Shown: positions 1-64,000 of the stretch, piece by piece | How the letters are laid out: every line of letters begins with the position of its first letter | How positions within the stretch are numbered: position 1 is the first letter of the stretch | NCBI GenBank assembly: GCA_027484165.1 | Contig: JAIXWH010000107.1 | Coordinates: 1 to 64,000 of the forward strand | Origin: Chitinophagaceae bacterium | Lineage (GTDB): Bacteria; Bacteroidota; Bacteroidia; Chitinophagales; Chitinophagaceae | DNA: 64,000 nucleotides | Reading direction: 5' to 3' | Translations under genes and position numbers: made by a program | Notes under the pieces: generated by a model | What the model saw: the letters and a program-made list of their open reading frames with translations, nothing else | Database searches by the model: none | Told to the model about the DNA's origin: nothing

Positions 1-140
1 ATTTAATGCTAAAATAATTAGCTCAAAAATACTAATATTAATAGCTACATAGTTGTATTTTTAATAATTAGTTTTCAACAACCCGTCAAAATAATTGTGA
101 AAAAAAAGAGTTAGAATTAGTAGATCAAATTGTATTAATG

Positions 141-183
141 TCCTCCTCCAACATCTTCAAACTCATTCCATTTAGGACTACTA
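141..183. repeat. 43-bp direct repeat, copy 1 (left of HEPN/MNT module)
   Basis: This stretch matches 945-987 over 43 bases with one mismatch, in the same orientation. Read on the minus strand it encodes SSPKWNEFEDVGGG followed by one codon and a stop, so the repeat looks like the 3' end of a small reading frame. The single difference is synonymous (TTT versus TTC for Phe), which suggests the repeat descends from coding sequence. Together with copy 2 it brackets the toxin-antitoxin pair. Confidence 0.85.
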
Positions 184-273
184 AATATTATTTTAGAAAA
201 CAAGAATCATTTCTTTTAAATGCACAATTCTGTTGCGTATTTAGAGTCCTCTATTTTATATTATATTTGTAAT

Positions 274-588
274 ATGAGTTCGTTAGTTCAAAATAAACCT
301 GAATTACTAAGTCTTTTATTCCAAAATAGAGAGACCATCAAATCTTTTGGTATAAAAGAACTTGGTTTATTTGGCTCTTTTGTCACCAACAAGAACATAA
401 ATAAGGATAGTGATATTGATTTATTGATTGATTTTTTACCACATCAGAAAAACTACGATAATTTTATTGGATTGGCGTTCTATCTAGAAGAACTTACAGG
501 TAGAAAAATTGAATTGGTTACCCGGGAATCTTTAAGTCCCTATATTGGTCCACATATTTTAAAGCAGGTAGAACATGTCGGTATCTAA
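274..588 (+). CDS. mntA: MntA-like nucleotidyltransferase antitoxin
   Basis: Minimal nucleotidyltransferase of about 104 residues. A GSF motif (residues 34-36) is followed by a DSDIDLLIDF segment in which Asp47 and Asp49 would bind the metal. The spacing is GS-x11-DxD, one residue longer than the commonest form. A further acidic residue (Glu80, in RKIELV) sits where the third catalytic carboxylate is usually found. In characterised pairs MntA is an AMP-transferase that neutralises a HEPN toxin by modifying its tyrosine. It overlaps the downstream HEPN gene by 14 bases, the usual arrangement for translational coupling. The frame is open from an upstream ATG at 220, but the extra 18 residues do not resemble the family, so the ATG at 274 is preferred. 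The function follows from family membership and was not tested. Confidence 0.88.
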   Translation: MSSLVQNKPELLSLLFQNRETIKSFGIKELGLFGSFVTNKNINKDSDIDLLIDFLPHQKNYDNFIGLAFYLEELTGRKIELVTRESLSPYIGPHILKQVEHVGI

Positions 589-922
589 TATTGAATTGAT
601 AAAACACATCTTTGACGAATGTGAGTTTATTTATACTCATACCAACGGGAAAAATTCTGACCAAGTTTTTATTGATAAAGTTTTAGTAAAAGCCCTAGAA
701 AGAAGTATAGAAATTATTGGAGAAGCTGCCAATAAAATTGACGATGAATTTAAGAAAGATTATCCTCATATAGAATGGAGAAAAATGGCAGCGACAAGAA
801 ATCAGTTCATCCATCATTATTTTGGAATAGATTATGACATTTTCTGGGATATTATTGAAAATAAAATTCCTGATTTACACCATTTTGTAAAAGAGATTTT
901 AAAGGGGCACTCCTCAAAGTAA
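575..922 (+). CDS. hepT: HepT-like HEPN (DUF86) toxin
   Basis: All-helical HEPN protein of 115 residues, normal for DUF86. The catalytic RX4HXY motif is intact: Arg75, His80 and Tyr82 in RNQFIHHY. In the known family Arg and His form the RNase (or related nuclease) site, and Tyr is the residue AMPylated by the partner MntA. The start at 575 lies inside the end of the antitoxin gene, so the two are probably co-translated. No transposase or recombinase lies beside it, yet both sides carry the same 43-bp repeat, which marks the pair as an inserted cassette. Toxicity and target are inferred from the family. Confidence 0.88.
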   Translation: MSVSNIELIKHIFDECEFIYTHTNGKNSDQVFIDKVLVKALERSIEIIGEAANKIDDEFKKDYPHIEWRKMAATRNQFIHHYFGIDYDIFWDIIENKIPDLHHFVKEILKGHSSK

Positions 923-935
923 GCAATTTGAAATA

Positions 936-1076
936 TCACTTAAATCCTCCTCCAACATCTTCGAACTCATTCCATTTAGGACTACTAGATACAAGTTCAG
1001 ACGATGCTCTTTGTGCATGTCTGGATGCAGATCGAAGCAACTCTATTCGATTCTTGCTGAAACTTCTAACGTCCAT
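936..1076 (-). CDS. small ORF ending in SPKWNEFEDVGGGFK
   Basis: A 46-residue minus-strand frame beginning MDVRSFSKNR and ending SSSPKWNEFEDVGGGFK. It is basic in its first half and acidic near the end. Its last third is the 43-bp repeat found again at 141-183. An overlapping minus-strand frame (from about 1136) reads FSKTDTFLLVSDQKKAKNEW, so this may be the frameshifted tail of a longer protein. I do not recognise a family. It could be a genuine small gene, the remnant of a multi-copy gene, or a repeat that happens to be open. The opposite-strand frame over the same bases is not favoured. Confidence 0.35.
   Translation of the reverse strand: MDVRSFSKNRIELLRSASRHAQRASSELVSSSPKWNEFEDVGGGFK
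945..987. repeat. 43-bp direct repeat, copy 2 (right of HEPN/MNT module)
   Basis: Second copy of the element at 141-183, 804 bases downstream and in the same orientation, starting 23 bases after the HEPN stop codon. The distance and tight bracketing look like a target duplication or attachment-site pair. Bases 963-988 are identical to 4453-4478, a third copy. Confidence 0.85.
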
Positions 1077-1233
1077 TCATTTTTTGCTTTCTTTTGATCG
1101 GAGACTAAAAGAAAAGTGTCCGTCTTGCTGAACATTTCTCCTAGACTAAAATATAAATTTCTCAGGAAATTTGCTTAATGAAGTAACTAAAAAACACCTT
1201 GAAGTTCTTGTAATGGATTTAGTAGAAAGTCCT

Positions 1234-2175
1234 TTAATTTATTTCTCGTATTTCCATTAATTCAACATTACTACCTATCAGTGCTCCAAAATCTGTACGA
1301 CTTAATATTAATGATATTTTTATAGGGTAGTGATTAGCAAGTTTTACGATAATATTCCAATCGTCTTTTTTTTCGAATATTACATTTTCTCTTCCAAAGA
1401 TGCTAACCATCTTGTTCTCTAATTCTTTTAATTTATTATATGCTAGTTTAAAGTCAGACTTTCCACCACTGATATGAGTTCTGTAAATGGAGTGAATATT
1501 TTCAGTTGCGACATCAATATAAATGGCATTAAAACCTGTAACTGACCTATATTTCAATCCTTTTGAATTAATCTTTAACAAGTGTTTTCCGCCACTAGCA
1601 CCATAATCGGTAAAACTTCTCCAAATATAATTTGGTACTTTATCTATAACATCCTTTAAATTAATCCCTGGATTCAAACCATAAACAAAAGGGAAAGCTT
1701 GAATTTGCTTCAGTTTCTCTTCTTTTAAGCTTTCTGCTTTTTTTCTTTCTTCAATTTCTTTTAATTTTTGTACCCGTTTTTTTGAAGCTATATTGTATTC
1801 CTCTTCACTTTTTGGATAGTTATTCAAGGTTTTAGAATATGAGTAGACATCTCTGTAACGATCTTCTACATCTGAATTCTCAGCATATTTTTCTAAAAAG
1901 AACTTACAATAGCTCCTTAGCGACTGTATTGTTTTGAAATCTGGATTACCAGATTCTTTCAAAGAAAATATTTTTAAATACAAAGTTTTGGGAGAGGTTC
2001 CTTTGTATATTTTTTCTACCTCTTCAATCAATTGTAGTGCTGTTTTATAGTCCTTATTTTGATAAGCTTGTTCAGCCTCCTCATACTTTATTTTGGCAAG
2101 CATGGGTTGTGCTGCGGATGAGGTGTATAAAAATCCTAAAATAAGAAATAGAATCAATCTTAAAAATGTATTCAT
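1234..2175 (-). CDS. exported helical protein of unknown function
   Basis: A 313-residue protein with a Sec signal peptide (about residues 1-22, ending TSSAAQ). A TPR-like helical stretch follows (about 25-130: EEAEQAYQNKDYKTALQLIEEVE), then a Lys/Glu-rich coiled coil (about 137-165). The C-terminal half, about 150 residues, contains a Gly-rich segment (SGGKHLLKINSKG) and ends in a beta-rich region. It is transcribed after the gene at 2181-4220 with a gap of only 5 bases, so the two are almost certainly one operon and may act together in the periplasm or at the cell surface. No enzyme motif was seen. The one TPR-like unit (KDYKTALQLIEE) is convincing, but the family is not recognised. Confidence 0.75.
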   Translation of the reverse strand: MNTFLRLILFLILGFLYTSSAAQPMLAKIKYEEAEQAYQNKDYKTALQLIEEVEKIYKGTSPKTLYLKIFSLKESGNPDFKTIQSLRSYCKFFLEKYAENSDVEDRYRDVYSYSKTLNNYPKSEEEYNIASKKRVQKLKEIEERKKAESLKEEKLKQIQAFPFVYGLNPGINLKDVIDKVPNYIWRSFTDYGASGGKHLLKINSKGLKYRSVTGFNAIYIDVATENIHSIYRTHISGGKSDFKLAYNKLKELENKMVSIFGRENVIFEKKDDWNIIVKLANHYPIKISLILSRTDFGALIGSNVELMEIREIN

Positions 2176-2180
2176 TGGTA

Positions 2181-4220
2181 TTAATTTTTTATAGGATTGC
2201 CAAAGAAGTCTACTTTATCTTTTGGATTGGTCTTATTGCTCTTTTCAATTTGTTGACCATTTTTTATGGGGTTCCCAAAGAAGTCTACTTTGTCATTTGA
2301 CTGTGTATTGTTCCTGTTTTCCTTATCAGAACTCTTATTGACAGGATTCCCCAAAAAGTCCGAATTGGGTTGTTCATTATTTGCAATAGTACTGTTTTTT
2401 AAGGGTCTTCCTTTGAATGTGAATGTTTGCACATTCATACCAGATTGCTTTGCCATTCTGGTAAAGGATTCATACATTTCATTAATCTTATTTTCATCTG
2501 CAAAATATCCAAACAAGGTGATTTCTTGCTCGTTGAAAACTTTTTTTAAATCATTGCTTATGCTGTTTTGAAAAGGCCAAGTATCATCGTTGGTTTTGGT
2601 AATCGGAAAAACATTTGTGATTTTAATGTTCGGTTTTTCATTTGAAATTTGATCGGTGTTGAATGAATACGAAAAGAGATAAACAACTCTTGATGCTACC
2701 CGATGCGAAGAAAGAGGTAATCCACCATTTGAAAAAGTTGTAAATAGTTTTCTCCTCAAATTGATCATATTTTCTTTTTGTTCCACTCTCATTTTTTTTA
2801 ATGCTTCTTCTCTAGCTTCTTTCAATTCACGACGTGCTTTTTCCGCTTCCTTTTCTGCGGAAATGCTGTTAAACACATTGCCTAAACCAACAACCGCCTC
2901 ACCCATCGCTCTGCCTGTAGCATCCGCATCCCTGAATTGATATTCATAATTGCTTTGAAGTTTTTGATTCTGTGCCGAAGCAAGTCTTTCAGAAGATCCG
3001 GATAGACTTCCCATTTTTGCTTTAAAATCATTTTCTAATTCTTCAACAGATTCATATCGATTTTTAAGTTTTGATGAACTTTGCATCTCATTTTTAATAT
3101 TGCCAACTTCTTTTGCAGCATAGTAATTTGCCATCATTAAATTGCCATCGCGTTCAATTCGCGCATGAGATTTCTGAGTTTCTTCAAAAAACCTATCTGA
3201 AGATTGTTGTATCGATTGTTTTACACTGTCTGCAAAACGCTTGTCATTGTTTTTCTTAGTTTGTTCCGATTGTATTTTATTTTCTTGTATAGCAGCTCTT
3301 CCTGCATCATATTCCTCCTTGGTAATTTTTTTAAATGAATTCTTATCTATTTTTTGATAGTAATTCCCTGATTGATCCTTAAAGAAAGTAGAAACGCCAT
3401 CAAGACTAATATTGCTGTTTTTAATTACCTTATCTGACTTGTTTGCAGAGGCTTGTGCATTCGTCGATTTATCCTGATAGGCACTTTTGTTTGCCGGATT
3501 TTCTTTTTTACCTCTATTTGAAGAGGAGGCGGAATTCCCTGTGTAATTATTTTTCTCACCTTCTTGTTTCGTATTATTGTTCTGAGATCTTGTAGCTTGA
3601 TTTTTAGTATTATTTTGATTATTTCCAGCATTAGTTTCTGACTCGGTCTTTTTTATATCACTGTTTTTGGATTGCTCATTCGACTTTTCCAAATTCCTGA
3701 TTTTATCTTCAATTTGCCTTGTTCCTGTGAAAGCGATATAGGTAACCTCAGGAAAAAAAATACTGATTTTATTTGCATCGATATTCGTGTTATCAAATTC
3801 AAGAAAAAAGTATTCGCCGCGAGGAACTTCTAGAGTCTTCGATTTTCCATAGCCCATCACTGTTACTTTGAATTTCGTAAAATCACGGTCAACTCGAATC
3901 CCGTTAAATGATTCTTTGCCCAAATGCTGATTGCCATAGTATTTATTGTTGTATTGATACATGAATTTAAAGGGCGGATCGCTGTTTTCTGCAATACCAG
4001 CAACAAAGTCAAAACTGACTCTCACCGTTGCTTTTTTTTCCCACCTTGTGATTTTTACCCTGGCATTCATCATGAAATAGGTTTCCTTAAGCCCATTTTT
4101 TCCTAAAGGCAAAATATAATCTACAGGTCTTTTATCAATATCTGCATAGTTAGCAGGATTTTGAGCTTTAGCAATAAAGCAGGATAAAAACACCAAAATG
4201 AAATTAGAAATAAATCTCAT
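2181..4220 (-). CDS. large exported coiled-coil protein with C-terminal FGNP repeats
   Basis: A 679-residue protein with a signal peptide (ending AKAQNPANY). It has a beta-rich N-terminal domain (about 20-165), then an Asn/Gln/Lys-rich low-complexity linker (about 180-270). A long helical section (about 300-490) contains EKEAEKARRELKEAREEALKK. A compact domain (about 500-600) includes LRRKLFTTFSNGGLPLSSHR. The tail carries three copies of a short motif, DFLGNPVNK, DFFGNPIKNG and DFFGNPIKN, spaced by Asn/Lys-rich linkers, with the last copy at the extreme C-terminus. The two full copies share KVDFFGNPIKN. It is first in a two-gene operon with 1234-2175. The function is unknown; the repeated tail looks like a binding or sorting peptide. 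Confidence 0.75.
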   Translation of the reverse strand: MRFISNFILVFLSCFIAKAQNPANYADIDKRPVDYILPLGKNGLKETYFMMNARVKITRWEKKATVRVSFDFVAGIAENSDPPFKFMYQYNNKYYGNQHLGKESFNGIRVDRDFTKFKVTVMGYGKSKTLEVPRGEYFFLEFDNTNIDANKISIFFPEVTYIAFTGTRQIEDKIRNLEKSNEQSKNSDIKKTESETNAGNNQNNTKNQATRSQNNNTKQEGEKNNYTGNSASSSNRGKKENPANKSAYQDKSTNAQASANKSDKVIKNSNISLDGVSTFFKDQSGNYYQKIDKNSFKKITKEEYDAGRAAIQENKIQSEQTKKNNDKRFADSVKQSIQQSSDRFFEETQKSHARIERDGNLMMANYYAAKEVGNIKNEMQSSSKLKNRYESVEELENDFKAKMGSLSGSSERLASAQNQKLQSNYEYQFRDADATGRAMGEAVVGLGNVFNSISAEKEAEKARRELKEAREEALKKMRVEQKENMINLRRKLFTTFSNGGLPLSSHRVASRVVYLFSYSFNTDQISNEKPNIKITNVFPITKTNDDTWPFQNSISNDLKKVFNEQEITLFGYFADENKINEMYESFTRMAKQSGMNVQTFTFKGRPLKNSTIANNEQPNSDFLGNPVNKSSDKENRNNTQSNDKVDFFGNPIKNGQQIEKSNKTNPKDKVDFFGNPIKN

Positions 4221-4235
4221 AGATATCGAAATTAA

Positions 4236-4415
4236 AAGATTAAATTTAAACTACAAAGTAGATTTGATTTAAAAAAGAACAATGATTATTTCAATAATCA
4301 ACTTGGAATTATATTAGAAGATTTACATGATGAAAATGTGCTAACCAATAATGGAGTTCTCTTTTTTATTGACACTATTTTTTATAACAATGAAAATTTC
4401 TTTAGTGAATATTAA
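4236..4415 (+). pseudogene. decayed fragment with a kinase-like catalytic-loop motif
   Basis: A 59-codon open frame without a start codon. It reads LGIILEDLHDENVLTNNG and then VLFFIDTIFY before a stop at 4413-4415. The DLHxxNVL...FFID pattern resembles the catalytic loop and following acidic strand of aminoglycoside-phosphotransferase/eukaryote-like kinases. Similar segments occur in polyvalent proteins of mobile elements. It reads like real coding sequence but is flanked by stops and non-coding bases, so it is best taken as the surviving C-terminal piece of a lost gene. A second scrap (RTEEYKVIIKDGVL then stop) lies near 4485-4531, also in the plus direction. Confidence 0.4.
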
Positions 4416-4452
4416 ATTTATTGTTTCAAGAACATTTATCCCCAATATTTTA

Positions 4453-4478
4453 GAACTCATTCCATTTAGGACTACTAG
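4453..4478. repeat. third, partly decayed copy of the SPKWNEF repeat
   Basis: These 26 bases are identical to 963-988. Adjoining bases toward 4440 still resemble the longer element, with several mismatches. On the minus strand the copy reads SSPKWNEF and then a stop, so the coding tail is truncated here. It is about 3.5 kb from copy 2, with the exported pair 1234-4220 and the kinase-like debris between them. Confidence 0.8.
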
Positions 4479-4536
4479 GCAGAATGTAGAACAGAAGAAT
4501 ACAAAGTGATTATAAAAGATGGCGTCTTATAACTTT

Positions 4537-5712
4537 CTAATTTTCCGGATATTGAATTGAAACCTGATTTCTAATTGTCTTGGCTTTTTCTATCAATTCG
4601 TTCATGTTGATGTTCACATCATCGTAAATCAATACCACTCCCATTCTTCGAAATGGTCGGGTGGTTGGCTTACCAAATAAACGTACATCCGTATGATCAG
4701 TTGTTAACAAAGTTGAAATTCCTTCAAATGCATATTCTGTTGCAGATTTATTTGCTAAAATCACTGCACTTACACCTGCTCTTTCCAATGTTATTTTTGG
4801 TATGGGTAGTCCTAAAATTGCGCGAGCATGCAATTCAAATTCCGATAAGTTTTGTGTGCCTGCCAAGGTAACCATACCGGTATCGTGTGGCCTTGGACTT
4901 AACTCAGAAAAATAAACCCCCTCCTCTGAAAGAAAAAACTCCACACCCCAAATACCTGCTCCTGTCAAAGCCGAGGTAACTTTTTTCGCCATCGTACATG
5001 CTTCAGCATAATGCTCCGCCGATATCAAACAAGGTTGCCAACTCTCTTGATAATCTCCACGTTCCTGTCGATGTCCAATAGCCGGACAAAATAACGTGTC
5101 ACCATTTTTTTGGGTAACAGTTAGCAAAGTGATTTCTGTGTGAAATGTGATAAAGGCTTCGATAATTACTTCTTGTATATCGCCTCTCGAATTTTCAATC
5201 GCATATTCCCAAACCGATTTCATCTGTTCCCTATCTTTCAATACAGACTGACCCTTGCCGGATGATGACATCAATGGCTTCACAACACATGGTGTACCGA
5301 TAGTTTCAACTGCATCGCAAAATTGTTCAAATGTAATCGCATAAGCATATTTTGCTGTTCTTAATCCCAACTCCCTACTAGCCAAATCTCTGATCAATTT
5401 CCTATTCATGGTAAAATTTGCAGCTTTGGCGCTTGGCACTACTTGAATCCCGCGTTCTTCATATGCATATAAACGTTCCGTTCTTATGGCTTCAATTTCG
5501 GGTACAATTAAATCCGGGCGATGTTTCTCTACAATTGCATCAAGTGCAGTTCCATCCAACATGTCAATCACTTCAAAGCCATCTGCAACCTGCATTGCCG
5601 GCGCATTTGCATAGTTGTCTACAGCAATTATAGTTTGCCCCAATCGTTGCAATGAAATCACCAGTTCTTTTCCTAATTCGCCACTACCCAACAAAAGTAT
5701 TTTCTTTTTCAT
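4537..5712 (-). CDS. purT: formate-dependent GAR transformylase (PurT)
   Basis: ATP-grasp enzyme of 391 residues that makes formyl-GAR from GAR, formate and ATP, replacing the folate-dependent PurN step. The N-terminus [18 protein letters not shown] and the following [16 protein letters not shown] are characteristic of PurT. The ATP-grasp core contains [14 protein letters not shown], and the metal-binding region contains [24 protein letters not shown]. The frame is open 15 codons further upstream, but homologues begin at MKKK, so the ATG at 5712 is chosen. It stands alone, about 25 kb from the other pur genes, which include purN. The cell therefore seems to have both routes for this step. Confidence 0.96.
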
Positions 5713-6072
5713 TTTATTGAATTTTATATGTTCAATATAGTTGCACAAACCTAACAAAACAATTGCATCAAATTGAGCCTAATCTTTATGATTTTTTAAT
5801 TTTCAAACAAACGTTCTATCGGTGTTATTAAAATGAATCCGATTACTATTTTAACTGATGATTAATAATGTGGAAATAGTGATTATTTGAAAGAGATGCT
5901 AAGGTTAAAGGGACATGTTGAATAATGAGGTTTTCTAACTTTGTGATTATTGTGAAGTTATTTTAATAATCTTAGATTTGGCGGTACTACAACCCAATCC
6001 GCCATAAGCTGATTGGGAGTTTAAAAGGTTTAATGTTTAATAGGTTCAGATTTTTAAAAAGTCTAAGTAGAA
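5713..6072. other. intergenic region, no gene seen
   Basis: AT-rich spacer between two minus-strand genes. It should hold the purT promoter on the right of purT and the end of the 6073-8796 transcript. An imperfect GGCGG...CCGCC hairpin lies near 5975-6000, without a clear T-run on either side, so it is only a weak terminator candidate. No credible reading frame or RNA gene was found. Confidence 0.5.
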
Positions 6073-8796
6073 CTATTTCAGTAGAAGAAGATTGCCACTT
6101 TGTTTTCTTCGGGAGCCATTAAAGGTGTATGTTGCAAACCACACAAAGTTGCCTGCTTCTAATTTTTTATTTCTAAACGTTCCTTTCCATTTTTCTGATG
6201 GGTTGTATGAAATAAAAACAGGTTTCCCCAATCTATTATAAATAAATAATTCATATTTATAGATGAGACTTAATGTGCCTATGGCGCCCCAATCATCATT
6301 TAGTCCATCATTATCGGGAGTAAATGCATTTGGGAAAACAATATCATTACACTCATCGAAAACAGTTAAAACTAGTGTAGCAATTGAATCACATCCCGCA
6401 GCATTTGTTGTGTTATATTGATAATTTCCACTTTGAATAAAAGTCTGGTTATTCCAGCGATAAGGTAATTCATTGGCACAAACTTTAACCAGAGTTGTGC
6501 TTGTTGAATTGTTTTTCACATTTAAAATTAGTTTTGCGATGGAGTCGCATCCATTACTAGCGGTAAATACAGCATCATACATTCCCGAACTGTTATAATT
6601 GTTTCCGTTCCATAAAACTGGGAGGTCCGAGATACATTTATTCATTCTTGTAATCGAGGTGTCGTTATGGTTAATCGTTAGGTGAAGGGTTACAATACTG
6701 TCGCAACCTTTAACATTTTTAAAAACATGTGTTGGGGTTCCGGTGCTTAAATAATTGATACCATACCAAACAAAATTTCCACAAGCAACAGCTACAGTAT
6801 CACCTGTGTTAGAAGTATTAATGGTAAGATGTAAGGTGTCTGCCGAACTGCACCCGCTTCCGTTAGTGTAATTATAAATATAGATACCGCTTGTATTATA
6901 GTTTGTGCCATGCCATACATAATTATTACATGCAACTTGATTTTCGGCATTGAAGGTACCCTTGTTAATAGTAAGATATAATGTGTCGGATGAAATGCAT
7001 CCACCTAAGTTGGTATAACTGTAAATATAAGTGCCGCTTATATTGTAGGAGGTTCCACGCCACACATAATTTTCACAGGAGGATTGGGTAGATGAAGTAT
7101 AATTACCATTGTCTATGGTTAGATGTAAGGTATCTGCAGAGTTACATCCGTTTACGTTAGTATAGGTATAGATATACGTACCGCTTGTATTATATGTAGT
7201 TCCATTCCATACAAAACTTCCGCAAGTAGATTGAGTAATAGCACTATAAGTGCCATTATTAATAGTGAGATATAAAGTGTCTTCCGAACTACATCCGCTC
7301 CCATTATTGTAACTATAGAGATAAATACCACTTGAGCTATAGGTAGTACCATGCCATACATAGAATTCACAAGAAGTTTGTGATTCGGAATTACGAGTGC
7401 TATTACTTATGGTAAGATGTAAGGTATCAGTAGAGTTACATCCGTTACTGTTAATATAGTTGTAGATATACGTACCGCTTGTATTATATGTTGTACCATA
7501 CCATACAAAACTTCCGCAAGATGACTGGGTCAGAGAGTTATATGTTCCTGTATAAATTGTAAGATGTAAGGTATCTGCAGAGTTACATCCGTTACTGTTA
7601 GTATAGTTGTAGATATAAGTACCGCTTGTATTATATGTTGTACCATACCATACAAAACTTCCGCAAGTAGATTGAGTAACAGCACTATAAGTGCCGTTGT
7701 TAATGGTGAGACGTAAGGTATCTGCAGAGATACATCCGCTACTGTTAATATAGTTGTAGATATAAGTGCCGCTTGTATTATATGTTGTACCATGCCATAC
7801 AAAACTTCCACAAGTAGATTGAGTAACAGCACTATAAGTGCCGTTGTTAATGGTGAGACGCAGACGAACTACTGAATCACAATTTGCTACATTAGTTGTA
7901 GTATAGGTGGGTGTGTTAGTAGAACTTGTGTAAGTTATTCCATGCCAGGTAAAACTGGAACAGGCTGTAACAGTTGTATCCACTGTTGTGGGATTATTGA
8001 TGGTTAGACGAAGCGTTACGATACTATCGTTACCTGTCACACCCGTTGTGGTGTAAGTAGGTGTGTTTGTAGAAGCAGTGTAAGTTATTCCATACCAGGT
8101 AAAGCTTGAACAGGCAGTTACTGTTGTGTCTCCCCTTGACTGAAAACTGATATTACTGCAACCATTATTAAGGTAAAGAGTATATCCGTTATTCCAAAAA
8201 ACGATATTTCCATCTACATTTGTAGCCCAGTTTCCGGCAGCAGTGTAAGTCCTAACAGGAGCATTACTACCACTGCAACTTGTACTTCCATTGTAAGTGA
8301 CCTGAAGATATCTTGGAGTGGATGGCGAATTTCCTAAAGTTCCATTTGCGCTCCAGTTGCTATTAGTACCCCCTGCGGCATTCGTTTTGATAAATACAAC
8401 ATAGATAGGTGAAGTCCCATTACATAGAGAGGTAACATTATAGTTTTGGTCGAAAGAAGCAGGAATGAACATAACGGTACTTCCGGCGGGTATTGATGTT
8501 GAGGGGGAGGTGACCTGAATTACGGGACAACTTCCAGTTGTGGTTACAGTTCCTGTACCTGTGGGTGTTGTAGCGTCAGCTCCAGACAAATTATTTACTC
8601 TTGGTGGGTTAGCGGTCCCATAATTGAGCGTATAAGTGGATACATTTGCAGTAACACTTGTAGTGAAAATAACAAATTCATTATTTCCTTCTCTTACTCC
8701 ACAGGAATTTACCATAGCCGCCAATAAATTCGGGCATTGCGCCCAAGAGATCTGGCTAATTAATAGTAAAACAAAGAATAAGTATTTTTTTTTCAT
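6073..8796 (-). CDS. secreted repeat protein with type B T9SS (gliding-associated) C-terminal domain
   Basis: A 907-residue surface or secreted protein. It has a signal peptide (residues 1-19, ending ISWAQ) and an N-terminal beta-rich domain (about 20-215) with VREGNNEFVIF, vaguely like lamin-tail modules. Twelve tandem units of about 45-52 residues follow (about 220-815). Each has a Cys near its start, an F/YxW motif (CGSFVWHGTTY), a Gly-Thr-Tyr turn (SGTYIYNY), a second Cys and a closing ADTLHLTI strand. The last about 90 residues (IVFPNAFTPDNDGLNDDWG ... YNRLGKPVF ... WKGTFRNKK ... GNFVWFATYTF) are the gliding motility-associated, CHU_C-type sorting domain. It is divergent from 9220-14892, which uses the same repeat. 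The repeats are probably Ig-like beta-sandwiches forming an adhesive stalk; this is inference. Confidence 0.88.
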   Translation of the reverse strand: MKKKYLFFVLLLISQISWAQCPNLLAAMVNSCGVREGNNEFVIFTTSVTANVSTYTLNYGTANPPRVNNLSGADATTPTGTGTVTTTGSCPVIQVTSPSTSIPAGSTVMFIPASFDQNYNVTSLCNGTSPIYVVFIKTNAAGGTNSNWSANGTLGNSPSTPRYLQVTYNGSTSCSGSNAPVRTYTAAGNWATNVDGNIVFWNNGYTLYLNNGCSNISFQSRGDTTVTACSSFTWYGITYTASTNTPTYTTTGVTGNDSIVTLRLTINNPTTVDTTVTACSSFTWHGITYTSSTNTPTYTTTNVANCDSVVRLRLTINNGTYSAVTQSTCGSFVWHGTTYNTSGTYIYNYINSSGCISADTLRLTINNGTYSAVTQSTCGSFVWYGTTYNTSGTYIYNYTNSNGCNSADTLHLTIYTGTYNSLTQSSCGSFVWYGTTYNTSGTYIYNYINSNGCNSTDTLHLTISNSTRNSESQTSCEFYVWHGTTYSSSGIYLYSYNNGSGCSSEDTLYLTINNGTYSAITQSTCGSFVWNGTTYNTSGTYIYTYTNVNGCNSADTLHLTIDNGNYTSSTQSSCENYVWRGTSYNISGTYIYSYTNLGGCISSDTLYLTINKGTFNAENQVACNNYVWHGTNYNTSGIYIYNYTNGSGCSSADTLHLTINTSNTGDTVAVACGNFVWYGINYLSTGTPTHVFKNVKGCDSIVTLHLTINHNDTSITRMNKCISDLPVLWNGNNYNSSGMYDAVFTASNGCDSIAKLILNVKNNSTSTTLVKVCANELPYRWNNQTFIQSGNYQYNTTNAAGCDSIATLVLTVFDECNDIVFPNAFTPDNDGLNDDWGAIGTLSLIYKYELFIYNRLGKPVFISYNPSEKWKGTFRNKKLEAGNFVWFATYTFNGSRRKQSGNLLLLK
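6363..8139 (-). repeat. 12 tandem two-cysteine coding repeats (about 135-155 bp)
   Basis: In-frame repeats inside the 6073-8796 gene. Units 3-5 and 7 are closest, sharing GTYSAVTQSTCGSFVW and NTSGTYIYNY, so local duplication is fairly recent. The first two and last three units are more divergent. Several antisense frames in this stretch are open only because of the repeat and are not genes. Confidence 0.85.
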
Positions 8797-9219
8797 CTAA
8801 ATTGAGTGCTAAGGTATAAATAACATTGCTATTAGAAGAAAAACAACACAAAATTGTCGTAAAATTAATTCGAAAAAATCATCCGTAGTTACCAAAAAAG
8901 GAGTGTGTATTATTAATACTATTTATGCAGTAACATCAAATACATGTTTAATTAAAACATTAAACAAAACGTTATCTACTCAATAAATTTATCAATTGAC
9001 AAGAAGTCGATGTTTGACTTTTCTAATAAAATTCTTGTAGACCTTACTAAAAATTTCTTTTATGGTTATGGCCAATTTTGTATAATTTCACATTATATTA
9101 AATACGACTTTATTTAATAAATATTAAATTGTTTATATCCGCTATTTCATACCGTCTTTATAATAAGAATATTAATATTCCACTATTCCGTCTATTTAAA
9201 CTTAATAAACAATTCAAAA
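8797..9219. promoter_or_regulatory. divergent promoter region between the two repeat-protein genes
   Basis: A 423-base, very AT-rich spacer separates the start codons of two divergently transcribed genes, so it must contain both promoters. I could not place a confident Bacteroidota -7 (TAnnTTTG) and -33 (TTTG) pair. No open frame of interest is present. Because the genes encode sister proteins, coordinated control from this region is plausible. Confidence 0.5.
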
Positions 9220-12200
9220 ATGAAAAAACTGTACCATTTCATTTTACTGACTATTATTTCGTTGTCTGTAAATGCACAGATAGTTGAAATTACAGCAAAT
9301 ACCGGCTCGAGCAGTAACATCGTAATTGGGCAGAGTAATTATCATGTTTCTGAGAGTATATATTTGGAATCAGAAATAGGCGCTTCTAATTTTTTAACTT
9401 CAGGCTCATCAATAACAAAAATTGCTTTTTCAGTAAATTCCAATACTTCAGTTGTTTTTCCAGTAACAATTAATAATGTTAGAATTTCAGTTAAAAATAC
9501 AACAGCAACAACGTTAGCTTCAGGAGCTAATAATACAACAGGTTATACGATTGTATATAGTGGCTCTATTACTTTTAGTGGAACAGGCTGGAAAACAATA
9601 CCATTATCTACATCATTCATTAGAACTGCTGGACAAAACCTTCAAATAAAAATTGAACGCACTAATAATATTTCTAATTCTGCTTTAGTGTTTGATGCGT
9701 CGATGGGCAACAATACTTCATCAACAGCTTTGTCATCAAGAAGATACAATGGAAATGCAAGTATTACCACAAACACTGTACTTAATTCCACATTGTTTAG
9801 ACCAGCGATACAATTTATTCGTCCATTTCCAACAGATGCTCAGGCCGTTGGAATAATCAATCCTGTTAGCTCTTGTTTTAATACAAATCAAACAATTAAA
9901 GTTGCAATAAAAAACAATGGAACTACCACAATTGCAGCAGGAGCAGCAAGTGTAAATCTTTCAATAACAGGTGCAAATACAAGTATAACTACATCAACAA
10001 ATGCATCAATTATTCCTGTTGACTCTACAGCTTTAATTGTTTTCAACGGTATTAATTTGAATACAGCTGGTTTAAATCAGGAGACAGCAATTGTAAATGT
10101 TTTTTCTGATGGATATCGTAAAAATGATACTGCCACTTCAAATGTAACGACTGCTACTAGTTTATCTGCTTTTCCTCAAACAGAAGATGTTGAAGGTCAG
10201 TTTGATGTTTTTGCATACTTGAAAGCAGTTGTTGGAACAAATGCATGGACTGTACTTTCGTTTATCTCCAACACAGGAGCATTTAATAATGGTTGGAATT
10301 TGGATTCGTTAACAACAAGACCCAATGGAACAGGTGCTAATTTTTTTATTTTTGATAGTTATGATGCTGCTCCAGGTACAGTGAGTAGATTGTTTAGCAA
10401 TTGCATCACACTTCCTTCAACGGGTGCTTCGAGAGTTAGTTTTTGGATGAGTCATGACAGCGCTTTTGCATCCAACCTGGATAGTATGTATGTAGCAGTT
10501 TCAAATAATAAAGGCGCAACATGGACAAGAATTAAAGGATTTAAAAGACCCGATGCTTCATTGATTGAATATGCGTGGATACAAGACAGTGTTGATATTT
10601 CTGCCTACAATAGCCAAACGATTCAGCTCGCGTTTGAAGGTGTTAGTGCTTTCGGTAACGCTTTTGGCTTAGATGACATCAATATCTACAATGTAAATAT
10701 TTGTCTTCCTACTCGAAACACAACAACAATAGTTTCTTGCAATTCTTATACCTGGGTTGCCAATAACAGCACGGTATATACTAACAGCGGAACTTATATC
10801 AGAAACTACAATAATTCTTGCGGACTAGCATCTTCCGACACTTTAAAACTAACCATAAACCAAGGAACATTTAGTTCTGTTACAAGATCAGCTTGTGTCA
10901 ATTATACTTGGCCAACTAACGGTCAAACTTATTCGAATAGTGGAACCTATATCAGAAATTATACCAATGCATCCGGTTGTCCATCTGCTGACACTTTAAA
11001 ACTTACGATTAATCAAGGAACATTCACCTCTTCTTCGGTTAGCAATTGTGGAACTTATACCTGGAGTATCAACAATCAAACTTATTCGAGTAGCGGAACC
11101 TATATCAGAAACTATACAAACGTATTGGGATGCGCATCAGCCGATACTTTAAAACTAACAATCAACAGAGGAACATTTACATCAACCACCACTACCAGTT
11201 GCGGAACTTATACCTGGTCTGCTAACGGACAAACGTATAATTCGAGTGGTATTTACATACGCACATACAATAATAGTAATGGTTGTGCATCAGCAGATAC
11301 GCTAAAACTTACGATTAGTCAGGGTACTTATACTTCATCATCGGTAACCAATTGTGGTAGCTATATCTGGAGTGCTAACGGTCAAACCTATTCGAATAGT
11401 GGAACTTATATCAGAAATTATACTAACACTTTGGGTTGTTCATCAGCCGATACTTTAAAACTTACAATCATTCAGGGTACTTTCACATCAACTACAATAA
11501 TTCGATGCGGGAGTTATACTTGGATTGCAAATGGTCAAACCTATAATGCAAGTGGAACTTATGTAAGGACATACAATAATGTTTTGGGATGTGCATCAGC
11601 TGATACTTTAAAACTAACCATTAATCAGGGAACATTCACATCAACTTCAGTAAACAATTGCGGAACATATACATGGCCTGCAAATGGAATTTCTTATTCT
11701 ACAAGTGGAACCTATGTAAGGACATACAATAATGTTTTGGGATGTGCATCAGCCGATACTTTAAAACTAACCATTAATCAGGGCACATTTACATCCACAT
11801 CAATTACGAGTTGTGAATCCTATACCTGGAGTATTAATAATCAAACTTACACACTAAGTGGTGTATATGTGAGAACATACAACAATGCATCTGGTTGTTT
11901 TTCAGCAGACACCCTAAAGCTCACAATAAATCAGGGAACATATACATCTAACAATATTACCAGTTGCGGAAGTTATACTTGGAATGGGGTTACCTATACA
12001 TCAAGTGGAATTTATACCAAAAGTTATACCAATAGTTTGGGATGCGCTTCTGTTGACACCCTAAAGCTCACGATTAATCAGAGTACATTTACTTCAATCA
12101 GCATTACCAATTGTGGAAGTTATACTTGGAATGGTGTTACCTATACATCAAGCGGAATATATACCAAAAGTTATACCAATAGTTTGGGTTGCGCTTCTGT

Positions 12201-14892
12201 TGATACCCTAAAGCTCACGATTAATCAGAGTACATTTACTTCAATCAGTATTACCAATTGTGGAAGCTATACTTGGAATGGGGTTACCTATACAACAAGC
12301 GGAATATATACCAAAAGTTATAACAATGGTTCAGGATGTGCCTCTGTTGACACGCTGAAGCTTACAATCAATCAGGGAAATTTCACAGCTACAGCTGTAA
12401 TTAAATGCGGAAATTATACCTGGCCTTCGAATGGTCAAAACTACACTACCTCCGGAACATACACTTATGATTACATTAATACATCCGGATGTTCTTCAGT
12501 AGACACTTTATATTTATCAATAACACCAGCAATTAATAATACCAATTATGCCAATTCTTGTGGCCCATATTTATGGACTACTAACGGAAACACCTATTCG
12601 ATATCTGGCACCTATTATTATAACAATTCAAATTGTGGAACAACAGATACATTAAAACTAACCATCAATCAGGGAAACTATTCATCAATAAGTATTACTG
12701 AATGCGGAAGCTATACATGGAATGGAGTTACCTATACTGTAAATGGAATTTACACCAAAAATTATATCAATAGCTTTGGGTGCAATTCTGTAGATACATT
12801 GAAACTTACAATTAACCAAGGTACATTTAATTCAAGCAGTGTATCGGCTTGCGAAACCTATGTTTGGAATGGAATTACTTATACCTCGACTGGAGTTTAT
12901 ACAAAAAACTATACCAATAATTTTGGCTGTTTGTCTGTAGACACTTTAAAACTTACCATCAATCAAGGTACATACAGGTCAACCAATGTAGTGAGTTGTG
13001 AAAATTATATCTGGAATGGAAACAACTATACATCTAGCGGAACATACACAATATCATATACTAATGGTTTGGGATGCTCGTCAGTAGATACCCTATATTT
13101 GACAATAACCAGAGGCACATATAGATCATTAAGCATAATAGCCTGTGAAAATTATATCTGGAACGGAGTTACCTATACTATCAGTGGAGTTTATTCAAAA
13201 ATCTATACCAATACAGACGGTTGTTTGTCGGTGGACACCTTAAAGCTTACCATTAATCAGGGTACATACTCTTCTACAAGTGTTGCCAATTGCGGAAGTT
13301 ACACTTGGAACGCAAACGGACAAACTTATAGCATAAGTGGAACTTATACAAATGTTTATACTAACGGTTTAGGATGTACGTCTGTAGATACATTAAAACT
13401 CACCATCAACCAAGGAACTTATACATCAAATAGCGTTACCAATTGTGGCAGCTATATCTGGCAAACGAATGGACAAACTTATAATGCAAGTGGTAATTAT
13501 ATTTATACCTATTTTAATGGCTTGGGTTGTCCTTCGGCAGACACTTTAAAACTCACGATTAATCAGGGCACATATACATCAACAAGTATAACGAATTGTG
13601 GAAGCTATACCTGGCCGGCAAACGGAGAAACTTATAGCATAAGTGGTACATATACAAATGTTTATACTAACGGTTTAGGATGTACGTCTGTAGATACATT
13701 AAAACTCACTATCAATCAAGGAACTTATACATCAAATATTGTTACCAATTGTGGAAGCTATACTTGGTTGGCAAACGGGCAAACTTATAATGCAAGCGGT
13801 AATTATGTAAGAACATACACTAACGGTGTGGGTTGCCCGTCAACAGACACGCTTAAACTTACCATAACTCAAGCTACCTATACCTCAACTTCTGTAATAA
13901 CATGTGGAAGTTACACCTGGTCAACAAATGGACAAACCTATAACATAAGCGGTATCTATGTAAGAAATTATATTAATGGTCAAGGCTGTTCATCTGCCGA
14001 CACACTAAAACTAATCATAACTCAAGGTACTTTTACATCAAATGAGATTACAGCATGTGATAGTTATATATGGAATGTAAACGGACAAGTCTATACAACA
14101 TCAGGAACATACTTATACTCATACAATAACAATTTGGGGTGTCCTTCAGTTGACACATTAAATTTAACCATCAATCAGGGTACTTTTACATTAACTCCGA
14201 TTACAACTTGCGAAAGTTATACATGGAATGCAAATGGTGTAACATATACAGAAACAGGAACGTATACACGAAATTATGTTAATGGACAAGGTTGTTTATC
14301 TGTTGACACCTTGTATTTATGGATAAATCAACCAACAAAAAGAAATGATACTATTATAAGCTGTGATCAATATACATGGCCTTACAATGGGCAAACCTAT
14401 ACATCAAGCGGAACTTATACAAGAGATTATATTAATGGTTTGGGATGTGCATCAACAGACACTTTACATTTAAATATTGTAACTACTCATAGAGATAGTA
14501 CAATAAATATAACTTCTTTTGAAAGCTATACATGGCCTTTAAATGGCGAAACCTACACCGAGAGTGGAACTTACTTTTATACTATTATTAGTCCCACAGA
14601 ATGCATCTTAGTGAAATTAAATCTCACTATTGGTAGCGTAAAAGTATATCCCAATCCAACAACAGGAATCATCAAACTCAACTTCTCTAATTTGGAAATC
14701 CCTGATGGTATGGTGATAACTATATCTGTTTTTGATAGAATTGGAAAATTGATAAAGAAGCAAACAACTTTATCTAATACATTAAATGAATTAGACTTAA
14801 CTCCTTACACAAACGGACTTTATATTCTAAGAGTTCAAACGTCAGAGAAGATATATTTATCCTCAAAAATTATAAAACAGTCGATTAATTAA
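9220..14892 (+). CDS. giant secreted repeat protein with type A T9SS C-terminal domain
   Basis: A 1890-residue secreted protein with a signal peptide (1-19, ending SVNAQ). Domains in order: a beta domain (about 25-200), a CARDB-like segment (about 205-310), and a jelly-roll domain resembling cleaved-adhesin/MAM modules (about 320-495: WNLDSLTTRPNGTG ... LAFEGVSAFGNAFGLDDI). Then come 26 tandem units of about 48-52 residues (about 500-1805), each with CxxYTW, SGTY and GCxSxDTLKLTINQ landmarks. The last unit has lost both usual cysteine contexts. The final about 85 residues (SVKVYPNPTTGIIKLNF ... GLYILRVQTSEKIYLSSKI) are a type A (Por_Secre_tail) T9SS signal. The composition is Thr/Ser/Asn-rich. 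The likely role is adhesion or matrix; this is inference. Its 3' end overlaps the convergent gene at 14885 by 8 bases. Confidence 0.9.
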   Translation: MKKLYHFILLTIISLSVNAQIVEITANTGSSSNIVIGQSNYHVSESIYLESEIGASNFLTSGSSITKIAFSVNSNTSVVFPVTINNVRISVKNTTATTLASGANNTTGYTIVYSGSITFSGTGWKTIPLSTSFIRTAGQNLQIKIERTNNISNSALVFDASMGNNTSSTALSSRRYNGNASITTNTVLNSTLFRPAIQFIRPFPTDAQAVGIINPVSSCFNTNQTIKVAIKNNGTTTIAAGAASVNLSITGANTSITTSTNASIIPVDSTALIVFNGINLNTAGLNQETAIVNVFSDGYRKNDTATSNVTTATSLSAFPQTEDVEGQFDVFAYLKAVVGTNAWTVLSFISNTGAFNNGWNLDSLTTRPNGTGANFFIFDSYDAAPGTVSRLFSNCITLPSTGASRVSFWMSHDSAFASNLDSMYVAVSNNKGATWTRIKGFKRPDASLIEYAWIQDSVDISAYNSQTIQLAFEGVSAFGNAFGLDDINIYNVNICLPTRNTTTIVSCNSYTWVANNSTVYTNSGTYIRNYNNSCGLASSDTLKLTINQGTFSSVTRSACVNYTWPTNGQTYSNSGTYIRNYTNASGCPSADTLKLTINQGTFTSSSVSNCGTYTWSINNQTYSSSGTYIRNYTNVLGCASADTLKLTINRGTFTSTTTTSCGTYTWSANGQTYNSSGIYIRTYNNSNGCASADTLKLTISQGTYTSSSVTNCGSYIWSANGQTYSNSGTYIRNYTNTLGCSSADTLKLTIIQGTFTSTTIIRCGSYTWIANGQTYNASGTYVRTYNNVLGCASADTLKLTINQGTFTSTSVNNCGTYTWPANGISYSTSGTYVRTYNNVLGCASADTLKLTINQGTFTSTSITSCESYTWSINNQTYTLSGVYVRTYNNASGCFSADTLKLTINQGTYTSNNITSCGSYTWNGVTYTSSGIYTKSYTNSLGCASVDTLKLTINQSTFTSISITNCGSYTWNGVTYTSSGIYTKSYTNSLGCASVDTLKLTINQSTFTSISITNCGSYTWNGVTYTTSGIYTKSYNNGSGCASVDTLKLTINQGNFTATAVIKCGNYTWPSNGQNYTTSGTYTYDYINTSGCSSVDTLYLSITPAINNTNYANSCGPYLWTTNGNTYSISGTYYYNNSNCGTTDTLKLTINQGNYSSISITECGSYTWNGVTYTVNGIYTKNYINSFGCNSVDTLKLTINQGTFNSSSVSACETYVWNGITYTSTGVYTKNYTNNFGCLSVDTLKLTINQGTYRSTNVVSCENYIWNGNNYTSSGTYTISYTNGLGCSSVDTLYLTITRGTYRSLSIIACENYIWNGVTYTISGVYSKIYTNTDGCLSVDTLKLTINQGTYSSTSVANCGSYTWNANGQTYSISGTYTNVYTNGLGCTSVDTLKLTINQGTYTSNSVTNCGSYIWQTNGQTYNASGNYIYTYFNGLGCPSADTLKLTINQGTYTSTSITNCGSYTWPANGETYSISGTYTNVYTNGLGCTSVDTLKLTINQGTYTSNIVTNCGSYTWLANGQTYNASGNYVRTYTNGVGCPSTDTLKLTITQATYTSTSVITCGSYTWSTNGQTYNISGIYVRNYINGQGCSSADTLKLIITQGTFTSNEITACDSYIWNVNGQVYTTSGTYLYSYNNNLGCPSVDTLNLTINQGTFTLTPITTCESYTWNANGVTYTETGTYTRNYVNGQGCLSVDTLYLWINQPTKRNDTIISCDQYTWPYNGQTYTSSGTYTRDYINGLGCASTDTLHLNIVTTHRDSTINITSFESYTWPLNGETYTESGTYFYTIISPTECILVKLNLTIGSVKVYPNPTTGIIKLNFSNLEIPDGMVITISVFDRIGKLIKKQTTLSNTLNELDLTPYTNGLYILRVQTSEKIYLSSKIIKQSIN
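10711..14634 (+). repeat. 26 tandem two-cysteine coding repeats
   Basis: In-frame repeats of about 145-155 bp within the 9220-14892 gene. Units 9, 10 and 11 (about 11938-12376) are near-identical, and units 18-19 recur as units 20-21 (about 13260-13860). The array has therefore grown by both one-unit and two-unit duplications. The landmarks match the repeat of the divergent gene at 6073-8796. Confidence 0.9.
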
Positions 14893-16123
14893 AATTGATA
14901 GTAGTATCTTTCGTCAGTACAACTCCTTCCTGAGGTCTTCCTAAAAGAATACTTTTTTCATCAATCAGTGATTTCAATTCTGGCGATGAGATACTATCAA
15001 GTATTTCATTTTTCAGATAAAAAGAACGGATGCTGTTATCTGGCTTATGCCATTTTATGATTTTACATCCACAGCTCGCATTTTCAATATCGTTAATTAC
15101 TTCTTCAATATCTCCACCCTTTCCCAATTTCGTGTATACTTCCCTGATACCAATGATTTTGTTTTTCTTTCCAATATCAAAATTCCAAGAAGTTGATATG
15201 GCTGTAAGATTGGTGTTGTTATAATTTAAATCTAGTAAAGAATGTCGTGGCGACTCGGTAGTATTCTCTTTATTTTTTACTCTTGAATATATGGAAACGA
15301 TACCTGGCGATTCGAACTGCATATAGCCAACATGATCGAAACTTGCGCCGTATCTGTTGAATGTAAAGTATCCATCTTTGTATTTGATGCTTACAATATT
15401 GGATACCACTTTATGAAATCTTTTCGGATCAGAAATTCTTGCCTGAGGAGAACCCGTATAGCATAACCAAACACCTTCCAAGCTGTCAATTTCCATTGGT
15501 GTTGGTTGATATGGCAGTAGGTTCATGTCTTTTTTCAACACATTCCAATTTTTATTGGATGTATTGTAATTTATTAAAGTACCAGCTAGGATTAAAAATA
15601 GTATAACCAATAAGGTCTTTAAAGCAACAGTTTTTTTTGAATACTTCTTTTCAACCTGTGAAAGCTGTTTTTTAAGTTCAATATTTTCTTCCTCAATGAT
15701 AAAAACATCATCACTTTTCTCCTGGCCAGAAGTTTCTAGCAAATTAGGATCGCTAGGATTTGACGCAAACCTTTTTCTTCCCATTCCAAACAAATAAATA
15801 TAACAGGCATCAACAAGATAGGGTCGGGGGTGAGACACGATGCCATTCAATGCATCTTTAATCTGCCCGCCGGTGATGTCATATTTTCTGTATGGAAAAT
15901 CTTTTGCATTAGGATTGGTGTCGGTTGAGTATGGGTCGGTACCTAATTCCTGATGTCTTTCAGGAAGGTCTTTTGTGATATTACTTAATAGTATAGCAAG
16001 CCCCTCGTAGTTCTTTCTGTTTGTATTTTGAACAATTTCAACGCCTGTTTCTGTTTTATACTTCTCCACTACTTGCTTCAGCAAGTAAACAATCTCCTCT
16101 TTCCCCTTTTTGATTTTAGTCAT
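14885..16123 (-). CDS. single-pass membrane protein of unknown function
   Basis: A 412-residue protein without a signal peptide. It has a helical N-terminal domain (1-130: KGKEEIVYLLKQVVEKYK, DITGGQIKDALNGIV) and an acidic coiled coil (about 138-163). One transmembrane helix follows (about 165-186: VALKTLLVILFLILAGTL), then a C-terminal domain of about 225 residues. Basic residues precede the helix, so the N-terminal part should be cytoplasmic and the C-terminal domain periplasmic. That layout suits a sensor or signal-transmitting protein, but no known output or sensory family was recognised. The C-terminal region contains LEGVWLCYTGSPQARISDP and later SCGCKIIKWHKPD. It converges on the giant repeat gene, overlapping its stop by 8 bases. 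Confidence 0.75.
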   Translation of the reverse strand: MTKIKKGKEEIVYLLKQVVEKYKTETGVEIVQNTNRKNYEGLAILLSNITKDLPERHQELGTDPYSTDTNPNAKDFPYRKYDITGGQIKDALNGIVSHPRPYLVDACYIYLFGMGRKRFASNPSDPNLLETSGQEKSDDVFIIEEENIELKKQLSQVEKKYSKKTVALKTLLVILFLILAGTLINYNTSNKNWNVLKKDMNLLPYQPTPMEIDSLEGVWLCYTGSPQARISDPKRFHKVVSNIVSIKYKDGYFTFNRYGASFDHVGYMQFESPGIVSIYSRVKNKENTTESPRHSLLDLNYNNTNLTAISTSWNFDIGKKNKIIGIREVYTKLGKGGDIEEVINDIENASCGCKIIKWHKPDNSIRSFYLKNEILDSISSPELKSLIDEKSILLGRPQEGVVLTKDTTINFN

Positions 16124-16405
16124 AAAACAATTGTTATCAATAAGTTATATCATTTCGGAAACTATTTTTAATTTCCGAAATGGCATAAATGATTTAGCAA
16201 CCATTTAGTATGCTAATTTTCTGTCTTTTAAAAGTAAATTTGATACAGCTTTGTAGAAGACATTTGAATAATAAGCATTTTTAATATTTACTTTCTCTTT
16301 ACAAACTTATTAAAATTTATCTTACAAAACGATTGCTAAATATCCACCAGTTAGACCCAACCATAAATCATTCTAAAATCACCATATATTAAAATATATT
16401 ACTGT

Positions 16406-17299
16406 ATGAGATGCTCATTAAGAAGAATTATTTTATCTGTCTTGGTTATATTGATAGGTGGCACTTCCATAGCACAAATCAATACCGAAAGTATTGAAAA
16501 GCAACAGTTTTATTTTGACAATGGCGGCAAATTAAAAAATCCGATAAAAGTATTTTATTTCAGTCCGGTTGCTCATGCCGACAACTTGCCTATTATCATT
16601 TTGCTTCATGGGGCACATAGAGATGCATCGGCATATATAGAAGATGTTATCAATACTGCAATTTTGTACGGATGTAAAGTGGTTGCACCAGAATTTGATA
16701 AAGAGGATTTCCCGGGATTGGAAATGTATAATCTTGGAAATGTTTATGATAAGAACAGTCAGACTTTTAATACACCAGACAAGTGGAGCTTTTCTATAAT
16801 TGAACCCTTATTTGATTATGTAGTTAAAACAACAAAAGCCAGTAACGAGGGATATTATTTATATGGTCATTCAGGCGGAGCGCAATTTGTTCATCGATTT
16901 TTAATGTTTGTCAATCAAAACAGAGTGATCAAAGCTGCTATTGCAAACTCAGGATGGTATACTGCTACTGATGATAAAATTGATTTTCCTTTTGGATTAA
17001 AAAAGTCGCCGATTACAAACAATAACCTGTCGTCATTTTTTTCAACACCTTTATTTGTACTTCTTGGCATGGACGATACTAAACGCGAATCAAAAGATTT
17101 TAACGCAACAGCAGAAGCTGACGCACAAGGAAAAAACAGATTTGAGCGTGGAAAATATTTTTATAATCTGGCAAAAAATAAAGCAGCAGAAATAAAAACA
17201 CCATTTAATTGGACAGAAATTTTTGTTCCCAATGTTGGGCATAGCAATGCAGGAATGTCAAAATTTGCATTTGCTTCTTTTTTCATGGATAAACAATAA
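16406..17299 (+). CDS. exported alpha/beta hydrolase (esterase-like)
   Basis: A 297-residue protein with an N-terminal signal sequence (about 1-24, ending TSIAQ). The oxyanion-hole HG motif is at residues 68-69 ([11 protein letters not shown]). The nucleophile elbow is GHSGG with Ser156 ([15 protein letters not shown]), and the probable catalytic His lies near 280 (PNVGHSNAG). The layout matches PHB-depolymerase/esterase-like hydrolases; the substrate cannot be read from sequence. It is the first gene of a tight plus-strand run, and the next gene (a dicarboxylate/amino-acid symporter) starts 3 bases after its stop. That suggests it releases an acid or amino acid that is then imported, which is inference. 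Confidence 0.82.
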
Positions 17300-17302
17300 A
17301 TA

Positions 17303-18601
17303 ATGAAATATTTACGTCAGCTATACATTCAGGTTATTATAGGAGTTGTTCTTGGTATTGTTGTTGGGTATTTTTTTCCATCATTGAGCGGAATGGGTAA
17401 AATGATTGGTGAATGCTATATCAATTTAATAAAGATGCTCATCGCACCTTTAATCTTCTTTACCATAACTGCTGGAATTTCAGGTACAGGCAATTTAAAA
17501 AAAGCAGGAAGAATTGGCGGTAAAGCGCTCATTTATTTTGAAGTCGTTTCAACAATTGCTTTATTGTTAGGCATTGTTGTTGCTAATATTGTAAAACCAG
17601 GAATGGGGGTTCCACAAGACACAACAGATACAGTTGGTGCTATTCAAAAAGTGTCAAAAGAAATCAACTGGGGAGATTTTTTCTTACACATGATTCCTTC
17701 TAATATAGTAGACTCGTTTGCTAAAGGAGATATTTTGCAAGTACTCGTTTTTTCTGTTTTATTTGGAATAGCATTAAGCAAACTTGGTCCAACCGGAAAA
17801 TCTATTACTCATAATTTCGACAAGATAAATAAAGTGTTGTTTTCGATTCTTAATATGATTACCGTATTAAGTCCTCTTGCTGCATTTGGTGGCATGTTGT
17901 CTACCGTAGGTGGTAAAAATGGATTTGCGATGCTATATGTGTTGGGCAAATTCATGATGACTTTTTATTTAACTGCTGCATTTTTCATATTTGTTGTTTT
18001 AGGATTGGTGATGAGTTATTACAGACTAAATCTTTTCAAATTATTAAGATACATTAAAGAAGAAATTTTAATTGTGTTTGGCTCAAGTAGCAGCGAGTCT
18101 GTGTTGCCGAATATCATGAGCAAGCTGGAACATGCAGGTTGTTCACCTACTGTTGTGGGTTTAGTGATACCAACAGGATACAGTTTTAATTTGGATGGAA
18201 CAACCATCTACCTTGGTATGTCGGTGTTGTTTATTTCTCAGGCAATGGGAATGGATTTAACTATGATGCAACAACTTACTGTTGTAGGAATTTTATTAAT
18301 TACCAGTAAAGGTGCCGGAGGAATTACCGGAAGCGGCTTGATTATTTTAAAGTCAAGCTTAGATTCCATGAAATTCATTCCAGAAAAATCACAAGGTCAA
18401 TATTTACCATTACTAATTGGTATCGATCGTTTAATGAGCTTAGGAAGAGCATTAACTAATGTTATTGGCAACACAGTAGCTTGTGTAGTGATTGCAAAAA
18501 ATGAAAACTTAATTGATTCAAAAAAGTATAAGGAAGTGGTAGAGAGCAAAAAAGTTGAGGTTTTGGATAATCCGCCATCCAGCTTCGAATTTGAACAATA
18601 A
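17303..18601 (+). CDS. dicarboxylate/amino acid:cation symporter (DctA/GltP family)
   Basis: A 432-residue inner-membrane transporter of the normal family length. It has hydrophobic helices throughout and the serine-rich re-entrant loop FGSSSSESVLPNIM. The NMDGT-type cation/substrate motif appears as GYSFNLDGTTIYLGMS, and the second hairpin as TSKGAGGITGSGLIIL. These are hallmarks of the SLC1/DAACS fold, which imports C4-dicarboxylates or glutamate/aspartate with H+ or Na+. Leu replaces Met in the NMDGT motif. The gene sits 3 bases after the hydrolase and 30 bases before a porin, giving a possible outer-to-inner membrane import route. The exact substrate is not fixed by what can be seen. Confidence 0.93.
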   Translation: MKYLRQLYIQVIIGVVLGIVVGYFFPSLSGMGKMIGECYINLIKMLIAPLIFFTITAGISGTGNLKKAGRIGGKALIYFEVVSTIALLLGIVVANIVKPGMGVPQDTTDTVGAIQKVSKEINWGDFFLHMIPSNIVDSFAKGDILQVLVFSVLFGIALSKLGPTGKSITHNFDKINKVLFSILNMITVLSPLAAFGGMLSTVGGKNGFAMLYVLGKFMMTFYLTAAFFIFVVLGLVMSYYRLNLFKLLRYIKEEILIVFGSSSSESVLPNIMSKLEHAGCSPTVVGLVIPTGYSFNLDGTTIYLGMSVLFISQAMGMDLTMMQQLTVVGILLITSKGAGGITGSGLIILKSSLDSMKFIPEKSQGQYLPLLIGIDRLMSLGRALTNVIGNTVACVVIAKNENLIDSKKYKEVVESKKVEVLDNPPSSFEFEQ

Positions 18602-18631
18602 TATTTTTTATTATTTATTTAATATAGAAAC

Positions 18632-19987
18632 ATGCAAATAAAAAAAATAGCGCTTTTACTTTTAGGATTGATATTGATGTTTAATGGAGTAAAAGCTCAA
18701 CTAGATGAGCGTTATCAAGAACCTACTTCAGAAGAATCAGTTGCAGCAGCAGGCTCTGTTAGCGTTTTAAAACTTAAGAAAAGTTATGTTTTAGGAGAGG
18801 GGATTACAATTAAATCGGCAAATGGAAGCATTAATCTGAATCAAAGTTTACAAACCTCTTTTTTAATGAATACATCAAACTCAAACTTCACAAGAATGAG
18901 TTCAACATTCAATATTAACAGAGCACGTTTCAGTTTTGCTGCAAATTTATTTGATCCAAGATTTAGTATTTATGGAAGATTGAATTTGCCAGCAGATTAT
19001 CAAAGTGCAACTGGTGGAACAAGATCATTCAACACCGTTTTGCAAGAAGCCTTTGTTGAATATAAACCAAGTATTGCCCATGCATTCAATTTTGGTTTGA
19101 GAGCAGATTATATTGATTCGAGAGAGACAAGAATAGAAGGAGAAAGTTTAGGATTCATCAACAGAAGTGCCGTTTCGGGCGCTTTTGATGCGATTTTTGA
19201 TTTTGGTTTACGATATAAAGGCAACTATAAATTGGGAGGCAAACATTTATTAAAACCATATGCCTCCATTACAACAGGAGACAGCAGATCTTCATTACAA
19301 AAAAATTACGGCGGATTTAAATATGGTATTCGTTTGGATTATTTGCCCTTTGGTAAATTTTCAAAAGGAGGAGAGAGTTATATGGATGATTTAGCAAGAG
19401 AACAGAAACCCAAATTAGTGGCAGGATTTATTTATAGTTTTAATAATGGAATATCTTCAAACATAGGAACTAACGGTGGAAGATACTTGTATAGAGACAG
19501 CTCAAAAAATATAGTATTACCTGATTATTCAAAATCAGGATTTGACTTTTTATTTAAATACAAAGGGTTTTATGCAATGGGCAGTTATTTTATAACAACG
19601 GCTCATGTGCCTGATGGAGTTACTGAAAAATTCTCATTGACAAGAAATGATTATATAAAATACGATACCGCAATAACTTCTTCACAAATAAAAGATGATA
19701 TAAAATCAAAGCTTAACATTGGCAACGGATTCAATATCCAAGGAGGTTATACCTTTCCTTCAAACTGGGCTGTAGCATGCCGTTATGCAACTTTAAATGA
19801 AGAAGGGGTTTCAAATAATTTTGCCGATTATAATAAAAGTTACACACTGGTTTTTACTAAATATCTATCAGGTAATAATCTTAAAATACAAACAGAGTTT
19901 GGCTTTGACGAATTTAAATCAAGTTTGAAGACAGCCACACAAAAAGGAAATTATTATTCACAAATAATGGTAACAGTTCAATTATAA
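18632..19987 (+). CDS. outer-membrane porin, OprO/OprP-like
   Basis: A 451-residue beta-barrel protein with a signal peptide (about 1-23, ending GVKAQ). Alternating amphipathic strands run to the C-terminus, which ends in YYSQIMVTVQL, a typical barrel end. The segment STFNINRARFSFAANLFDPRFSIYGRLNLPAD is characteristic of the phosphate-selective porin O/P family as annotated in Bacteroidota. The family name does not prove phosphate specificity. It lies 30 bases after the symporter and only 8 bases before a second porin of the same kind, so all are probably co-transcribed. Confidence 0.85.
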   Translation: MQIKKIALLLLGLILMFNGVKAQLDERYQEPTSEESVAAAGSVSVLKLKKSYVLGEGITIKSANGSINLNQSLQTSFLMNTSNSNFTRMSSTFNINRARFSFAANLFDPRFSIYGRLNLPADYQSATGGTRSFNTVLQEAFVEYKPSIAHAFNFGLRADYIDSRETRIEGESLGFINRSAVSGAFDAIFDFGLRYKGNYKLGGKHLLKPYASITTGDSRSSLQKNYGGFKYGIRLDYLPFGKFSKGGESYMDDLAREQKPKLVAGFIYSFNNGISSNIGTNGGRYLYRDSSKNIVLPDYSKSGFDFLFKYKGFYAMGSYFITTAHVPDGVTEKFSLTRNDYIKYDTAITSSQIKDDIKSKLNIGNGFNIQGGYTFPSNWAVACRYATLNEEGVSNNFADYNKSYTLVFTKYLSGNNLKIQTEFGFDEFKSSLKTATQKGNYYSQIMVTVQL

Positions 19988-19995
19988 AATTAAAA

Positions 19996-21288
19996 ATGAT
20001 CATGATGACAAGAAAAATTATTTTTTATTGTTGTGTTTTTATGATGTCGATAATAAAGACCAATGCACAAACTGAAAAAAGTAAATTGAAGCAAACAGAC
20101 TCCACCTTGATGTATGTTAATGGAGAAGGTACTTTTCTGCATTTAGGAAAAGCCGAAGGAACAAGAATGAATTTACTAACTACCATACAATCTGGATTTC
20201 AGGTATCGCAATTTGATTCCGTTACTAAATCGAACACGAACAGACTCTCCTTAAATATGGTTAGAATTGCTTTTACAGCATCAGGATATAAAGACAAAAT
20301 GTCGATGGGCGTTGTAACTGATTTTACAGGAGTGTCGCCTATATTGGAAGGATGGATTGGATTTTCTGTTTATAAAAAATCAGCGAAAGTTATTTTAGGT
20401 CAAAGACAAACAAATACGAATAATCGTTTAGCATTAGCAGATGAGCGCTATTCCTCATTTATGGGACAAACCATTGCCGGCAAATCAAATGATGGAACAG
20501 TATATGGAGGATTGATGCAAAACTTTGTGGGATCAACAAGAGAGGGTGGATTGTATTTCGAATCCAATTTTAGTTTCAAAAAATGCAGAATCTATCCTTC
20601 GGTATCTATAACTACCGGAGAAGGACAAAACTTTTTTTCAACTCAAACTAACTTAGGATTTAAATATGGCGGCAGACTTGATATCATGCCCTTGGGTGAT
20701 TTTATAAAAAACAATGCTTTTATCGCACAAGATATTTACAGAGAATCAAAACCTAAATTAGGAATTGGTATTGCTGCAAGTATTAATAAAAAAGCATCAA
20801 GTATTGTAGGAACAGATCATCAAACCATTACGGGTATATACAATAAGGTGGGTGAAGATGACTATGCCGACTATAGAAAATTAGCCGCTGATTTTATTTT
20901 CAAATACAAAGGATTTTCTTTAGTTGGAGAATATATGAGTGGAACTGTAACGGGCGAAGAGTTATATACGGATAAGGTATCTATTAACAAGTTGACAGAA
21001 GATATAGCAAGTCAATACTATAATTTAGGTACTGCAATCAATTTTCAAACTTCTTATGTTTTTAAGAATGGCTGGGCAATAGATGGAAGATATGGAACTG
21101 TTACTCCAGAATTTGACATTACATCATCTTTGGTTCAAAAGCAAACCTGGTTATCAGGAGGCATCAATAAATTTATTAAAAATAATGCTGTGAAAATTGG
21201 ATTGAATTTTACTCAGATAAAAACAACATCCAGTATCATAACTACCACCAATACAATTGGAAATTTAGCCATTCAAATTTTAATGTAA
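19996..21288 (+). CDS. second outer-membrane porin, OprO/OprP-like
   Basis: A 430-residue protein with a signal peptide (ending TNAQTEKS) and a beta-barrel pattern similar to the preceding gene. Both show the landmark NMVRIAFTAS or NINRARFSFAA, a KPKLG/KPKLV segment before SINK/SFNN, and FIFKYKGFSLVGEY or FLFKYKGFYAMGSY. They look like an old tandem duplication that has diverged widely. It ends GNLAIQILM. The start could be the first ATG or one of the following two within four codons. It is 8 bases after its paralogue and 18 before a lamin-tail lipoprotein, in the same run. Confidence 0.82.
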   Translation: MIMMTRKIIFYCCVFMMSIIKTNAQTEKSKLKQTDSTLMYVNGEGTFLHLGKAEGTRMNLLTTIQSGFQVSQFDSVTKSNTNRLSLNMVRIAFTASGYKDKMSMGVVTDFTGVSPILEGWIGFSVYKKSAKVILGQRQTNTNNRLALADERYSSFMGQTIAGKSNDGTVYGGLMQNFVGSTREGGLYFESNFSFKKCRIYPSVSITTGEGQNFFSTQTNLGFKYGGRLDIMPLGDFIKNNAFIAQDIYRESKPKLGIGIAASINKKASSIVGTDHQTITGIYNKVGEDDYADYRKLAADFIFKYKGFSLVGEYMSGTVTGEELYTDKVSINKLTEDIASQYYNLGTAINFQTSYVFKNGWAIDGRYGTVTPEFDITSSLVQKQTWLSGGINKFIKNNAVKIGLNFTQIKTTSSIITTTNTIGNLAIQILM

Positions 21289-21306
21289 AAAATAATAATA
21301 TTCATT

Positions 21307-23376
21307 ATGAAATCAAGAATTGTTTACGCTTTAAGCTTCATACTTTTAATAGTGGGTTGTAAATCTAAAATAGATTTTTTGCCAGTACAAAACACGCCTT
21401 ATGTTCCTACATCAGATCTATTGATTTCTGAAATCTCAACAGCAATTAATACAGATGCAAATGCAGGAGGTAAAAGGAATCATTATGTAGAGTTATACAA
21501 CGGAACAACAGATAGTATTGATTTATCTGATTACGCAATTGGATATCAATCTGTTTCAGACAGTTCAACTTTATCGCTTTGGGATTTTTCTGATCCTAAT
21601 AATTCTTTGACATTAACTGGTACATTACTCAATGGTAGTTGTTATGTAGTTGCTTCTGCAGCAGCAGACACAAGCATAATTAATAAAAGCAATTTTGTTT
21701 GGGGAACAACGAGTACCTTAAACGCTAATGCATCTAAACCTTTGCAGTTAAGTGGTAATAGTGCTATTGCATTATTAAAAAAAGATGCAACAGGCACCTA
21801 TATCATCAACGGATCAAAATATAGAATCATTGATGTTTTTGGAAGTCCTTTGGTTTCAAGAGTGAACGCCAGTTTTTATGGAGGCGCAACCAGTGCAAGA
21901 AATAATTTCAACTGGACAATAGCGGGAGAATTTGATACCAGAAACAGAACTTTTAAAAGAAAAGGTACAGTTACTACTCCTAATTACGACTGGAATTCAG
22001 GTAAAGGTACTGATGCCAGTAATTCAGAGTGGTTGGTTTCAGCTGATAAAGCATGGAATTACAGTAATCTTTCCATACCAACTATACCACCTCCAACTCT
22101 ACCAACACTCACCACAGATTCAATCACACAAATCACGGATACAACTGCATTTGGCGGAGGTAATATTACAGACGATGGAGGGTATTCGGTAACGGTTAGG
22201 GGTATATGCTGGAGTATTACTCCTAATCCTGACACTTCATCTAACAAAACAACTAATGGAAATGGCTCGGGATCCTTTACATCAAATCTTACTGGCTTAT
22301 CTGCAAACATAATTTATTATGTAAGAGCCTATGCTATTAACAATGTAGGTATTGCTTATGGTGAGGAGAGGCAATTTAGAACCACAAATATTTCAAACAG
22401 TGCCATTCCATCAGTTTCCACGGATCAAATAACTGCAATAACTTCATCATCAGCTACCGGAGGAGGGAATGTGATCAATGATGGAGGGCAAACAGTAACG
22501 GCAAGGGGTATATGTTGGAGCACATCACCTAACCCTGACATTACAAGTCCTACAAAAACTAATGATGGAACAGGAACAGGAGTATTTGTTAGCAATATAT
22601 CCGGACTTACTTCAAATACCACTTATTATGTGAGAGCATATGCAACCAATATAATTGGTACAGCTTATGGAGTTCAAGAACAATTCACAACAGTAATTGT
22701 AAACTCTGATTTATTGATATCAGAAATTTCAACAGCAATCAATACTGATCCAAATGCTGCATCAAAAAGAAGTCATTATGTAGAATTATTCAATGGAACG
22801 GCATCTACAATTGATTTGGCTGATTATGCCATAGGATATCAGGCAGTTTCAGATTCAGGTACTTTATCTTCATGGGACTTCAGCAATACAGCAAATTATA
22901 TAGCGCTAAGTGGAAATGTTACAACTGGAACTTGTTATGTAATATTATCATTAGCATCGGATCTGAATATTCAACATCAATTTACCTGGGGAACATCAAG
23001 CACATTAAATGCTGACGCCTCAAAGCCATTGCAATTAAGCGGAAACAGTGCGATAGCATTGTTGAAAAAAAATCCCGCTGGTGCATATAATCTGGGAGGA
23101 ATCAATTATTCAATTATTGATGTATTTGGAAGCCCTCTGGTAACAAGAGTTACTGCTACTTTTTATGGTGGGGCTAATAGTGCTAGGAATAACTTTAATT
23201 GGTCGATAGCTGGTCAAAATGATACTAGAAATAATACATTCAAAAGAAAGTCGACTGTAATTAACCCAACAACCGACTGGAATTTGAGCAGAGGTACAGA
23301 TGCAACTAATTCGCAATGGATAATTAGTGGATACAGATTATGGGATTATTCAAATGTAGGACAACCAACACCGTAA
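21307..23376 (+). CDS. lipoprotein with two lamin-tail domains and two FN3-like repeats
   Basis: A 689-residue protein with a lipoprotein signal (LLIVGCKSK, Cys at about 18), so it is probably anchored in the outer membrane. Lamin-tail domain 1 spans about 38-260 ([14 protein letters not shown] ... HYVELYNGTTDSIDLSDYAI). Two about 95-residue FN3-like units, each with GGGNxxxDGG and RGICWS, span about 268-468. Lamin-tail domain 2 is at about 470-685. Both lamin-tail domains share [16 protein letters not shown] and [10 protein letters not shown] and end in W-YSN. A third homologue is the gene at 25951. In bacteria such domains are found on secreted enzymes and surface proteins; here no enzyme domain is attached. 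The role is unknown. Confidence 0.85.
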   Translation: MKSRIVYALSFILLIVGCKSKIDFLPVQNTPYVPTSDLLISEISTAINTDANAGGKRNHYVELYNGTTDSIDLSDYAIGYQSVSDSSTLSLWDFSDPNNSLTLTGTLLNGSCYVVASAAADTSIINKSNFVWGTTSTLNANASKPLQLSGNSAIALLKKDATGTYIINGSKYRIIDVFGSPLVSRVNASFYGGATSARNNFNWTIAGEFDTRNRTFKRKGTVTTPNYDWNSGKGTDASNSEWLVSADKAWNYSNLSIPTIPPPTLPTLTTDSITQITDTTAFGGGNITDDGGYSVTVRGICWSITPNPDTSSNKTTNGNGSGSFTSNLTGLSANIIYYVRAYAINNVGIAYGEERQFRTTNISNSAIPSVSTDQITAITSSSATGGGNVINDGGQTVTARGICWSTSPNPDITSPTKTNDGTGTGVFVSNISGLTSNTTYYVRAYATNIIGTAYGVQEQFTTVIVNSDLLISEISTAINTDPNAASKRSHYVELFNGTASTIDLADYAIGYQAVSDSGTLSSWDFSNTANYIALSGNVTTGTCYVILSLASDLNIQHQFTWGTSSTLNADASKPLQLSGNSAIALLKKNPAGAYNLGGINYSIIDVFGSPLVTRVTATFYGGANSARNNFNWSIAGQNDTRNNTFKRKSTVINPTTDWNLSRGTDATNSQWIISGYRLWDYSNVGQPTP

Positions 23377-23473
23377 TTAGTAATACTTAAAATATTGTAT
23401 TATATTTCGTATTGATGTTTGTGATACATTCTATTAAAAAATAAGTTATTAGTTTAATAACTAAATAAGATGA

Positions 23474-25927
23474 ATGAGTTTATTTAAAAATTCATATCGT
23501 GTTCAATTCATTGTTTTCATTGCTTTGTTTTTTAACCAAACAATAGCGAAGGCACAATTATATATAAATAGCTCAAATTTTTTTATCAGCTCAACTGCTA
23601 CTTTATTTGTAAAGCAACAAAATCTTATTGGTAATTATAGTATTGCCGGAAATGGCACCATTCATTTGAATGGAACAGTTTTACAGAATATAGATATGAA
23701 TGGAAATACCATTCCTAATTTAAAAGTAGATAATGCAATCAATGCCAATGTTGCTTCCACTTGTCAAACTGGAAATATTATACTTCAACCTTTTGCGTTG
23801 TTAACCGTGAACAATCAACTTTTAAAAGTAAGCGGTAGTATCACCAACAATGGCGGAAATATAGACTTAACGAATGGTTCAATGGAATTAAACGGCAATC
23901 TTGCTCAATCTATTGCTGGAAGCACATTTAAAACCAAAACGATAAAGAGCTTAAAATTAAGCAACAGTTCAGGCGTTTCACTATCAGGTGTAAACGATTC
24001 TTTAAAAATTTCAGGAGTATTAAATTTTGGTACGAGTAATGTTACATTAACAACTAATGGCAATTTAATCATCTCATCTACAGCTTCTAACACGGCCTGT
24101 GTGGCAGATATGACTTCAAATGGTTCTTACAGCGGAAACAAAATATTAGGAAACGTTACTGTTGAACGATTTATACCCAATCATAAAAAAGCCTGGCAGT
24201 TACTTGCTGTACCAACATCTGGACAAACGATTCGTCAGGCCTGGCAGGAAAATGCATCCGTGCCCAATGAGAATTTAAAACCTGGGTATGGGACTCAAAT
24301 TACAAGCAATTTATCTGGAGCCACTGGATTAGGATTTGATGGTTATACAGCTGGGGGTTCAAGTATCAAAACTTACAATTCCACAAATAATAGTTGGGAC
24401 GGAGTTGGCAGCACAAATAATAACATTGCTAACAGTAAAGGATACATGATATTTGTGAGAGGAGACAGAAGTATTACTGGAATAACTACAGATACTACAT
24501 CAACAATTTTAAGAAGTACCGGAGCTCTTTATCAACCCATAGGAAATGCTCCAGGAACGATTAATGTATTGAATGGTAAATTTGAATGTGTTTCTAATCC
24601 CTATGCATCTGCAATAGACTTTTCAAAAATAAACAAGACAGGAGGGATACAGGATTTATTTTATGTTTGGGATCCTAAATTAACTACCGGTCCTACTTCT
24701 GTAAATGGATTTGGAGGATATCAAACCTTTACTGCAAATGGAAATGGCACATATCATATCACACCTGCAGGAGGAAGTTTTCTTTCCAATGATATAGCAG
24801 GAAACATTCAATCGGGTTCTGCTTTTTTTGTAAGTGCAAGTGGTAGTAACGGAACATTACAATTTGCAGAAAATAATAAAGTAGAATCAAGTTCTTTGGT
24901 AACAAGAGCTCCCAATGGTTTGGCAGAAAGATTGGAAATAAGACTCTCAACTTTTGATACAGGCACCTCTGTATTATTAGATGGCGTTATGTTTGAATTT
25001 GATTCGATTTACTCTAACAATATCGATGCAATGGATGCAATAAAATTGAATTCATCCGCTGAAAATATTGCCATAAAAAATCAGGCAAAAACTCTTGTTG
25101 TAGAAAGAAGAAGTGAATTAAATGCTGCTGATACGCTGTTTCTTTTTTTAAATCGATTTAAATTAAAAAACTACAAGTTTGATTTTCATCCCTCTTACCT
25201 TAATACAGGAGGCTTAACTGCTTTTTTGACTGATCAATATTTACATACCAAAACTACACTTGATTTAACAATTGCTTCTAATTTCCAATTTGCAGTTAAC
25301 AACGATCCTCAATCATACGCTTCTGATAGGTTCTTCATTACTTTCAAAACAGCACCATCTCTTCCTTTAAAAATCATTTCAATAGAAGCAAAAAGAAATG
25401 AAGATGAAACAGGAATTATAAAATGGAAAACAGAAAACGAATTTAATCTGAATCATTATGAAATAGAAAGATCAGATGATAGTTTAAGTTTTATTGTATT
25501 AGGAAGTCAACAACCACTTAGTAATAATGGTTTGAGTGATGAATATTCTTTTAATGATATTAATGCAACAACGAGTGACAATTATTACAGAATAAAAGCA
25601 ATTTGCAATGATGGACAAATACAATACAGCAAAATTGTAAAATTGGATGCTTTAAATAGTGAAAACAAAATTTTTGTTTATCCCAATCCTGTAAAAGAGA
25701 ATTTCATAAACATCCATTTCAAAAATAATCTAACAGGATCCTATAATGTTATGTTATATGATATTGAGGGAAAGAAAATTTTCAATAAAAACTATAATAT
25801 TTCTGTAAACAATGGAATAACAAAAGTTGTATTCCCTAAGAATATAGTTTCTGGTAATTATTTAATAAAAATAATTCAACCGAATGGAGATATTTTATCA
25901 CAAATCATCTTCATCAATAAAAACTAA
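23474..25927 (+). CDS. T9SS type A secreted protein
   Basis: An 817-residue protein with a signal peptide (ending TIAKAQ). Its long beta-rich body resembles a right-handed beta structure in the first 200 residues (repeated short NG/LN turns: [20 protein letters not shown]). An FN3-like module with [19 protein letters not shown] is at about 640-735. The type A T9SS tail is at about 740-817 ([17 protein letters not shown] ... YDIEGKKIF ... [12 protein letters not shown]). The [14 protein letters not shown] segment before the tail is common in Bacteroidota surface proteins. It lies 97 bases after the lamin-tail lipoprotein and 23 before another lamin-tail protein, in the same orientation. The body is of unknown function; a role as a surface partner of the lamin-tail proteins is inference. 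Confidence 0.85.
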
Positions 25928-25950
25928 AAAGACATTATAAATCTGAATCA

Positions 25951-26946
25951 ATGAATTATACAAACACCCAAACGATGAAATTTAAATTTCTTTTTATTTT
26001 GATTGCTTTTTCTTTCAGTAATACAAATGCACAAAATATTGGAATTGGTACTGTTACGCCTGATGCAAGTGCAGCATTAGAGATTAAAGACAGCGCCAAA
26101 GGCTTTTTGCCTCCGCGTATGACCTTTGCCCAAAGAAATGGCATTTCCAGTCCTGCAGCGGGATTAATGATTTATTGTACCGACTGCGGTAATAAAGGAG
26201 AGTGGCAAGGTTACAATGGTTCGGCTTGGATGAGTTTAACTAGTAGTACTGCAACTGTTGGCTCCTCAGATTTAATCATTTCAGAAATAAGTACCGCTAT
26301 AAATACGGATTCAATACCCTATGGAGTTAGAAGTAGAAATCATTATGTTGAGCTTTATAATCCTACTGGATCTTCAATCAGTTTAAATGAATATGCAATC
26401 GGTTATCAGGCTGTCACAGATTCAGGCACTTTGTCTGCATGGGACTTCAGCAATACTGCAAATTATCTAACCCTTAGTGGAAGTGTTGCAGCAAAATATT
26501 GTTATACTATTTTATCAAATATTGCAGATAAAACTAAAATACCCTATCAGGCACTTTGGGGAAATGCAACAAGTGTAACTGGCGATGCTTCAAAATCATT
26601 ACAATTAAGTGGAAATAGTGCCATTGCCTTACTGAAAAAAGATCCAAGTGGAACTTATAATTTAAGTGGTAATAATTATAAAATCATTGACGTTTTTGGA
26701 AGTCCTCTTGTACCAAGAGTTACGGCTACTTTTTATGGTGGTACAACAAGTGTTAGGAATAATATCAACTGGCAGATAGCTGGACAAAATGATACGAGAA
26801 ACAGAAATATCAGACGAAAATCTACAATTCAAACACCAACAACAGATTGGAATACAAGCAAAGGAACAAATACCTCTGATTCACAGTGGATTTTATTAAC
26901 GGATAAAACATGGGATTATAGTAATGTTGGACAACCAACACCTTAA
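25951..26946 (+). CDS. secreted lamin-tail domain protein
   Basis: A 331-residue protein. The signal peptide is best read from Met9 (25975; [20 protein letters not shown]), so the ATG at 25975 is as likely a start as 25951. Residues 30-100 are the Bacteroidota module [19 protein letters not shown] ... [14 protein letters not shown] ... [19 protein letters not shown]. Residues 110-331 are one lamin-tail domain very close to the two in 21307-23376, down to [16 protein letters not shown](D) and the ending YSNVGQPTP. It is the last gene of the run that begins at 16406. No T9SS tail is visible. Confidence 0.85.
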
Positions 26947-27113
26947 AAAGCCGATATTAAAATAATTCACCCATATCAATTTTTATAATAATTATCATAT
27001 CGACATAACAATAAATTCGATATTATTTATTTATTATATAATTGTTACCAATCTTAATAATGTAATAACTTAATTTTTTAATTATATTTTTACCAACTTA
27101 AAAAATTCAGGTT

Positions 27114-27761
27114 ATGAGTTTAAATACTATTTTAAAGATTTTTCTTCCTAAAGACAGGATTTTTTATCAGCTATTTGAAAGTGTTGCTGAAGAATTGGTA
27201 AAAATGGGAGCAAAGTTAAAGGAAGTTGTAAGTGAACCCGATTTTGAGCAAAGGGCTAAACTGATAAAAGAAATTGAGGATATGGAGCATGTGAATGATG
27301 ATTATACCCATAAAATCTTCACAGAGTTAGGAAAGAATTTTATAACTCCATTTGACAGAGAAGACATTCATTATTTGGCAACCTCACTTGATGATATTGC
27401 TGATTATATTTATGCTTCTGCAAAAAAGATAAACTTTTATCGTGTTGATCCCAATGATATTGGAATTCAAAAAATGGCTGATTTGATTGCATTAGGTTGT
27501 ATACAAGTACATAAAGCGGTGACCGAATTGCGTAACATGAAAAACATGCGTCAAATTACAGATGCATTGGTTGCGATAAACAGCATTGAAAATCAGGGGG
27601 ATGATATTTTTGATATGAGTATTGAGCGCTTGTTTGCTACTGAACCAGATGCAAAAGAAGTAATCAAAAAGAGAGAAATTTATCAAATCATGGAAATAGT
27701 TACCGATAAATGTGAAGACGCTGCAAATGTTATTGAGTCCATCATCGTAAAATACGCATAG
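27114..27761 (+). CDS. DUF47 (PhoU-like) phosphate transport accessory protein
   Basis: A 215-residue all-helical protein of the DUF47/PhoU-like family, with IKEIEDMEHVNDDYTHKIFTEL and DREDIHYLATSLDDIADYI. The acidic and histidine residues in these helices are the likely metal or phosphate site. Family members are nearly always encoded next to PiT transporters and are thought to modulate them. Here the PiT gene follows 44 bases later in the same orientation. The 167-base gap upstream leaves room for a promoter of its own, separate from the run ending at 26946. The N-terminus and length are typical. Confidence 0.93.
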   Translation: MSLNTILKIFLPKDRIFYQLFESVAEELVKMGAKLKEVVSEPDFEQRAKLIKEIEDMEHVNDDYTHKIFTELGKNFITPFDREDIHYLATSLDDIADYIYASAKKINFYRVDPNDIGIQKMADLIALGCIQVHKAVTELRNMKNMRQITDALVAINSIENQGDDIFDMSIERLFATEPDAKEVIKKREIYQIMEIVTDKCEDAANVIESIIVKYA

Positions 27762-27805
27762 TCTAAATCATTTCTATTATTAAGATTTGACAAAAAAGAA
27801 ATTTT

Positions 27806-29515
27806 ATGACATTATTGGTTGTAATTATAGTATTAGCCTTAATTTTCGATTATATCAATGGTTTTCATGATGCAGCAAATTCAATAGCTACAGTAGTTTC
27901 AACAAAAGTATTAACACCCGGGCAAGCGGTGGTGTGGGCGGCGGTTTTCAATTGTGTAGCGTATTTCATCTTTAAAGATCATGCTGTAGCAAACTCAATA
28001 AGCAAAACTGTTTTCAAAGATTTTATCACACTTCCTGTAATTTTTTCAGGGTTACTTGCTGCCATTTTTTGGAATCTGCTGACTTGGTGGTATGGTATTC
28101 CTTCCTCTTCTTCACACACATTAATTGGAGCTTTTGCTGGAGCAGCTATTGCACATGCATTGATGTTGAAAGGCTTTGATTATCCATGGTCAAATATTGT
28201 AGATAGCGAAACCATTATTAAAACTATCCTTTTCATTTTCCTTGCACCCATCATAGGTATGGTGATTTCTATTTTTATCACGATTGTAACTATTATGAGA
28301 AATGTATGGTTACGATTAGGCATAATAGCAGTAGTTACAGCTGCTACCGTTTTTATGTTTGATAATTTTGAGTCAACGAAGATCAATGAGAATGTACAAA
28401 AATTTTATAGTACTGATAAGTATAAAAAAGAAATTAAAACCATTAAGTCTGAATTAGAAACAAAAAAAGGAGATACAGCTTTACTTGCAAAGTTGAAATT
28501 GAATGAAGAAAAATTACTAAAAGCAACAGCATCATACGAAAAAGTTCATCCCTATCTGATTCAATACGACAAATTAGGAGCTGATAAAATATCTTCTATT
28601 GCAAAAGATAGTGGTTGGCTTGATAACATTGCAGTAAGTAAACTTAAAGACGCAGTAAGAAATGCAAATGATTATTTGATAGTTGAGGCCAAATCCACTG
28701 AAGATGCAAAAGCTAAAGAAGAATACAGTATTGCAAAAGTAAAAACTGAGTTATATAAATCACCATTAAAAGCATATTTGTCAAAATCAATTACATTAGA
28801 TTCAACTGTTGCTGCAATAAATTTAATTTATCCGATTGCTCCTAAGAATTTGGATAAGGTTAAAGAGAGAATTCAGAAATTCAATATACAAAAGTCTTTT
28901 TCTGAAGAAATAAGTAAAGCGGATAATTCAGCAATTGTATGGGGAATTATTTGGGCTGCAGTTCTTTTTATGCTGATCTATATATATGTTGAAAAAGTTA
29001 GAACACCAACAGCGTACACCATTTCAAACATGTTTAAAAAGCTACAGCTTTTGAGTTCTGCTGCATTCAGTATCGGCCATGGAGGAAATGATGCTCAAAA
29101 AGTAATGGGTATTATTGGAGCAGCATTGATTGCTCATGGATCAATACAGGATTTTAGCAATCTTCCCAATTGGGTTCCATTGGCATGTTATTTAGCCATA
29201 GGTATTGGTACAATGAGTGGCGGATGGAAAATTGTAAAAACGATGGGAACAAAAATTACTAAAGTAACTCCATTAGAAGGTGTAGCTGCAGAAACTGCCG
29301 GAGCATTCACTTTGTTCTTTACAGGTCAGATGGGAATACCGGTATCTACAACCCATACCATTACTGGCTCTATCATAGGTGTTGGTGCTACAAAAAGAAT
29401 GTCTGCTGTTCGTTGGGGTGTTACCGTTAGTTTGCTTTGGGCATGGATACTAACTATACCTATCAGCGCAATTCTAGCTGCGTTAGTATATCTGGTAACT
29501 AGATTATTTGTTTAA
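27806..29515 (+). CDS. PiT-family inorganic phosphate transporter with large insert
   Basis: A 569-residue low-affinity phosphate:cation symporter of the inner membrane. The two inverted PiT signatures are present: DYINGFHDAANSIATVVSTK near the N-terminus and FSIGHGGNDAQKVMGIIGA at about 421-439. Conserved loops GIPSSSSHTLIGAFAG and GIPVSTTHTITGSIIG are both intact. Between a transmembrane segment (about 171-186) and the next (about 376-394) lies a soluble insert of about 190 residues, rich in Lys, Glu and Ala. By the positive-inside rule it should be periplasmic. It pairs with the DUF47 gene. Its stop codon and that of the convergent purD share the four bases TTAA (29512-29515). Confidence 0.95.
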   Translation: MTLLVVIIVLALIFDYINGFHDAANSIATVVSTKVLTPGQAVVWAAVFNCVAYFIFKDHAVANSISKTVFKDFITLPVIFSGLLAAIFWNLLTWWYGIPSSSSHTLIGAFAGAAIAHALMLKGFDYPWSNIVDSETIIKTILFIFLAPIIGMVISIFITIVTIMRNVWLRLGIIAVVTAATVFMFDNFESTKINENVQKFYSTDKYKKEIKTIKSELETKKGDTALLAKLKLNEEKLLKATASYEKVHPYLIQYDKLGADKISSIAKDSGWLDNIAVSKLKDAVRNANDYLIVEAKSTEDAKAKEEYSIAKVKTELYKSPLKAYLSKSITLDSTVAAINLIYPIAPKNLDKVKERIQKFNIQKSFSEEISKADNSAIVWGIIWAAVLFMLIYIYVEKVRTPTAYTISNMFKKLQLLSSAAFSIGHGGNDAQKVMGIIGAALIAHGSIQDFSNLPNWVPLACYLAIGIGTMSGGWKIVKTMGTKITKVTPLEGVAAETAGAFTLFFTGQMGIPVSTTHTITGSIIGVGATKRMSAVRWGVTVSLLWAWILTIPISAILAALVYLVTRLFV

Positions 29516-30750
29516 TTAATTTCACCAATATCTTTTCTGAAATACATTCCATCAAAAGAAATATGATTGATTGATTGATATGCTTTTTCTCTTGCTGAGT
29601 CAAGCGAATCGCCTAGTCCAATTACATTCAACACTCTGCCGCCGGAAGTAATCAGTGAATCTCCATTCTTAATGGCACCTGCAATTGTGTATTCAACATT
29701 AATATGATCCAGACCAGTTATTGTCTTACCAGTTTCAGGAGCATCTGGATAGCCTTTTGAAGCAACCACCACACAACAAGAATGTTGATTTTTCCAGTTT
29801 AATTGAATTTCATTTCCTTTCAAAGCGTTTTCTATTACATCTGTTAAATTGGTATTGAGAAGTGGTAATATGGCTTGAGTTTCTGGATCGCCTAAACGCA
29901 TATTATATTCCAACAGATAACATCTTTTATTCACTACCATCAATCCAAAAAAGATGACTCCAGAAAAAAGTAAATCTCTATTTAGTAATCCTTTTAGTGT
30001 AGGAGTCATTACATGCTCTTCAAAGTCTCTTGCAATCTCTTCTGTATATAAAGAATTGGGAGCAATTGCACCCATCCCTCCTGTATTGGGTCCCTTTTCA
30101 TTCTCGTAAATTTTCTTGTGATCTTTAGCAGATATGAAGGGGTATATTTTCTTTTTATTAAAAACCGAAAGCACAGAAACTTCAAAACCATCTAAAAATT
30201 CTTCTATTACTATTTCATCTCCAGCACTACCCATGATTTTATTAATCAACAAATCATTGATTGTAGTAAGAGCAGTTTCAAAACTATGAACAATGAAAAC
30301 ACCTTTACCTGCGGCCAATCCAGTTGCTTTAATAACCAAAGGATAAGAATGATTTTTCACATAATCAACAGCTGGTTCAATTTGTGTAAAAGCTTTGTGA
30401 GTTGCAGTTCTTACTCCGAATTCGTTCATAAATATTTTAGCAAAAGCTTTGTCACCTTCAAGTAACGCAGCCGCTTTATTAGGTCCGAATATCTTTAAAT
30501 TTCTTTTTTCAAATTCATCAACAATACCTTCCATCAATAAAGCTTCAGAACCCACAATGGTCAAATCTATTTTTTCTTTTAATGCAAAATCTACAATCTC
30601 ACGCAATGAACTTATTGAAACATTGGTACCAATACTTTCGGTACCACCATTTCCTTTGGCAAAAAATAATTCATGAGCAGGATTATCTTTTTTTATTTTG
30701 ATACCTATTGCATGCTCGCGACCTCCATTTCCAATAATTAATATATTCAT
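29512..30750 (-). CDS. purD: phosphoribosylamine-glycine ligase
   Basis: ATP-grasp enzyme of 412 residues catalysing the second step of purine synthesis, joining glycine to phosphoribosylamine. The N-terminal MNILIIGNGGREHAIG is diagnostic. GEKGPNTGGMGAIAPN appears here as YENEKGPNTGGMGAIAP, and LEYNMRLGDPETQAILP carries the metal ligands. It is the last gene of the clustered purine operon, 52 bases after purH. It converges on the PiT gene with overlapping stop codons, leaving no space for a terminator between them. Confidence 0.97.
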   Translation of the reverse strand: MNILIIGNGGREHAIGIKIKKDNPAHELFFAKGNGGTESIGTNVSISSLREIVDFALKEKIDLTIVGSEALLMEGIVDEFEKRNLKIFGPNKAAALLEGDKAFAKIFMNEFGVRTATHKAFTQIEPAVDYVKNHSYPLVIKATGLAAGKGVFIVHSFETALTTINDLLINKIMGSAGDEIVIEEFLDGFEVSVLSVFNKKKIYPFISAKDHKKIYENEKGPNTGGMGAIAPNSLYTEEIARDFEEHVMTPTLKGLLNRDLLFSGVIFFGLMVVNKRCYLLEYNMRLGDPETQAILPLLNTNLTDVIENALKGNEIQLNWKNQHSCCVVVASKGYPDAPETGKTITGLDHINVEYTIAGAIKNGDSLITSGGRVLNVIGLGDSLDSAREKAYQSINHISFDGMYFRKDIGEIN

Positions 30751-30802
30751 GCGTGTATTTTACTTTACATTATAGTCAAATGTATAAAAGACTATTTTGT
30801 TC

Positions 30803-32323
30803 TTAATGTTTAAAATGTCTTACTGCTGTGAACACCATGCTGATTCCCTTTTCATTACAGGCATCAATTGAGTCTTGATCTTTAATAGAACCGCCGGGTT
30901 GTATGATTGTTTTGATTTTATTTTCAAAACAAGTATTTACAATATCATTAAATGGGAAGAACGCATCAGATGCCAATACACATTCTGCAAGATTGATATT
31001 TTTTTCTTTTGCCTGATGAATGGCTTGTTCAACCGCACGCACTCTGTTGGTTTGTCCGCTTCCTATTCCAACGGTAACAAAATTATGCACCAAAACAATT
31101 GCATTGGAAGTACAATGCTTAACTACTTTTTGTGCAAACACCAATTGAGCAAATTCATTTTCATTTGGGGCTAAATTAGTAACGTTATTAATTTCGTAGG
31201 AATTCATATGGTCTCTGGTTTGAACTAATAAGCCACCATCTATCGAGATAATATTTTTATCATTAGATGCATACAATTGAGCTTTAATCACCCGTAAATT
31301 TTTCTTCTTAGAAAATTCTGCCAACGCTTCTACTTCAAATTCAGGAGCAATAATCACTTCAAGAAACAGCTCATTCATCATCATTGCTGTTTTTTGAGAA
31401 ACCTTTGTATTGAATGCAACTATACCCCCAAAGATGGAAACCGGATCAGCTGCATATGTTTTTTGATAAGCTTCGATATCATTTTCTCCGCAAGCAACTC
31501 CACATGGCGTGTTGTGTTTTACTGCACAACAAACAGGTTCTGTAAATTCATTCACCACATTCAAAGCTGATTGAATATCTCTGTAATTATTGTACGAAAG
31601 CTCTTTGCCTTGTAATTGTTGCCAGTCATTAATATTGGGCTTCTTTGTTAAATCAGCGTATACAGCTGCTTGCTGATGAGGATTTTCGCCATACCTTAAT
31701 ATTTCCTTCAATTGAAAAGTATGGGTGGCATATTCAGGAAACAATTCTTCATTTAAAAAATTCGAAACAGATGCATCGTAAGCAGCTGTAAGATTGTAAA
31801 CTTTTGCAGCGAGTTTTTTTCTTGTGTTAATTGTTGTTGATGCTTGAGATCTGATTTCATTGATTACCAAATCGTAATCGTTGATATCTGTTAATACAGT
31901 AACGTCAGTATAGTTTTTCGCTGCCGCTCTCAACAAAGAAGGTCCTCCGATATCTATAAATTCTATCAGTTCATCATGAGATAAATTTTCCTGTTGCTTT
32001 TTTACAAAAGGGTAGAGGTTTACTATCACATAATCCACAGCAAGAATTTGATGTTCGTTAACTGTTTGTTGATGGACTTCATTATTTCTTTTAAAGAGAA
32101 TACCACCAAATAATTTAGGATGCAATGTTTTTACTCTGCCATCCAGCATTTCTGGAAACAAAGTGTAGTCTGTAACATCAGTCACAGCAATGTTTTTATC
32201 CTGTAGGTATTTTAAAGAACCTCCTGTAGCTAAAATCTCAACGTTAATTCCAATTAAACATTTTGCGATGGCTTCTATATTTGTTTTATCATAAACACTA
32301 ATCAGCGCCTTGTGCTTTTGCAT
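30803..32323 (-). CDS. purH: bifunctional AICAR transformylase/IMP cyclohydrolase
   Basis: A 506-residue two-domain enzyme for the last two steps to IMP. The N-terminal IMP cyclohydrolase (MGS-like) domain carries LATGGSLKYL and VKTLHPKLFGGIL. The C-terminal transformylase carries RYGENPHQQAAVY and the catalytic region VKHNTPCGVACG. It uses 10-formyl-tetrahydrofolate, linking it to folD in this window. Its start overlaps the end of purN by 26 bases, indicating translational coupling. Length and motifs are standard. Confidence 0.97.
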   Translation of the reverse strand: MQKHKALISVYDKTNIEAIAKCLIGINVEILATGGSLKYLQDKNIAVTDVTDYTLFPEMLDGRVKTLHPKLFGGILFKRNNEVHQQTVNEHQILAVDYVIVNLYPFVKKQQENLSHDELIEFIDIGGPSLLRAAAKNYTDVTVLTDINDYDLVINEIRSQASTTINTRKKLAAKVYNLTAAYDASVSNFLNEELFPEYATHTFQLKEILRYGENPHQQAAVYADLTKKPNINDWQQLQGKELSYNNYRDIQSALNVVNEFTEPVCCAVKHNTPCGVACGENDIEAYQKTYAADPVSIFGGIVAFNTKVSQKTAMMMNELFLEVIIAPEFEVEALAEFSKKKNLRVIKAQLYASNDKNIISIDGGLLVQTRDHMNSYEINNVTNLAPNENEFAQLVFAQKVVKHCTSNAIVLVHNFVTVGIGSGQTNRVRAVEQAIHQAKEKNINLAECVLASDAFFPFNDIVNTCFENKIKTIIQPGGSIKDQDSIDACNEKGISMVFTAVRHFKH

Positions 32324-32876
32324 ATAATACTTTTATGGATTCAATTAATATTTCTTTTTCTAACAGATGAACTTTTTTTTGAAGAGAATCTGGTGTTTCA
32401 TTGAGGTCAACACTGCAAGTTTTTTGCATTAATATATTTCCTTCGTCAACGCCTTCAGTAACATAATGAACGGTAGCTCCAGATTGTGTTTCTTTGTTTT
32501 TGATTACCTCTTGATGTACTTTCAAACCATACATTCCTTTCCCTCCATACTTAGGCAATAGTGAAGGATGAAGATTAATGATTTTATTTTTCCATTCCTC
32601 ACAAATAGTGTTATTCAATATGGATAAAAATCCTGCAAGTACAATATGAGAAATTTGTTTTGATTTCAGAGTAGCATAAATTTCATCAGCCCAATTGGAT
32701 TTTCTAGTCACGAGCATCACTTCGATACCGGCTTGTTCAGCTCTTTGAATGGCGAAGCAGTCTCTGTCGGCAATTACCACATCAATCGTAATTTCATTCA
32801 ACATTTTTTGTTGAACAGCATCAATGATGCATTGAAGATTACTGCCATTACCGGAAACAAAAACAGCCAAACGCAT
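32298..32876 (-). CDS. purN: folate-dependent GAR transformylase
   Basis: A 192-residue enzyme that formylates GAR with 10-formyl-tetrahydrofolate. The phosphate-binding VSGNGSNLQCII, the catalytic Asn/His region KIINLHPSLLPKYGG, and the loop SGATVHYVTEGVDEG with its Asp are all intact. Start and stop are tightly packed: its ATG overlaps the purM stop by one base (TAATG), and its end overlaps purH by 26 bases. PurT at 4537-5712 performs the same conversion with formate, so the genome is redundant at this step. Confidence 0.97.
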   Translation of the reverse strand: MRLAVFVSGNGSNLQCIIDAVQQKMLNEITIDVVIADRDCFAIQRAEQAGIEVMLVTRKSNWADEIYATLKSKQISHIVLAGFLSILNNTICEEWKNKIINLHPSLLPKYGGKGMYGLKVHQEVIKNKETQSGATVHYVTEGVDEGNILMQKTCSVDLNETPDSLQKKVHLLEKEILIESIKVLYAKAQGAD

Positions 32877-33877
32877 TAGTTGATGATAATTTTATTTTCA
32901 GAATTACTGATGATGTTACCTAAATGAAATGCAACCAAATTATTTTCTTGAATATGTTTTAATATATCTTCAGTCATCGCCTTTTCAACAACTATGGCCA
33001 ATCCAACGCCCATATTAAATGTACCGTGCATTTCTTTTTCTTCGATCTTTCCTCTTTCTTGCAATAATTTGAATATTGGTTGCTGAGGGATATTGTCTTT
33101 GTAAATATTTGCACACATTGATTCAGGAATGATTCGAGGAACATTTTCGTACAAGCCACCGCCTGTGATGTGAGCAATGCCTTTGATTTTAAAATTAGCA
33201 ACCAAGCTGTTGATGATATTACTATACAATGCAGTAGGTGTGAGCAATGTTTTCCAGATAGGTTCATTATTAAAAACTTCATGCAAATCTGGAATCAGTT
33301 TTCGTACTAATGAAAACCCATTACTGTGTAAACCGCTTGAAGCAATTCCAATAATTGTATCTCCTTCATTAATATTTGCACCAGTGATAATGTTTTCTTT
33401 TTCAACAATTCCGACACAAAATCCTGCAACATCATAATCTCCAATTTTGTACATACCAGGCATTTCTGCAGTTTCTCCTCCAATTAAAGCGGTTCCTGTT
33501 TGTTCACATGCATGAGCCATTCCTTTGATGATTTCTGAAGCCTCATGGGCATCTAATTTCCCGCATGCCAAATAATCTAAAAAGAATAATGGCTTAGCAC
33601 CATGACAAGAAATATCATTGGCACACATGGCAAAACAATCAATTCCAATTGTGTCTAACTTCTTTACTTCTAACGCAATTTTTATTTTAGTACCAACGCC
33701 ATCTGTTCCAGAAACCAGTACAGGGTTATTGTATTTGCCTAATTCATATAAAGCACCAAATTGTCCTAACTCTGTTAAAACATTTTTATTGTAAGTCTTT
33801 TTAACCAAAGGCTTGATTAAATCAACCGTTTTGTAACCTTCTTCTTTATCTACTCCTGCGTTTTTGTAGGTTGTCAT
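32876..33877 (-). CDS. purM: AIR synthetase (phosphoribosylformylglycinamidine cyclo-ligase)
   Basis: A 333-residue enzyme converting FGAM to AIR with ATP. The signature VSGTDGVGTKIKIALEV and the glycine-rich segments AEMPGMYKIGDYDVAGFCVG and AHITGGGLYENVPRI are present. The length is normal. It sits 18 bases after purF and shares one base with the purN start. It belongs to the same structural superfamily as the core of PurL, encoded upstream in this operon. Confidence 0.97.
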   Translation of the reverse strand: MTTYKNAGVDKEEGYKTVDLIKPLVKKTYNKNVLTELGQFGALYELGKYNNPVLVSGTDGVGTKIKIALEVKKLDTIGIDCFAMCANDISCHGAKPLFFLDYLACGKLDAHEASEIIKGMAHACEQTGTALIGGETAEMPGMYKIGDYDVAGFCVGIVEKENIITGANINEGDTIIGIASSGLHSNGFSLVRKLIPDLHEVFNNEPIWKTLLTPTALYSNIINSLVANFKIKGIAHITGGGLYENVPRIIPESMCANIYKDNIPQQPIFKLLQERGKIEEKEMHGTFNMGVGLAIVVEKAMTEDILKHIQENNLVAFHLGNIISNSENKIIIN

Positions 33878-33895
33878 ACTTTTTTATTTTATCAA

Positions 33896-35308
33896 TTAGG
33901 CTTCTACGTTAGTTAATGTCTCTAATTCACCATTTTTGTTTACAGGATATTTTTCTGTAAAGCATCCATAACAGTAACCTTCTTCTTTCAATAAATCTTT
34001 TAAATTGTTCATTGACAGGAAAGTAAGACTATCAACACCTAAGTAAGATTTTATTTCTTCGAGTGAGTTTTTGGCTGCAATCAAATGTTCTTTCTCTGGA
34101 GTATCAACTCCTAAAAAACAAGGAGCGATTATGGGTGGTGATGCAGAAACAAAATGTATTTCTTTTGCGCCCGCATTTTTAAAGATATTAACGAGTCTTT
34201 TACTTGTTGTTCCTCTTACAATTGAATCATCCATAATTACCACACGCTTTCCTTTGATTTCACTAACTATTGGATTTAGTTTAAGCATTACCGTTCTCTC
34301 GCGCATTTCCTGAGAAGGTGTAATAAATGATCTTCCGAGGTATCTATTTTTTAGTAATATTGGTCTGAATGGAATACCCGAAGCATTTGAATATCCAATA
34401 GCAGCAGGAACACCTGAATCAGGAACACCAATAACCACATCGGCTTCGATATGATGCTGTTCCCATAGTTTTCTTCCTGAGAGTTCTCTGAATTTATAAA
34501 TACTGTCTCCTTCCATCATGCTGTCGGGTCTGGAAAAATAAATGTATTCAAATGAACAGAGTCCTCTTTGTTGATGTTGTTTGATATTGTATGATTGTAT
34601 ACCCTGATCATTAATGACAATCATTTCACCGGGTTCGATTTCTCTGATAAAATTTGCACCAACCGCATCTAGTCCGCAAGTTTCACTACTTACAACATAC
34701 GTTTCATCTTCTGTAATTCCTAATGACAAGGGTCTGATACCATGAGCGTCTCTGAAAGCTACCAAACTATCGCGTGTTAAAAGCACACAACTAAATGCAC
34801 CCTTTACCAATTTGAATACTTCAGTTACTGCTTTCTCTAATCCTTCATTAAAATGTTTTTGTATAATTCGCAACATTACTTCCGTATCAGAATGATTTGA
34901 TACAAATTCCAATCCTTCTTTTTCCAGTTGAGTTCTTAAAGGAGCGCTGTTTACTAAGTTTCCATTGTGAGCCAATGAAATATAAACTTCTCCCTTTTCA
35001 TTTTTTGTAAATAGTGGTTGAATATTTCTTTTGCTTTGTCCACCTGTTGTACTGTATCGTGTATGACCTATAGCTGCATTACCCTGATACAATTCAGGAT
35101 TATCAATCAATGAGAAAGCCTCAATAACGAGACCTTCCTTTTTAAAAGAGTAAATATTTTTTTTACTGAGAAAAGAAATCCCACAAGCTTCCTGTCCTCT
35201 ATGTTGCAAAGCAATCAAGCCAAATTGCATTAATGAAAAAGTGTCGATTTGTTTTTTAGAGTATAAACCAAATACACCACATTCTTCATTTAATTTATCT
35301 GATACCAT
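33896..35308 (-). CDS. purF: amidophosphoribosyltransferase
   Basis: A 470-residue enzyme for the committed purine step (PRPP plus glutamine to phosphoribosylamine). The N-terminus MVSDKLNEECGVFG implies a nine-residue propeptide removed to expose the catalytic Cys10. The Ntn glutaminase domain has GHTRYSTTGG. The phosphoribosyl domain has the PRPP loop VVIMDDSIVRGTTS. The C-terminal CYGCFTEKYPV suits the Cys-rich region of the Fe-S-type enzymes, with other Cys at APCFLGV and FTSLCSFEY-like positions. It lies 7 bases after purC. Confidence 0.97.
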   Translation of the reverse strand: MVSDKLNEECGVFGLYSKKQIDTFSLMQFGLIALQHRGQEACGISFLSKKNIYSFKKEGLVIEAFSLIDNPELYQGNAAIGHTRYSTTGGQSKRNIQPLFTKNEKGEVYISLAHNGNLVNSAPLRTQLEKEGLEFVSNHSDTEVMLRIIQKHFNEGLEKAVTEVFKLVKGAFSCVLLTRDSLVAFRDAHGIRPLSLGITEDETYVVSSETCGLDAVGANFIREIEPGEMIVINDQGIQSYNIKQHQQRGLCSFEYIYFSRPDSMMEGDSIYKFRELSGRKLWEQHHIEADVVIGVPDSGVPAAIGYSNASGIPFRPILLKNRYLGRSFITPSQEMRERTVMLKLNPIVSEIKGKRVVIMDDSIVRGTTSKRLVNIFKNAGAKEIHFVSASPPIIAPCFLGVDTPEKEHLIAAKNSLEEIKSYLGVDSLTFLSMNNLKDLLKEEGYCYGCFTEKYPVNKNGELETLTNVEA

Positions 35309-35315
35309 AAATGGT

Positions 35316-36029
35316 TTATTTTTTTAGTCGTTGTAATATTTCAACATAAGCTTCTCTTACATCACCTAAATCTCTTCTGAATCTATCTTTATCTAATTTT
35401 TTCAAAGTGTTTTTATCCCAAAGTCTGCAAGTATCCGGACTGATTTCGTCAGCAAGAATAATATTGCCATTGCTATCTTTTCCGAATTCAATTTTAAAAT
35501 CAATCAGTAAAATATCTTCTTTAAAAAAGAGTTCTTTTAAAATCGTATTTATTTTAGCCGTTTCGGAATAGATGTAGTTGATTTCATCATAAGTTGCAAG
35601 TCCTAATGCAACAGCATGATGGTCGTTGATTAAAGGATCTCCCAATGCATCTTTTTTGTAACACAACTCGTAAACAATATTCGGAATTTCCATTCCTTCC
35701 TCTACTCCCAAAATTCTGGCGGTGCTACCGGCAAGTCTGTTTCTGGTGATGACTTCTAATGGAACAATCGAAACTTTTTTACAAAGCTGTTCGCGTTCAT
35801 TTAATTTTTCAATAAAATGAGTTTTAATTCCTTGTACTGCAAGATGCTCATAAATCAAACTGGTGATTTCATTATTTAATGCACCTTTATCTTCTATCGT
35901 TCCTCTTTTTTGTGCATTAAAAGCAGTTGCATCATCTTTAAAATGAACTATAATATATTCAGGATCTTTAGTAGCAAATACTTGTTTTGCTTTTCCTTCA
36001 TAGAGCATTTCTAATTTTTCTATACTCAT
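35316..36029 (-). CDS. purC: SAICAR synthetase
   Basis: A 237-residue enzyme joining aspartate to CAIR with ATP. Its diagnostic features are [14 protein letters not shown] at the N-terminus, the [17 protein letters not shown] segment, and [15 protein letters not shown] followed by [13 protein letters not shown]. The length is typical of the bacterial single-domain form. It sits between purL (20-base gap) and purF (7-base gap). The purE, purK and purB genes needed around this step are not in the window. Confidence 0.97.
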
Positions 36030-36049
36030 TTTCGTTGCTTTTAATTTGT

Positions 36050-39000
36050 TTATAAAAAATAATCAACTCCGTTTTTAAAAATATTTTGATAACTGATTTC
36101 AGGAATGTTCTTAAATCTTCCAGGTTTCATTCTTTCCGGATGACTCATTCTTCCGAATATATTTCCATTTTCACTGATTAATCCTTCCACCGCATACACA
36201 CTACCGTTAGGATTGTGTGGAAACAGGTTTGATGGATGGTTGTTTATATCAACATACTGTGTTGCTATCTGATTGTTTTGTATCAATCCTTGCAATGTTT
36301 CATCACAGGAATAAAATCTCCCTTCCCCATGAGAAACTGGAACAATAAATTCTTTATTGAGCATTCCCTGTAACCATGGAGAATGATCGTTAACCACTTT
36401 AATCCTTACCATTTGAGAAATATGTCTTCCTATGGCATTGTGTGTTAATGTTGGTGCACTTGGATCCAAATCTTTGATTTCGCCATAAGGCAATAAGCCA
36501 GATTTGATTAATGCCTGAAAGCCATTACAAATTCCAAGAATCAAACCGCCTCTTTGAATCAACTCGTGTATACTATTTTGAATGGTTTTATTTTTCAACA
36601 CATTCACAATAAATTTTGCAGAACCATCGGGTTCGTCGCCTGCGCTGAATCCTCCGCTAAAAACAAGTATTTGTGATTTGTTGATTTGTTTTGAAAAGGT
36701 ATCAATAGACTCAGCTACTGAATGTTTATCATGGTTTTTAAAAATCAAACTTTGAACGTTTGCTCCTTCTTTTGAGAAAGCATCAGTAGTTTCAAATTCA
36801 CAATTAGTGCCCGGAAATACAGGTAAAAACACATTAGGTTTTCCGTGACCAATATTTTTTATTGATTTGGACGCTACTGAAATGTTAGGAATAATATCAT
36901 CCGATGTTTTCACAGTAGTAGGAAATAAATTCTCAAAAGTATTAGTCCAATATCCAATAGCTTCATCGATATCTACTTTAATTTCATTCAATCCAATTTG
37001 ATTCGACGAATTAGTCTTTCCAATTAAAACAAAATTTTCATCCAACTCAACAGAAGATTCAATAATGATACTACCTAATTTCAAATCTAAAAGATCGATA
37101 GTTGTATTGATTTCAACACCAATTTTATTTCCAAAACACATTTGAGACACACAAGAGGCAATACCACCATCTTTAATAGTTTTAGCCGCTATGATTTTTT
37201 TAGATTGAATATAAGATTGGATGTTATTCCAAGAAGTTTTTAATTCATTCCATTTTGGAATATATTTTTCATCAACAGGCAATTCAAAAAGATAGATGAA
37301 ACTATTGTAAGATTGAAAAGCAGTAGATATGATATGTTCAGCTTTTTGTGTGGTAACAGCAAAGCTCACAAAAGTGGGTGGCACATTCAATTCTTTAAAT
37401 GTACCGCTCATACTGTCTTTACCGCCAATAGCTGCAATCCCCAATTGATGTTGTGCTTCGAAAGCTCCCATTAAAGTGGCAAAGGGCTTACCCCATTTAT
37501 TTGCATCGTTTCCTAACTTTTCAAAATATTCCTGAAAGGTTAAATAGCAAGAGGCATAATCACCACCGGCAGCAACAATTTTACTCACTGATTCTATTAT
37601 TGCATAAATTCCTCCAAGATATTGATTCGCTGCAGTGAAACCAGGATGGTAGCCCCACGAAGCCATACTTACGGTTTGTGTAGCATAGTTTTCATCACAA
37701 ATAAAATGAGCAGATACATCGTTAGGAGATAGCTGGTATTTTCCGCCGAAGGGCATTAAACAAGTATTACCATAAACGGTACTGTCAAAATGTTCAATCA
37801 TTCCTTTTTGAGAAGCCACTTCTTTAGATGAAAGCGTTTTTAAAAAAGAATCTTTGGTAAAAGTTGATGTAGCATTTTGATAAACATCATTTGCAATGCT
37901 AATTACATCATTACATCGAGTGGCCCCATTAGTATGAAGAAAATCTCTTTTTAGTGAAACAATTTCATTATCGTTCCACTTCATTCTTAATACACCATCA
38001 TCAGTAACTTTGGCAATTGCTGTTGCCTTCACATTTTCTTCTTTGGCGTAACTTATAAATGCATCCACATCTTCTTTCCTAACTACCACAGCCATTCTTT
38101 CCTGTGATTCAGATAAGGCGATTTCAGTTCCATTCAATCCATCGTATTTCAGAGGCACCTGATTCAAATTAATATCGATGCTCTCTGCAATTTCTCCAAT
38201 CGCTACACAAACGCCACCAGCACCAAAGTCGTTACACTTTTTGATGAGCTGAGTGACTTCATTTCTTTTAAATAATCTTTGAATTTTTCTTTCAGTGATT
38301 GCATTACCTTTTTGAACTTCTGATTGCATGGTTGCAATAGAAGTTTCATTATGTTGCATCGACGAACCGGAAGCCCCTCCAATGCCGTCTCTTCCTGTGT
38401 CGCCACCAATCAACAAAACAACATCACCGGCTTGTGGATCTTCTTCCTTTACATTTTCTTTTTTTACCGCAGCCATCACAAAACCACATTCAAATCTTTT
38501 TGCTTTATATCCTTCATGAAATATTTCTGAAACCAATGAAGTAGCTAAACCAATTTGATTTCCATAAGAGCTGTAACCTAATGCAGCTTCTTTAGAAATT
38601 TTTTGTTGTGTGAGTTTAGAGGCGATTGTATTTTTTACCGGTTCAACAGGATTGCCTGCACCGCTCACTCTCATGGCTTGATATACAAACGCTCTTCCGC
38701 TTAATGGATCTCTGATTGCACCACCAATACAAGTGGCTGCACCACCAAAGGGTTCTATTTCTGTAGGATGATTATGCGTTTCGTTTTTAAAGAGCAACAA
38801 CCACTTTTCATTTTTTCCTTTCACGTCTACATCCACTTCAATGGTAGCTGCATTGTTTTCTTTTGAACGGTGATATTGAGGAAGCTGGTTTTTATAAAGA
38901 AAATATTTAGGCAAAATAGTACCAAGCTCCATTAAGGTGATAGGTGTATTTTCTTTTCCAACCTCTTTTTTTATTTTTTGATACTTGTCGAAAGTAGCTT

Positions 39001-39712
39001 CTAACTCATTTTTATACGCGCCTTCAAATTTGATGTTATTGAGGTGTGTTAAAAAAGTAGTATGTCTGCAATGATCACTCCAGTAGGTATCCAGTGCTTT
39101 GATTTCAGTAATTGTTGGATTTCTTTTTTCCCCAATAAAATAGTTTTGAATACAAATCAAATCTTCAATATCAATAGATAATCTGTTCGATTTTAAAAAT
39201 GATTCTAATGCTGATGGGTCAAAGTCGATAAAGCCATCTATTGTCAGTACCTGAGCAGGTTCTTGTACAATCGGCTTTTCAAGCAACAACAAATCTTTTT
39301 CTCTCGAATCAATTGTATTGATTAAATGTTTTTTTATGATATTGATATCATCCTCATTGACATCATCTAGTCCAATTACCTGCGAGGTTTGAATATAAGT
39401 GTTGTTATGTTCTAACAATAATTGACAACACTGCATGGCAGCATCTGCTCTTAAATCAAATTGTCCGGGTAAGTATTCAATAGCAATAGTTTGTTTGTGT
39501 TGTGGAAGTTCAAACAAACATTTTTCAATAACAGGATCTGTAAAAACAGAAGGGATGATGATTTTTAATTCTTCTTCAGTAGTATTGAAAATATCGTAAG
39601 TAGAATATACTTTGATTTTAGCGGATACTCCTAATTGAGTGAGCTCACGTTGAAGTACATCGGTTTTTACATCAAATCCATTTTGTTTTTTTATGTAAAT
39701 ACGAGTGTTCAA
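36050..39712 (-). CDS. purL: FGAM synthase, single-chain PurL, with TTG start
   Basis: Large one-piece FGAM synthase of about 1220 residues. An N-terminal PurS-like part is followed by two AIR-synthase-like halves ([33 protein letters not shown]) and a C-terminal class I glutaminase. The glutaminase has the nucleophile in [14 protein letters not shown] and the His/Glu in [11 protein letters not shown]. The frame has no usable ATG. It is open up to TTG at 39733, and a second TTG at 39712 gives [15 protein letters not shown], which matches the start of related PurL proteins. I therefore choose 39712, with 39733 as the alternative. It is first in the seven-gene purine operon, so the unusual initiation codon may limit its translation. 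Confidence 0.93.
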
Positions 39713-39733
39713 TGAATAGAGTTTAACACACAA

Positions 39734-40088
39734 ATGAATGCAACAGCACCGCCGCGAGCAGCATTCACTTGTAGTAGTTTATTTATGGTAAACTGTAGAA
39801 ACGCTCAACCTTATTATGAGCATATACAAGTTTTATTTCCCAATAATGAATTGGTACGCAAAAGTATTAAAAACGAATTGACTTCCGAAATCAAATAGTC
39901 AAATAGTTGAAGATTTTTTTAGTTCATTCAACTTTTAATTTGTCATGGCAACGAACATCTAATTAAAATGATAATTTAAACAGATACTGGAAAGATTTTT
40001 TGAAAGTTGAATCCACGCCTTTCAACATCAATGATAAAAATATCGATTTTATCGAATATGTATAGCAGATCTTTTTTTACGAATATCA
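39734..40088. other. intergenic region with possible gene remnants
   Basis: This spacer lies between the UMP synthase stop and the purL start and should hold the purine operon promoter. On the plus strand there is a 54-codon frame at 39734-39898 (MNATAPPRAAF ... EHIQVLFPNNELVRKSI). A start-less frame near 39972-40067 reads YWKDFLKVESTPFNIND, then NIDFIEYV. Both look more protein-like than random, but neither has a recognisable family or full length. They are probably remnants of lost genes. Confidence 0.35.
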
Positions 40089-41456
40089 TTAGTAGATATC
40101 ACAACTTCTTACAGCGGCTAAATATTTTTCTATTTCAACTTCCGGTTGTGTTGAAGCGTATAATCCTCTTCCAATAATTAAGAAATCGGAGCGTAGTGTT
40201 TCTATTACAAATTCAGGAGTGTTGTATTGTTGGCCTTTATCATCACCCTTGCTTGCTAAGTTCACACCTGGCGTAAATTTCAAAAAGGGAGTATCTATTT
40301 CAAAAGTTTGACAAACGCCTCCAAGCACATCTGAATATTTATACATGAATTTCTTACAATTATCCATATAATGTTTATCGGTAAGAGCACCCTGGCTCGA
40401 CATTTCAATGATCGGAATCAGGCCAGGTTTTTTGTCGGTATCCCAGTCCTGTATTGCTTTTAAAGAAGCTTCACCTGCAATCAGATGTATAGTAACCATA
40501 TCGGCCCATGAAGCTATGGAGTAAATGCCTTTACTCAGTTGAAGGAGTTGCGTGTTTCCAATATCGGCAAATTTGCGGTCTTCGATGATTAAGAAGTTAT
40601 GTTTTTGTGCAATAGATCTCAGTTCTAAAACAAAATCATGCGAGAAATCTGTGATGATATCCACGTGTAGCTTTACCGCACAAATGCCACTACCCACTTT
40701 TGCAAGAAAATCCAATACTTCTTTAGAGGTAGTTAAATCAACCGATGCAATGAGGTTGCTTTTTTTAGCATGGGCAATATTTAAAAGTTGTTGACCAATT
40801 GCATTGGGATGAGTTTTTGCAAGCTTCTTTTTTGATTTTACTACTGGAGTTGTGATTTGTGAATCATGAATGAAGTTCAAAACATCGTGATACAATTTTT
40901 CTTCTATTTTTCCATCTTCAAAAAGAATCTTAATTAGAGAAGAAATTGTAAATAGCGACTGTACCTCATATCCTTTCGCTTTTAATCTGTCGCTTCCGCC
41001 TTGTTCACGATCAAGTACCACCAAAATCTGTTCAATAGCTAATCCTTCACTTTCCAACTCTGTAATAGTTTCCAGCAAGCTTTCACCGCTTGTAATCACA
41101 TCTTCAATCAACAATACTTTATCTCCTTTTTTAAATTCGCCTTCTACAATTTTTTTCGTTCCGTAATTTTTAGCTTCCTTTCTTTTAATCAACATCGGAA
41201 GATTTGTATTTATTGAAACCGCTGTTGCCATGGGAAGTGCAGCATAAGGCACACCGCATATTCGCTGAATCTCTTTGCTGATATGTGTTTCAAAAAATAC
41301 AGACAACTCAGCAAGCATCTTGGGATAAGAAACAATGTTTCTTAAATCAATATAGATGGGAGATTTCTTTCCGCTTTTTAAAGTGAAGTCGCCAAACTTT
41401 ACACATTCAATATCTACAAGGGATTTTAAAAAAGAGGAAGTATTGTTCATGACCAT
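40089..41456 (-). CDS. fused orotate phosphoribosyltransferase-OMP decarboxylase (UMP synthase)
   Basis: A 455-residue bifunctional enzyme for the last two steps to UMP. Residues 1-200 are orotate phosphoribosyltransferase, with LKSGKKSPIYIDLRN and the PRPP loop KVLLIEDVITSGES (113-126). A short Lys-rich linker (about 207-214) leads to OMP decarboxylase (about 218-455). That domain has CAVKLHVDI (Lys262), the catalytic IEDRKFADIGNT (291-302), IASWADMV, EMSSQGAL, FTPGVNL, GQQYNTPE and IIGRGLY. The domain order and the decarboxylase motifs match eukaryotic UMP synthase rather than the usual separate bacterial pyrE and pyrF. It follows pyrD by 12 bases. Translation could also start at the ATG at 41450. 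Confidence 0.93.
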   Translation of the reverse strand: MVMNNTSSFLKSLVDIECVKFGDFTLKSGKKSPIYIDLRNIVSYPKMLAELSVFFETHISKEIQRICGVPYAALPMATAVSINTNLPMLIKRKEAKNYGTKKIVEGEFKKGDKVLLIEDVITSGESLLETITELESEGLAIEQILVVLDREQGGSDRLKAKGYEVQSLFTISSLIKILFEDGKIEEKLYHDVLNFIHDSQITTPVVKSKKKLAKTHPNAIGQQLLNIAHAKKSNLIASVDLTTSKEVLDFLAKVGSGICAVKLHVDIITDFSHDFVLELRSIAQKHNFLIIEDRKFADIGNTQLLQLSKGIYSIASWADMVTIHLIAGEASLKAIQDWDTDKKPGLIPIIEMSSQGALTDKHYMDNCKKFMYKYSDVLGGVCQTFEIDTPFLKFTPGVNLASKGDDKGQQYNTPEFVIETLRSDFLIIGRGLYASTQPEVEIEKYLAAVRSCDIY

Positions 41457-41468
41457 TTTTTGTTCGGT

Positions 41469-42398
41469 TTAAATTTCATTTAGTTTGCCTTTGAAATCAT
41501 TGATACTATTGTATCCTTTTACATTCATGATTTCAGCAAGTTCATTACTAATTCTTTCAAAGCAGGTTTTTCCTTCTTCCCACAATGTAGTACCAATTTG
41601 AACCATGCTCGCTCCGCACAGAATATGTTCAAAAGCATCCTGTCCGGTTTGAACGCCTCCACATCCCACCACATCAATATTATTAAGGAGTTTATAAAAC
41701 ATTCTAACATTAGCCAATGCGGTAGGTTTGATAAACAATCCACCAATTCCACCAAATCCATTTTTGGGTTTGATAACAGTTGACTCTGTTGCAGTATCAA
41801 TCCACATTCCATTACCGATGCTGTTTACGCAACAAACATAAGCAAGAGGAAATTTATTCAATACCTCTGCCATAGCTTCAAAATGCGCCATATCGAAGTA
41901 GGGCGGTAGTTTTACGGCGATGGGCTTTTTACAAATGGCAAAAGCCTCATTTAATAAGGATTCCGTAGCATCAAAATCGTAACCTGTTTGAGGTTTACCT
42001 GGAATATTTGGACAAGATAAATTGAGTTCAATAATTTTTATGGCTGCAGACTGATTTGCGATTGCAAGCAATTCAAGATTTTCAGTTTTAGAAAGTCCAG
42101 CAACTGAAAGCATAATTAGCTTATCTGTTTCAGCTTGATTTTTTTCAATGAAATCGATATAATATTTGATTCCATTATTAGGCAATCCCATAGAATTGAT
42201 GCTGCCGTAAGGGATAGTGGCATAACGAGGTTCAGGATTTCCTACTCTATATTCAAGCGTACAACTTTTGGTAACCACAGCACCAACACCTTCATTCAAC
42301 AAAGCATCAAGTTCATCAAGATTGGTGCAATGAACACCTGAGGCATTCATCAAACAGTTTTGTAATTTAAATCCGGATAGGGAGGTAGATAGATTCAT
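41469..42398 (-). CDS. pyrD: class 1A (fumarate-type) dihydroorotate dehydrogenase
   Basis: A 309-residue enzyme oxidising dihydroorotate to orotate. It has the class 1A landmarks: SINSMGLPNNGIKYY, the catalytic base Cys129 in LNLSCPNIPGKPQTGYD, VKLPPYFDMAHF, VNSIGNG and KNGFGGIGGLFIKPTALANVR. It lacks the membrane-binding N-terminal helix of quinone-linked class 2 enzymes. Class 1A enzymes use fumarate as electron acceptor, so this step would not need the respiratory chain. It lies between folD (42-base gap) and the UMP synthase (12-base gap), and its product is the synthase's substrate. Confidence 0.95.
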   Translation of the reverse strand: MNLSTSLSGFKLQNCLMNASGVHCTNLDELDALLNEGVGAVVTKSCTLEYRVGNPEPRYATIPYGSINSMGLPNNGIKYYIDFIEKNQAETDKLIMLSVAGLSKTENLELLAIANQSAAIKIIELNLSCPNIPGKPQTGYDFDATESLLNEAFAICKKPIAVKLPPYFDMAHFEAMAEVLNKFPLAYVCCVNSIGNGMWIDTATESTVIKPKNGFGGIGGLFIKPTALANVRMFYKLLNNIDVVGCGGVQTGQDAFEHILCGASMVQIGTTLWEEGKTCFERISNELAEIMNVKGYNSINDFKGKLNEI

Positions 42399-42440
42399 GT
42401 TGTTGCGTGTAGACGCGATTTTTTTATTTTTTAAAATTGT

Positions 42441-43328
42441 TTATTTCATGTTAGTCTCTCTTGCTTCGTATGCATTGAATGTATTTTTCAACAAAGCTGC
42501 AATGGTCATTAATCCTACGCCACCTGGTACAGGTGTGATATAAGATGATTTTGGTGCCACATGTTCAAAATCAACATCTCCTTTAATGCTAAACCCTGAT
42601 TTTTTAGTTTCGTCAGCAACTCTGGTGATACCCACATCAATTACCACTGCATTTTCTTTTACCATATCGGCAGTTAAAAACCCCGGTATTCCTAATGCTG
42701 CAACAATAATATCTGCCTGCAAACAAATTTCTTTTAGATTTTTAGTATGACTGTGACAAAGGGTTACAGTGCAGTTTCCATAAGGGTTTTGCTGACTGAG
42801 TAATATACTCATGGGTCTTCCTACAATATTACTTCTTCCAATAACAACAGCATGTTTGCCCTTGGTTTCAATTTTGTAATGTTCCAACATCAGCATCACA
42901 CCATAAGGTGTAGCCGGTATAAAAGCAGGAGAGCCCTGAATCAACTTGCCTGTGCTCATCGGATGAAACCCGTCTACATCTTTTGAGGGATCAATCGCGT
43001 TGATGATTCTTTCGTTATTGATATGTTGAGGTAAGGGTAATTGAACTAATATACCATCAATCTTATTGTCGTTATTTAATTCTTCAACTACTTTGATAAG
43101 TGCTGCTTCTGTAATAGATTCATCGAGACGTATCGTTTTATTTAAAAATCCAATCTCATCGCAGTTTTTAGCTTTGCTGGCAACGTAGGTTTCACTTGCA
43201 CCATTATTTCCAACAATTACGGCAGCTAAAAAGGGAAGTCGTTTTCCGCTTTGTTTAAGCTCATCAACTTTAATTTTTAAAGTATCTTTTACGCTTTGCG
43301 ATACGATTTTGCCGTCGAGTAATTGCAT
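42441..43328 (-). CDS. folD: methylenetetrahydrofolate dehydrogenase/cyclohydrolase
   Basis: A 295-residue bifunctional enzyme that makes 10-formyl-tetrahydrofolate. The signatures AYVASKAKNCDEIGF (substrate Tyr/Lys in TYVASK), DGILVQLPLPQH, PSKDVDGFHPMSTGKL and VIGRSNIVGRPM are complete, and PGGVGLMTIA closes the NADP domain. The frame extends 7 codons upstream, but homologues begin at MQLLDGK, so the ATG at 43328 is used. Its product feeds PurN and PurH in the operon to the left. Confidence 0.97.
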   Translation of the reverse strand: MQLLDGKIVSQSVKDTLKIKVDELKQSGKRLPFLAAVIVGNNGASETYVASKAKNCDEIGFLNKTIRLDESITEAALIKVVEELNNDNKIDGILVQLPLPQHINNERIINAIDPSKDVDGFHPMSTGKLIQGSPAFIPATPYGVMLMLEHYKIETKGKHAVVIGRSNIVGRPMSILLSQQNPYGNCTVTLCHSHTKNLKEICLQADIIVAALGIPGFLTADMVKENAVVIDVGITRVADETKKSGFSIKGDVDFEHVAPKSSYITPVPGGVGLMTIAALLKNTFNAYEARETNMK

Positions 43329-43370
43329 GGGTGCAAATGTAAAAAACAAAGAGGTATTAAATTAAAATTT

Positions 43371-44702
43371 TTATGTAAGAAAATCTCTGTACCAAATTCC
43401 TGAATCTTTTATAATTCTTTTTTGAGTTTTAAAATCTAAATGAACTAAGCCGAATCTGGGTTTGAAGCCTTCTGCCCACTCAAAATTGTCCATAAGCGTC
43501 CATACAAAATAACCCTTTATGTTTGATCCTTCCTTTTTTGCTTTTAATAGCTTTTTTATATGTTTTTGCAAATAATCCTTTCTGAGTAAATCTGCTACGC
43601 GGTCATTATTTACACTATCGTCAAATGCGGCACCATTTTCAGTGATGATAATATCTTTGATGTTGCTGTATTTTTCAATTCTTTTCACAGCATGATAAAT
43701 ACTATCCGGAAAAACTTCCCAATCCATAATGGTATGGTGAACAAACCTGCGACTAGCCTTTACAATATTAGCTTGTACAAATGGTACAAATAAAGAGTAA
43801 TTAACCAATTCTCTTGTATACACTTGTAATCCAACAAAATCCATATCAAAAGCCAATTGATTCAAATCGTTGGGATGCATAAATTTTTCCAACTTATCAA
43901 GCATTGGTAAGTCTTTCAAAGGATAACCCAATCCAAGAAGGGGTTCAATGAAAAGTCGGTTCAAAAGTGCATCTACTCTTTTTGTAGCTTTTTGATCGTT
44001 TTCATTTTCTGCCGAATAGGGCTCGAGATGAGAGTAAGAAAAAGTAGTTCCGATATACGGATTAGAATGAAGGGATCTGATTATTCTTCCCCCTTCTGCC
44101 TGACACATGGCTACATGATGAGTTGCTGCAATAAAATGATCAATTCCTTTTAGTCCTGGCGCATGAACACCTAAAAAATATCCGGCACCGGTAAATACCA
44201 TCGGTTCATTTAAAATCATCCACTTTGAAACTCGATCTCCAAAATGTTTTACACAACAAGCCACATATTCTGAAAACCAGTTAATGATTTCTCTGTTTGT
44301 CCAACCGCCTTTTTCGTGTAGACTTTGTGGTAAATCCCAATGATATAATGTAATCCAGGGTTGTATACCCAATTCTAAACAGAGATCAATTACTTTGTTA
44401 TAAAAATCAATTCCCTTTTGATTTATAGTGCCAACACCTTCAGGAAAAATTCTTGACCAGGAAATTGAAAATCTGAAATTAGGAATTTTTAATTGATAGA
44501 TTAAATAGATATCCTGAGTAAACTTATGATAAAAATCACAGGCAATATCTCCGTTTTCGTTATTGAAAATTTTATTTTTCTTTTTTGTAAAGGTATCCCA
44601 TATCGAAAGTCCTTTACCATCTATGTTAAATGCGCCTTCAATTTGATAAGCAGCTGTTGAAACTCCCCATAAAAAGTCATCCCCAAAATCCTTCTTGTTC
44701 AT
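43371..44702 (-). CDS. GH1 family beta-glucosidase-like enzyme
   Basis: A 443-residue cytoplasmic (no signal peptide) glycoside hydrolase of family 1. The start KDFGDDFLWGVSTAAYQIEG is typical. The acid/base glutamate is Glu166 in WMILNEPMVF, and the nucleophile is in IIITENGAAFDD near 355. The end, GYFVWTLMDNFEWAEGFKPRFGL, carries the conserved substrate-binding Trp/Glu residues. The substrate is a beta-glycoside not fixed by sequence. Its neighbours, a glycosyltransferase and an LpxH-like phosphoesterase, overlap no reading frame but are only 3-8 bases apart. Confidence 0.95.
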   Translation of the reverse strand: MNKKDFGDDFLWGVSTAAYQIEGAFNIDGKGLSIWDTFTKKKNKIFNNENGDIACDFYHKFTQDIYLIYQLKIPNFRFSISWSRIFPEGVGTINQKGIDFYNKVIDLCLELGIQPWITLYHWDLPQSLHEKGGWTNREIINWFSEYVACCVKHFGDRVSKWMILNEPMVFTGAGYFLGVHAPGLKGIDHFIAATHHVAMCQAEGGRIIRSLHSNPYIGTTFSYSHLEPYSAENENDQKATKRVDALLNRLFIEPLLGLGYPLKDLPMLDKLEKFMHPNDLNQLAFDMDFVGLQVYTRELVNYSLFVPFVQANIVKASRRFVHHTIMDWEVFPDSIYHAVKRIEKYSNIKDIIITENGAAFDDSVNNDRVADLLRKDYLQKHIKKLLKAKKEGSNIKGYFVWTLMDNFEWAEGFKPRFGLVHLDFKTQKRIIKDSGIWYRDFLT

Positions 44703-44709
44703 GATTTAA

Positions 44710-45798
44710 TTATGTGGCCAATTTTGAAATGATTTTTCCAAAACTATTTTGTTTCAATTTTTTAGGGTCGTTGATTTGTAATCCCAACCCTTTTTTAGGG
44801 TTTAATTTAGGAGCTGTTTTAATTAAATTGTCGAGAATATCTTCAGTTTGATCTTTAAAATCAACATCTATTTTTTGTGATGAGTTTACCCAATTTTCAA
44901 TTTTTTCTAGATGCTTTTTTTTCAAAGATTTTATAACAGGAACACCCATTTTCTTTAGTGAAGCTGCATTACATTGTTGCTCAAATTGTCCTTTCATTGG
45001 AATAACCATAAGCTTCTTTTTTAAAAAAAGGGCTTCGGCAGGTGTTTCAAATCCAGCCCCACAAAGAACTCCAACAGAGTTAATCATACTTCTAACAAAC
45101 TCTTCATTGTTTATCGGCTGAATTTTTATGTTTTTAATTAAACTAGCTTTTTTATTATGTTTAGAAAACACCTGCCAGTTGATATGTTTGATCTGGCTTA
45201 ATATTTTGATAATTTTTTCATCACCATAAGCAGGTAGATACACAGTATAATGACCTGCATTTTTGGGCTTTGCTTCTCTGATTTGATTTCTGATTACTGG
45301 AGTGAAAATATTCTTGTCATAAGATTCAAAGTGGAAGCTGTAATTGAAGTCAACTGGTGCATAATATTTCAATACACTCAACCCAACAGGATCTTTATAC
45401 TTTGGTTTAGGAGAATTTTTATTGATCACTGCAGCCTGATGACTCAATCCAACACACACTTTGTTATTCATTTTACAAGCCCAGGAACTAACGGGTTCAA
45501 AATCACTGATGATTAAATCATACTCTTCAACTGGAAGTGATTTGATTTCGGCATATAGATTTCTAATACTGCTTTTTTTAAAAGTATCTATCAAATCAAT
45601 GCCACCCCTCTTACCGAAAATAAAACTAAGCCCTTTGAATTTATATTTTACAGGATAAGGCAAATCCACATCAGCTTGTATCCCACTAACCAATATATCC
45701 ACTGTTCCTTTTTTCATCAATAGCGGTACAATTTCTCTTGCTCTGCTTAAATGCCCATTCCCTGTTCCTTGTATTGCGTATAATATTTTCATAGACAT
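44710..45798 (-). CDS. glycosyltransferase-like protein (MJ1255/VC2487 type)
   Basis: A 362-residue protein with the N-terminal GT-B motif KILYAIQGTGNGHLSRAREIVPLL. The C-terminal nucleotide-sugar region is SVGVLCGAGFETPAEALFLKKKLMVIP, followed by QFEQQCNAASLKKMGVP. This is the arrangement of the MJ1255/VC2487-type glycosyltransferase-like family, related to MurG-like enzymes. Donor and acceptor are unknown. It starts 3 bases after the LpxH-like gene and ends 7 bases before the GH1 gene. Two close ATGs (45798, 45792) are possible starts. Confidence 0.85.
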   Translation of the reverse strand: MSMKILYAIQGTGNGHLSRAREIVPLLMKKGTVDILVSGIQADVDLPYPVKYKFKGLSFIFGKRGGIDLIDTFKKSSIRNLYAEIKSLPVEEYDLIISDFEPVSSWACKMNNKVCVGLSHQAAVINKNSPKPKYKDPVGLSVLKYYAPVDFNYSFHFESYDKNIFTPVIRNQIREAKPKNAGHYTVYLPAYGDEKIIKILSQIKHINWQVFSKHNKKASLIKNIKIQPINNEEFVRSMINSVGVLCGAGFETPAEALFLKKKLMVIPMKGQFEQQCNAASLKKMGVPVIKSLKKKHLEKIENWVNSSQKIDVDFKDQTEDILDNLIKTAPKLNPKKGLGLQINDPKKLKQNSFGKIISKLAT

Positions 45799-45801
45799 CT
45801 G

Positions 45802-46668
45802 TTAATTCAGCATATTGAATTCTTGTAACAAAGAATCAAATAGCAAATTATTACTGGGTTCAATTTCTTCTTTTTCGTTTTCGTTTGTTTTTTCTTTTTT
45901 GAACTCCTGATAATCAAAATGATAAATTGACCATTTTCCTTCATTATACTCCAAAGAGGTCAGATTTTCAATCCAATCACCACTGTTCAAATATTCAATT
46001 GACCCTTTGGAAGTATGTATAGTTTTCATTTCGGGATGGTGAATATGACCACAAATAACATAATCGTATTTGTTATTAACTCCAATCTCAGCTGCAACAG
46101 TTTCAAAATCATTGATAAACTTAACGGCACTTTTTACACTGTTCTTTATTTTTTTAGAAAGAGAGAGCTTTCCTTTTTGAAAAACTTTCTCTGATATGAA
46201 GTTTACAAATCTATTAATGAGGATGAGAGAATCGTACCCGATACCACCTAGTTTAGCAAGCCATTTACTATGCTTCATCGTTACGTCAAATACATCACCA
46301 TGAAAAAACCATGCCTTTTTACCATTATCTAAATCAACCACCATTTTATTCAATAGTTTTAGACTTCCAAGTTTCATACCTGCAAATCTTCTCAATGTTT
46401 CATCATGATTTCCGGTAATATAATAAATCTTTACACCTTTGCTTATCAGATTCAAAAAGTACCTTACCACTTTCATGTGTGATTTGGGCCAATATCTTTT
46501 ATTAAATTGCCAGATATCAATGATATCTCCATTTAAAATAATCATTTTTGGCTTTACTGATTTCAGATAAAAAAGCAACTCTTTAGCATGACATCCATAG
46601 GTACCTAAATGAATATCTGAAAGAACGAGGATATCTATTTTTCTTTTTGACGATTTGTGAGCTGCCAA
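45802..46668 (-). CDS. LpxH-like metallophosphoesterase, TTG start
   Basis: A 288-residue calcineurin-like phosphoesterase. All metal motifs are present: LSDIHLGTYG, NGDIIDIWQFN, YITGNHDE, FFHGDVFDV and ICGHIHHPE. This set resembles UDP-2,3-diacylglucosamine diphosphatase (LpxH) and relatives, which cut a pyrophosphate bond in lipid A synthesis. A long basic helical insert (KVFQKGKLSLSKKIKNSVK) may touch the membrane. No in-frame ATG precedes the first motif; TTG at 46668 gives MAAHKSSKRK. It leads a run of six closely spaced minus-strand genes ending with the UMP synthase. Confidence 0.88.
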   Translation of the reverse strand: MAAHKSSKRKIDILVLSDIHLGTYGCHAKELLFYLKSVKPKMIILNGDIIDIWQFNKRYWPKSHMKVVRYFLNLISKGVKIYYITGNHDETLRRFAGMKLGSLKLLNKMVVDLDNGKKAWFFHGDVFDVTMKHSKWLAKLGGIGYDSLILINRFVNFISEKVFQKGKLSLSKKIKNSVKSAVKFINDFETVAAEIGVNNKYDYVICGHIHHPEMKTIHTSKGSIEYLNSGDWIENLTSLEYNEGKWSIYHFDYQEFKKEKTNENEKEEIEPSNNLLFDSLLQEFNMLN

Positions 46669-46992
46669 GTGTGAAAATTATTTTATACAACTTGAAAAAA
46701 CAACATTCAATAAATTCAAACGAGCATTCATCAAAAAATTTCGAATTGCTTTATACATAAAATATATTTTAATTTATACAAATAAATATCATACATATTA
46801 TCAGATTGTTTATAAATTATTACGTCAATGTTAAATCTGTAAAGGGTAAGGATTTTAAATTGACTTAACCACGCTATTTTGATTGAAATCAATAGTTCGT
46901 TACAATTTCTTAACATTAAGGTAATCTATACATAACATAGAATATTAAGAATAGTAGTCAACTCATTTTTTCTTTGCACAAAGTTTATAATC
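46669..46992. promoter_or_regulatory. divergent promoter region upstream of the TonB receptor
   Basis: A 324-base, very AT-rich spacer between divergent start codons. Two TTAAC-type hexamers occur, CTTAACC near 46863 and TTCTTAACATTAAGG at about 46908-46922. A similar TCTTAACA...TTACCATAAC pair precedes the next gene (around 49903-49932). They could be binding sites for a shared regulator. No reading frame here is convincing. Confidence 0.35.
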
Positions 46993-49857
46993 ATGTTCAA
47001 AAAGGTAATTTTATTTCTTTCTTTAGTGCTCTCTATTCTTACATCGTTTGCTCAAAAAGCAAAAATTACCGGAAAAGTATTGAGTAGTAAAACGGGCGAA
47101 CCCCTTATTGGTGCTACAATATCTATCGACGGAAGAAAAAAGGCTGTTCAGTCTGATCAAAACGGAAATTTTTCAATATCAGGGTTGGAAAAGGGTGTTT
47201 ATACATTGACGTGTACTTATGTTTCTTATACAAAAAAATCAATAAATGGAATTTCATTAAAAGAAGATGAGGTACTTACTCAGGATATAGTAATGGATAG
47301 AGCCAGTGATATGAGTTCGGTGGTTATTAAAAGCTCTTCGAGTTCAAATAAACCGAAAGAAACGGTAAGTTCATTATTGGTTGCTCAAAAAAATAGTGCG
47401 AGTGTGAGTGATGGAATTTCAGCTGAAACCATAAAGAGAACACCAGATAAAAATACGGGTGATATCTTAAAAAGAGTAAGTGGTGCAAGTTTACAGGAAG
47501 ATAAGTTTGCTGTGATCAGAGGTCTAAACGACAGGTATAATGCGGCTTATATTAACGGTGCTCCTTTACCTAGTTCAGAGAGTGACAGAAAAGCTTTTGC
47601 TTTTGACGTTTTTCCGTCTAACATGCTAGACAATTTGATTATTTACAAAACTGCTACACCCGATATGCCTGCTGAATTTGCTGGCGGACAAATCGTAATC
47701 AATACCAAAGGAATTCCTTCAGAAAATTTCCAATCATTTAGTATAGGGATGGGATATAACAGCATAGCAACTGCACAACCCAGAAAATATTATGAAAACG
47801 GTCAGTGGGATTTTTTAGGATTAGACAATACAAGAAGACTACCCTCTTCTTTTCCAGACATGAATACCTTTAAATTAATGGGTTTGAATGATAGAATTGC
47901 AATTGCAAGAGGGTTTGGTCCTAAAGATTGGGGTGTATTACAAAAAAACACATTACCTAATACTTCATTACAATATATTATTGGCAGAAATTATCAGAGA
48001 AAAGAGAAGGATTTTTTTGGGATGTTGTTATCTGCATCATATAACAAAACATTTACAAGAAATAAAGGATCCAGAATATTTTATGCACCTGAATATGGAA
48101 ACCAAGCACAGCGAGTTTATGATGAAGAAATATACAACACAAGCACATTGTTGGGATTAATTGCAAATTTCAGTCTAAAGATAAATAACAACAATAACTT
48201 CAGCTTTAAAAATATATTCAGTATTAACTCAGATGATAGAATTACTTTTAGAAATGGGCAAGATGATATTATCAATGAAGCCAGTAGATTCACAAAGTCA
48301 ACTGTATTTGCTTTCACAAGCAATAAAATATTTTCTACCCAGTTAATTGGCGAACATTATCAACCTGTTACTAAAATAAAATTTAATTGGATTGCATCTT
48401 ATTCAAACATTTCAAGAGATATTCCTGCTTTGAGAAGAATGGTGTATGATAGTATTGAAGGAAACTCATTTTCAGAAGCAAAATTATTTAGTACAAGTCC
48501 TGTTGATAATGATAATACGGCGGGACTTACTTTTTACTCTACTAACAAAGAACAATTAAAAAACATAAAAGCCGACATCTCAAGAGTCATTAAATTTTCA
48601 AAAGATTTTCAATCAACAATTAAAATAGGAGGTTATTATCAAACAAGAAATAGAGCCTTTAATCCTAGATTGTTAGCATTTCACAGCTACAACTTAAATA
48701 CTTTTGATTTGTCAATATTAAGAATGACTCCTGATAAGATATTAAATTATGTAGGAAATGTTGGACCAGGCAAAACAGGATTAGTGTTAACGGATATTAC
48801 TGAAATGAGAGATATTTATAATGCCGAAACAAGACTATTTTCATATTATGCAATGGCTGATCAGAGGTACAAGTCAATAAGATTAATTTATGGTGTAAGG
48901 GTTGAGGATTTCAACCAGAGATTAAACGCAGATTTTAATAGTTTTACACCTGTGAGAATAAATACAAATAAAACTGACATGCTACCTTCATTAAATTTTG
49001 TTTATTCAATCAATAATAAACAAAATTTGAGATTGTCTTATTCTAAAACAGTTAATAGACCTGAATTTAGAGAGTTGGCTCCGTTCCTGTTTCGTGATTA
49101 CACCATAAAATATGCAGTTTTTGGTGATACCACTTTAAGAAGGGCATTAATTGAAAATTATGATTTAAGATACGAGTTTTTTCCAGGCAAGGCACAATTG
49201 CTATCTGTTTCAGGGTTCTATAAAAAATTCACAGACCCTATAGAGTTAATCTCTGTTACCAATCAGGTGAGAACATTATCTTATACTAACACTCCCTCTG
49301 CAACAATTTTGGGTGCAGAATTTGAAATAAGATTATTGTTAGGCAATGTATTAAAATCTGCTAGCTCATCGCTACTTAACAAACTTACTATTTTCAGTAA
49401 CTACACTATTATAAGGTCAAAAGTGAATATAAAGGTAACTGATACTACCAATTTTTATTATAAAGGGGGACGTGTAATGCAAGGACAATCTCCTTATGTG
49501 TTAAATGCAGGGATAACCTATCAGGATGATGAAAAAAATCTCTCATCAACACTTTCTATCAACAGATGCGGTCAACGTATATTTTTAGCAAGTAATGGAG
49601 ATGCGTTACAGTCTGGAGAATTGATAGAACCCAACCTTTGGGAAAACGGAAGAACGCTTATTGACTTTCAAATCACTAAAGCTTTTCCAAAGAAGAATAT
49701 TGATTTAAAGTTGAATATTAGGGATTTGCTTGCTCAAAAGCTTATTTTCTTTGAAGATATCAACAATAATAAAAAGTACGATAAGGGTACAGATGGATTA
49801 AGATCGTCTTCATCGTTTGGACGTGTAGTAACTTTTTCTTTTACTTATAAGTTTTAA
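46993..49857 (+). CDS. TonB-dependent outer-membrane receptor
   Basis: A 954-residue receptor with a signal peptide (ending LTSFAQ). It has a carboxypeptidase-regulatory-like domain (about 23-110: KITGKVLSSKTGEPLIGATIS), a plug domain (about 125-235: KRTPDKNTGDILKRVSGAS, FAVIRGLNDRYNAAYING) and a beta-barrel ending FGRVVTFSFTYKF. It lacks the SusC signature, and no SusD gene follows, so it is not a classical polysaccharide system. The next gene encodes a huge T9SS protein, followed by ppx/ppk1 on the other strand. A phosphate- or nucleotide-related ligand is possible but is inference. Confidence 0.93.
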   Translation: MFKKVILFLSLVLSILTSFAQKAKITGKVLSSKTGEPLIGATISIDGRKKAVQSDQNGNFSISGLEKGVYTLTCTYVSYTKKSINGISLKEDEVLTQDIVMDRASDMSSVVIKSSSSSNKPKETVSSLLVAQKNSASVSDGISAETIKRTPDKNTGDILKRVSGASLQEDKFAVIRGLNDRYNAAYINGAPLPSSESDRKAFAFDVFPSNMLDNLIIYKTATPDMPAEFAGGQIVINTKGIPSENFQSFSIGMGYNSIATAQPRKYYENGQWDFLGLDNTRRLPSSFPDMNTFKLMGLNDRIAIARGFGPKDWGVLQKNTLPNTSLQYIIGRNYQRKEKDFFGMLLSASYNKTFTRNKGSRIFYAPEYGNQAQRVYDEEIYNTSTLLGLIANFSLKINNNNNFSFKNIFSINSDDRITFRNGQDDIINEASRFTKSTVFAFTSNKIFSTQLIGEHYQPVTKIKFNWIASYSNISRDIPALRRMVYDSIEGNSFSEAKLFSTSPVDNDNTAGLTFYSTNKEQLKNIKADISRVIKFSKDFQSTIKIGGYYQTRNRAFNPRLLAFHSYNLNTFDLSILRMTPDKILNYVGNVGPGKTGLVLTDITEMRDIYNAETRLFSYYAMADQRYKSIRLIYGVRVEDFNQRLNADFNSFTPVRINTNKTDMLPSLNFVYSINNKQNLRLSYSKTVNRPEFRELAPFLFRDYTIKYAVFGDTTLRRALIENYDLRYEFFPGKAQLLSVSGFYKKFTDPIELISVTNQVRTLSYTNTPSATILGAEFEIRLLLGNVLKSASSSLLNKLTIFSNYTIIRSKVNIKVTDTTNFYYKGGRVMQGQSPYVLNAGITYQDDEKNLSSTLSINRCGQRIFLASNGDALQSGELIEPNLWENGRTLIDFQITKAFPKKNIDLKLNIRDLLAQKLIFFEDINNNKKYDKGTDGLRSSSSFGRVVTFSFTYKF

Positions 49858-49892
49858 GTCTCCCCAGTGTGTTCCAACACCCTGAGGGGACT
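49857..49892 (+). terminator. stem-loop after the TonB receptor gene
   Basis: The bases around CTCCCCAGTGTG and CACCCTGAGGGG can pair, with TTCCAA as the loop, starting at the receptor stop codon. Two bulges interrupt the stem and no T-run follows, so this may be a weak terminator or an mRNA-stability hairpin rather than a strong stop. Confidence 0.5.
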
Positions 49893-50002
49893 GGTAACAT
49901 TCTCTTAACAAATACATAATCTTACCATAACAATTTCTACAAGTTCAGGTAACCTTAGCTTCTAATATTTGCATTGCCATTTTTAAACCGGCGTAAATAA
50001 TC

Positions 50003-53000
50003 ATGAAAAAAATTTTATCACTTCTCGCATTGTTGATAGTTGTATTAACTACCAATGCGCAAAACCCCTTCTTTCAGGTGGTTAATTACAGAGGAGCTTT
50101 CGCTCCCGCTCCAGCTTCTCCTTGGACAGAAGGTTGGACAAATTGGAATCCACAACGTGTGGTTTATCCTGCAATAACTGATACCGTTAGAGGTAACATT
50201 ACTGCAAACACAACTTGGACAAGTAACAAAACTTACTGTATTTCAGGTTTAGTGTATGTTAAAGGTGCTACTTTAACTATTCAACCAGGTACGATTATTC
50301 GTGGGGATTCTTCTATCAAGAATTCATCATTGATTATCACTAAAGGTGCTAAAATTAATGCTGTTGGTACCTCAACTAATCCAATTGTGTTTACTTCAAG
50401 TAAAGACACTGGATCAAGACAAGTTGGAGATTGGGGAGGCATAATTATTTTAGGAAAATCTACTCTTAACCTTGCTGGTGGTAAAGCTAACATTGAAGGT
50501 ATTGCAACTTCAACAGATACTGAATATGGTGGTGCAACAAGTCCCGATGATAACGATAATTCAGGTAATTTAAAATATGTTCGTATCGAATACGGAGGAT
50601 ACCAATTTGAAACAGATAAAGAAATAAATGGTTTAACTCTAGGTGCTGTAGGAAGAAACACAACTATAGACTATGTACAATGTTCTTACATTAATGATGA
50701 TGCGTTTGAATGGTTTGGTGGAACTGTAAATTGTGCTCACCTTGTAGCTTACAAATGTGTGGATGATAATTTTGATACAGATAATGGATTTTCTGGATCA
50801 GTTCAATTTTGTTTGGGTGTAAGAGATCCAAATCTCTCTGATCAATCCGCTTCATCAACTTCAGAAGGTTTTGAATCTGATAATGATGCAAATAGTTCAA
50901 ATAATGCACCTAAAACCAGCTGTGTTTTTAGTAACGTTACTGATATATCAGGATTTTTAGGAACAAGAAATAGTTCTTATGGTACATCATTTAAATTCAG
51001 AAGAGGTGCACGTCTTCGTAGAAATTCTGAAATTAAAGTTTTAAACAGCATTTTTATGGATGCTCCTTATGGAGTAATGATTGATGGTGCTCCTTGTCGC
51101 GCAAACTTACAAACCGGCAAAACTGTTTTCAAAAATAACATCGTTGCAGGAAATTTGCTAGCAGTTGACCCTGCAACAGCTGGTTATGCAACAGTTAAAG
51201 ATTCATTATTTACTGCTTCTATGTTTAGTAATGATTCATCTGTATCAACAAGAGGAATCTTGGCTAATCCTTACGATACTTTACTAAATTTCAATCCAGA
51301 TTTTCGTCCAGCATCTGGTTCATTAGCTAGGTCTAATGTTAATTTTACTGATGCAGCGTTTAATAATCGTAAAATCGTAGTTACTTCTTCATCTTTTGTA
51401 AAAGAAGTAACTTATCGTGGTGCATTTGCTCCTTCACCATCTGCAATGTGGACTGATGGTTGGGCTAATTGGGATCCAAAACGTACAGTTTATCCTAATG
51501 CAACTGATACAATCAGAGGAACAATAACAACAAATACAACATGGACTGCAAACAAGACTTACTGCCTTTCAGGTTTAGTGTATGTTGCAGCAGGTGTAAC
51601 TTTAACAATTCAACCAGGTACAATTGTTCGTGGCGATACTTCTGTTGGTAATAGTAACTCAGCATTAATTATTACTAGAAATGCAAAATTAAATGCAATA
51701 GGAACAGCTGATAGTGCAATTGTATTTACTTCAGGTAAAGACACTGCAACTAGAGGATTAGGTGATTGGGGTGGTATCATTTTATTAGGAAGAGCTTCTT
51801 ATAACGGACCTGGTGGAGTGGCAAATATCGAAGGAATTGCTAATTCAACAAATACCGAATTTGGTGGTGGTGCAACTCCTAATGATGATGACAATTCTGG
51901 TACTTTAAAATATGTACGTATTGAATTCGGCGGCTACGTATTTGATACAGATAAAGAAATCAATGGATTAACAATGGGTGCTGTTGGACGTGGAACTACA
52001 ATTGACTATGTTCAATGTTCATTCGTTAATGATGATGCATTTGAGTGGTTTGGTGGAACTGTAAATTGTGCTCACCTAGTTGCTTACAGATGTTTGGATG
52101 ATAACTTTGATACAGATAATGGTTTCTCTGGTTCTGTTCAATTTGGATTAGGAGTAAGAGATCCATTAATTTCTGATCAATCAGCTTCATCAACTTCAGA
52201 GGGTTTTGAATCTGATAATGATGCAGCAGGATCATCTAATTTACCTCAAACTAGTGCATTGTTCACTAATATCACTGATATCTCTGCATACAGAGGAGGA
52301 ACTAAAGTATTTCCATTTCCTACTACTTTCAAATTCAGAAGAAGTGCTCGTATCCGCAGAAACTCAGCATTGAAAGTATTTAACAGTATATTCATGGATG
52401 CTCCTTATGGCGTATTTATTGATGGTAATCCTTGTCGCGCTAACTTACAAAACGGCAAAACTAAGTTTAAAAATAACTTAATTGCAGGTTCATTGTTAGC
52501 TACTGAAATAGGAACATTAAATTCAGTGAGAGATTCTTTATTTGGAAGTGGTACAGGATTATTTAAAAATGATTCATTAACTACAACTACTGGCGTTTTG
52601 GTAACTCCATACGATTACACTTCTCCTGATTATCGTCCAGTATTAAGTGGATTAGGTAATTTAAATGCTTCATTTACTGATACTGCGTTTACTGGTTTAA
52701 TCGCTCCATGCGATGCAGTAAATGCTCCGGGTTCAATGTCGGGCGCATCTAATATTTCAGGATGTTCAAATCCTCAAACTTATAGCATTCCTGCTATTTC
52801 AAATGCTTCATCTTACTTTTGGTCTGTACCATCAGGAGCGACTATCGTTACTGGTCAAGGAACAAGAACAATCACAGTTAATTTCACTTCAACCTTAGCT
52901 GCAACATGGACAGGTACTATTTCTGTTGTTGGTAAAAATGATTGTGGCAACAATTCTGTAGCTTCTACATTAAATTTAAGAAAAGTAACTTTAGGAGTAC

Positions 53001-55237
53001 CAGGTACAATTGCTGTTCCTACTGCATTCGCAACTAGCGTTTGTACTTTAGTAGGAAAAGATACTTCAATTACTTATTCAGTAACTGCAGTTGCAGGAGC
53101 TACTAATTATGCTTGGACTAAACCTGCAAATACAACTATTATTTCAGGTCAAGGTACAAACTCAATTACTTTGAAATTCTCATCAGGATATACTACTGCA
53201 ACAGCAGGCGATACCTTACGTTTGGTAGTAACCTCAAGTTGTTCTACAGCTGTTGTACAGAAATTAGCAATCAAAGCTGTATTACCGGCTGTTCCAGCAA
53301 GTATCACTGCTACCGTGGTTAGTGGTCTTACTTGTCAATCTAGAATAATCCGCTATAGTGCTCCAGCATTAGTAGCTCCAGCTACAGGTTATCAATGGCA
53401 AATGCCTTCAGGTTCAAGTTTAGCAACTACTGCTCTTCTTGATTCAGGTGTTTTGTCTGGTCCAAATGCTAGATATATCACAGTTAAATTTACAAGTGAT
53501 GCAGCAGCAGGTGCTAATGATAGTATCAAAGTTGCATTTACTTCTGCTTGTGGAAATACAGCATTTACCCGTTTGAAATTAGCAATCACTGCATTGTCAG
53601 CTCCTGCAGTTCCAGCTAGTATAACTGCAACAGCAGTTGCACCTACTACTTGTGGAGCAAGAGTATATCGTTATGCAGCACCAGCAATACCAACTTCTAC
53701 AACTGCTCCAGCAATTACTGGATATGAGTGGAGTTTACCAACTGGATCTAGTTTAGCTGCTTCAGCAATTTTGGATTCAGGCGATTTAAGTGGTGCATCT
53801 GCAAGAGTTATCAAAGTTAAATTTGAAAATGATGCAGCAGCTGGTGCGAATGATAGTATTAGAGTTCGTTACACATATGCTTGCGGAACATCAGCAAACA
53901 AAGCTCTTAAATTAGCAATCACTGCATTGGCAGCTCCTGCAGCTCCAGCTGCTATAACTGCAACAGCTGTTGCACCTACTGCTTGTGGAGCAAGAGTATA
54001 TCGTTATGCAGCACCAGCAATACCAACTTCTGCAACTGCTCCAGCAGTTACTGGATACGAGTGGAGTTTACCAACTGGATCTAGTTTAGCTGCTTCAGCA
54101 ACTTTGGATTCAGGCGTTTTAAGTGGTGCATCTGCAAGATTTATCACAGTTAAATTTGCAAGTGATGCAGCAGCGGGAGCGAACGATAGTATTAGAGTTC
54201 GTTACACATATGCTTGCGGAACAACAGCAAACAAAGCTCTTAAATTAGCAATCGTTGCATTGGGAGCTCCTGCAGTTCCAGCTAGTATTACTGCAACAGC
54301 TGTTGCTACTAATGTTTGCGGAGAAAGAGTATATCGTTATGCAGCACCAGCAATACCAACTTCTACAACTGCTCCAGCAGTTACTGGATACGAGTGGAGT
54401 TTACCAACTGGATCTAGTTTAGCTGCTTCAGCAACTTTGGATTCAGGTGATTTAAGTGGTGCATCTGCAAGATTTATCAAAGTTAAATTTGCAAGTGATG
54501 CAGCTGCGGGTGCAAACGATAGTATTAGAGTTCGTTACACATATGCTTGCGGAACAACAGCAAATAAAGCTCTTAAATTAGCAATTACTGCATTGGCAGC
54601 TCCTGCAGCTCCAACTGCTATAACTGCAACTGTAGTTAATTCAACTGCTTGTGGAGCAAGAGTATATCGTTATGCAGCACCAGCAATACCAACAACAATT
54701 CCAGCAATTACTGGATATGAGTGGAGTTTACCAACTGGATCTAGTTTAGCTGCTTCAGCAACTTTGGATTCAGGTGAATTAAGTGGTGAAGTTGCAAGAT
54801 ATATCAAAGTTAAATTTACAAGTAATGCAGCTGCGGGTGCAAACGACAGTATAAGAGTTCGTTACACATATGCTTGCGGAACATCAGCAAACAAAGCAGC
54901 TAAATTGGCAATCACTGCTTTAAATTGTGCAGGCAATGTACCAGCAATCACTAAAGCAGTTAATAACAATGTTTCAACTGAAAAAACAATGTTATACCCT
55001 AATCCAAACAATGGTATTTTCACTTTAAATGTAACAACAGGTAAATTTGAAAATGCTAAAGCAACAATTCAAATTGTTGATGTGATGGGTAAAATGGTTT
55101 ATCAAACTAATGCAGTTGTAAACAACGGAATTTTGAACTCTAGAATTAATAATTATAATTTGTCTAATGGTATTTATACTGTTAGATACACAATTGGATC
55201 AGTTACTAATACTGTGAAAATGGTGGTTCAAAAATAG
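50003..55237 (+). CDS. giant T9SS type A protein: duplicated beta-helix-like domain plus tandem PKD-like repeats
   Basis: A 1744-residue protein with a signal peptide (ending LTTNAQNP). Two homologous domains of about 440 residues (about 26-465 and 468-900) each contain a YRGAFAP start, a TIQPGTIxRGD turn and VGDWGGIIILGK. Both also have FEWFGGTVNCAHLVAY, FDTDNGFSGSVQF and STSEGFESDND. The repeated short strands suggest a right-handed beta-helix. Two PKD-like units follow (about 905-1095), then five units of about 110 residues (about 1096-1640). The type A T9SS tail ends the protein (about 1660-1744: MLYPNPNNGIFTLNV). Its pairing with the TonB receptor upstream suggests a surface complex; the ligand is unknown. 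Confidence 0.88.
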   Translation: MKKILSLLALLIVVLTTNAQNPFFQVVNYRGAFAPAPASPWTEGWTNWNPQRVVYPAITDTVRGNITANTTWTSNKTYCISGLVYVKGATLTIQPGTIIRGDSSIKNSSLIITKGAKINAVGTSTNPIVFTSSKDTGSRQVGDWGGIIILGKSTLNLAGGKANIEGIATSTDTEYGGATSPDDNDNSGNLKYVRIEYGGYQFETDKEINGLTLGAVGRNTTIDYVQCSYINDDAFEWFGGTVNCAHLVAYKCVDDNFDTDNGFSGSVQFCLGVRDPNLSDQSASSTSEGFESDNDANSSNNAPKTSCVFSNVTDISGFLGTRNSSYGTSFKFRRGARLRRNSEIKVLNSIFMDAPYGVMIDGAPCRANLQTGKTVFKNNIVAGNLLAVDPATAGYATVKDSLFTASMFSNDSSVSTRGILANPYDTLLNFNPDFRPASGSLARSNVNFTDAAFNNRKIVVTSSSFVKEVTYRGAFAPSPSAMWTDGWANWDPKRTVYPNATDTIRGTITTNTTWTANKTYCLSGLVYVAAGVTLTIQPGTIVRGDTSVGNSNSALIITRNAKLNAIGTADSAIVFTSGKDTATRGLGDWGGIILLGRASYNGPGGVANIEGIANSTNTEFGGGATPNDDDNSGTLKYVRIEFGGYVFDTDKEINGLTMGAVGRGTTIDYVQCSFVNDDAFEWFGGTVNCAHLVAYRCLDDNFDTDNGFSGSVQFGLGVRDPLISDQSASSTSEGFESDNDAAGSSNLPQTSALFTNITDISAYRGGTKVFPFPTTFKFRRSARIRRNSALKVFNSIFMDAPYGVFIDGNPCRANLQNGKTKFKNNLIAGSLLATEIGTLNSVRDSLFGSGTGLFKNDSLTTTTGVLVTPYDYTSPDYRPVLSGLGNLNASFTDTAFTGLIAPCDAVNAPGSMSGASNISGCSNPQTYSIPAISNASSYFWSVPSGATIVTGQGTRTITVNFTSTLAATWTGTISVVGKNDCGNNSVASTLNLRKVTLGVPGTIAVPTAFATSVCTLVGKDTSITYSVTAVAGATNYAWTKPANTTIISGQGTNSITLKFSSGYTTATAGDTLRLVVTSSCSTAVVQKLAIKAVLPAVPASITATVVSGLTCQSRIIRYSAPALVAPATGYQWQMPSGSSLATTALLDSGVLSGPNARYITVKFTSDAAAGANDSIKVAFTSACGNTAFTRLKLAITALSAPAVPASITATAVAPTTCGARVYRYAAPAIPTSTTAPAITGYEWSLPTGSSLAASAILDSGDLSGASARVIKVKFENDAAAGANDSIRVRYTYACGTSANKALKLAITALAAPAAPAAITATAVAPTACGARVYRYAAPAIPTSATAPAVTGYEWSLPTGSSLAASATLDSGVLSGASARFITVKFASDAAAGANDSIRVRYTYACGTTANKALKLAIVALGAPAVPASITATAVATNVCGERVYRYAAPAIPTSTTAPAVTGYEWSLPTGSSLAASATLDSGDLSGASARFIKVKFASDAAAGANDSIRVRYTYACGTTANKALKLAITALAAPAAPTAITATVVNSTACGARVYRYAAPAIPTTIPAITGYEWSLPTGSSLAASATLDSGELSGEVARYIKVKFTSNAAAGANDSIRVRYTYACGTSANKAAKLAITALNCAGNVPAITKAVNNNVSTEKTMLYPNPNNGIFTLNVTTGKFENAKATIQIVDVMGKMVYQTNAVVNNGILNSRINNYNLSNGIYTVRYTIGSVTNTVKMVVQK
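53290..54928 (+). repeat. five tandem coding repeats of about 330 bp
   Basis: In-frame repeats inside the 50003-55237 gene. The first unit is divergent. Units 2-5 are nearly identical, sharing RVYRYAAPAIPTS, TGYEWSLPTGSSLAAS, LDSGxLSG and GANDSIRVRYTYACGT. The near identity points to recent unequal crossing-over or conversion. They are Ala/Ser/Thr-rich PKD-like units with two Cys each. Confidence 0.88.
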
Positions 55238-55260
55238 TTTACTCTTGTGTATTGGTTAAG

Positions 55261-55288
55261 AGAAGGGGTCGCATTTGCGACCCCTTCT
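55261..55288. terminator. strong hairpin terminator after the 50003 gene
   Basis: A perfect inverted repeat with 13-base arms (AGAAGGGGTCGCA and its complement) around TT, located 23 bases after the stop codon. GC-rich arms flanked by A- and T-rich ends fit an intrinsic terminator. Confidence 0.85.
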
Positions 55289-55310
55289 TATTTGCAAGTT
55301 GAATTTATAA

Positions 55311-55390
55311 AGTTATAGTTAGAATAAGATCAGTTTTTAATACTAATAATGTTGGTTCAAAAAAAATATTAACTCTTTTTATTGATAAAG
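55311..55390 (+). repeat. decayed duplicate of the preceding gene's 3' end
   Basis: This spacer resembles about 55178-55260. GATCAGTTxxTAATACT, then GGTTCAAAAAxA, then a second hairpin after about 40 bases, follow in the same order as the last codons, stop and terminator of the 50003 gene. The frame is broken. It is either a tandem duplicate or the remnant of a paralogous T9SS gene. Confidence 0.6.
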
Positions 55391-55420
55391 AAAAGGGCTC
55401 ACAAATTTGTGAGCCCTTTT
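55391..55420. terminator. perfect bidirectional hairpin terminator
   Basis: A perfect 30-base palindrome with 15-base arms (AAAAGGGCTCACAAA and its complement). A-rich and T-rich ends on both sides make it suitable for stopping the 50003 transcript and the convergent ppx transcript, whose stop codon is 20 bases away. Confidence 0.9.
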
Positions 55421-55439
55421 CAATTTAAATCCTTCTAAC

Positions 55440-56321
55440 TTACTGATGAATTTCTTCCCACAAATGATGAATTAATCCATCTGCTAATCCAATTTTTGGA
55501 ACATAGATTTCTTCACAACCAACCCATCTCATCGCATTAATATAGATCTGTAAAGCTGGTACAATTACATCTGCTCTGTCTTCTCTTAAATTATAATTTA
55601 TGATTCTTTCTGATACTGTAAAAGAGTTTAATTCCTTATAATAATCTCTCAATAAATCAATGTGTAAAGGTTTACCATCTTTCTTCTTACTCATTGAAAA
55701 GATCTTATTGATATTTCCACCACTTCCAATTCCAATAATATCTTTATGTCCTTTGGTAGCAATTTTTATCTCTTCTTTCATCTCGTCCCAATCATCAGCC
55801 TCAATTTTGTTTTTGAGTAATCTGATAGTTCCAATGTTGAATGATTTATTAAATGTGAGCTGTCCATTTCCAAAAATTGAAATTTCTGTACTTCCGCCTC
55901 CAACATCAATATACATGTAGCTATGGTCCTTGTCTAAATATTCTGCAATGTGATTTTCATAAACAATTAAGGCTTCCATTTCACCGGATATTACTTCAAT
56001 ATCCAATCCCGTTTCTTTTTTTATAATGGAAAGAATTTTCTGAGCGTTCTCGGCATCACGCATTGCACTAGTTGCACAGGCTTTGATTTGAGTAATCTTA
56101 TAAGCATTGATTAAATGACGAAAAGACTTTAAAGTTTGAATTAACATTTCTGTTTTTTCAGAAGAAATATTTTTAGATTCAAACACATCAAACCCTAAAC
56201 GTATAGGAACTCTGAATAAGTTAAGTTTATTGAAATGTGGACTTTCCCCTTTAGACCCTATTACTTCAGTAATTAAAAGCCTTGCCGCATTACTACCTAT
56301 ATCAATTGCTGCTAATTTCAA
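55440..56321 (-). CDS. Ppx/GppA-type exopolyphosphatase, TTG start
   Basis: A 293-residue ASKHA-fold phosphatase. It has the phosphate-1 loop AAIDIGSNAARLLI, the adenosine/phosphate region YIDVGGGSTEISIF and IIGIGSGGNINKIF. It corresponds to the two N-terminal lobes only, the short form common in Bacteroidota. The C-terminal HD-like extension of long Ppx proteins is absent. It would hydrolyse polyphosphate or pppGpp. TTG at 56321 precedes KLAAIDIG, with no ATG nearby. It is downstream of the polyphosphate kinase gene (gap 64 bases), so synthesis and breakdown enzymes share one operon. Confidence 0.92.
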   Translation of the reverse strand: MKLAAIDIGSNAARLLITEVIGSKGESPHFNKLNLFRVPIRLGFDVFESKNISSEKTEMLIQTLKSFRHLINAYKITQIKACATSAMRDAENAQKILSIIKKETGLDIEVISGEMEALIVYENHIAEYLDKDHSYMYIDVGGGSTEISIFGNGQLTFNKSFNIGTIRLLKNKIEADDWDEMKEEIKIATKGHKDIIGIGSGGNINKIFSMSKKKDGKPLHIDLLRDYYKELNSFTVSERIINYNLREDRADVIVPALQIYINAMRWVGCEEIYVPKIGLADGLIHHLWEEIHQ

Positions 56322-56385
56322 TTTTTAAGTATAAAAAAGTATCTGCAAATTTCAGATAAATTAATCAAAATAAATAAAATAGTTA

Positions 56386-58455
56386 TTAAGAGTTCGCAGA
56401 CTTCTGCTGGAGATATTTATATATTTCTACCTGAGACCTAATTTTCTTTTTGTTCTTTATCTCGATATATTGATTGTCTTGTTCATTGTTTAAAATTCTT
56501 GCCTTAACGGTGTCCTTAAGCTGAATATTTAAAAGATCTAGCAATTCAGTTTTTATTTTTTTATCTGTAATAGGACAAGCAACTTCAATTCTATGATTTA
56601 AATTTCTGATCATATAGTCTGCTGATGAGATATAGAGCTTTTCTTGTCCATTATTATAAAACACCATCACTCTTGAATGTTCAAGATACTCATCTACTAT
56701 ACTAATCGCTTGCATGGGTAGGATAAACTTTTTGTTTTCTGTATACATGCAGCAGATTCCTCTAACTATAATTTTAACCTCTACACCTGCCTTTGCCGCA
56801 TCATACAATTTATTTACCAGCTCCTCGTCACTCAAAGAATTTAATTTCAGAATGATGTAAGCTTTCTTTTTTTCGCTGGCATGTTTGATTTCTCTGTTGA
56901 TTAATGACAAAATTTCTTTTCTCATACTGGTTGGACTAATCATCAGTGATTTGCAGGATTTAAGAAAATCAAATTTATCCGTTGGATTTTCAAGATAGTT
57001 GAACACTTTGTTTACTTCCAGCATGATTGTTTTGTTGGAAGTGAGTAAACAATGATCGCTATAGGTTAATGCGGTTTTTTCATTTAAGTTACCCGTACTA
57101 ATAAAGCCATAATGAATAAATTTGTTTTGAATCTTTTTCTTGATCAAACAAATTTTTGCATGTACTTTCATTTTAGGGACACCAATAAAAACGTTTACTC
57201 CAGCTTCTTCTAATTTCTTTTTCCAAAGCAAATTGGCTTCCTCATCAAACCTGGCTCTTAACTCAATGATTACTGTTACTTTCTTTCCATTTCTTACAGC
57301 GTTAGTTAACGCATTTATTATTTTTGAGTGAGTTGCCAATCTGTAACAAGTAATCTTTATGCTCATCACATCAGGATCTATTGCTGCCTCTCGAAATAAA
57401 TCAATAATGCTATTGAAAGAATGATAAGGAAAATGCAACATCACATCTTTTTCAAGAATAACTTTACTTACACTTTTTTTATTTACTAATTCAGGATGAG
57501 TAAAAGGATTCTTCCTTGTTTTATTTTGTGTAAATACAGAAGCAGGGAAATTCATAAAATCTTTGAAATTATGAATTTTACCACCAGGTATCAGATTGTC
57601 TTTATGAGTTAATTCTAATCTTTTTACTAAATAACTTAAAAGAGTAACAGGAATATCTTTATCAAAAACCAATCGAACAGGTTTACCAATCTTCCTGTTT
57701 TTTAATCCCTTTTCAATTTTTTGAATGAATGAGGTCGATATATCATTATCTATGTCAATTTCTGCATCTCTGGTAACCTTTATGGTGTGTGCTGAAAAAG
57801 TATCATAATTAAAAAAGGAGAAAATATGCGGCAAACAAAATCTAATCACATCATCAAGTAGTATTATTTTTTTCTCGTTTTTGGAAGAAGGTAAAATGAT
57901 GAATCTTGAAATACTTTTTGTTGGAATAGAAATCAGTGCAAATTTTTTCGGAATAGAATTGTCTTTTTTAGAAAGTGTGCAAGCAAGATAAATTGATTTG
58001 TCGTTTAATACTGGAAACTTATCAATACTTTCAATCATTAACGGAACAATATTACCACGTATCTCCTCATTAAAATAATTAAGAATAAATCGTTTTTGCT
58101 CGGCATTAATTTGATTGTGATTGACAATAAAAATTTTATTTTTCTTGAGTTCCGATAAAATTTTACCCCATGTTTTTTCAAATCTGTTTTGTAAAATTAA
58201 AACCTTAGCTAAAATTTCTTCCAAAATCACTTCGGGATTTATTTCAAGATGCATTTTTGCTTTACTTCCAAATTCGATCATTCGCTTTAAAGTAGCTACT
58301 CTTACTCGGAAAAATTCATCAAGGTTATTGGAAAAAATACCTAAAAATTTGATACGCTCTTTTAGAGGTACGGTTTCGTCTTCAGCTTCCTGAAGCACTC
58401 TGCTATTAAATGAGAGCCAGCTAATGTCTCTTGCAATTGTTTTTCTTTTGTGCAC
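56386..58455 (-). CDS. ppk1: polyphosphate kinase 1, GTG start
   Basis: A 689-residue PPK1 that polymerises the ATP gamma-phosphate into polyphosphate. The N-terminal region has ISWLSFNSRVLQEAEDETVPL and IFSNNLDEFFRVRVATLK. The catalytic core has LHFPYHSFNSIIDLFREAA, IELRARFDEEANLLW and the phospho-His region KVHAKICLIKKK. NLNHRIEVACPI follows near the C-terminus. The family length is 680-720 residues. The start is a GTG at 58455 (MHKRKTIARDISWLSF); no in-frame ATG suits better. It is first in the ppk1-ppx operon. Confidence 0.96.
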   Translation of the reverse strand: MHKRKTIARDISWLSFNSRVLQEAEDETVPLKERIKFLGIFSNNLDEFFRVRVATLKRMIEFGSKAKMHLEINPEVILEEILAKVLILQNRFEKTWGKILSELKKNKIFIVNHNQINAEQKRFILNYFNEEIRGNIVPLMIESIDKFPVLNDKSIYLACTLSKKDNSIPKKFALISIPTKSISRFIILPSSKNEKKIILLDDVIRFCLPHIFSFFNYDTFSAHTIKVTRDAEIDIDNDISTSFIQKIEKGLKNRKIGKPVRLVFDKDIPVTLLSYLVKRLELTHKDNLIPGGKIHNFKDFMNFPASVFTQNKTRKNPFTHPELVNKKSVSKVILEKDVMLHFPYHSFNSIIDLFREAAIDPDVMSIKITCYRLATHSKIINALTNAVRNGKKVTVIIELRARFDEEANLLWKKKLEEAGVNVFIGVPKMKVHAKICLIKKKIQNKFIHYGFISTGNLNEKTALTYSDHCLLTSNKTIMLEVNKVFNYLENPTDKFDFLKSCKSLMISPTSMRKEILSLINREIKHASEKKKAYIILKLNSLSDEELVNKLYDAAKAGVEVKIIVRGICCMYTENKKFILPMQAISIVDEYLEHSRVMVFYNNGQEKLYISSADYMIRNLNHRIEVACPITDKKIKTELLDLLNIQLKDTVKARILNNEQDNQYIEIKNKKKIRSQVEIYKYLQQKSANS

Positions 58456-58727
58456 GGTATTATTGTGGGATAGGTTTATAGTCGAAGATAAACAATTGTA
58501 AAAAACTATATTATCTAAGCGTATTAAATATTAGAGCTTAATGATAAATTAATAGTGTTGGAGTATATAAAAATTTATCTACGCCTTTTTAATTTATTTT
58601 TATTTCTTTTAAACTTAAATTATCAATATTTGTCATACAGCGCACCTGTTAAAAAATTATTAATTTCTAATAATTGAACTTGAAAACCAAATTTATATAA
58701 ATAACTAATAAAATTAATAAATAATCA

Positions 58728-60437
58728 ATGAAAAAATTAATCCTGGCTTTATTATTGTTCATCTCACTAAACCTTTTTGCTCATCCCGGCGGACATTACA
58801 AAACCGAAGATTTACCCAAACTTCATCATTGGACTGCAATTGTCGATGGAAAACTGTTAGTTGGAAACTTTATGATGAGTAAAAACGATGTGGTTTTTGT
58901 GGAAGGAATCAATGGTCAAATCTGGCAGGTTAACTATCAATCTATTGTTGGTGCTGACAAGATTTATGTGGATCAGGAAATCAATAGAATTAATACATTT
59001 AATGGAGTGGGAACAACTACGGATGCAGTTCCGTTTAATTACACTCCTTTTTTATTATTCATTTTTAGTGCTTTAACGAGCGTTGTTTTTTTGATTATTG
59101 GAATCAGAATAAGAAAAAATCAAACCAATCCATTGGCAAGATATTCTGTTTCTTTTTTATCGGTATTATTCTTCGCTCTTTCATTGTTTGCCTGTAAAAA
59201 AAGCAATTTAGATGTTGGCCCTTCAGCTACTTCTCCTTGCGGGATTGCAACAGGATTGACTGCTTCGGTAAGTTCAGATTCATTATTATTAAATTGGAAT
59301 CCGGTTTCAGGAGCTTCTTCCTATATTATCAACTACAAAAAACAGACAGAAACTACCTGGAAAGACACTACCTCAAGCACCAACTTAATTTTACTTACAC
59401 GATTAGCCACAGGAGTAAATTATGAATTGCAGGTTCAAACGGTTTGTGCCAACGGAAACAATTCAATGTCTGGAACAATTATTGTTTCTATACCTGATAC
59501 AGGTAACGGAGGAAATGTGGATCCTAACTTTATTCCAAGAAATGATGTTATGTTCATGGACTCTGCTTATTCTTTATACAAACCACCCTTTGGTACAGTA
59601 GCTACTTCATGGGATTCAACCTATTTTCATATCTCTTCATTAGGAATGCCTACACATAATTCAACAGTACCTCTTCATGATAAAATGATTGGAATTACCA
59701 GCTGGCAACAACAGGTGCCCATCCCTCAATTTTATACGGATACCAATAGTTGGTCAATTCCATTACAACCCGTGTATGCTACAACGCCAATGAGTACACG
59801 AACCAACTTTATGAAAGGCGCAGTTGCAATTGCACTTAATGGAATTGCTATTTTTAATGCATTAAATAACAGAGGGGTAGATTCTTATGCAATCGGAGAG
59901 TTAGATAATTGGGGAGGACATTGCGGAAGAGCAGACGATTATCATTATCACGCAGCACCAATGCATTTAGCTGGACCTAATGGCAGATTGCCTATTGCAT
60001 ACGCCTTGGATGGCTTTGCAGTATATGGAGCTAATGAACCCGACGGTACAACTATGCAATCATTGGATACTTGTCATGGTCATAAAATAGGAAATGGAGT
60101 TTATCATTATCATGGCACAACCACATACCCTTATGTAATCGGTGCCATGAGAGGAAACGTAACATTAGATCCAACAACTCCTGCACCTGAAAATCAAATC
60201 TTACCTCAAGCTTTTGCAAAAGGAGTTAGACCAGCATTAACGCCATTGAATGGAGCAGTGATAACAGACTTTGTAGCTCAATCACCAAGTCATTATCTAT
60301 TAACTTACAGGAGAGGAAATAAATATGGCTATGTTGAATATTATTGGACAGGAAACGGAGGGGTAGGCACTACTTACACTTATATTCTTACTGATACTTC
60401 CGGTTTACCAACAACAAGCACTTATACACGTCGTTAA
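58728..60437 (+). CDS. membrane-anchored FN3-YHYH domain protein
   Basis: A 569-residue protein. A signal peptide (1-18, ending LNLFAH) is followed by a small SHD1-like beta domain (about 30-90: HHWTAIVDGKLLVGNFMM). Next come a transmembrane helix (about 106-125), a short basic loop (RIRKNQTNPLARYS), and a second helix ending LSLFACKKSN, which has a lipobox shape. An FN3 module (about 170-262) and a C-terminal YHYH domain (about 275-565) complete it. The YHYH domain has HCGRADDYHYHAAPMHLAG, DGFAVYG and CHGHKIGNGVYHYHG, a His-rich set likely to bind metal. The function of YHYH proteins is not established. The next gene follows 39 bases later. Confidence 0.85.
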   Translation: MKKLILALLLFISLNLFAHPGGHYKTEDLPKLHHWTAIVDGKLLVGNFMMSKNDVVFVEGINGQIWQVNYQSIVGADKIYVDQEINRINTFNGVGTTTDAVPFNYTPFLLFIFSALTSVVFLIIGIRIRKNQTNPLARYSVSFLSVLFFALSLFACKKSNLDVGPSATSPCGIATGLTASVSSDSLLLNWNPVSGASSYIINYKKQTETTWKDTTSSTNLILLTRLATGVNYELQVQTVCANGNNSMSGTIIVSIPDTGNGGNVDPNFIPRNDVMFMDSAYSLYKPPFGTVATSWDSTYFHISSLGMPTHNSTVPLHDKMIGITSWQQQVPIPQFYTDTNSWSIPLQPVYATTPMSTRTNFMKGAVAIALNGIAIFNALNNRGVDSYAIGELDNWGGHCGRADDYHYHAAPMHLAGPNGRLPIAYALDGFAVYGANEPDGTTMQSLDTCHGHKIGNGVYHYHGTTTYPYVIGAMRGNVTLDPTTPAPENQILPQAFAKGVRPALTPLNGAVITDFVAQSPSHYLLTYRRGNKYGYVEYYWTGNGGVGTTYTYILTDTSGLPTTSTYTRR

Positions 60438-60476
60438 TAATTTATAATAAGCATAATCTCAAATCTAATACAACAA

Positions 60477-63400
60477 ATGAAGAAAGTATTTTTTTTTCTT
60501 TTAACTCTGGTTTCAATCCAATTCACGTTTTCGCAATCTGTTAAAAAAACAATGAAGCGTTTGCCTGATACCGGGCAAAATGGCGATTATACGCCAACGT
60601 TAGGTGAAGATGCAGATTACAATTTTAATACTCCTTTTTATAGTTTAAATGGCAATGGAACTACTACTGATACAATCACCGGATTGATGTGGCAAAAGAC
60701 AGACGGAGGAGAAATGACCATTGAAAATGCAGCAATTTATTGTGATACGTTAACTCTTGGAGGCTACACAGATTGGCGATTGCCTAATTCTCATGAAGCT
60801 TTCAGTATATTAAATCAAAGCAGAGTGAATCCTGCCATCGATACAAATTATTTCACAAAAACAATAGCAGACTATTGGTGGACAAGTCAACGTCAGGTTG
60901 GAGACTCCACTAAAGTATGGTGCGCCAATGCCGGAGGCGGAATTGGAAATAAGCCTAAATCAGAAACGATAAGTGCCGGCGGAAATAAAAGATATCATGT
61001 AAGAGCAGTTAGAGATGTAACTCCACCTCCAGCAGTAAATCATTTTACAGATAATGGAGATGGAACAGTAACAGACAATTTGACTGGATTAATGTGGATA
61101 AAAGTGTTATCTACAGATACCGCCAATTGGGAACAAGCGCTGATTCGTGCCGAAGCGTCTACACTTGCAAGTTATACGGATTGGAGACTTCCAAATATTA
61201 AGGAACTGTTTTCAATTAATGATGAATCTTTAACTTCTTCATCAATCAATCCGGCCTATTTCACCATTTCAGGAAGAGTAAATATCTGGTCTTCTTCCAC
61301 TTTATCTAATCAAACAACTCAGGCATGGTATGTAGATACCCGATATGGCATCACAACTTATTTGCCTAAAACCAGAAGCTTATATATGTTGTTTGTAAGA
61401 GGTAACGGCACTACTACGCCTACACCACCTCCAACAAATATCAATTTTAATATCATTTTAGGTAGACCCACTGATACTTCTATAACAGCAAGTGTTTTAT
61501 TTGATCAAAACGCTGAAATATATTTAACATACGGAACACAATCTGGAGTTTATACAGGCACAACTTCTACAATTACTACTACCAATGGCATAACTGAAGA
61601 AGTAGACATGAGAAATTTATTACCCAACACAAAATACTACTATCAATTAAGATATCGTACTCCTGGAGGAACATTTTTTACTAACAGCAATGAGTATACG
61701 TTTCAAACTCAAAGACCAACGGGAAGTACTTTTACCTTTACCGTTGAAGCAGATGAGCATTTGTATGACATTAAAGGAGTAAAAAGTTTATATAATATTG
61801 CCTTAAATAATCAGGCCGCAGATAAACCTGATTTCATGCTTTCACTAGGTGATATTTTTGGCGATGATCATACCTACTTAGATACCGTACGCTTTCCCGT
61901 TAGAATTACTGAACCGGAGGTAGATGCTTTACATAAAGACTACAGACCCATCTTAGGAAATATCTGTCATTCTATTCCTTTTTATGTTTGTTTGGGTAAT
62001 CATGAAGGAGAGAATAATTTTTATCTGAATAAAACTTTCCCAAACAATCTGGCTATATGGGGTACCAAATGGCGTAAGTCTTATTATCCTAACCCTAAAC
62101 CCAATAGTTTTTATTCAGGAAGCATTGATACGTTATATAATCGATACCATGGAACAGGTCCAACCGAAAATTATTTTTCTTGGACATGGGGTGACGCATT
62201 ATTTGTGGTGTTAGATGTTTATAGATATCAGAATGACACAACGGATAAACCTACCAACTGGGATTGGACTCTGGGCAGAACACAATATAATTGGTTAAGA
62301 AGCACATTAGAAAACAGTACTTCAAAATATAAGTTTGTATTTGCACATCATATCCGCGGACAAGGAAGAGGAGGGGTTACCAATGCTAAATTATTTGAGT
62401 GGGGTGGGCTTCAAAATTTAAATAATGGTCAGTATACATTTGATACTTATCGTCCAGGTTGGGGTAAACCAATTCATCAACTGTTTAAAGACAATCATGT
62501 AAACATTTTCTTCCAGGGACATGATCACGTGTTTGCTCATGAAGTGTTAGACAGTGTTACTTACCAGGCTGTACCTATGCCTTCAGATTCAACCTATGGT
62601 TTGGGATTTATTGCCAATGCCGGCGCATACGTTTCAGATACTGTTGATGGAAGTGGTCATATACGCGTTACTGTTTCTCCTACTTGTGTTAAAGTAGATT
62701 ATGTAAAAGCATATCTGCCAGCTGACACTTTGAGTGGAGCTCATCATAACAGAGAAATTGGATTTAGTTATACCATTGGTTCTTGTGCAGTTACACCATG
62801 CACTTCATTTACTTATGGTGCTTGGCCTGCGTGTAACAACGGCATTCAAACCAGAACTTATACTGCAAATCCTTCAGGATGCACAGGAACACCACCAGCA
62901 GATAGTATACAAAGAACATGTACAACTCCGCCAGTAACCCTAACCGTTACTAGAGCAGAATTGCTGGGTCAACCAACAAATAATAGTGTAGCATTGAATA
63001 TGTTCTTTTCGGATTCAGTTGAAATGAGAGTAAGATATGGTACTGTTTCTGGTACTTATACAAATAATACCTCTTGGCAAACCTTTGCTGGAGCAGTTCC
63101 TGCAGTAATAAACATAACAGGTTTACAAGCCGATACAAAATACTATTACAGTGTTTCTTATCGTAAACCCGGAACAATCACAGTTACCAACAGATCCGAA
63201 TATAGTTTTCATACACAAAGAACTCCAGGCAGTAGTTTTTCTTTTGTTGTACAAGCCGATCCTCATGTTGATGAGCAAAGTGATTCATTGTTGTATAGCT
63301 TATGTTTAAAAAATCAGTTGGAAGACAATCCTGATTTCATGATTGATTTAGGAGACTTTTTAATGACTGATAAGTTAAAGAGATTAAGTGTGCCAGCAAT

Positions 63401-64000
63401 AATTCCAAGAGATACGATTACCTACAGATGTAATGTATTGAGAGCGTATTATGAAAAAATAAGTCATTCCGTTCCTTTATTTATTGCATTGGGTAATCAT
63501 GAAGGAGAGTCTGGTTGGAACATCACCCAAACTAATCCTGTAAATAACATAGCCAATTGGAACACCATCGATAGGAAGAAATATTTCTTAAATCCTTATC
63601 CTGATAATTTTTATTCAGGCGATACTGCTAGTTATGCTAACGTGGGTCAGCGTGCCGCTTATTATTCTTGGAAGTGGGGGGATGCCTTATTTATTGTTAT
63701 TGATCCATATTGGAGTACCAAAACCAAACCCGACTCTTTGAATGGATGGCGTTGGACTCTAGGTAAAGATCAATATGATTGGTTGAGAAGAACATTGGAA
63801 AGTGATAGTACCTCTAAATTCAAATTTGTTTTTGCTCATCAGATGGTGGGTGGAGATCCCGATGGAAGAGGTGGTGTTGAATTTGCAAAACGCTATGAGT
63901 GGGGAGGATATAATATTGATGATACTACTTATACTTTTGGTACGAACAGACCAGGATGGTATAAACCTTTGAAAGATTTATTTTTTGAAAACAAAGTCAA
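60477..64000 (+). CDS. secreted tandem metallophosphatase with Lcl domains (3' end beyond window)
   Basis: An open frame of at least 1174 residues running off the right edge. A signal peptide (ending FTFSQ) is followed by two Lcl/DUF1566 domains (about 30-180 and 185-312: GGYTDWRLPNSHE, TGLMWIKV, SYTDWRLPNIKE). Next are a purple-acid-phosphatase-like FN3 domain (about 322-415) and a calcineurin-like phosphatase (about 418-745). A Cys-rich thrombospondin-like insert (about 770-812, SFTYGAWPACNNG), a second FN3 and a second phosphatase follow. Metal ligands in copy 1 are D426-x-H428, D459, GNHE 507-510, H624 and GHDH 681-684. Copy 2 has D928-x-H930, D960, GNHE 1006-1009 and H1121 before the cut. 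The substrate is probably an organic phosphate ester; this is inference. Confidence 0.9.
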   Translation, partial: MKKVFFFLLTLVSIQFTFSQSVKKTMKRLPDTGQNGDYTPTLGEDADYNFNTPFYSLNGNGTTTDTITGLMWQKTDGGEMTIENAAIYCDTLTLGGYTDWRLPNSHEAFSILNQSRVNPAIDTNYFTKTIADYWWTSQRQVGDSTKVWCANAGGGIGNKPKSETISAGGNKRYHVRAVRDVTPPPAVNHFTDNGDGTVTDNLTGLMWIKVLSTDTANWEQALIRAEASTLASYTDWRLPNIKELFSINDESLTSSSINPAYFTISGRVNIWSSSTLSNQTTQAWYVDTRYGITTYLPKTRSLYMLFVRGNGTTTPTPPPTNINFNIILGRPTDTSITASVLFDQNAEIYLTYGTQSGVYTGTTSTITTTNGITEEVDMRNLLPNTKYYYQLRYRTPGGTFFTNSNEYTFQTQRPTGSTFTFTVEADEHLYDIKGVKSLYNIALNNQAADKPDFMLSLGDIFGDDHTYLDTVRFPVRITEPEVDALHKDYRPILGNICHSIPFYVCLGNHEGENNFYLNKTFPNNLAIWGTKWRKSYYPNPKPNSFYSGSIDTLYNRYHGTGPTENYFSWTWGDALFVVLDVYRYQNDTTDKPTNWDWTLGRTQYNWLRSTLENSTSKYKFVFAHHIRGQGRGGVTNAKLFEWGGLQNLNNGQYTFDTYRPGWGKPIHQLFKDNHVNIFFQGHDHVFAHEVLDSVTYQAVPMPSDSTYGLGFIANAGAYVSDTVDGSGHIRVTVSPTCVKVDYVKAYLPADTLSGAHHNREIGFSYTIGSCAVTPCTSFTYGAWPACNNGIQTRTYTANPSGCTGTPPADSIQRTCTTPPVTLTVTRAELLGQPTNNSVALNMFFSDSVEMRVRYGTVSGTYTNNTSWQTFAGAVPAVINITGLQADTKYYYSVSYRKPGTITVTNRSEYSFHTQRTPGSSFSFVVQADPHVDEQSDSLLYSLCLKNQLEDNPDFMIDLGDFLMTDKLKRLSVPAIIPRDTITYRCNVLRAYYEKISHSVPLFIALGNHEGESGWNITQTNPVNNIANWNTIDRKKYFLNPYPDNFYSGDTASYANVGQRAAYYSWKWGDALFIVIDPYWSTKTKPDSLNGWRWTLGKDQYDWLRRTLESDSTSKFKFVFAHQMVGGDPDGRGGVEFAKRYEWGGYNIDDTTYTFGTNRPGWYKPLKDLFFENKV

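Follow-up and report, generated by a model that had tools for sequence, protein, structure and literature searches.

A bacterial UMP synthase of the animal and plant domain order, paired with a class 1A dihydroorotate dehydrogenase in a small group of Bacteroidota

Introduction

Bacteria typically employ separate proteins for orotate phosphoribosyltransferase (OPRT, PyrE) and OMP decarboxylase (OMPDC, PyrF), and in the literature consulted here the fused UMP synthase (UMPS) is treated as a eukaryotic trait (PMC9978035). The OPRT-OMPDC order occurs widely among eukaryotes (PMC2705460, PMC9512073), and fusions of the reverse order are found in kinetoplastids, oomycetes, diatoms, and some cyanobacteria (PMC2705460). 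For class 1A dihydroorotate dehydrogenase (DHODH), the organisms listed are Gram-positive bacteria, trypanosomatids, and some fungi (PMC10395836). A 64,000-nucleotide stretch of DNA from a member of the Chitinophagaceae (the window, in full) encodes a UMPS of the animal and plant order beside a class 1A DHODH, and the question is how such a pair came to be in the Bacteroidota and how it is related to the eukaryotic enzyme. A first-pass annotation had suggested transfer or an ancient eukaryotic link.

Results

The pair lies in a run of minus-strand genes in the order folD, DHODH1A, UMPS, purL, purC, purF, purM, a short open reading frame (ORF), purH, and purD, with the following features.

42441..43349, minus strand: folD, upstream in the run with DHODH1A (FolD models, up to 404 bits)
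41469..42398, minus strand: class 1A (fumarate-type) DHODH, here DHODH1A, 309 residues, ORF confirmed at these coordinates (NF002702, 478 bits)
40089-41456, minus strand: UMPS (OPRT-OMPDC fusion), 455 residues, ORF confirmed at these coordinates
40857..41456, minus strand: N-terminal OPRT domain (PyrE) of UMPS, residues 1-200 (TIGR00336; best solved relative the OPRT of human UMPS, 2wns)
40761..40856, minus strand: inter-domain linker of UMPS, residues 201-232, alignable with those of the human and other bacterial enzymes
40089..40760, minus strand: C-terminal OMPDC domain (PyrF) of UMPS, eukaryotic type (PF00215 over residues 233-445)
36050..39733, minus strand: purL, large single-chain type, downstream of UMPS (TIGR01857, 1572 bits)
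29512..36029, minus strand: purC, purF, purM, short ORF, purH, and purD, the rest of the purine run (NCBIfam models except for the short ORF)
32298-32876, minus strand: short ORF at the purN position, placed by position only, with no model match

DHODH1A is upstream of UMPS with a gap of 12 bp, and the adjacency of folD to the pair is kept in the genomes G738, G747, and G678. No pyrK was found among the identified neighbouring genes in the window, which elsewhere (17303-18601) encodes a DctA-like C4-dicarboxylate carrier.

The domain order of the UMPS, OPRT then OMPDC in one chain, follows from the coverage of residues 12-173 by TIGR00336 (pyrE, 149.8 bits, cut-off 106.8) and of residues 235-445 by TIGR01740 (pyrF, 154.5 bits, cut-off 92.3); PF00215 gives 148.8 bits on the OMPDC part. 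The fusion in the animal and plant order that had been read from the sequence at first pass is thereby confirmed. Each domain is much closer to its eukaryotic counterparts than to the usual bacterial PyrE or PyrF. Specifically, among solved structures the OPRT part scores 186 bits with human UMPS and 157 with Leishmania UMPS vs about 70 or less with bacterial pyrE, and the OMPDC part scores 172 bits with the yeast enzyme and 166 with the human one vs 38 with Vibrio pyrF; the OMPDC of Leishmania UMPS gave no match in the search of solved structures. These scores, together with those of the domain models, exclude chance. The OMPDC of Epilithonimonas UMPS behaves in the same way, with 185 bits to 8u0z, whose sequence we take to be plant-like, and 179 to the human enzyme vs 22 or less to any ordinary pyrF.

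The OMPDC motifs EDRKFADIGNT, IASWADMV, and GQQYN, which the first-pass annotation had called eukaryotic in kind, do align with human UMPS, and all ten catalytic and binding residues (D240, K262, D293, K295, D298, T302, S353, Q409, Y411, and R430) are the same as in that enzyme. The human reference sequence is identical to 2wns over residues 7-203 (OPRT), and over the OMPDC part it is consistent with the PDB alignments. The window enzyme thus has the domain order, the OPRT and OMPDC types, the catalytic residues, and an alignable linker in common with human UMPS, and differs from it in being bacterial, 39% identical, encoded in an operon beside DHODH1A, and shorter in its linker. Cyanobacterial OMPDC-OPRT proteins (PRK05500) and kinetoplastid UMPS likewise have both activities in one chain and a related OPRT type, but their domain order is reversed relative to that of the window.

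The assignment of the neighbouring gene to class 1A also held: NF002702 (‘dihydroorotate oxidase’, class 1A type) scores 478 bits against a cut-off of 301, and the best solved relative is DHODH A of Lactococcus lactis (395 bits, 59% identity), followed by that of S. mutans (374 bits). The protein starts level with L. lactis DHODH A, has no N-terminal membrane segment, and keeps the active-site Cys130 (L. lactis numbering) and the FMN and substrate residues (K43, N67, N127, N132, K164, N193, and K213). The class 1A DHODH of Lactococcus is not known to be paired with a UMPS.

The genome (G000) is a MAG-like draft of 2.5 Mb in 158 contigs, 100% complete. Profile searches of the assembly, which the first-pass annotation had proposed as a check, found no second OMPdecase, and no second DHO_dh or pyrE above cut-off, so that the pair in the window provides the only pyrE, pyrF, and pyrD of the genome. 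The sister genomes that are free of the pair (G622, G739, and G752) have a stand-alone pyrE and another, longer DHODH, which in G622 and G752 falls in the class 2 set of the DHODH tree. Hence, the pair is a replacement rather than an addition. Within the genus, DHODH1A was found in five of 93 genomes (G000, G738, G756, G747, and G678), at 93% identity to G000 in G738 and 71% in the other three, and each of the five has UMPS adjoining it. Therefore, a lineage within the genus, a small group of freshwater-type Bacteroidota, has swapped nucleotide-synthesis enzymes, and the pair's status as foreign to its genus is supported; the swap probably occurred by transfer between bacteria. The UMPS and DHODH1A trees have the same branching order within the five carriers, and thus the pair was inherited together there. 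The large-type PurL (TIGR01857) was found in six of the 93 genomes, the five carriers and one other at 44%; this large single-chain PurL (36050-39733) is a second swapped nucleotide-synthesis enzyme.

Beyond the genus, UMPS is patchy. A full-length UMPS was present in nine of 395 sampled Bacteroidota genomes, namely G000 and eight of family f4 (families carry our own labels), whose carriers have Chryseobacterium, Epilithonimonas, and Cloacibacterium as close named relatives. It was present in one of 294 genomes sampled from the window's own family and in 14 of 258 genomes of the Chitinophagales, chiefly in family f66 (11 of 20 genomes), as well as in the Weeksellaceae and on plasmids of Saprospira. 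A search of the viral_contigs set found no UMPS, and viral carriage was rejected on that basis.

The adjacency of UMPS and DHODH1A recurs in four families of the Chitinophagales and on the Saprospira plasmid, in varying relative orientation. The two genes are adjacent or at most a few kb apart in the five carriers, in f66 (G857, G828, G842, G889, G836, G819, and G876), in f58 (G816), in f2 (G979, G1021, and G1034), and in Saprospira. The Weeksellaceae and the genomes G863 and G798 have UMPS with no adjacent DHODH1A, and the DHODHs of G331, G281, and G863 fall in the class 2 set. The Weeksellaceae and Saprospira proteins are the same fusion as that of the window, 46-49% and 38% identical to it. 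Unlike the window gene, however, the Weeksellaceae copies are away from any DHODH1A, and those of Saprospira are on plasmids of about 53 kb that carry DHODH1A and UMPS beside purB, purC, purH, purL-type genes, guaB, and guaA. In Saprospira grandis (locus L078, NZ_CP110855.1 2521-33837) much of the purine and pyrimidine set is on such a plasmid (purB, purC, purH, purL/Q-like, guaB, guaA, DHODH1A, and UMPS). Stretches of about 2.7 kb that are open in several or all six frames were seen near the f2 UMPS locus (L181:13355-16193 and L183:2815-5561), probably a long repeat array.

Trees were used to place the window proteins relative to those of eukaryotes. The window UMPS is 46-49% identical to those of the Weeksellaceae, 46% to that of G863, and 39% to the human enzyme; human UMPS is 37-44% identical to the bacterial set, about as close to it as bacterial UMPS of other families are to the window protein (35-48%). 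The full-length tree, with human as the only eukaryote, separates the window clade, Weeksellaceae, and G863 from f66, Saprospira, and human (99/98, unrooted); f58_G816 was left out of such trees because of its long branch. Holding f66 and Saprospira together without the eukaryotes was not rejected (p-AU 0.125 with human, 0.244 with a provisional plant row added). In the OMPDC tree a single branch (100/99) among the bacterial lineages unites human, yeast, 8u0z, and three further eukaryotes entered as provisional sequences; some trees include Drosophila, Arabidopsis, and S. pombe rows that are provisional and unverified, and the main split holds with human alone. Ordinary OMPDC is unsuited as a root, being too distant (22 bits or less). 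In the OPRT tree the bacterial and eukaryotic UMPS rows stand apart from the pyrE of the sister genomes and of other Bacteroidota, and high support for uniting the UMPS rows in one clade is lacking; when a nearer outgroup is used, neither a single clade of all UMPS (p-AU 0.265) nor one of bacterial UMPS (0.385) was rejected, and with other bacterial pyrE as outgroup the eukaryotes branch off first, weakly. Neither the scores nor the domain trees place both domains in ordinary bacterial clades with a local fusion. All the eukaryotic-type OMPDCs that we found in bacteria are part of fusions of this order, with a linker that can be aligned, and the trees support kinship of the fused proteins without giving a direction of transfer. 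The bacterial UMPS is an old and varied branch of its own in the Bacteroidota, with the eukaryotes as one branch among the bacterial lineages. In a MAG called Thaumarchaeota (L027:3451-9325), an unfused OPRT of the eukaryote-like type, 46% identical to that of the window, directly precedes an OMPdecase of ordinary type (70 bits), and a DHODH is close by.

The DHODH1A has a different placement. The proteins of the five carriers fall with Lactococcus (82/96) rather than with the DHODH1As of f66, and since this grouping is with Lactococcus-type enzymes, DHODH1A gives no eukaryotic link. The link suggested at first pass hence stands in part, for the UMPS domains and their alignable linker, which are of eukaryotic kind, and falls for the dehydrogenase. 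Likewise, of the proposed transfer, the foreignness of the pair to its genus is upheld while direct import from a eukaryote is not, given the diverse UMPS family of the Bacteroidota.

A third gene accompanies the pair in relatives. It encodes a protein of about 300 residues with a tRNA-synt_2 core and no anticodon domain, resembling asparaginyl-tRNA synthetase (AsnRS), and adjoins the pair in four Chitinophagales families, namely f66, f58, f2, and, in two of the five carriers, that of the window. It is absent from G000. Among 396 Chitinophagales genomes it was found in 11, all of which have UMPS within about 2 kb. Its positions by the UMPS/DHODH1A pair are as follows.

L007:9459-10343, L103:4605-5513, L107:10472-11377, L108:7247-8128, and L110:115-1017: AsnRS-like gene
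L111:9518-10426, L112:1310-2314, L113:4507-5514, and L114:7716-8618: AsnRS-like gene
L180:1180-2181, L181:9478-10479, L182:8884-9822, and L183:9200-10132: AsnRS-like gene

The protein corresponds to PHROG 29758, a family of unknown function, and viral contigs contain at least 580 relatives of it; this truncated AsnRS-like protein is common in marine phages. Its structure as predicted by AlphaFold from a 30-sequence alignment (pLDDT 82.6, vs 33 from the single sequence) is closest to human AsnRS (Z 27.0, 257 residues, 2.8 Å), with AspRS, LysRS, EpmA/GenX, and archaeal asparagine synthetase A close behind. Some of the viral genes are beside OPRT, purC, purM, or purN (near OPRT, purC, or purM in L251:3817-4401, L252:4180-4722, L235:246-1007, L260:7199-7990, and L239:2258-3154), and this hints at a connection with nucleotide synthesis in the viral contigs as well. 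In contigs of cyanophage type, a tRNA of 83-92 nt with a GUU (Asn) anticodon, a long variable arm, and a tRNA-Leu-looking body follows the AsnRS-like gene after 12-40 bp (about 220 bp in L262), among others at L206:5829-5913, L209:5669-5756, L215:3219-3303, L219:1056-1141, L252:5816-5898, and L264:6798-6882; gene and tRNA are perhaps an unusual synthetase/tRNA pair. At L201:5820-5870 an apparent tRNA 3' half and the AsnRS-like gene overlap at the end of the latter. No adjoining tRNA was found for the Bacteroidota genes, except for unrelated ones further off in L111.

Discussion

We propose that the pair is a working pyrimidine module that was swapped in between bacteria, and that its UMPS belongs to a Bacteroidota family sharing a fusion ancestor with the UMPS of animals and plants, a reading that we consider highly probable. 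In the proposed pathway DHODH1A would make orotate from dihydroorotate, passing the electrons to fumarate (step 4), by analogy with characterised class 1A enzymes, and UMPS, judged by its sequence, would convert orotate and PRPP to OMP and decarboxylate this to UMP (steps 5 and 6). The pair would have replaced the usual stand-alone pyrE and pyrF and class 2 pyrD in one small clade of the genus, arriving by transfer between bacteria and then being built into the purine operon. We also speculate that, through its linkage to purine genes, the module could be coupled to fumarate released by PurB. Beyond the five carriers the two genes differ in history, with UMPS going with the Weeksellaceae and G863, which have no class 1A enzyme at the locus, and DHODH1A with Lactococcus; thus, the pair may have been assembled more than once. 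For UMPS itself, we infer a single rather than a double fusion event behind the Bacteroidota family and the animal and plant enzymes.

The direction in which the fused gene crossed between domains of life can be read in two ways. An old transfer from an early eukaryote into the Bacteroidota, with subsequent spread among them, is possible though not probable: it is consistent with the wide occurrence of this order in eukaryotes (PMC2705460, PMC9512073) and with the early, weakly supported divergence of eukaryotic OPRTs when bacterial pyrE is the outgroup, but in the unrooted trees the eukaryotes are surrounded by bacterial lineages of equal or greater depth. The reverse, from an f66/Saprospira-like member of the Bacteroidota or an unsampled bacterium into early eukaryotes, is likewise possible though not probable. 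Human and plant are on the f66/Saprospira side of the tree (98-99) and weakly (80/76) beside a subset of it; however, the grouping of f66 with Saprospira to the exclusion of eukaryotes survived the AU tests given above, the tree is unrooted, and the eukaryotic end branch is long. It is somewhat doubtful that a bacterial fusion like those that Saprospira-like Bacteroidota still have was the ancestor of animal and plant UMPS; if it was, the last two steps of eukaryotic pyrimidine synthesis would be a bacterial gift.

Independent fusions of the same kinds of domain in bacteria and eukaryotes are improbable. OPRT and OMPDC have been fused more than once, as the reverse order attests (PMC2705460), and an OPRT of the same type is also found unfused in the Thaumarchaeota MAG, but the shared order and alignable linker of all bacterial OMPDCs of eukaryotic type found here argue for a common origin, as does the great distance of ordinary pyrF (22 bits or less). 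A recent import, in which the freshwater lineage took UMPS straight from a eukaryote, is very improbable and largely refuted: among solved structures, human, yeast, and plant-like enzymes come closest and the gene is patchy in the window's family (1/294), yet its closest relatives are bacterial, it groups with those of the Weeksellaceae and G863 (99/98) away from human, and many other Bacteroidota carry it. Contamination or mis-binning of the window contig, which a MAG-like draft of 158 contigs might suggest, has a negligible chance of being the explanation, given that this contig and CAIKYB010000007.1 (64.6 kb), from separate assemblies, share the locus and its flanks at 78-93%, that the locus is common to three more genomes, that the GC content of UMPS (36%) is near that of the window (34%), and that the complete genome would otherwise be without pyrE, pyrF, and pyrD.

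The essence of our proposal, a bacterial module with a fusion ancestor common to animals and plants, involves enzyme kinds that were already known. In our literature search, which had most subscription journals outside it, no bacterial family with the animal and plant domain order was mentioned, and looking for UMPS in Bacteroidetes or Saprospira brought up nothing relevant. It is easy to overlook such genes because an NCBIfam search finds no model for the OPRT-OMPDC order and the Saprospira proteins are annotated as pyrF only. The recurrent pairing with DHODH1A in Bacteroidota adds to the known range of class 1A enzymes, and now that bacteria are seen to have a diverse branch of matching order and domain types, the origin of the eukaryotic fusion becomes a testable question.
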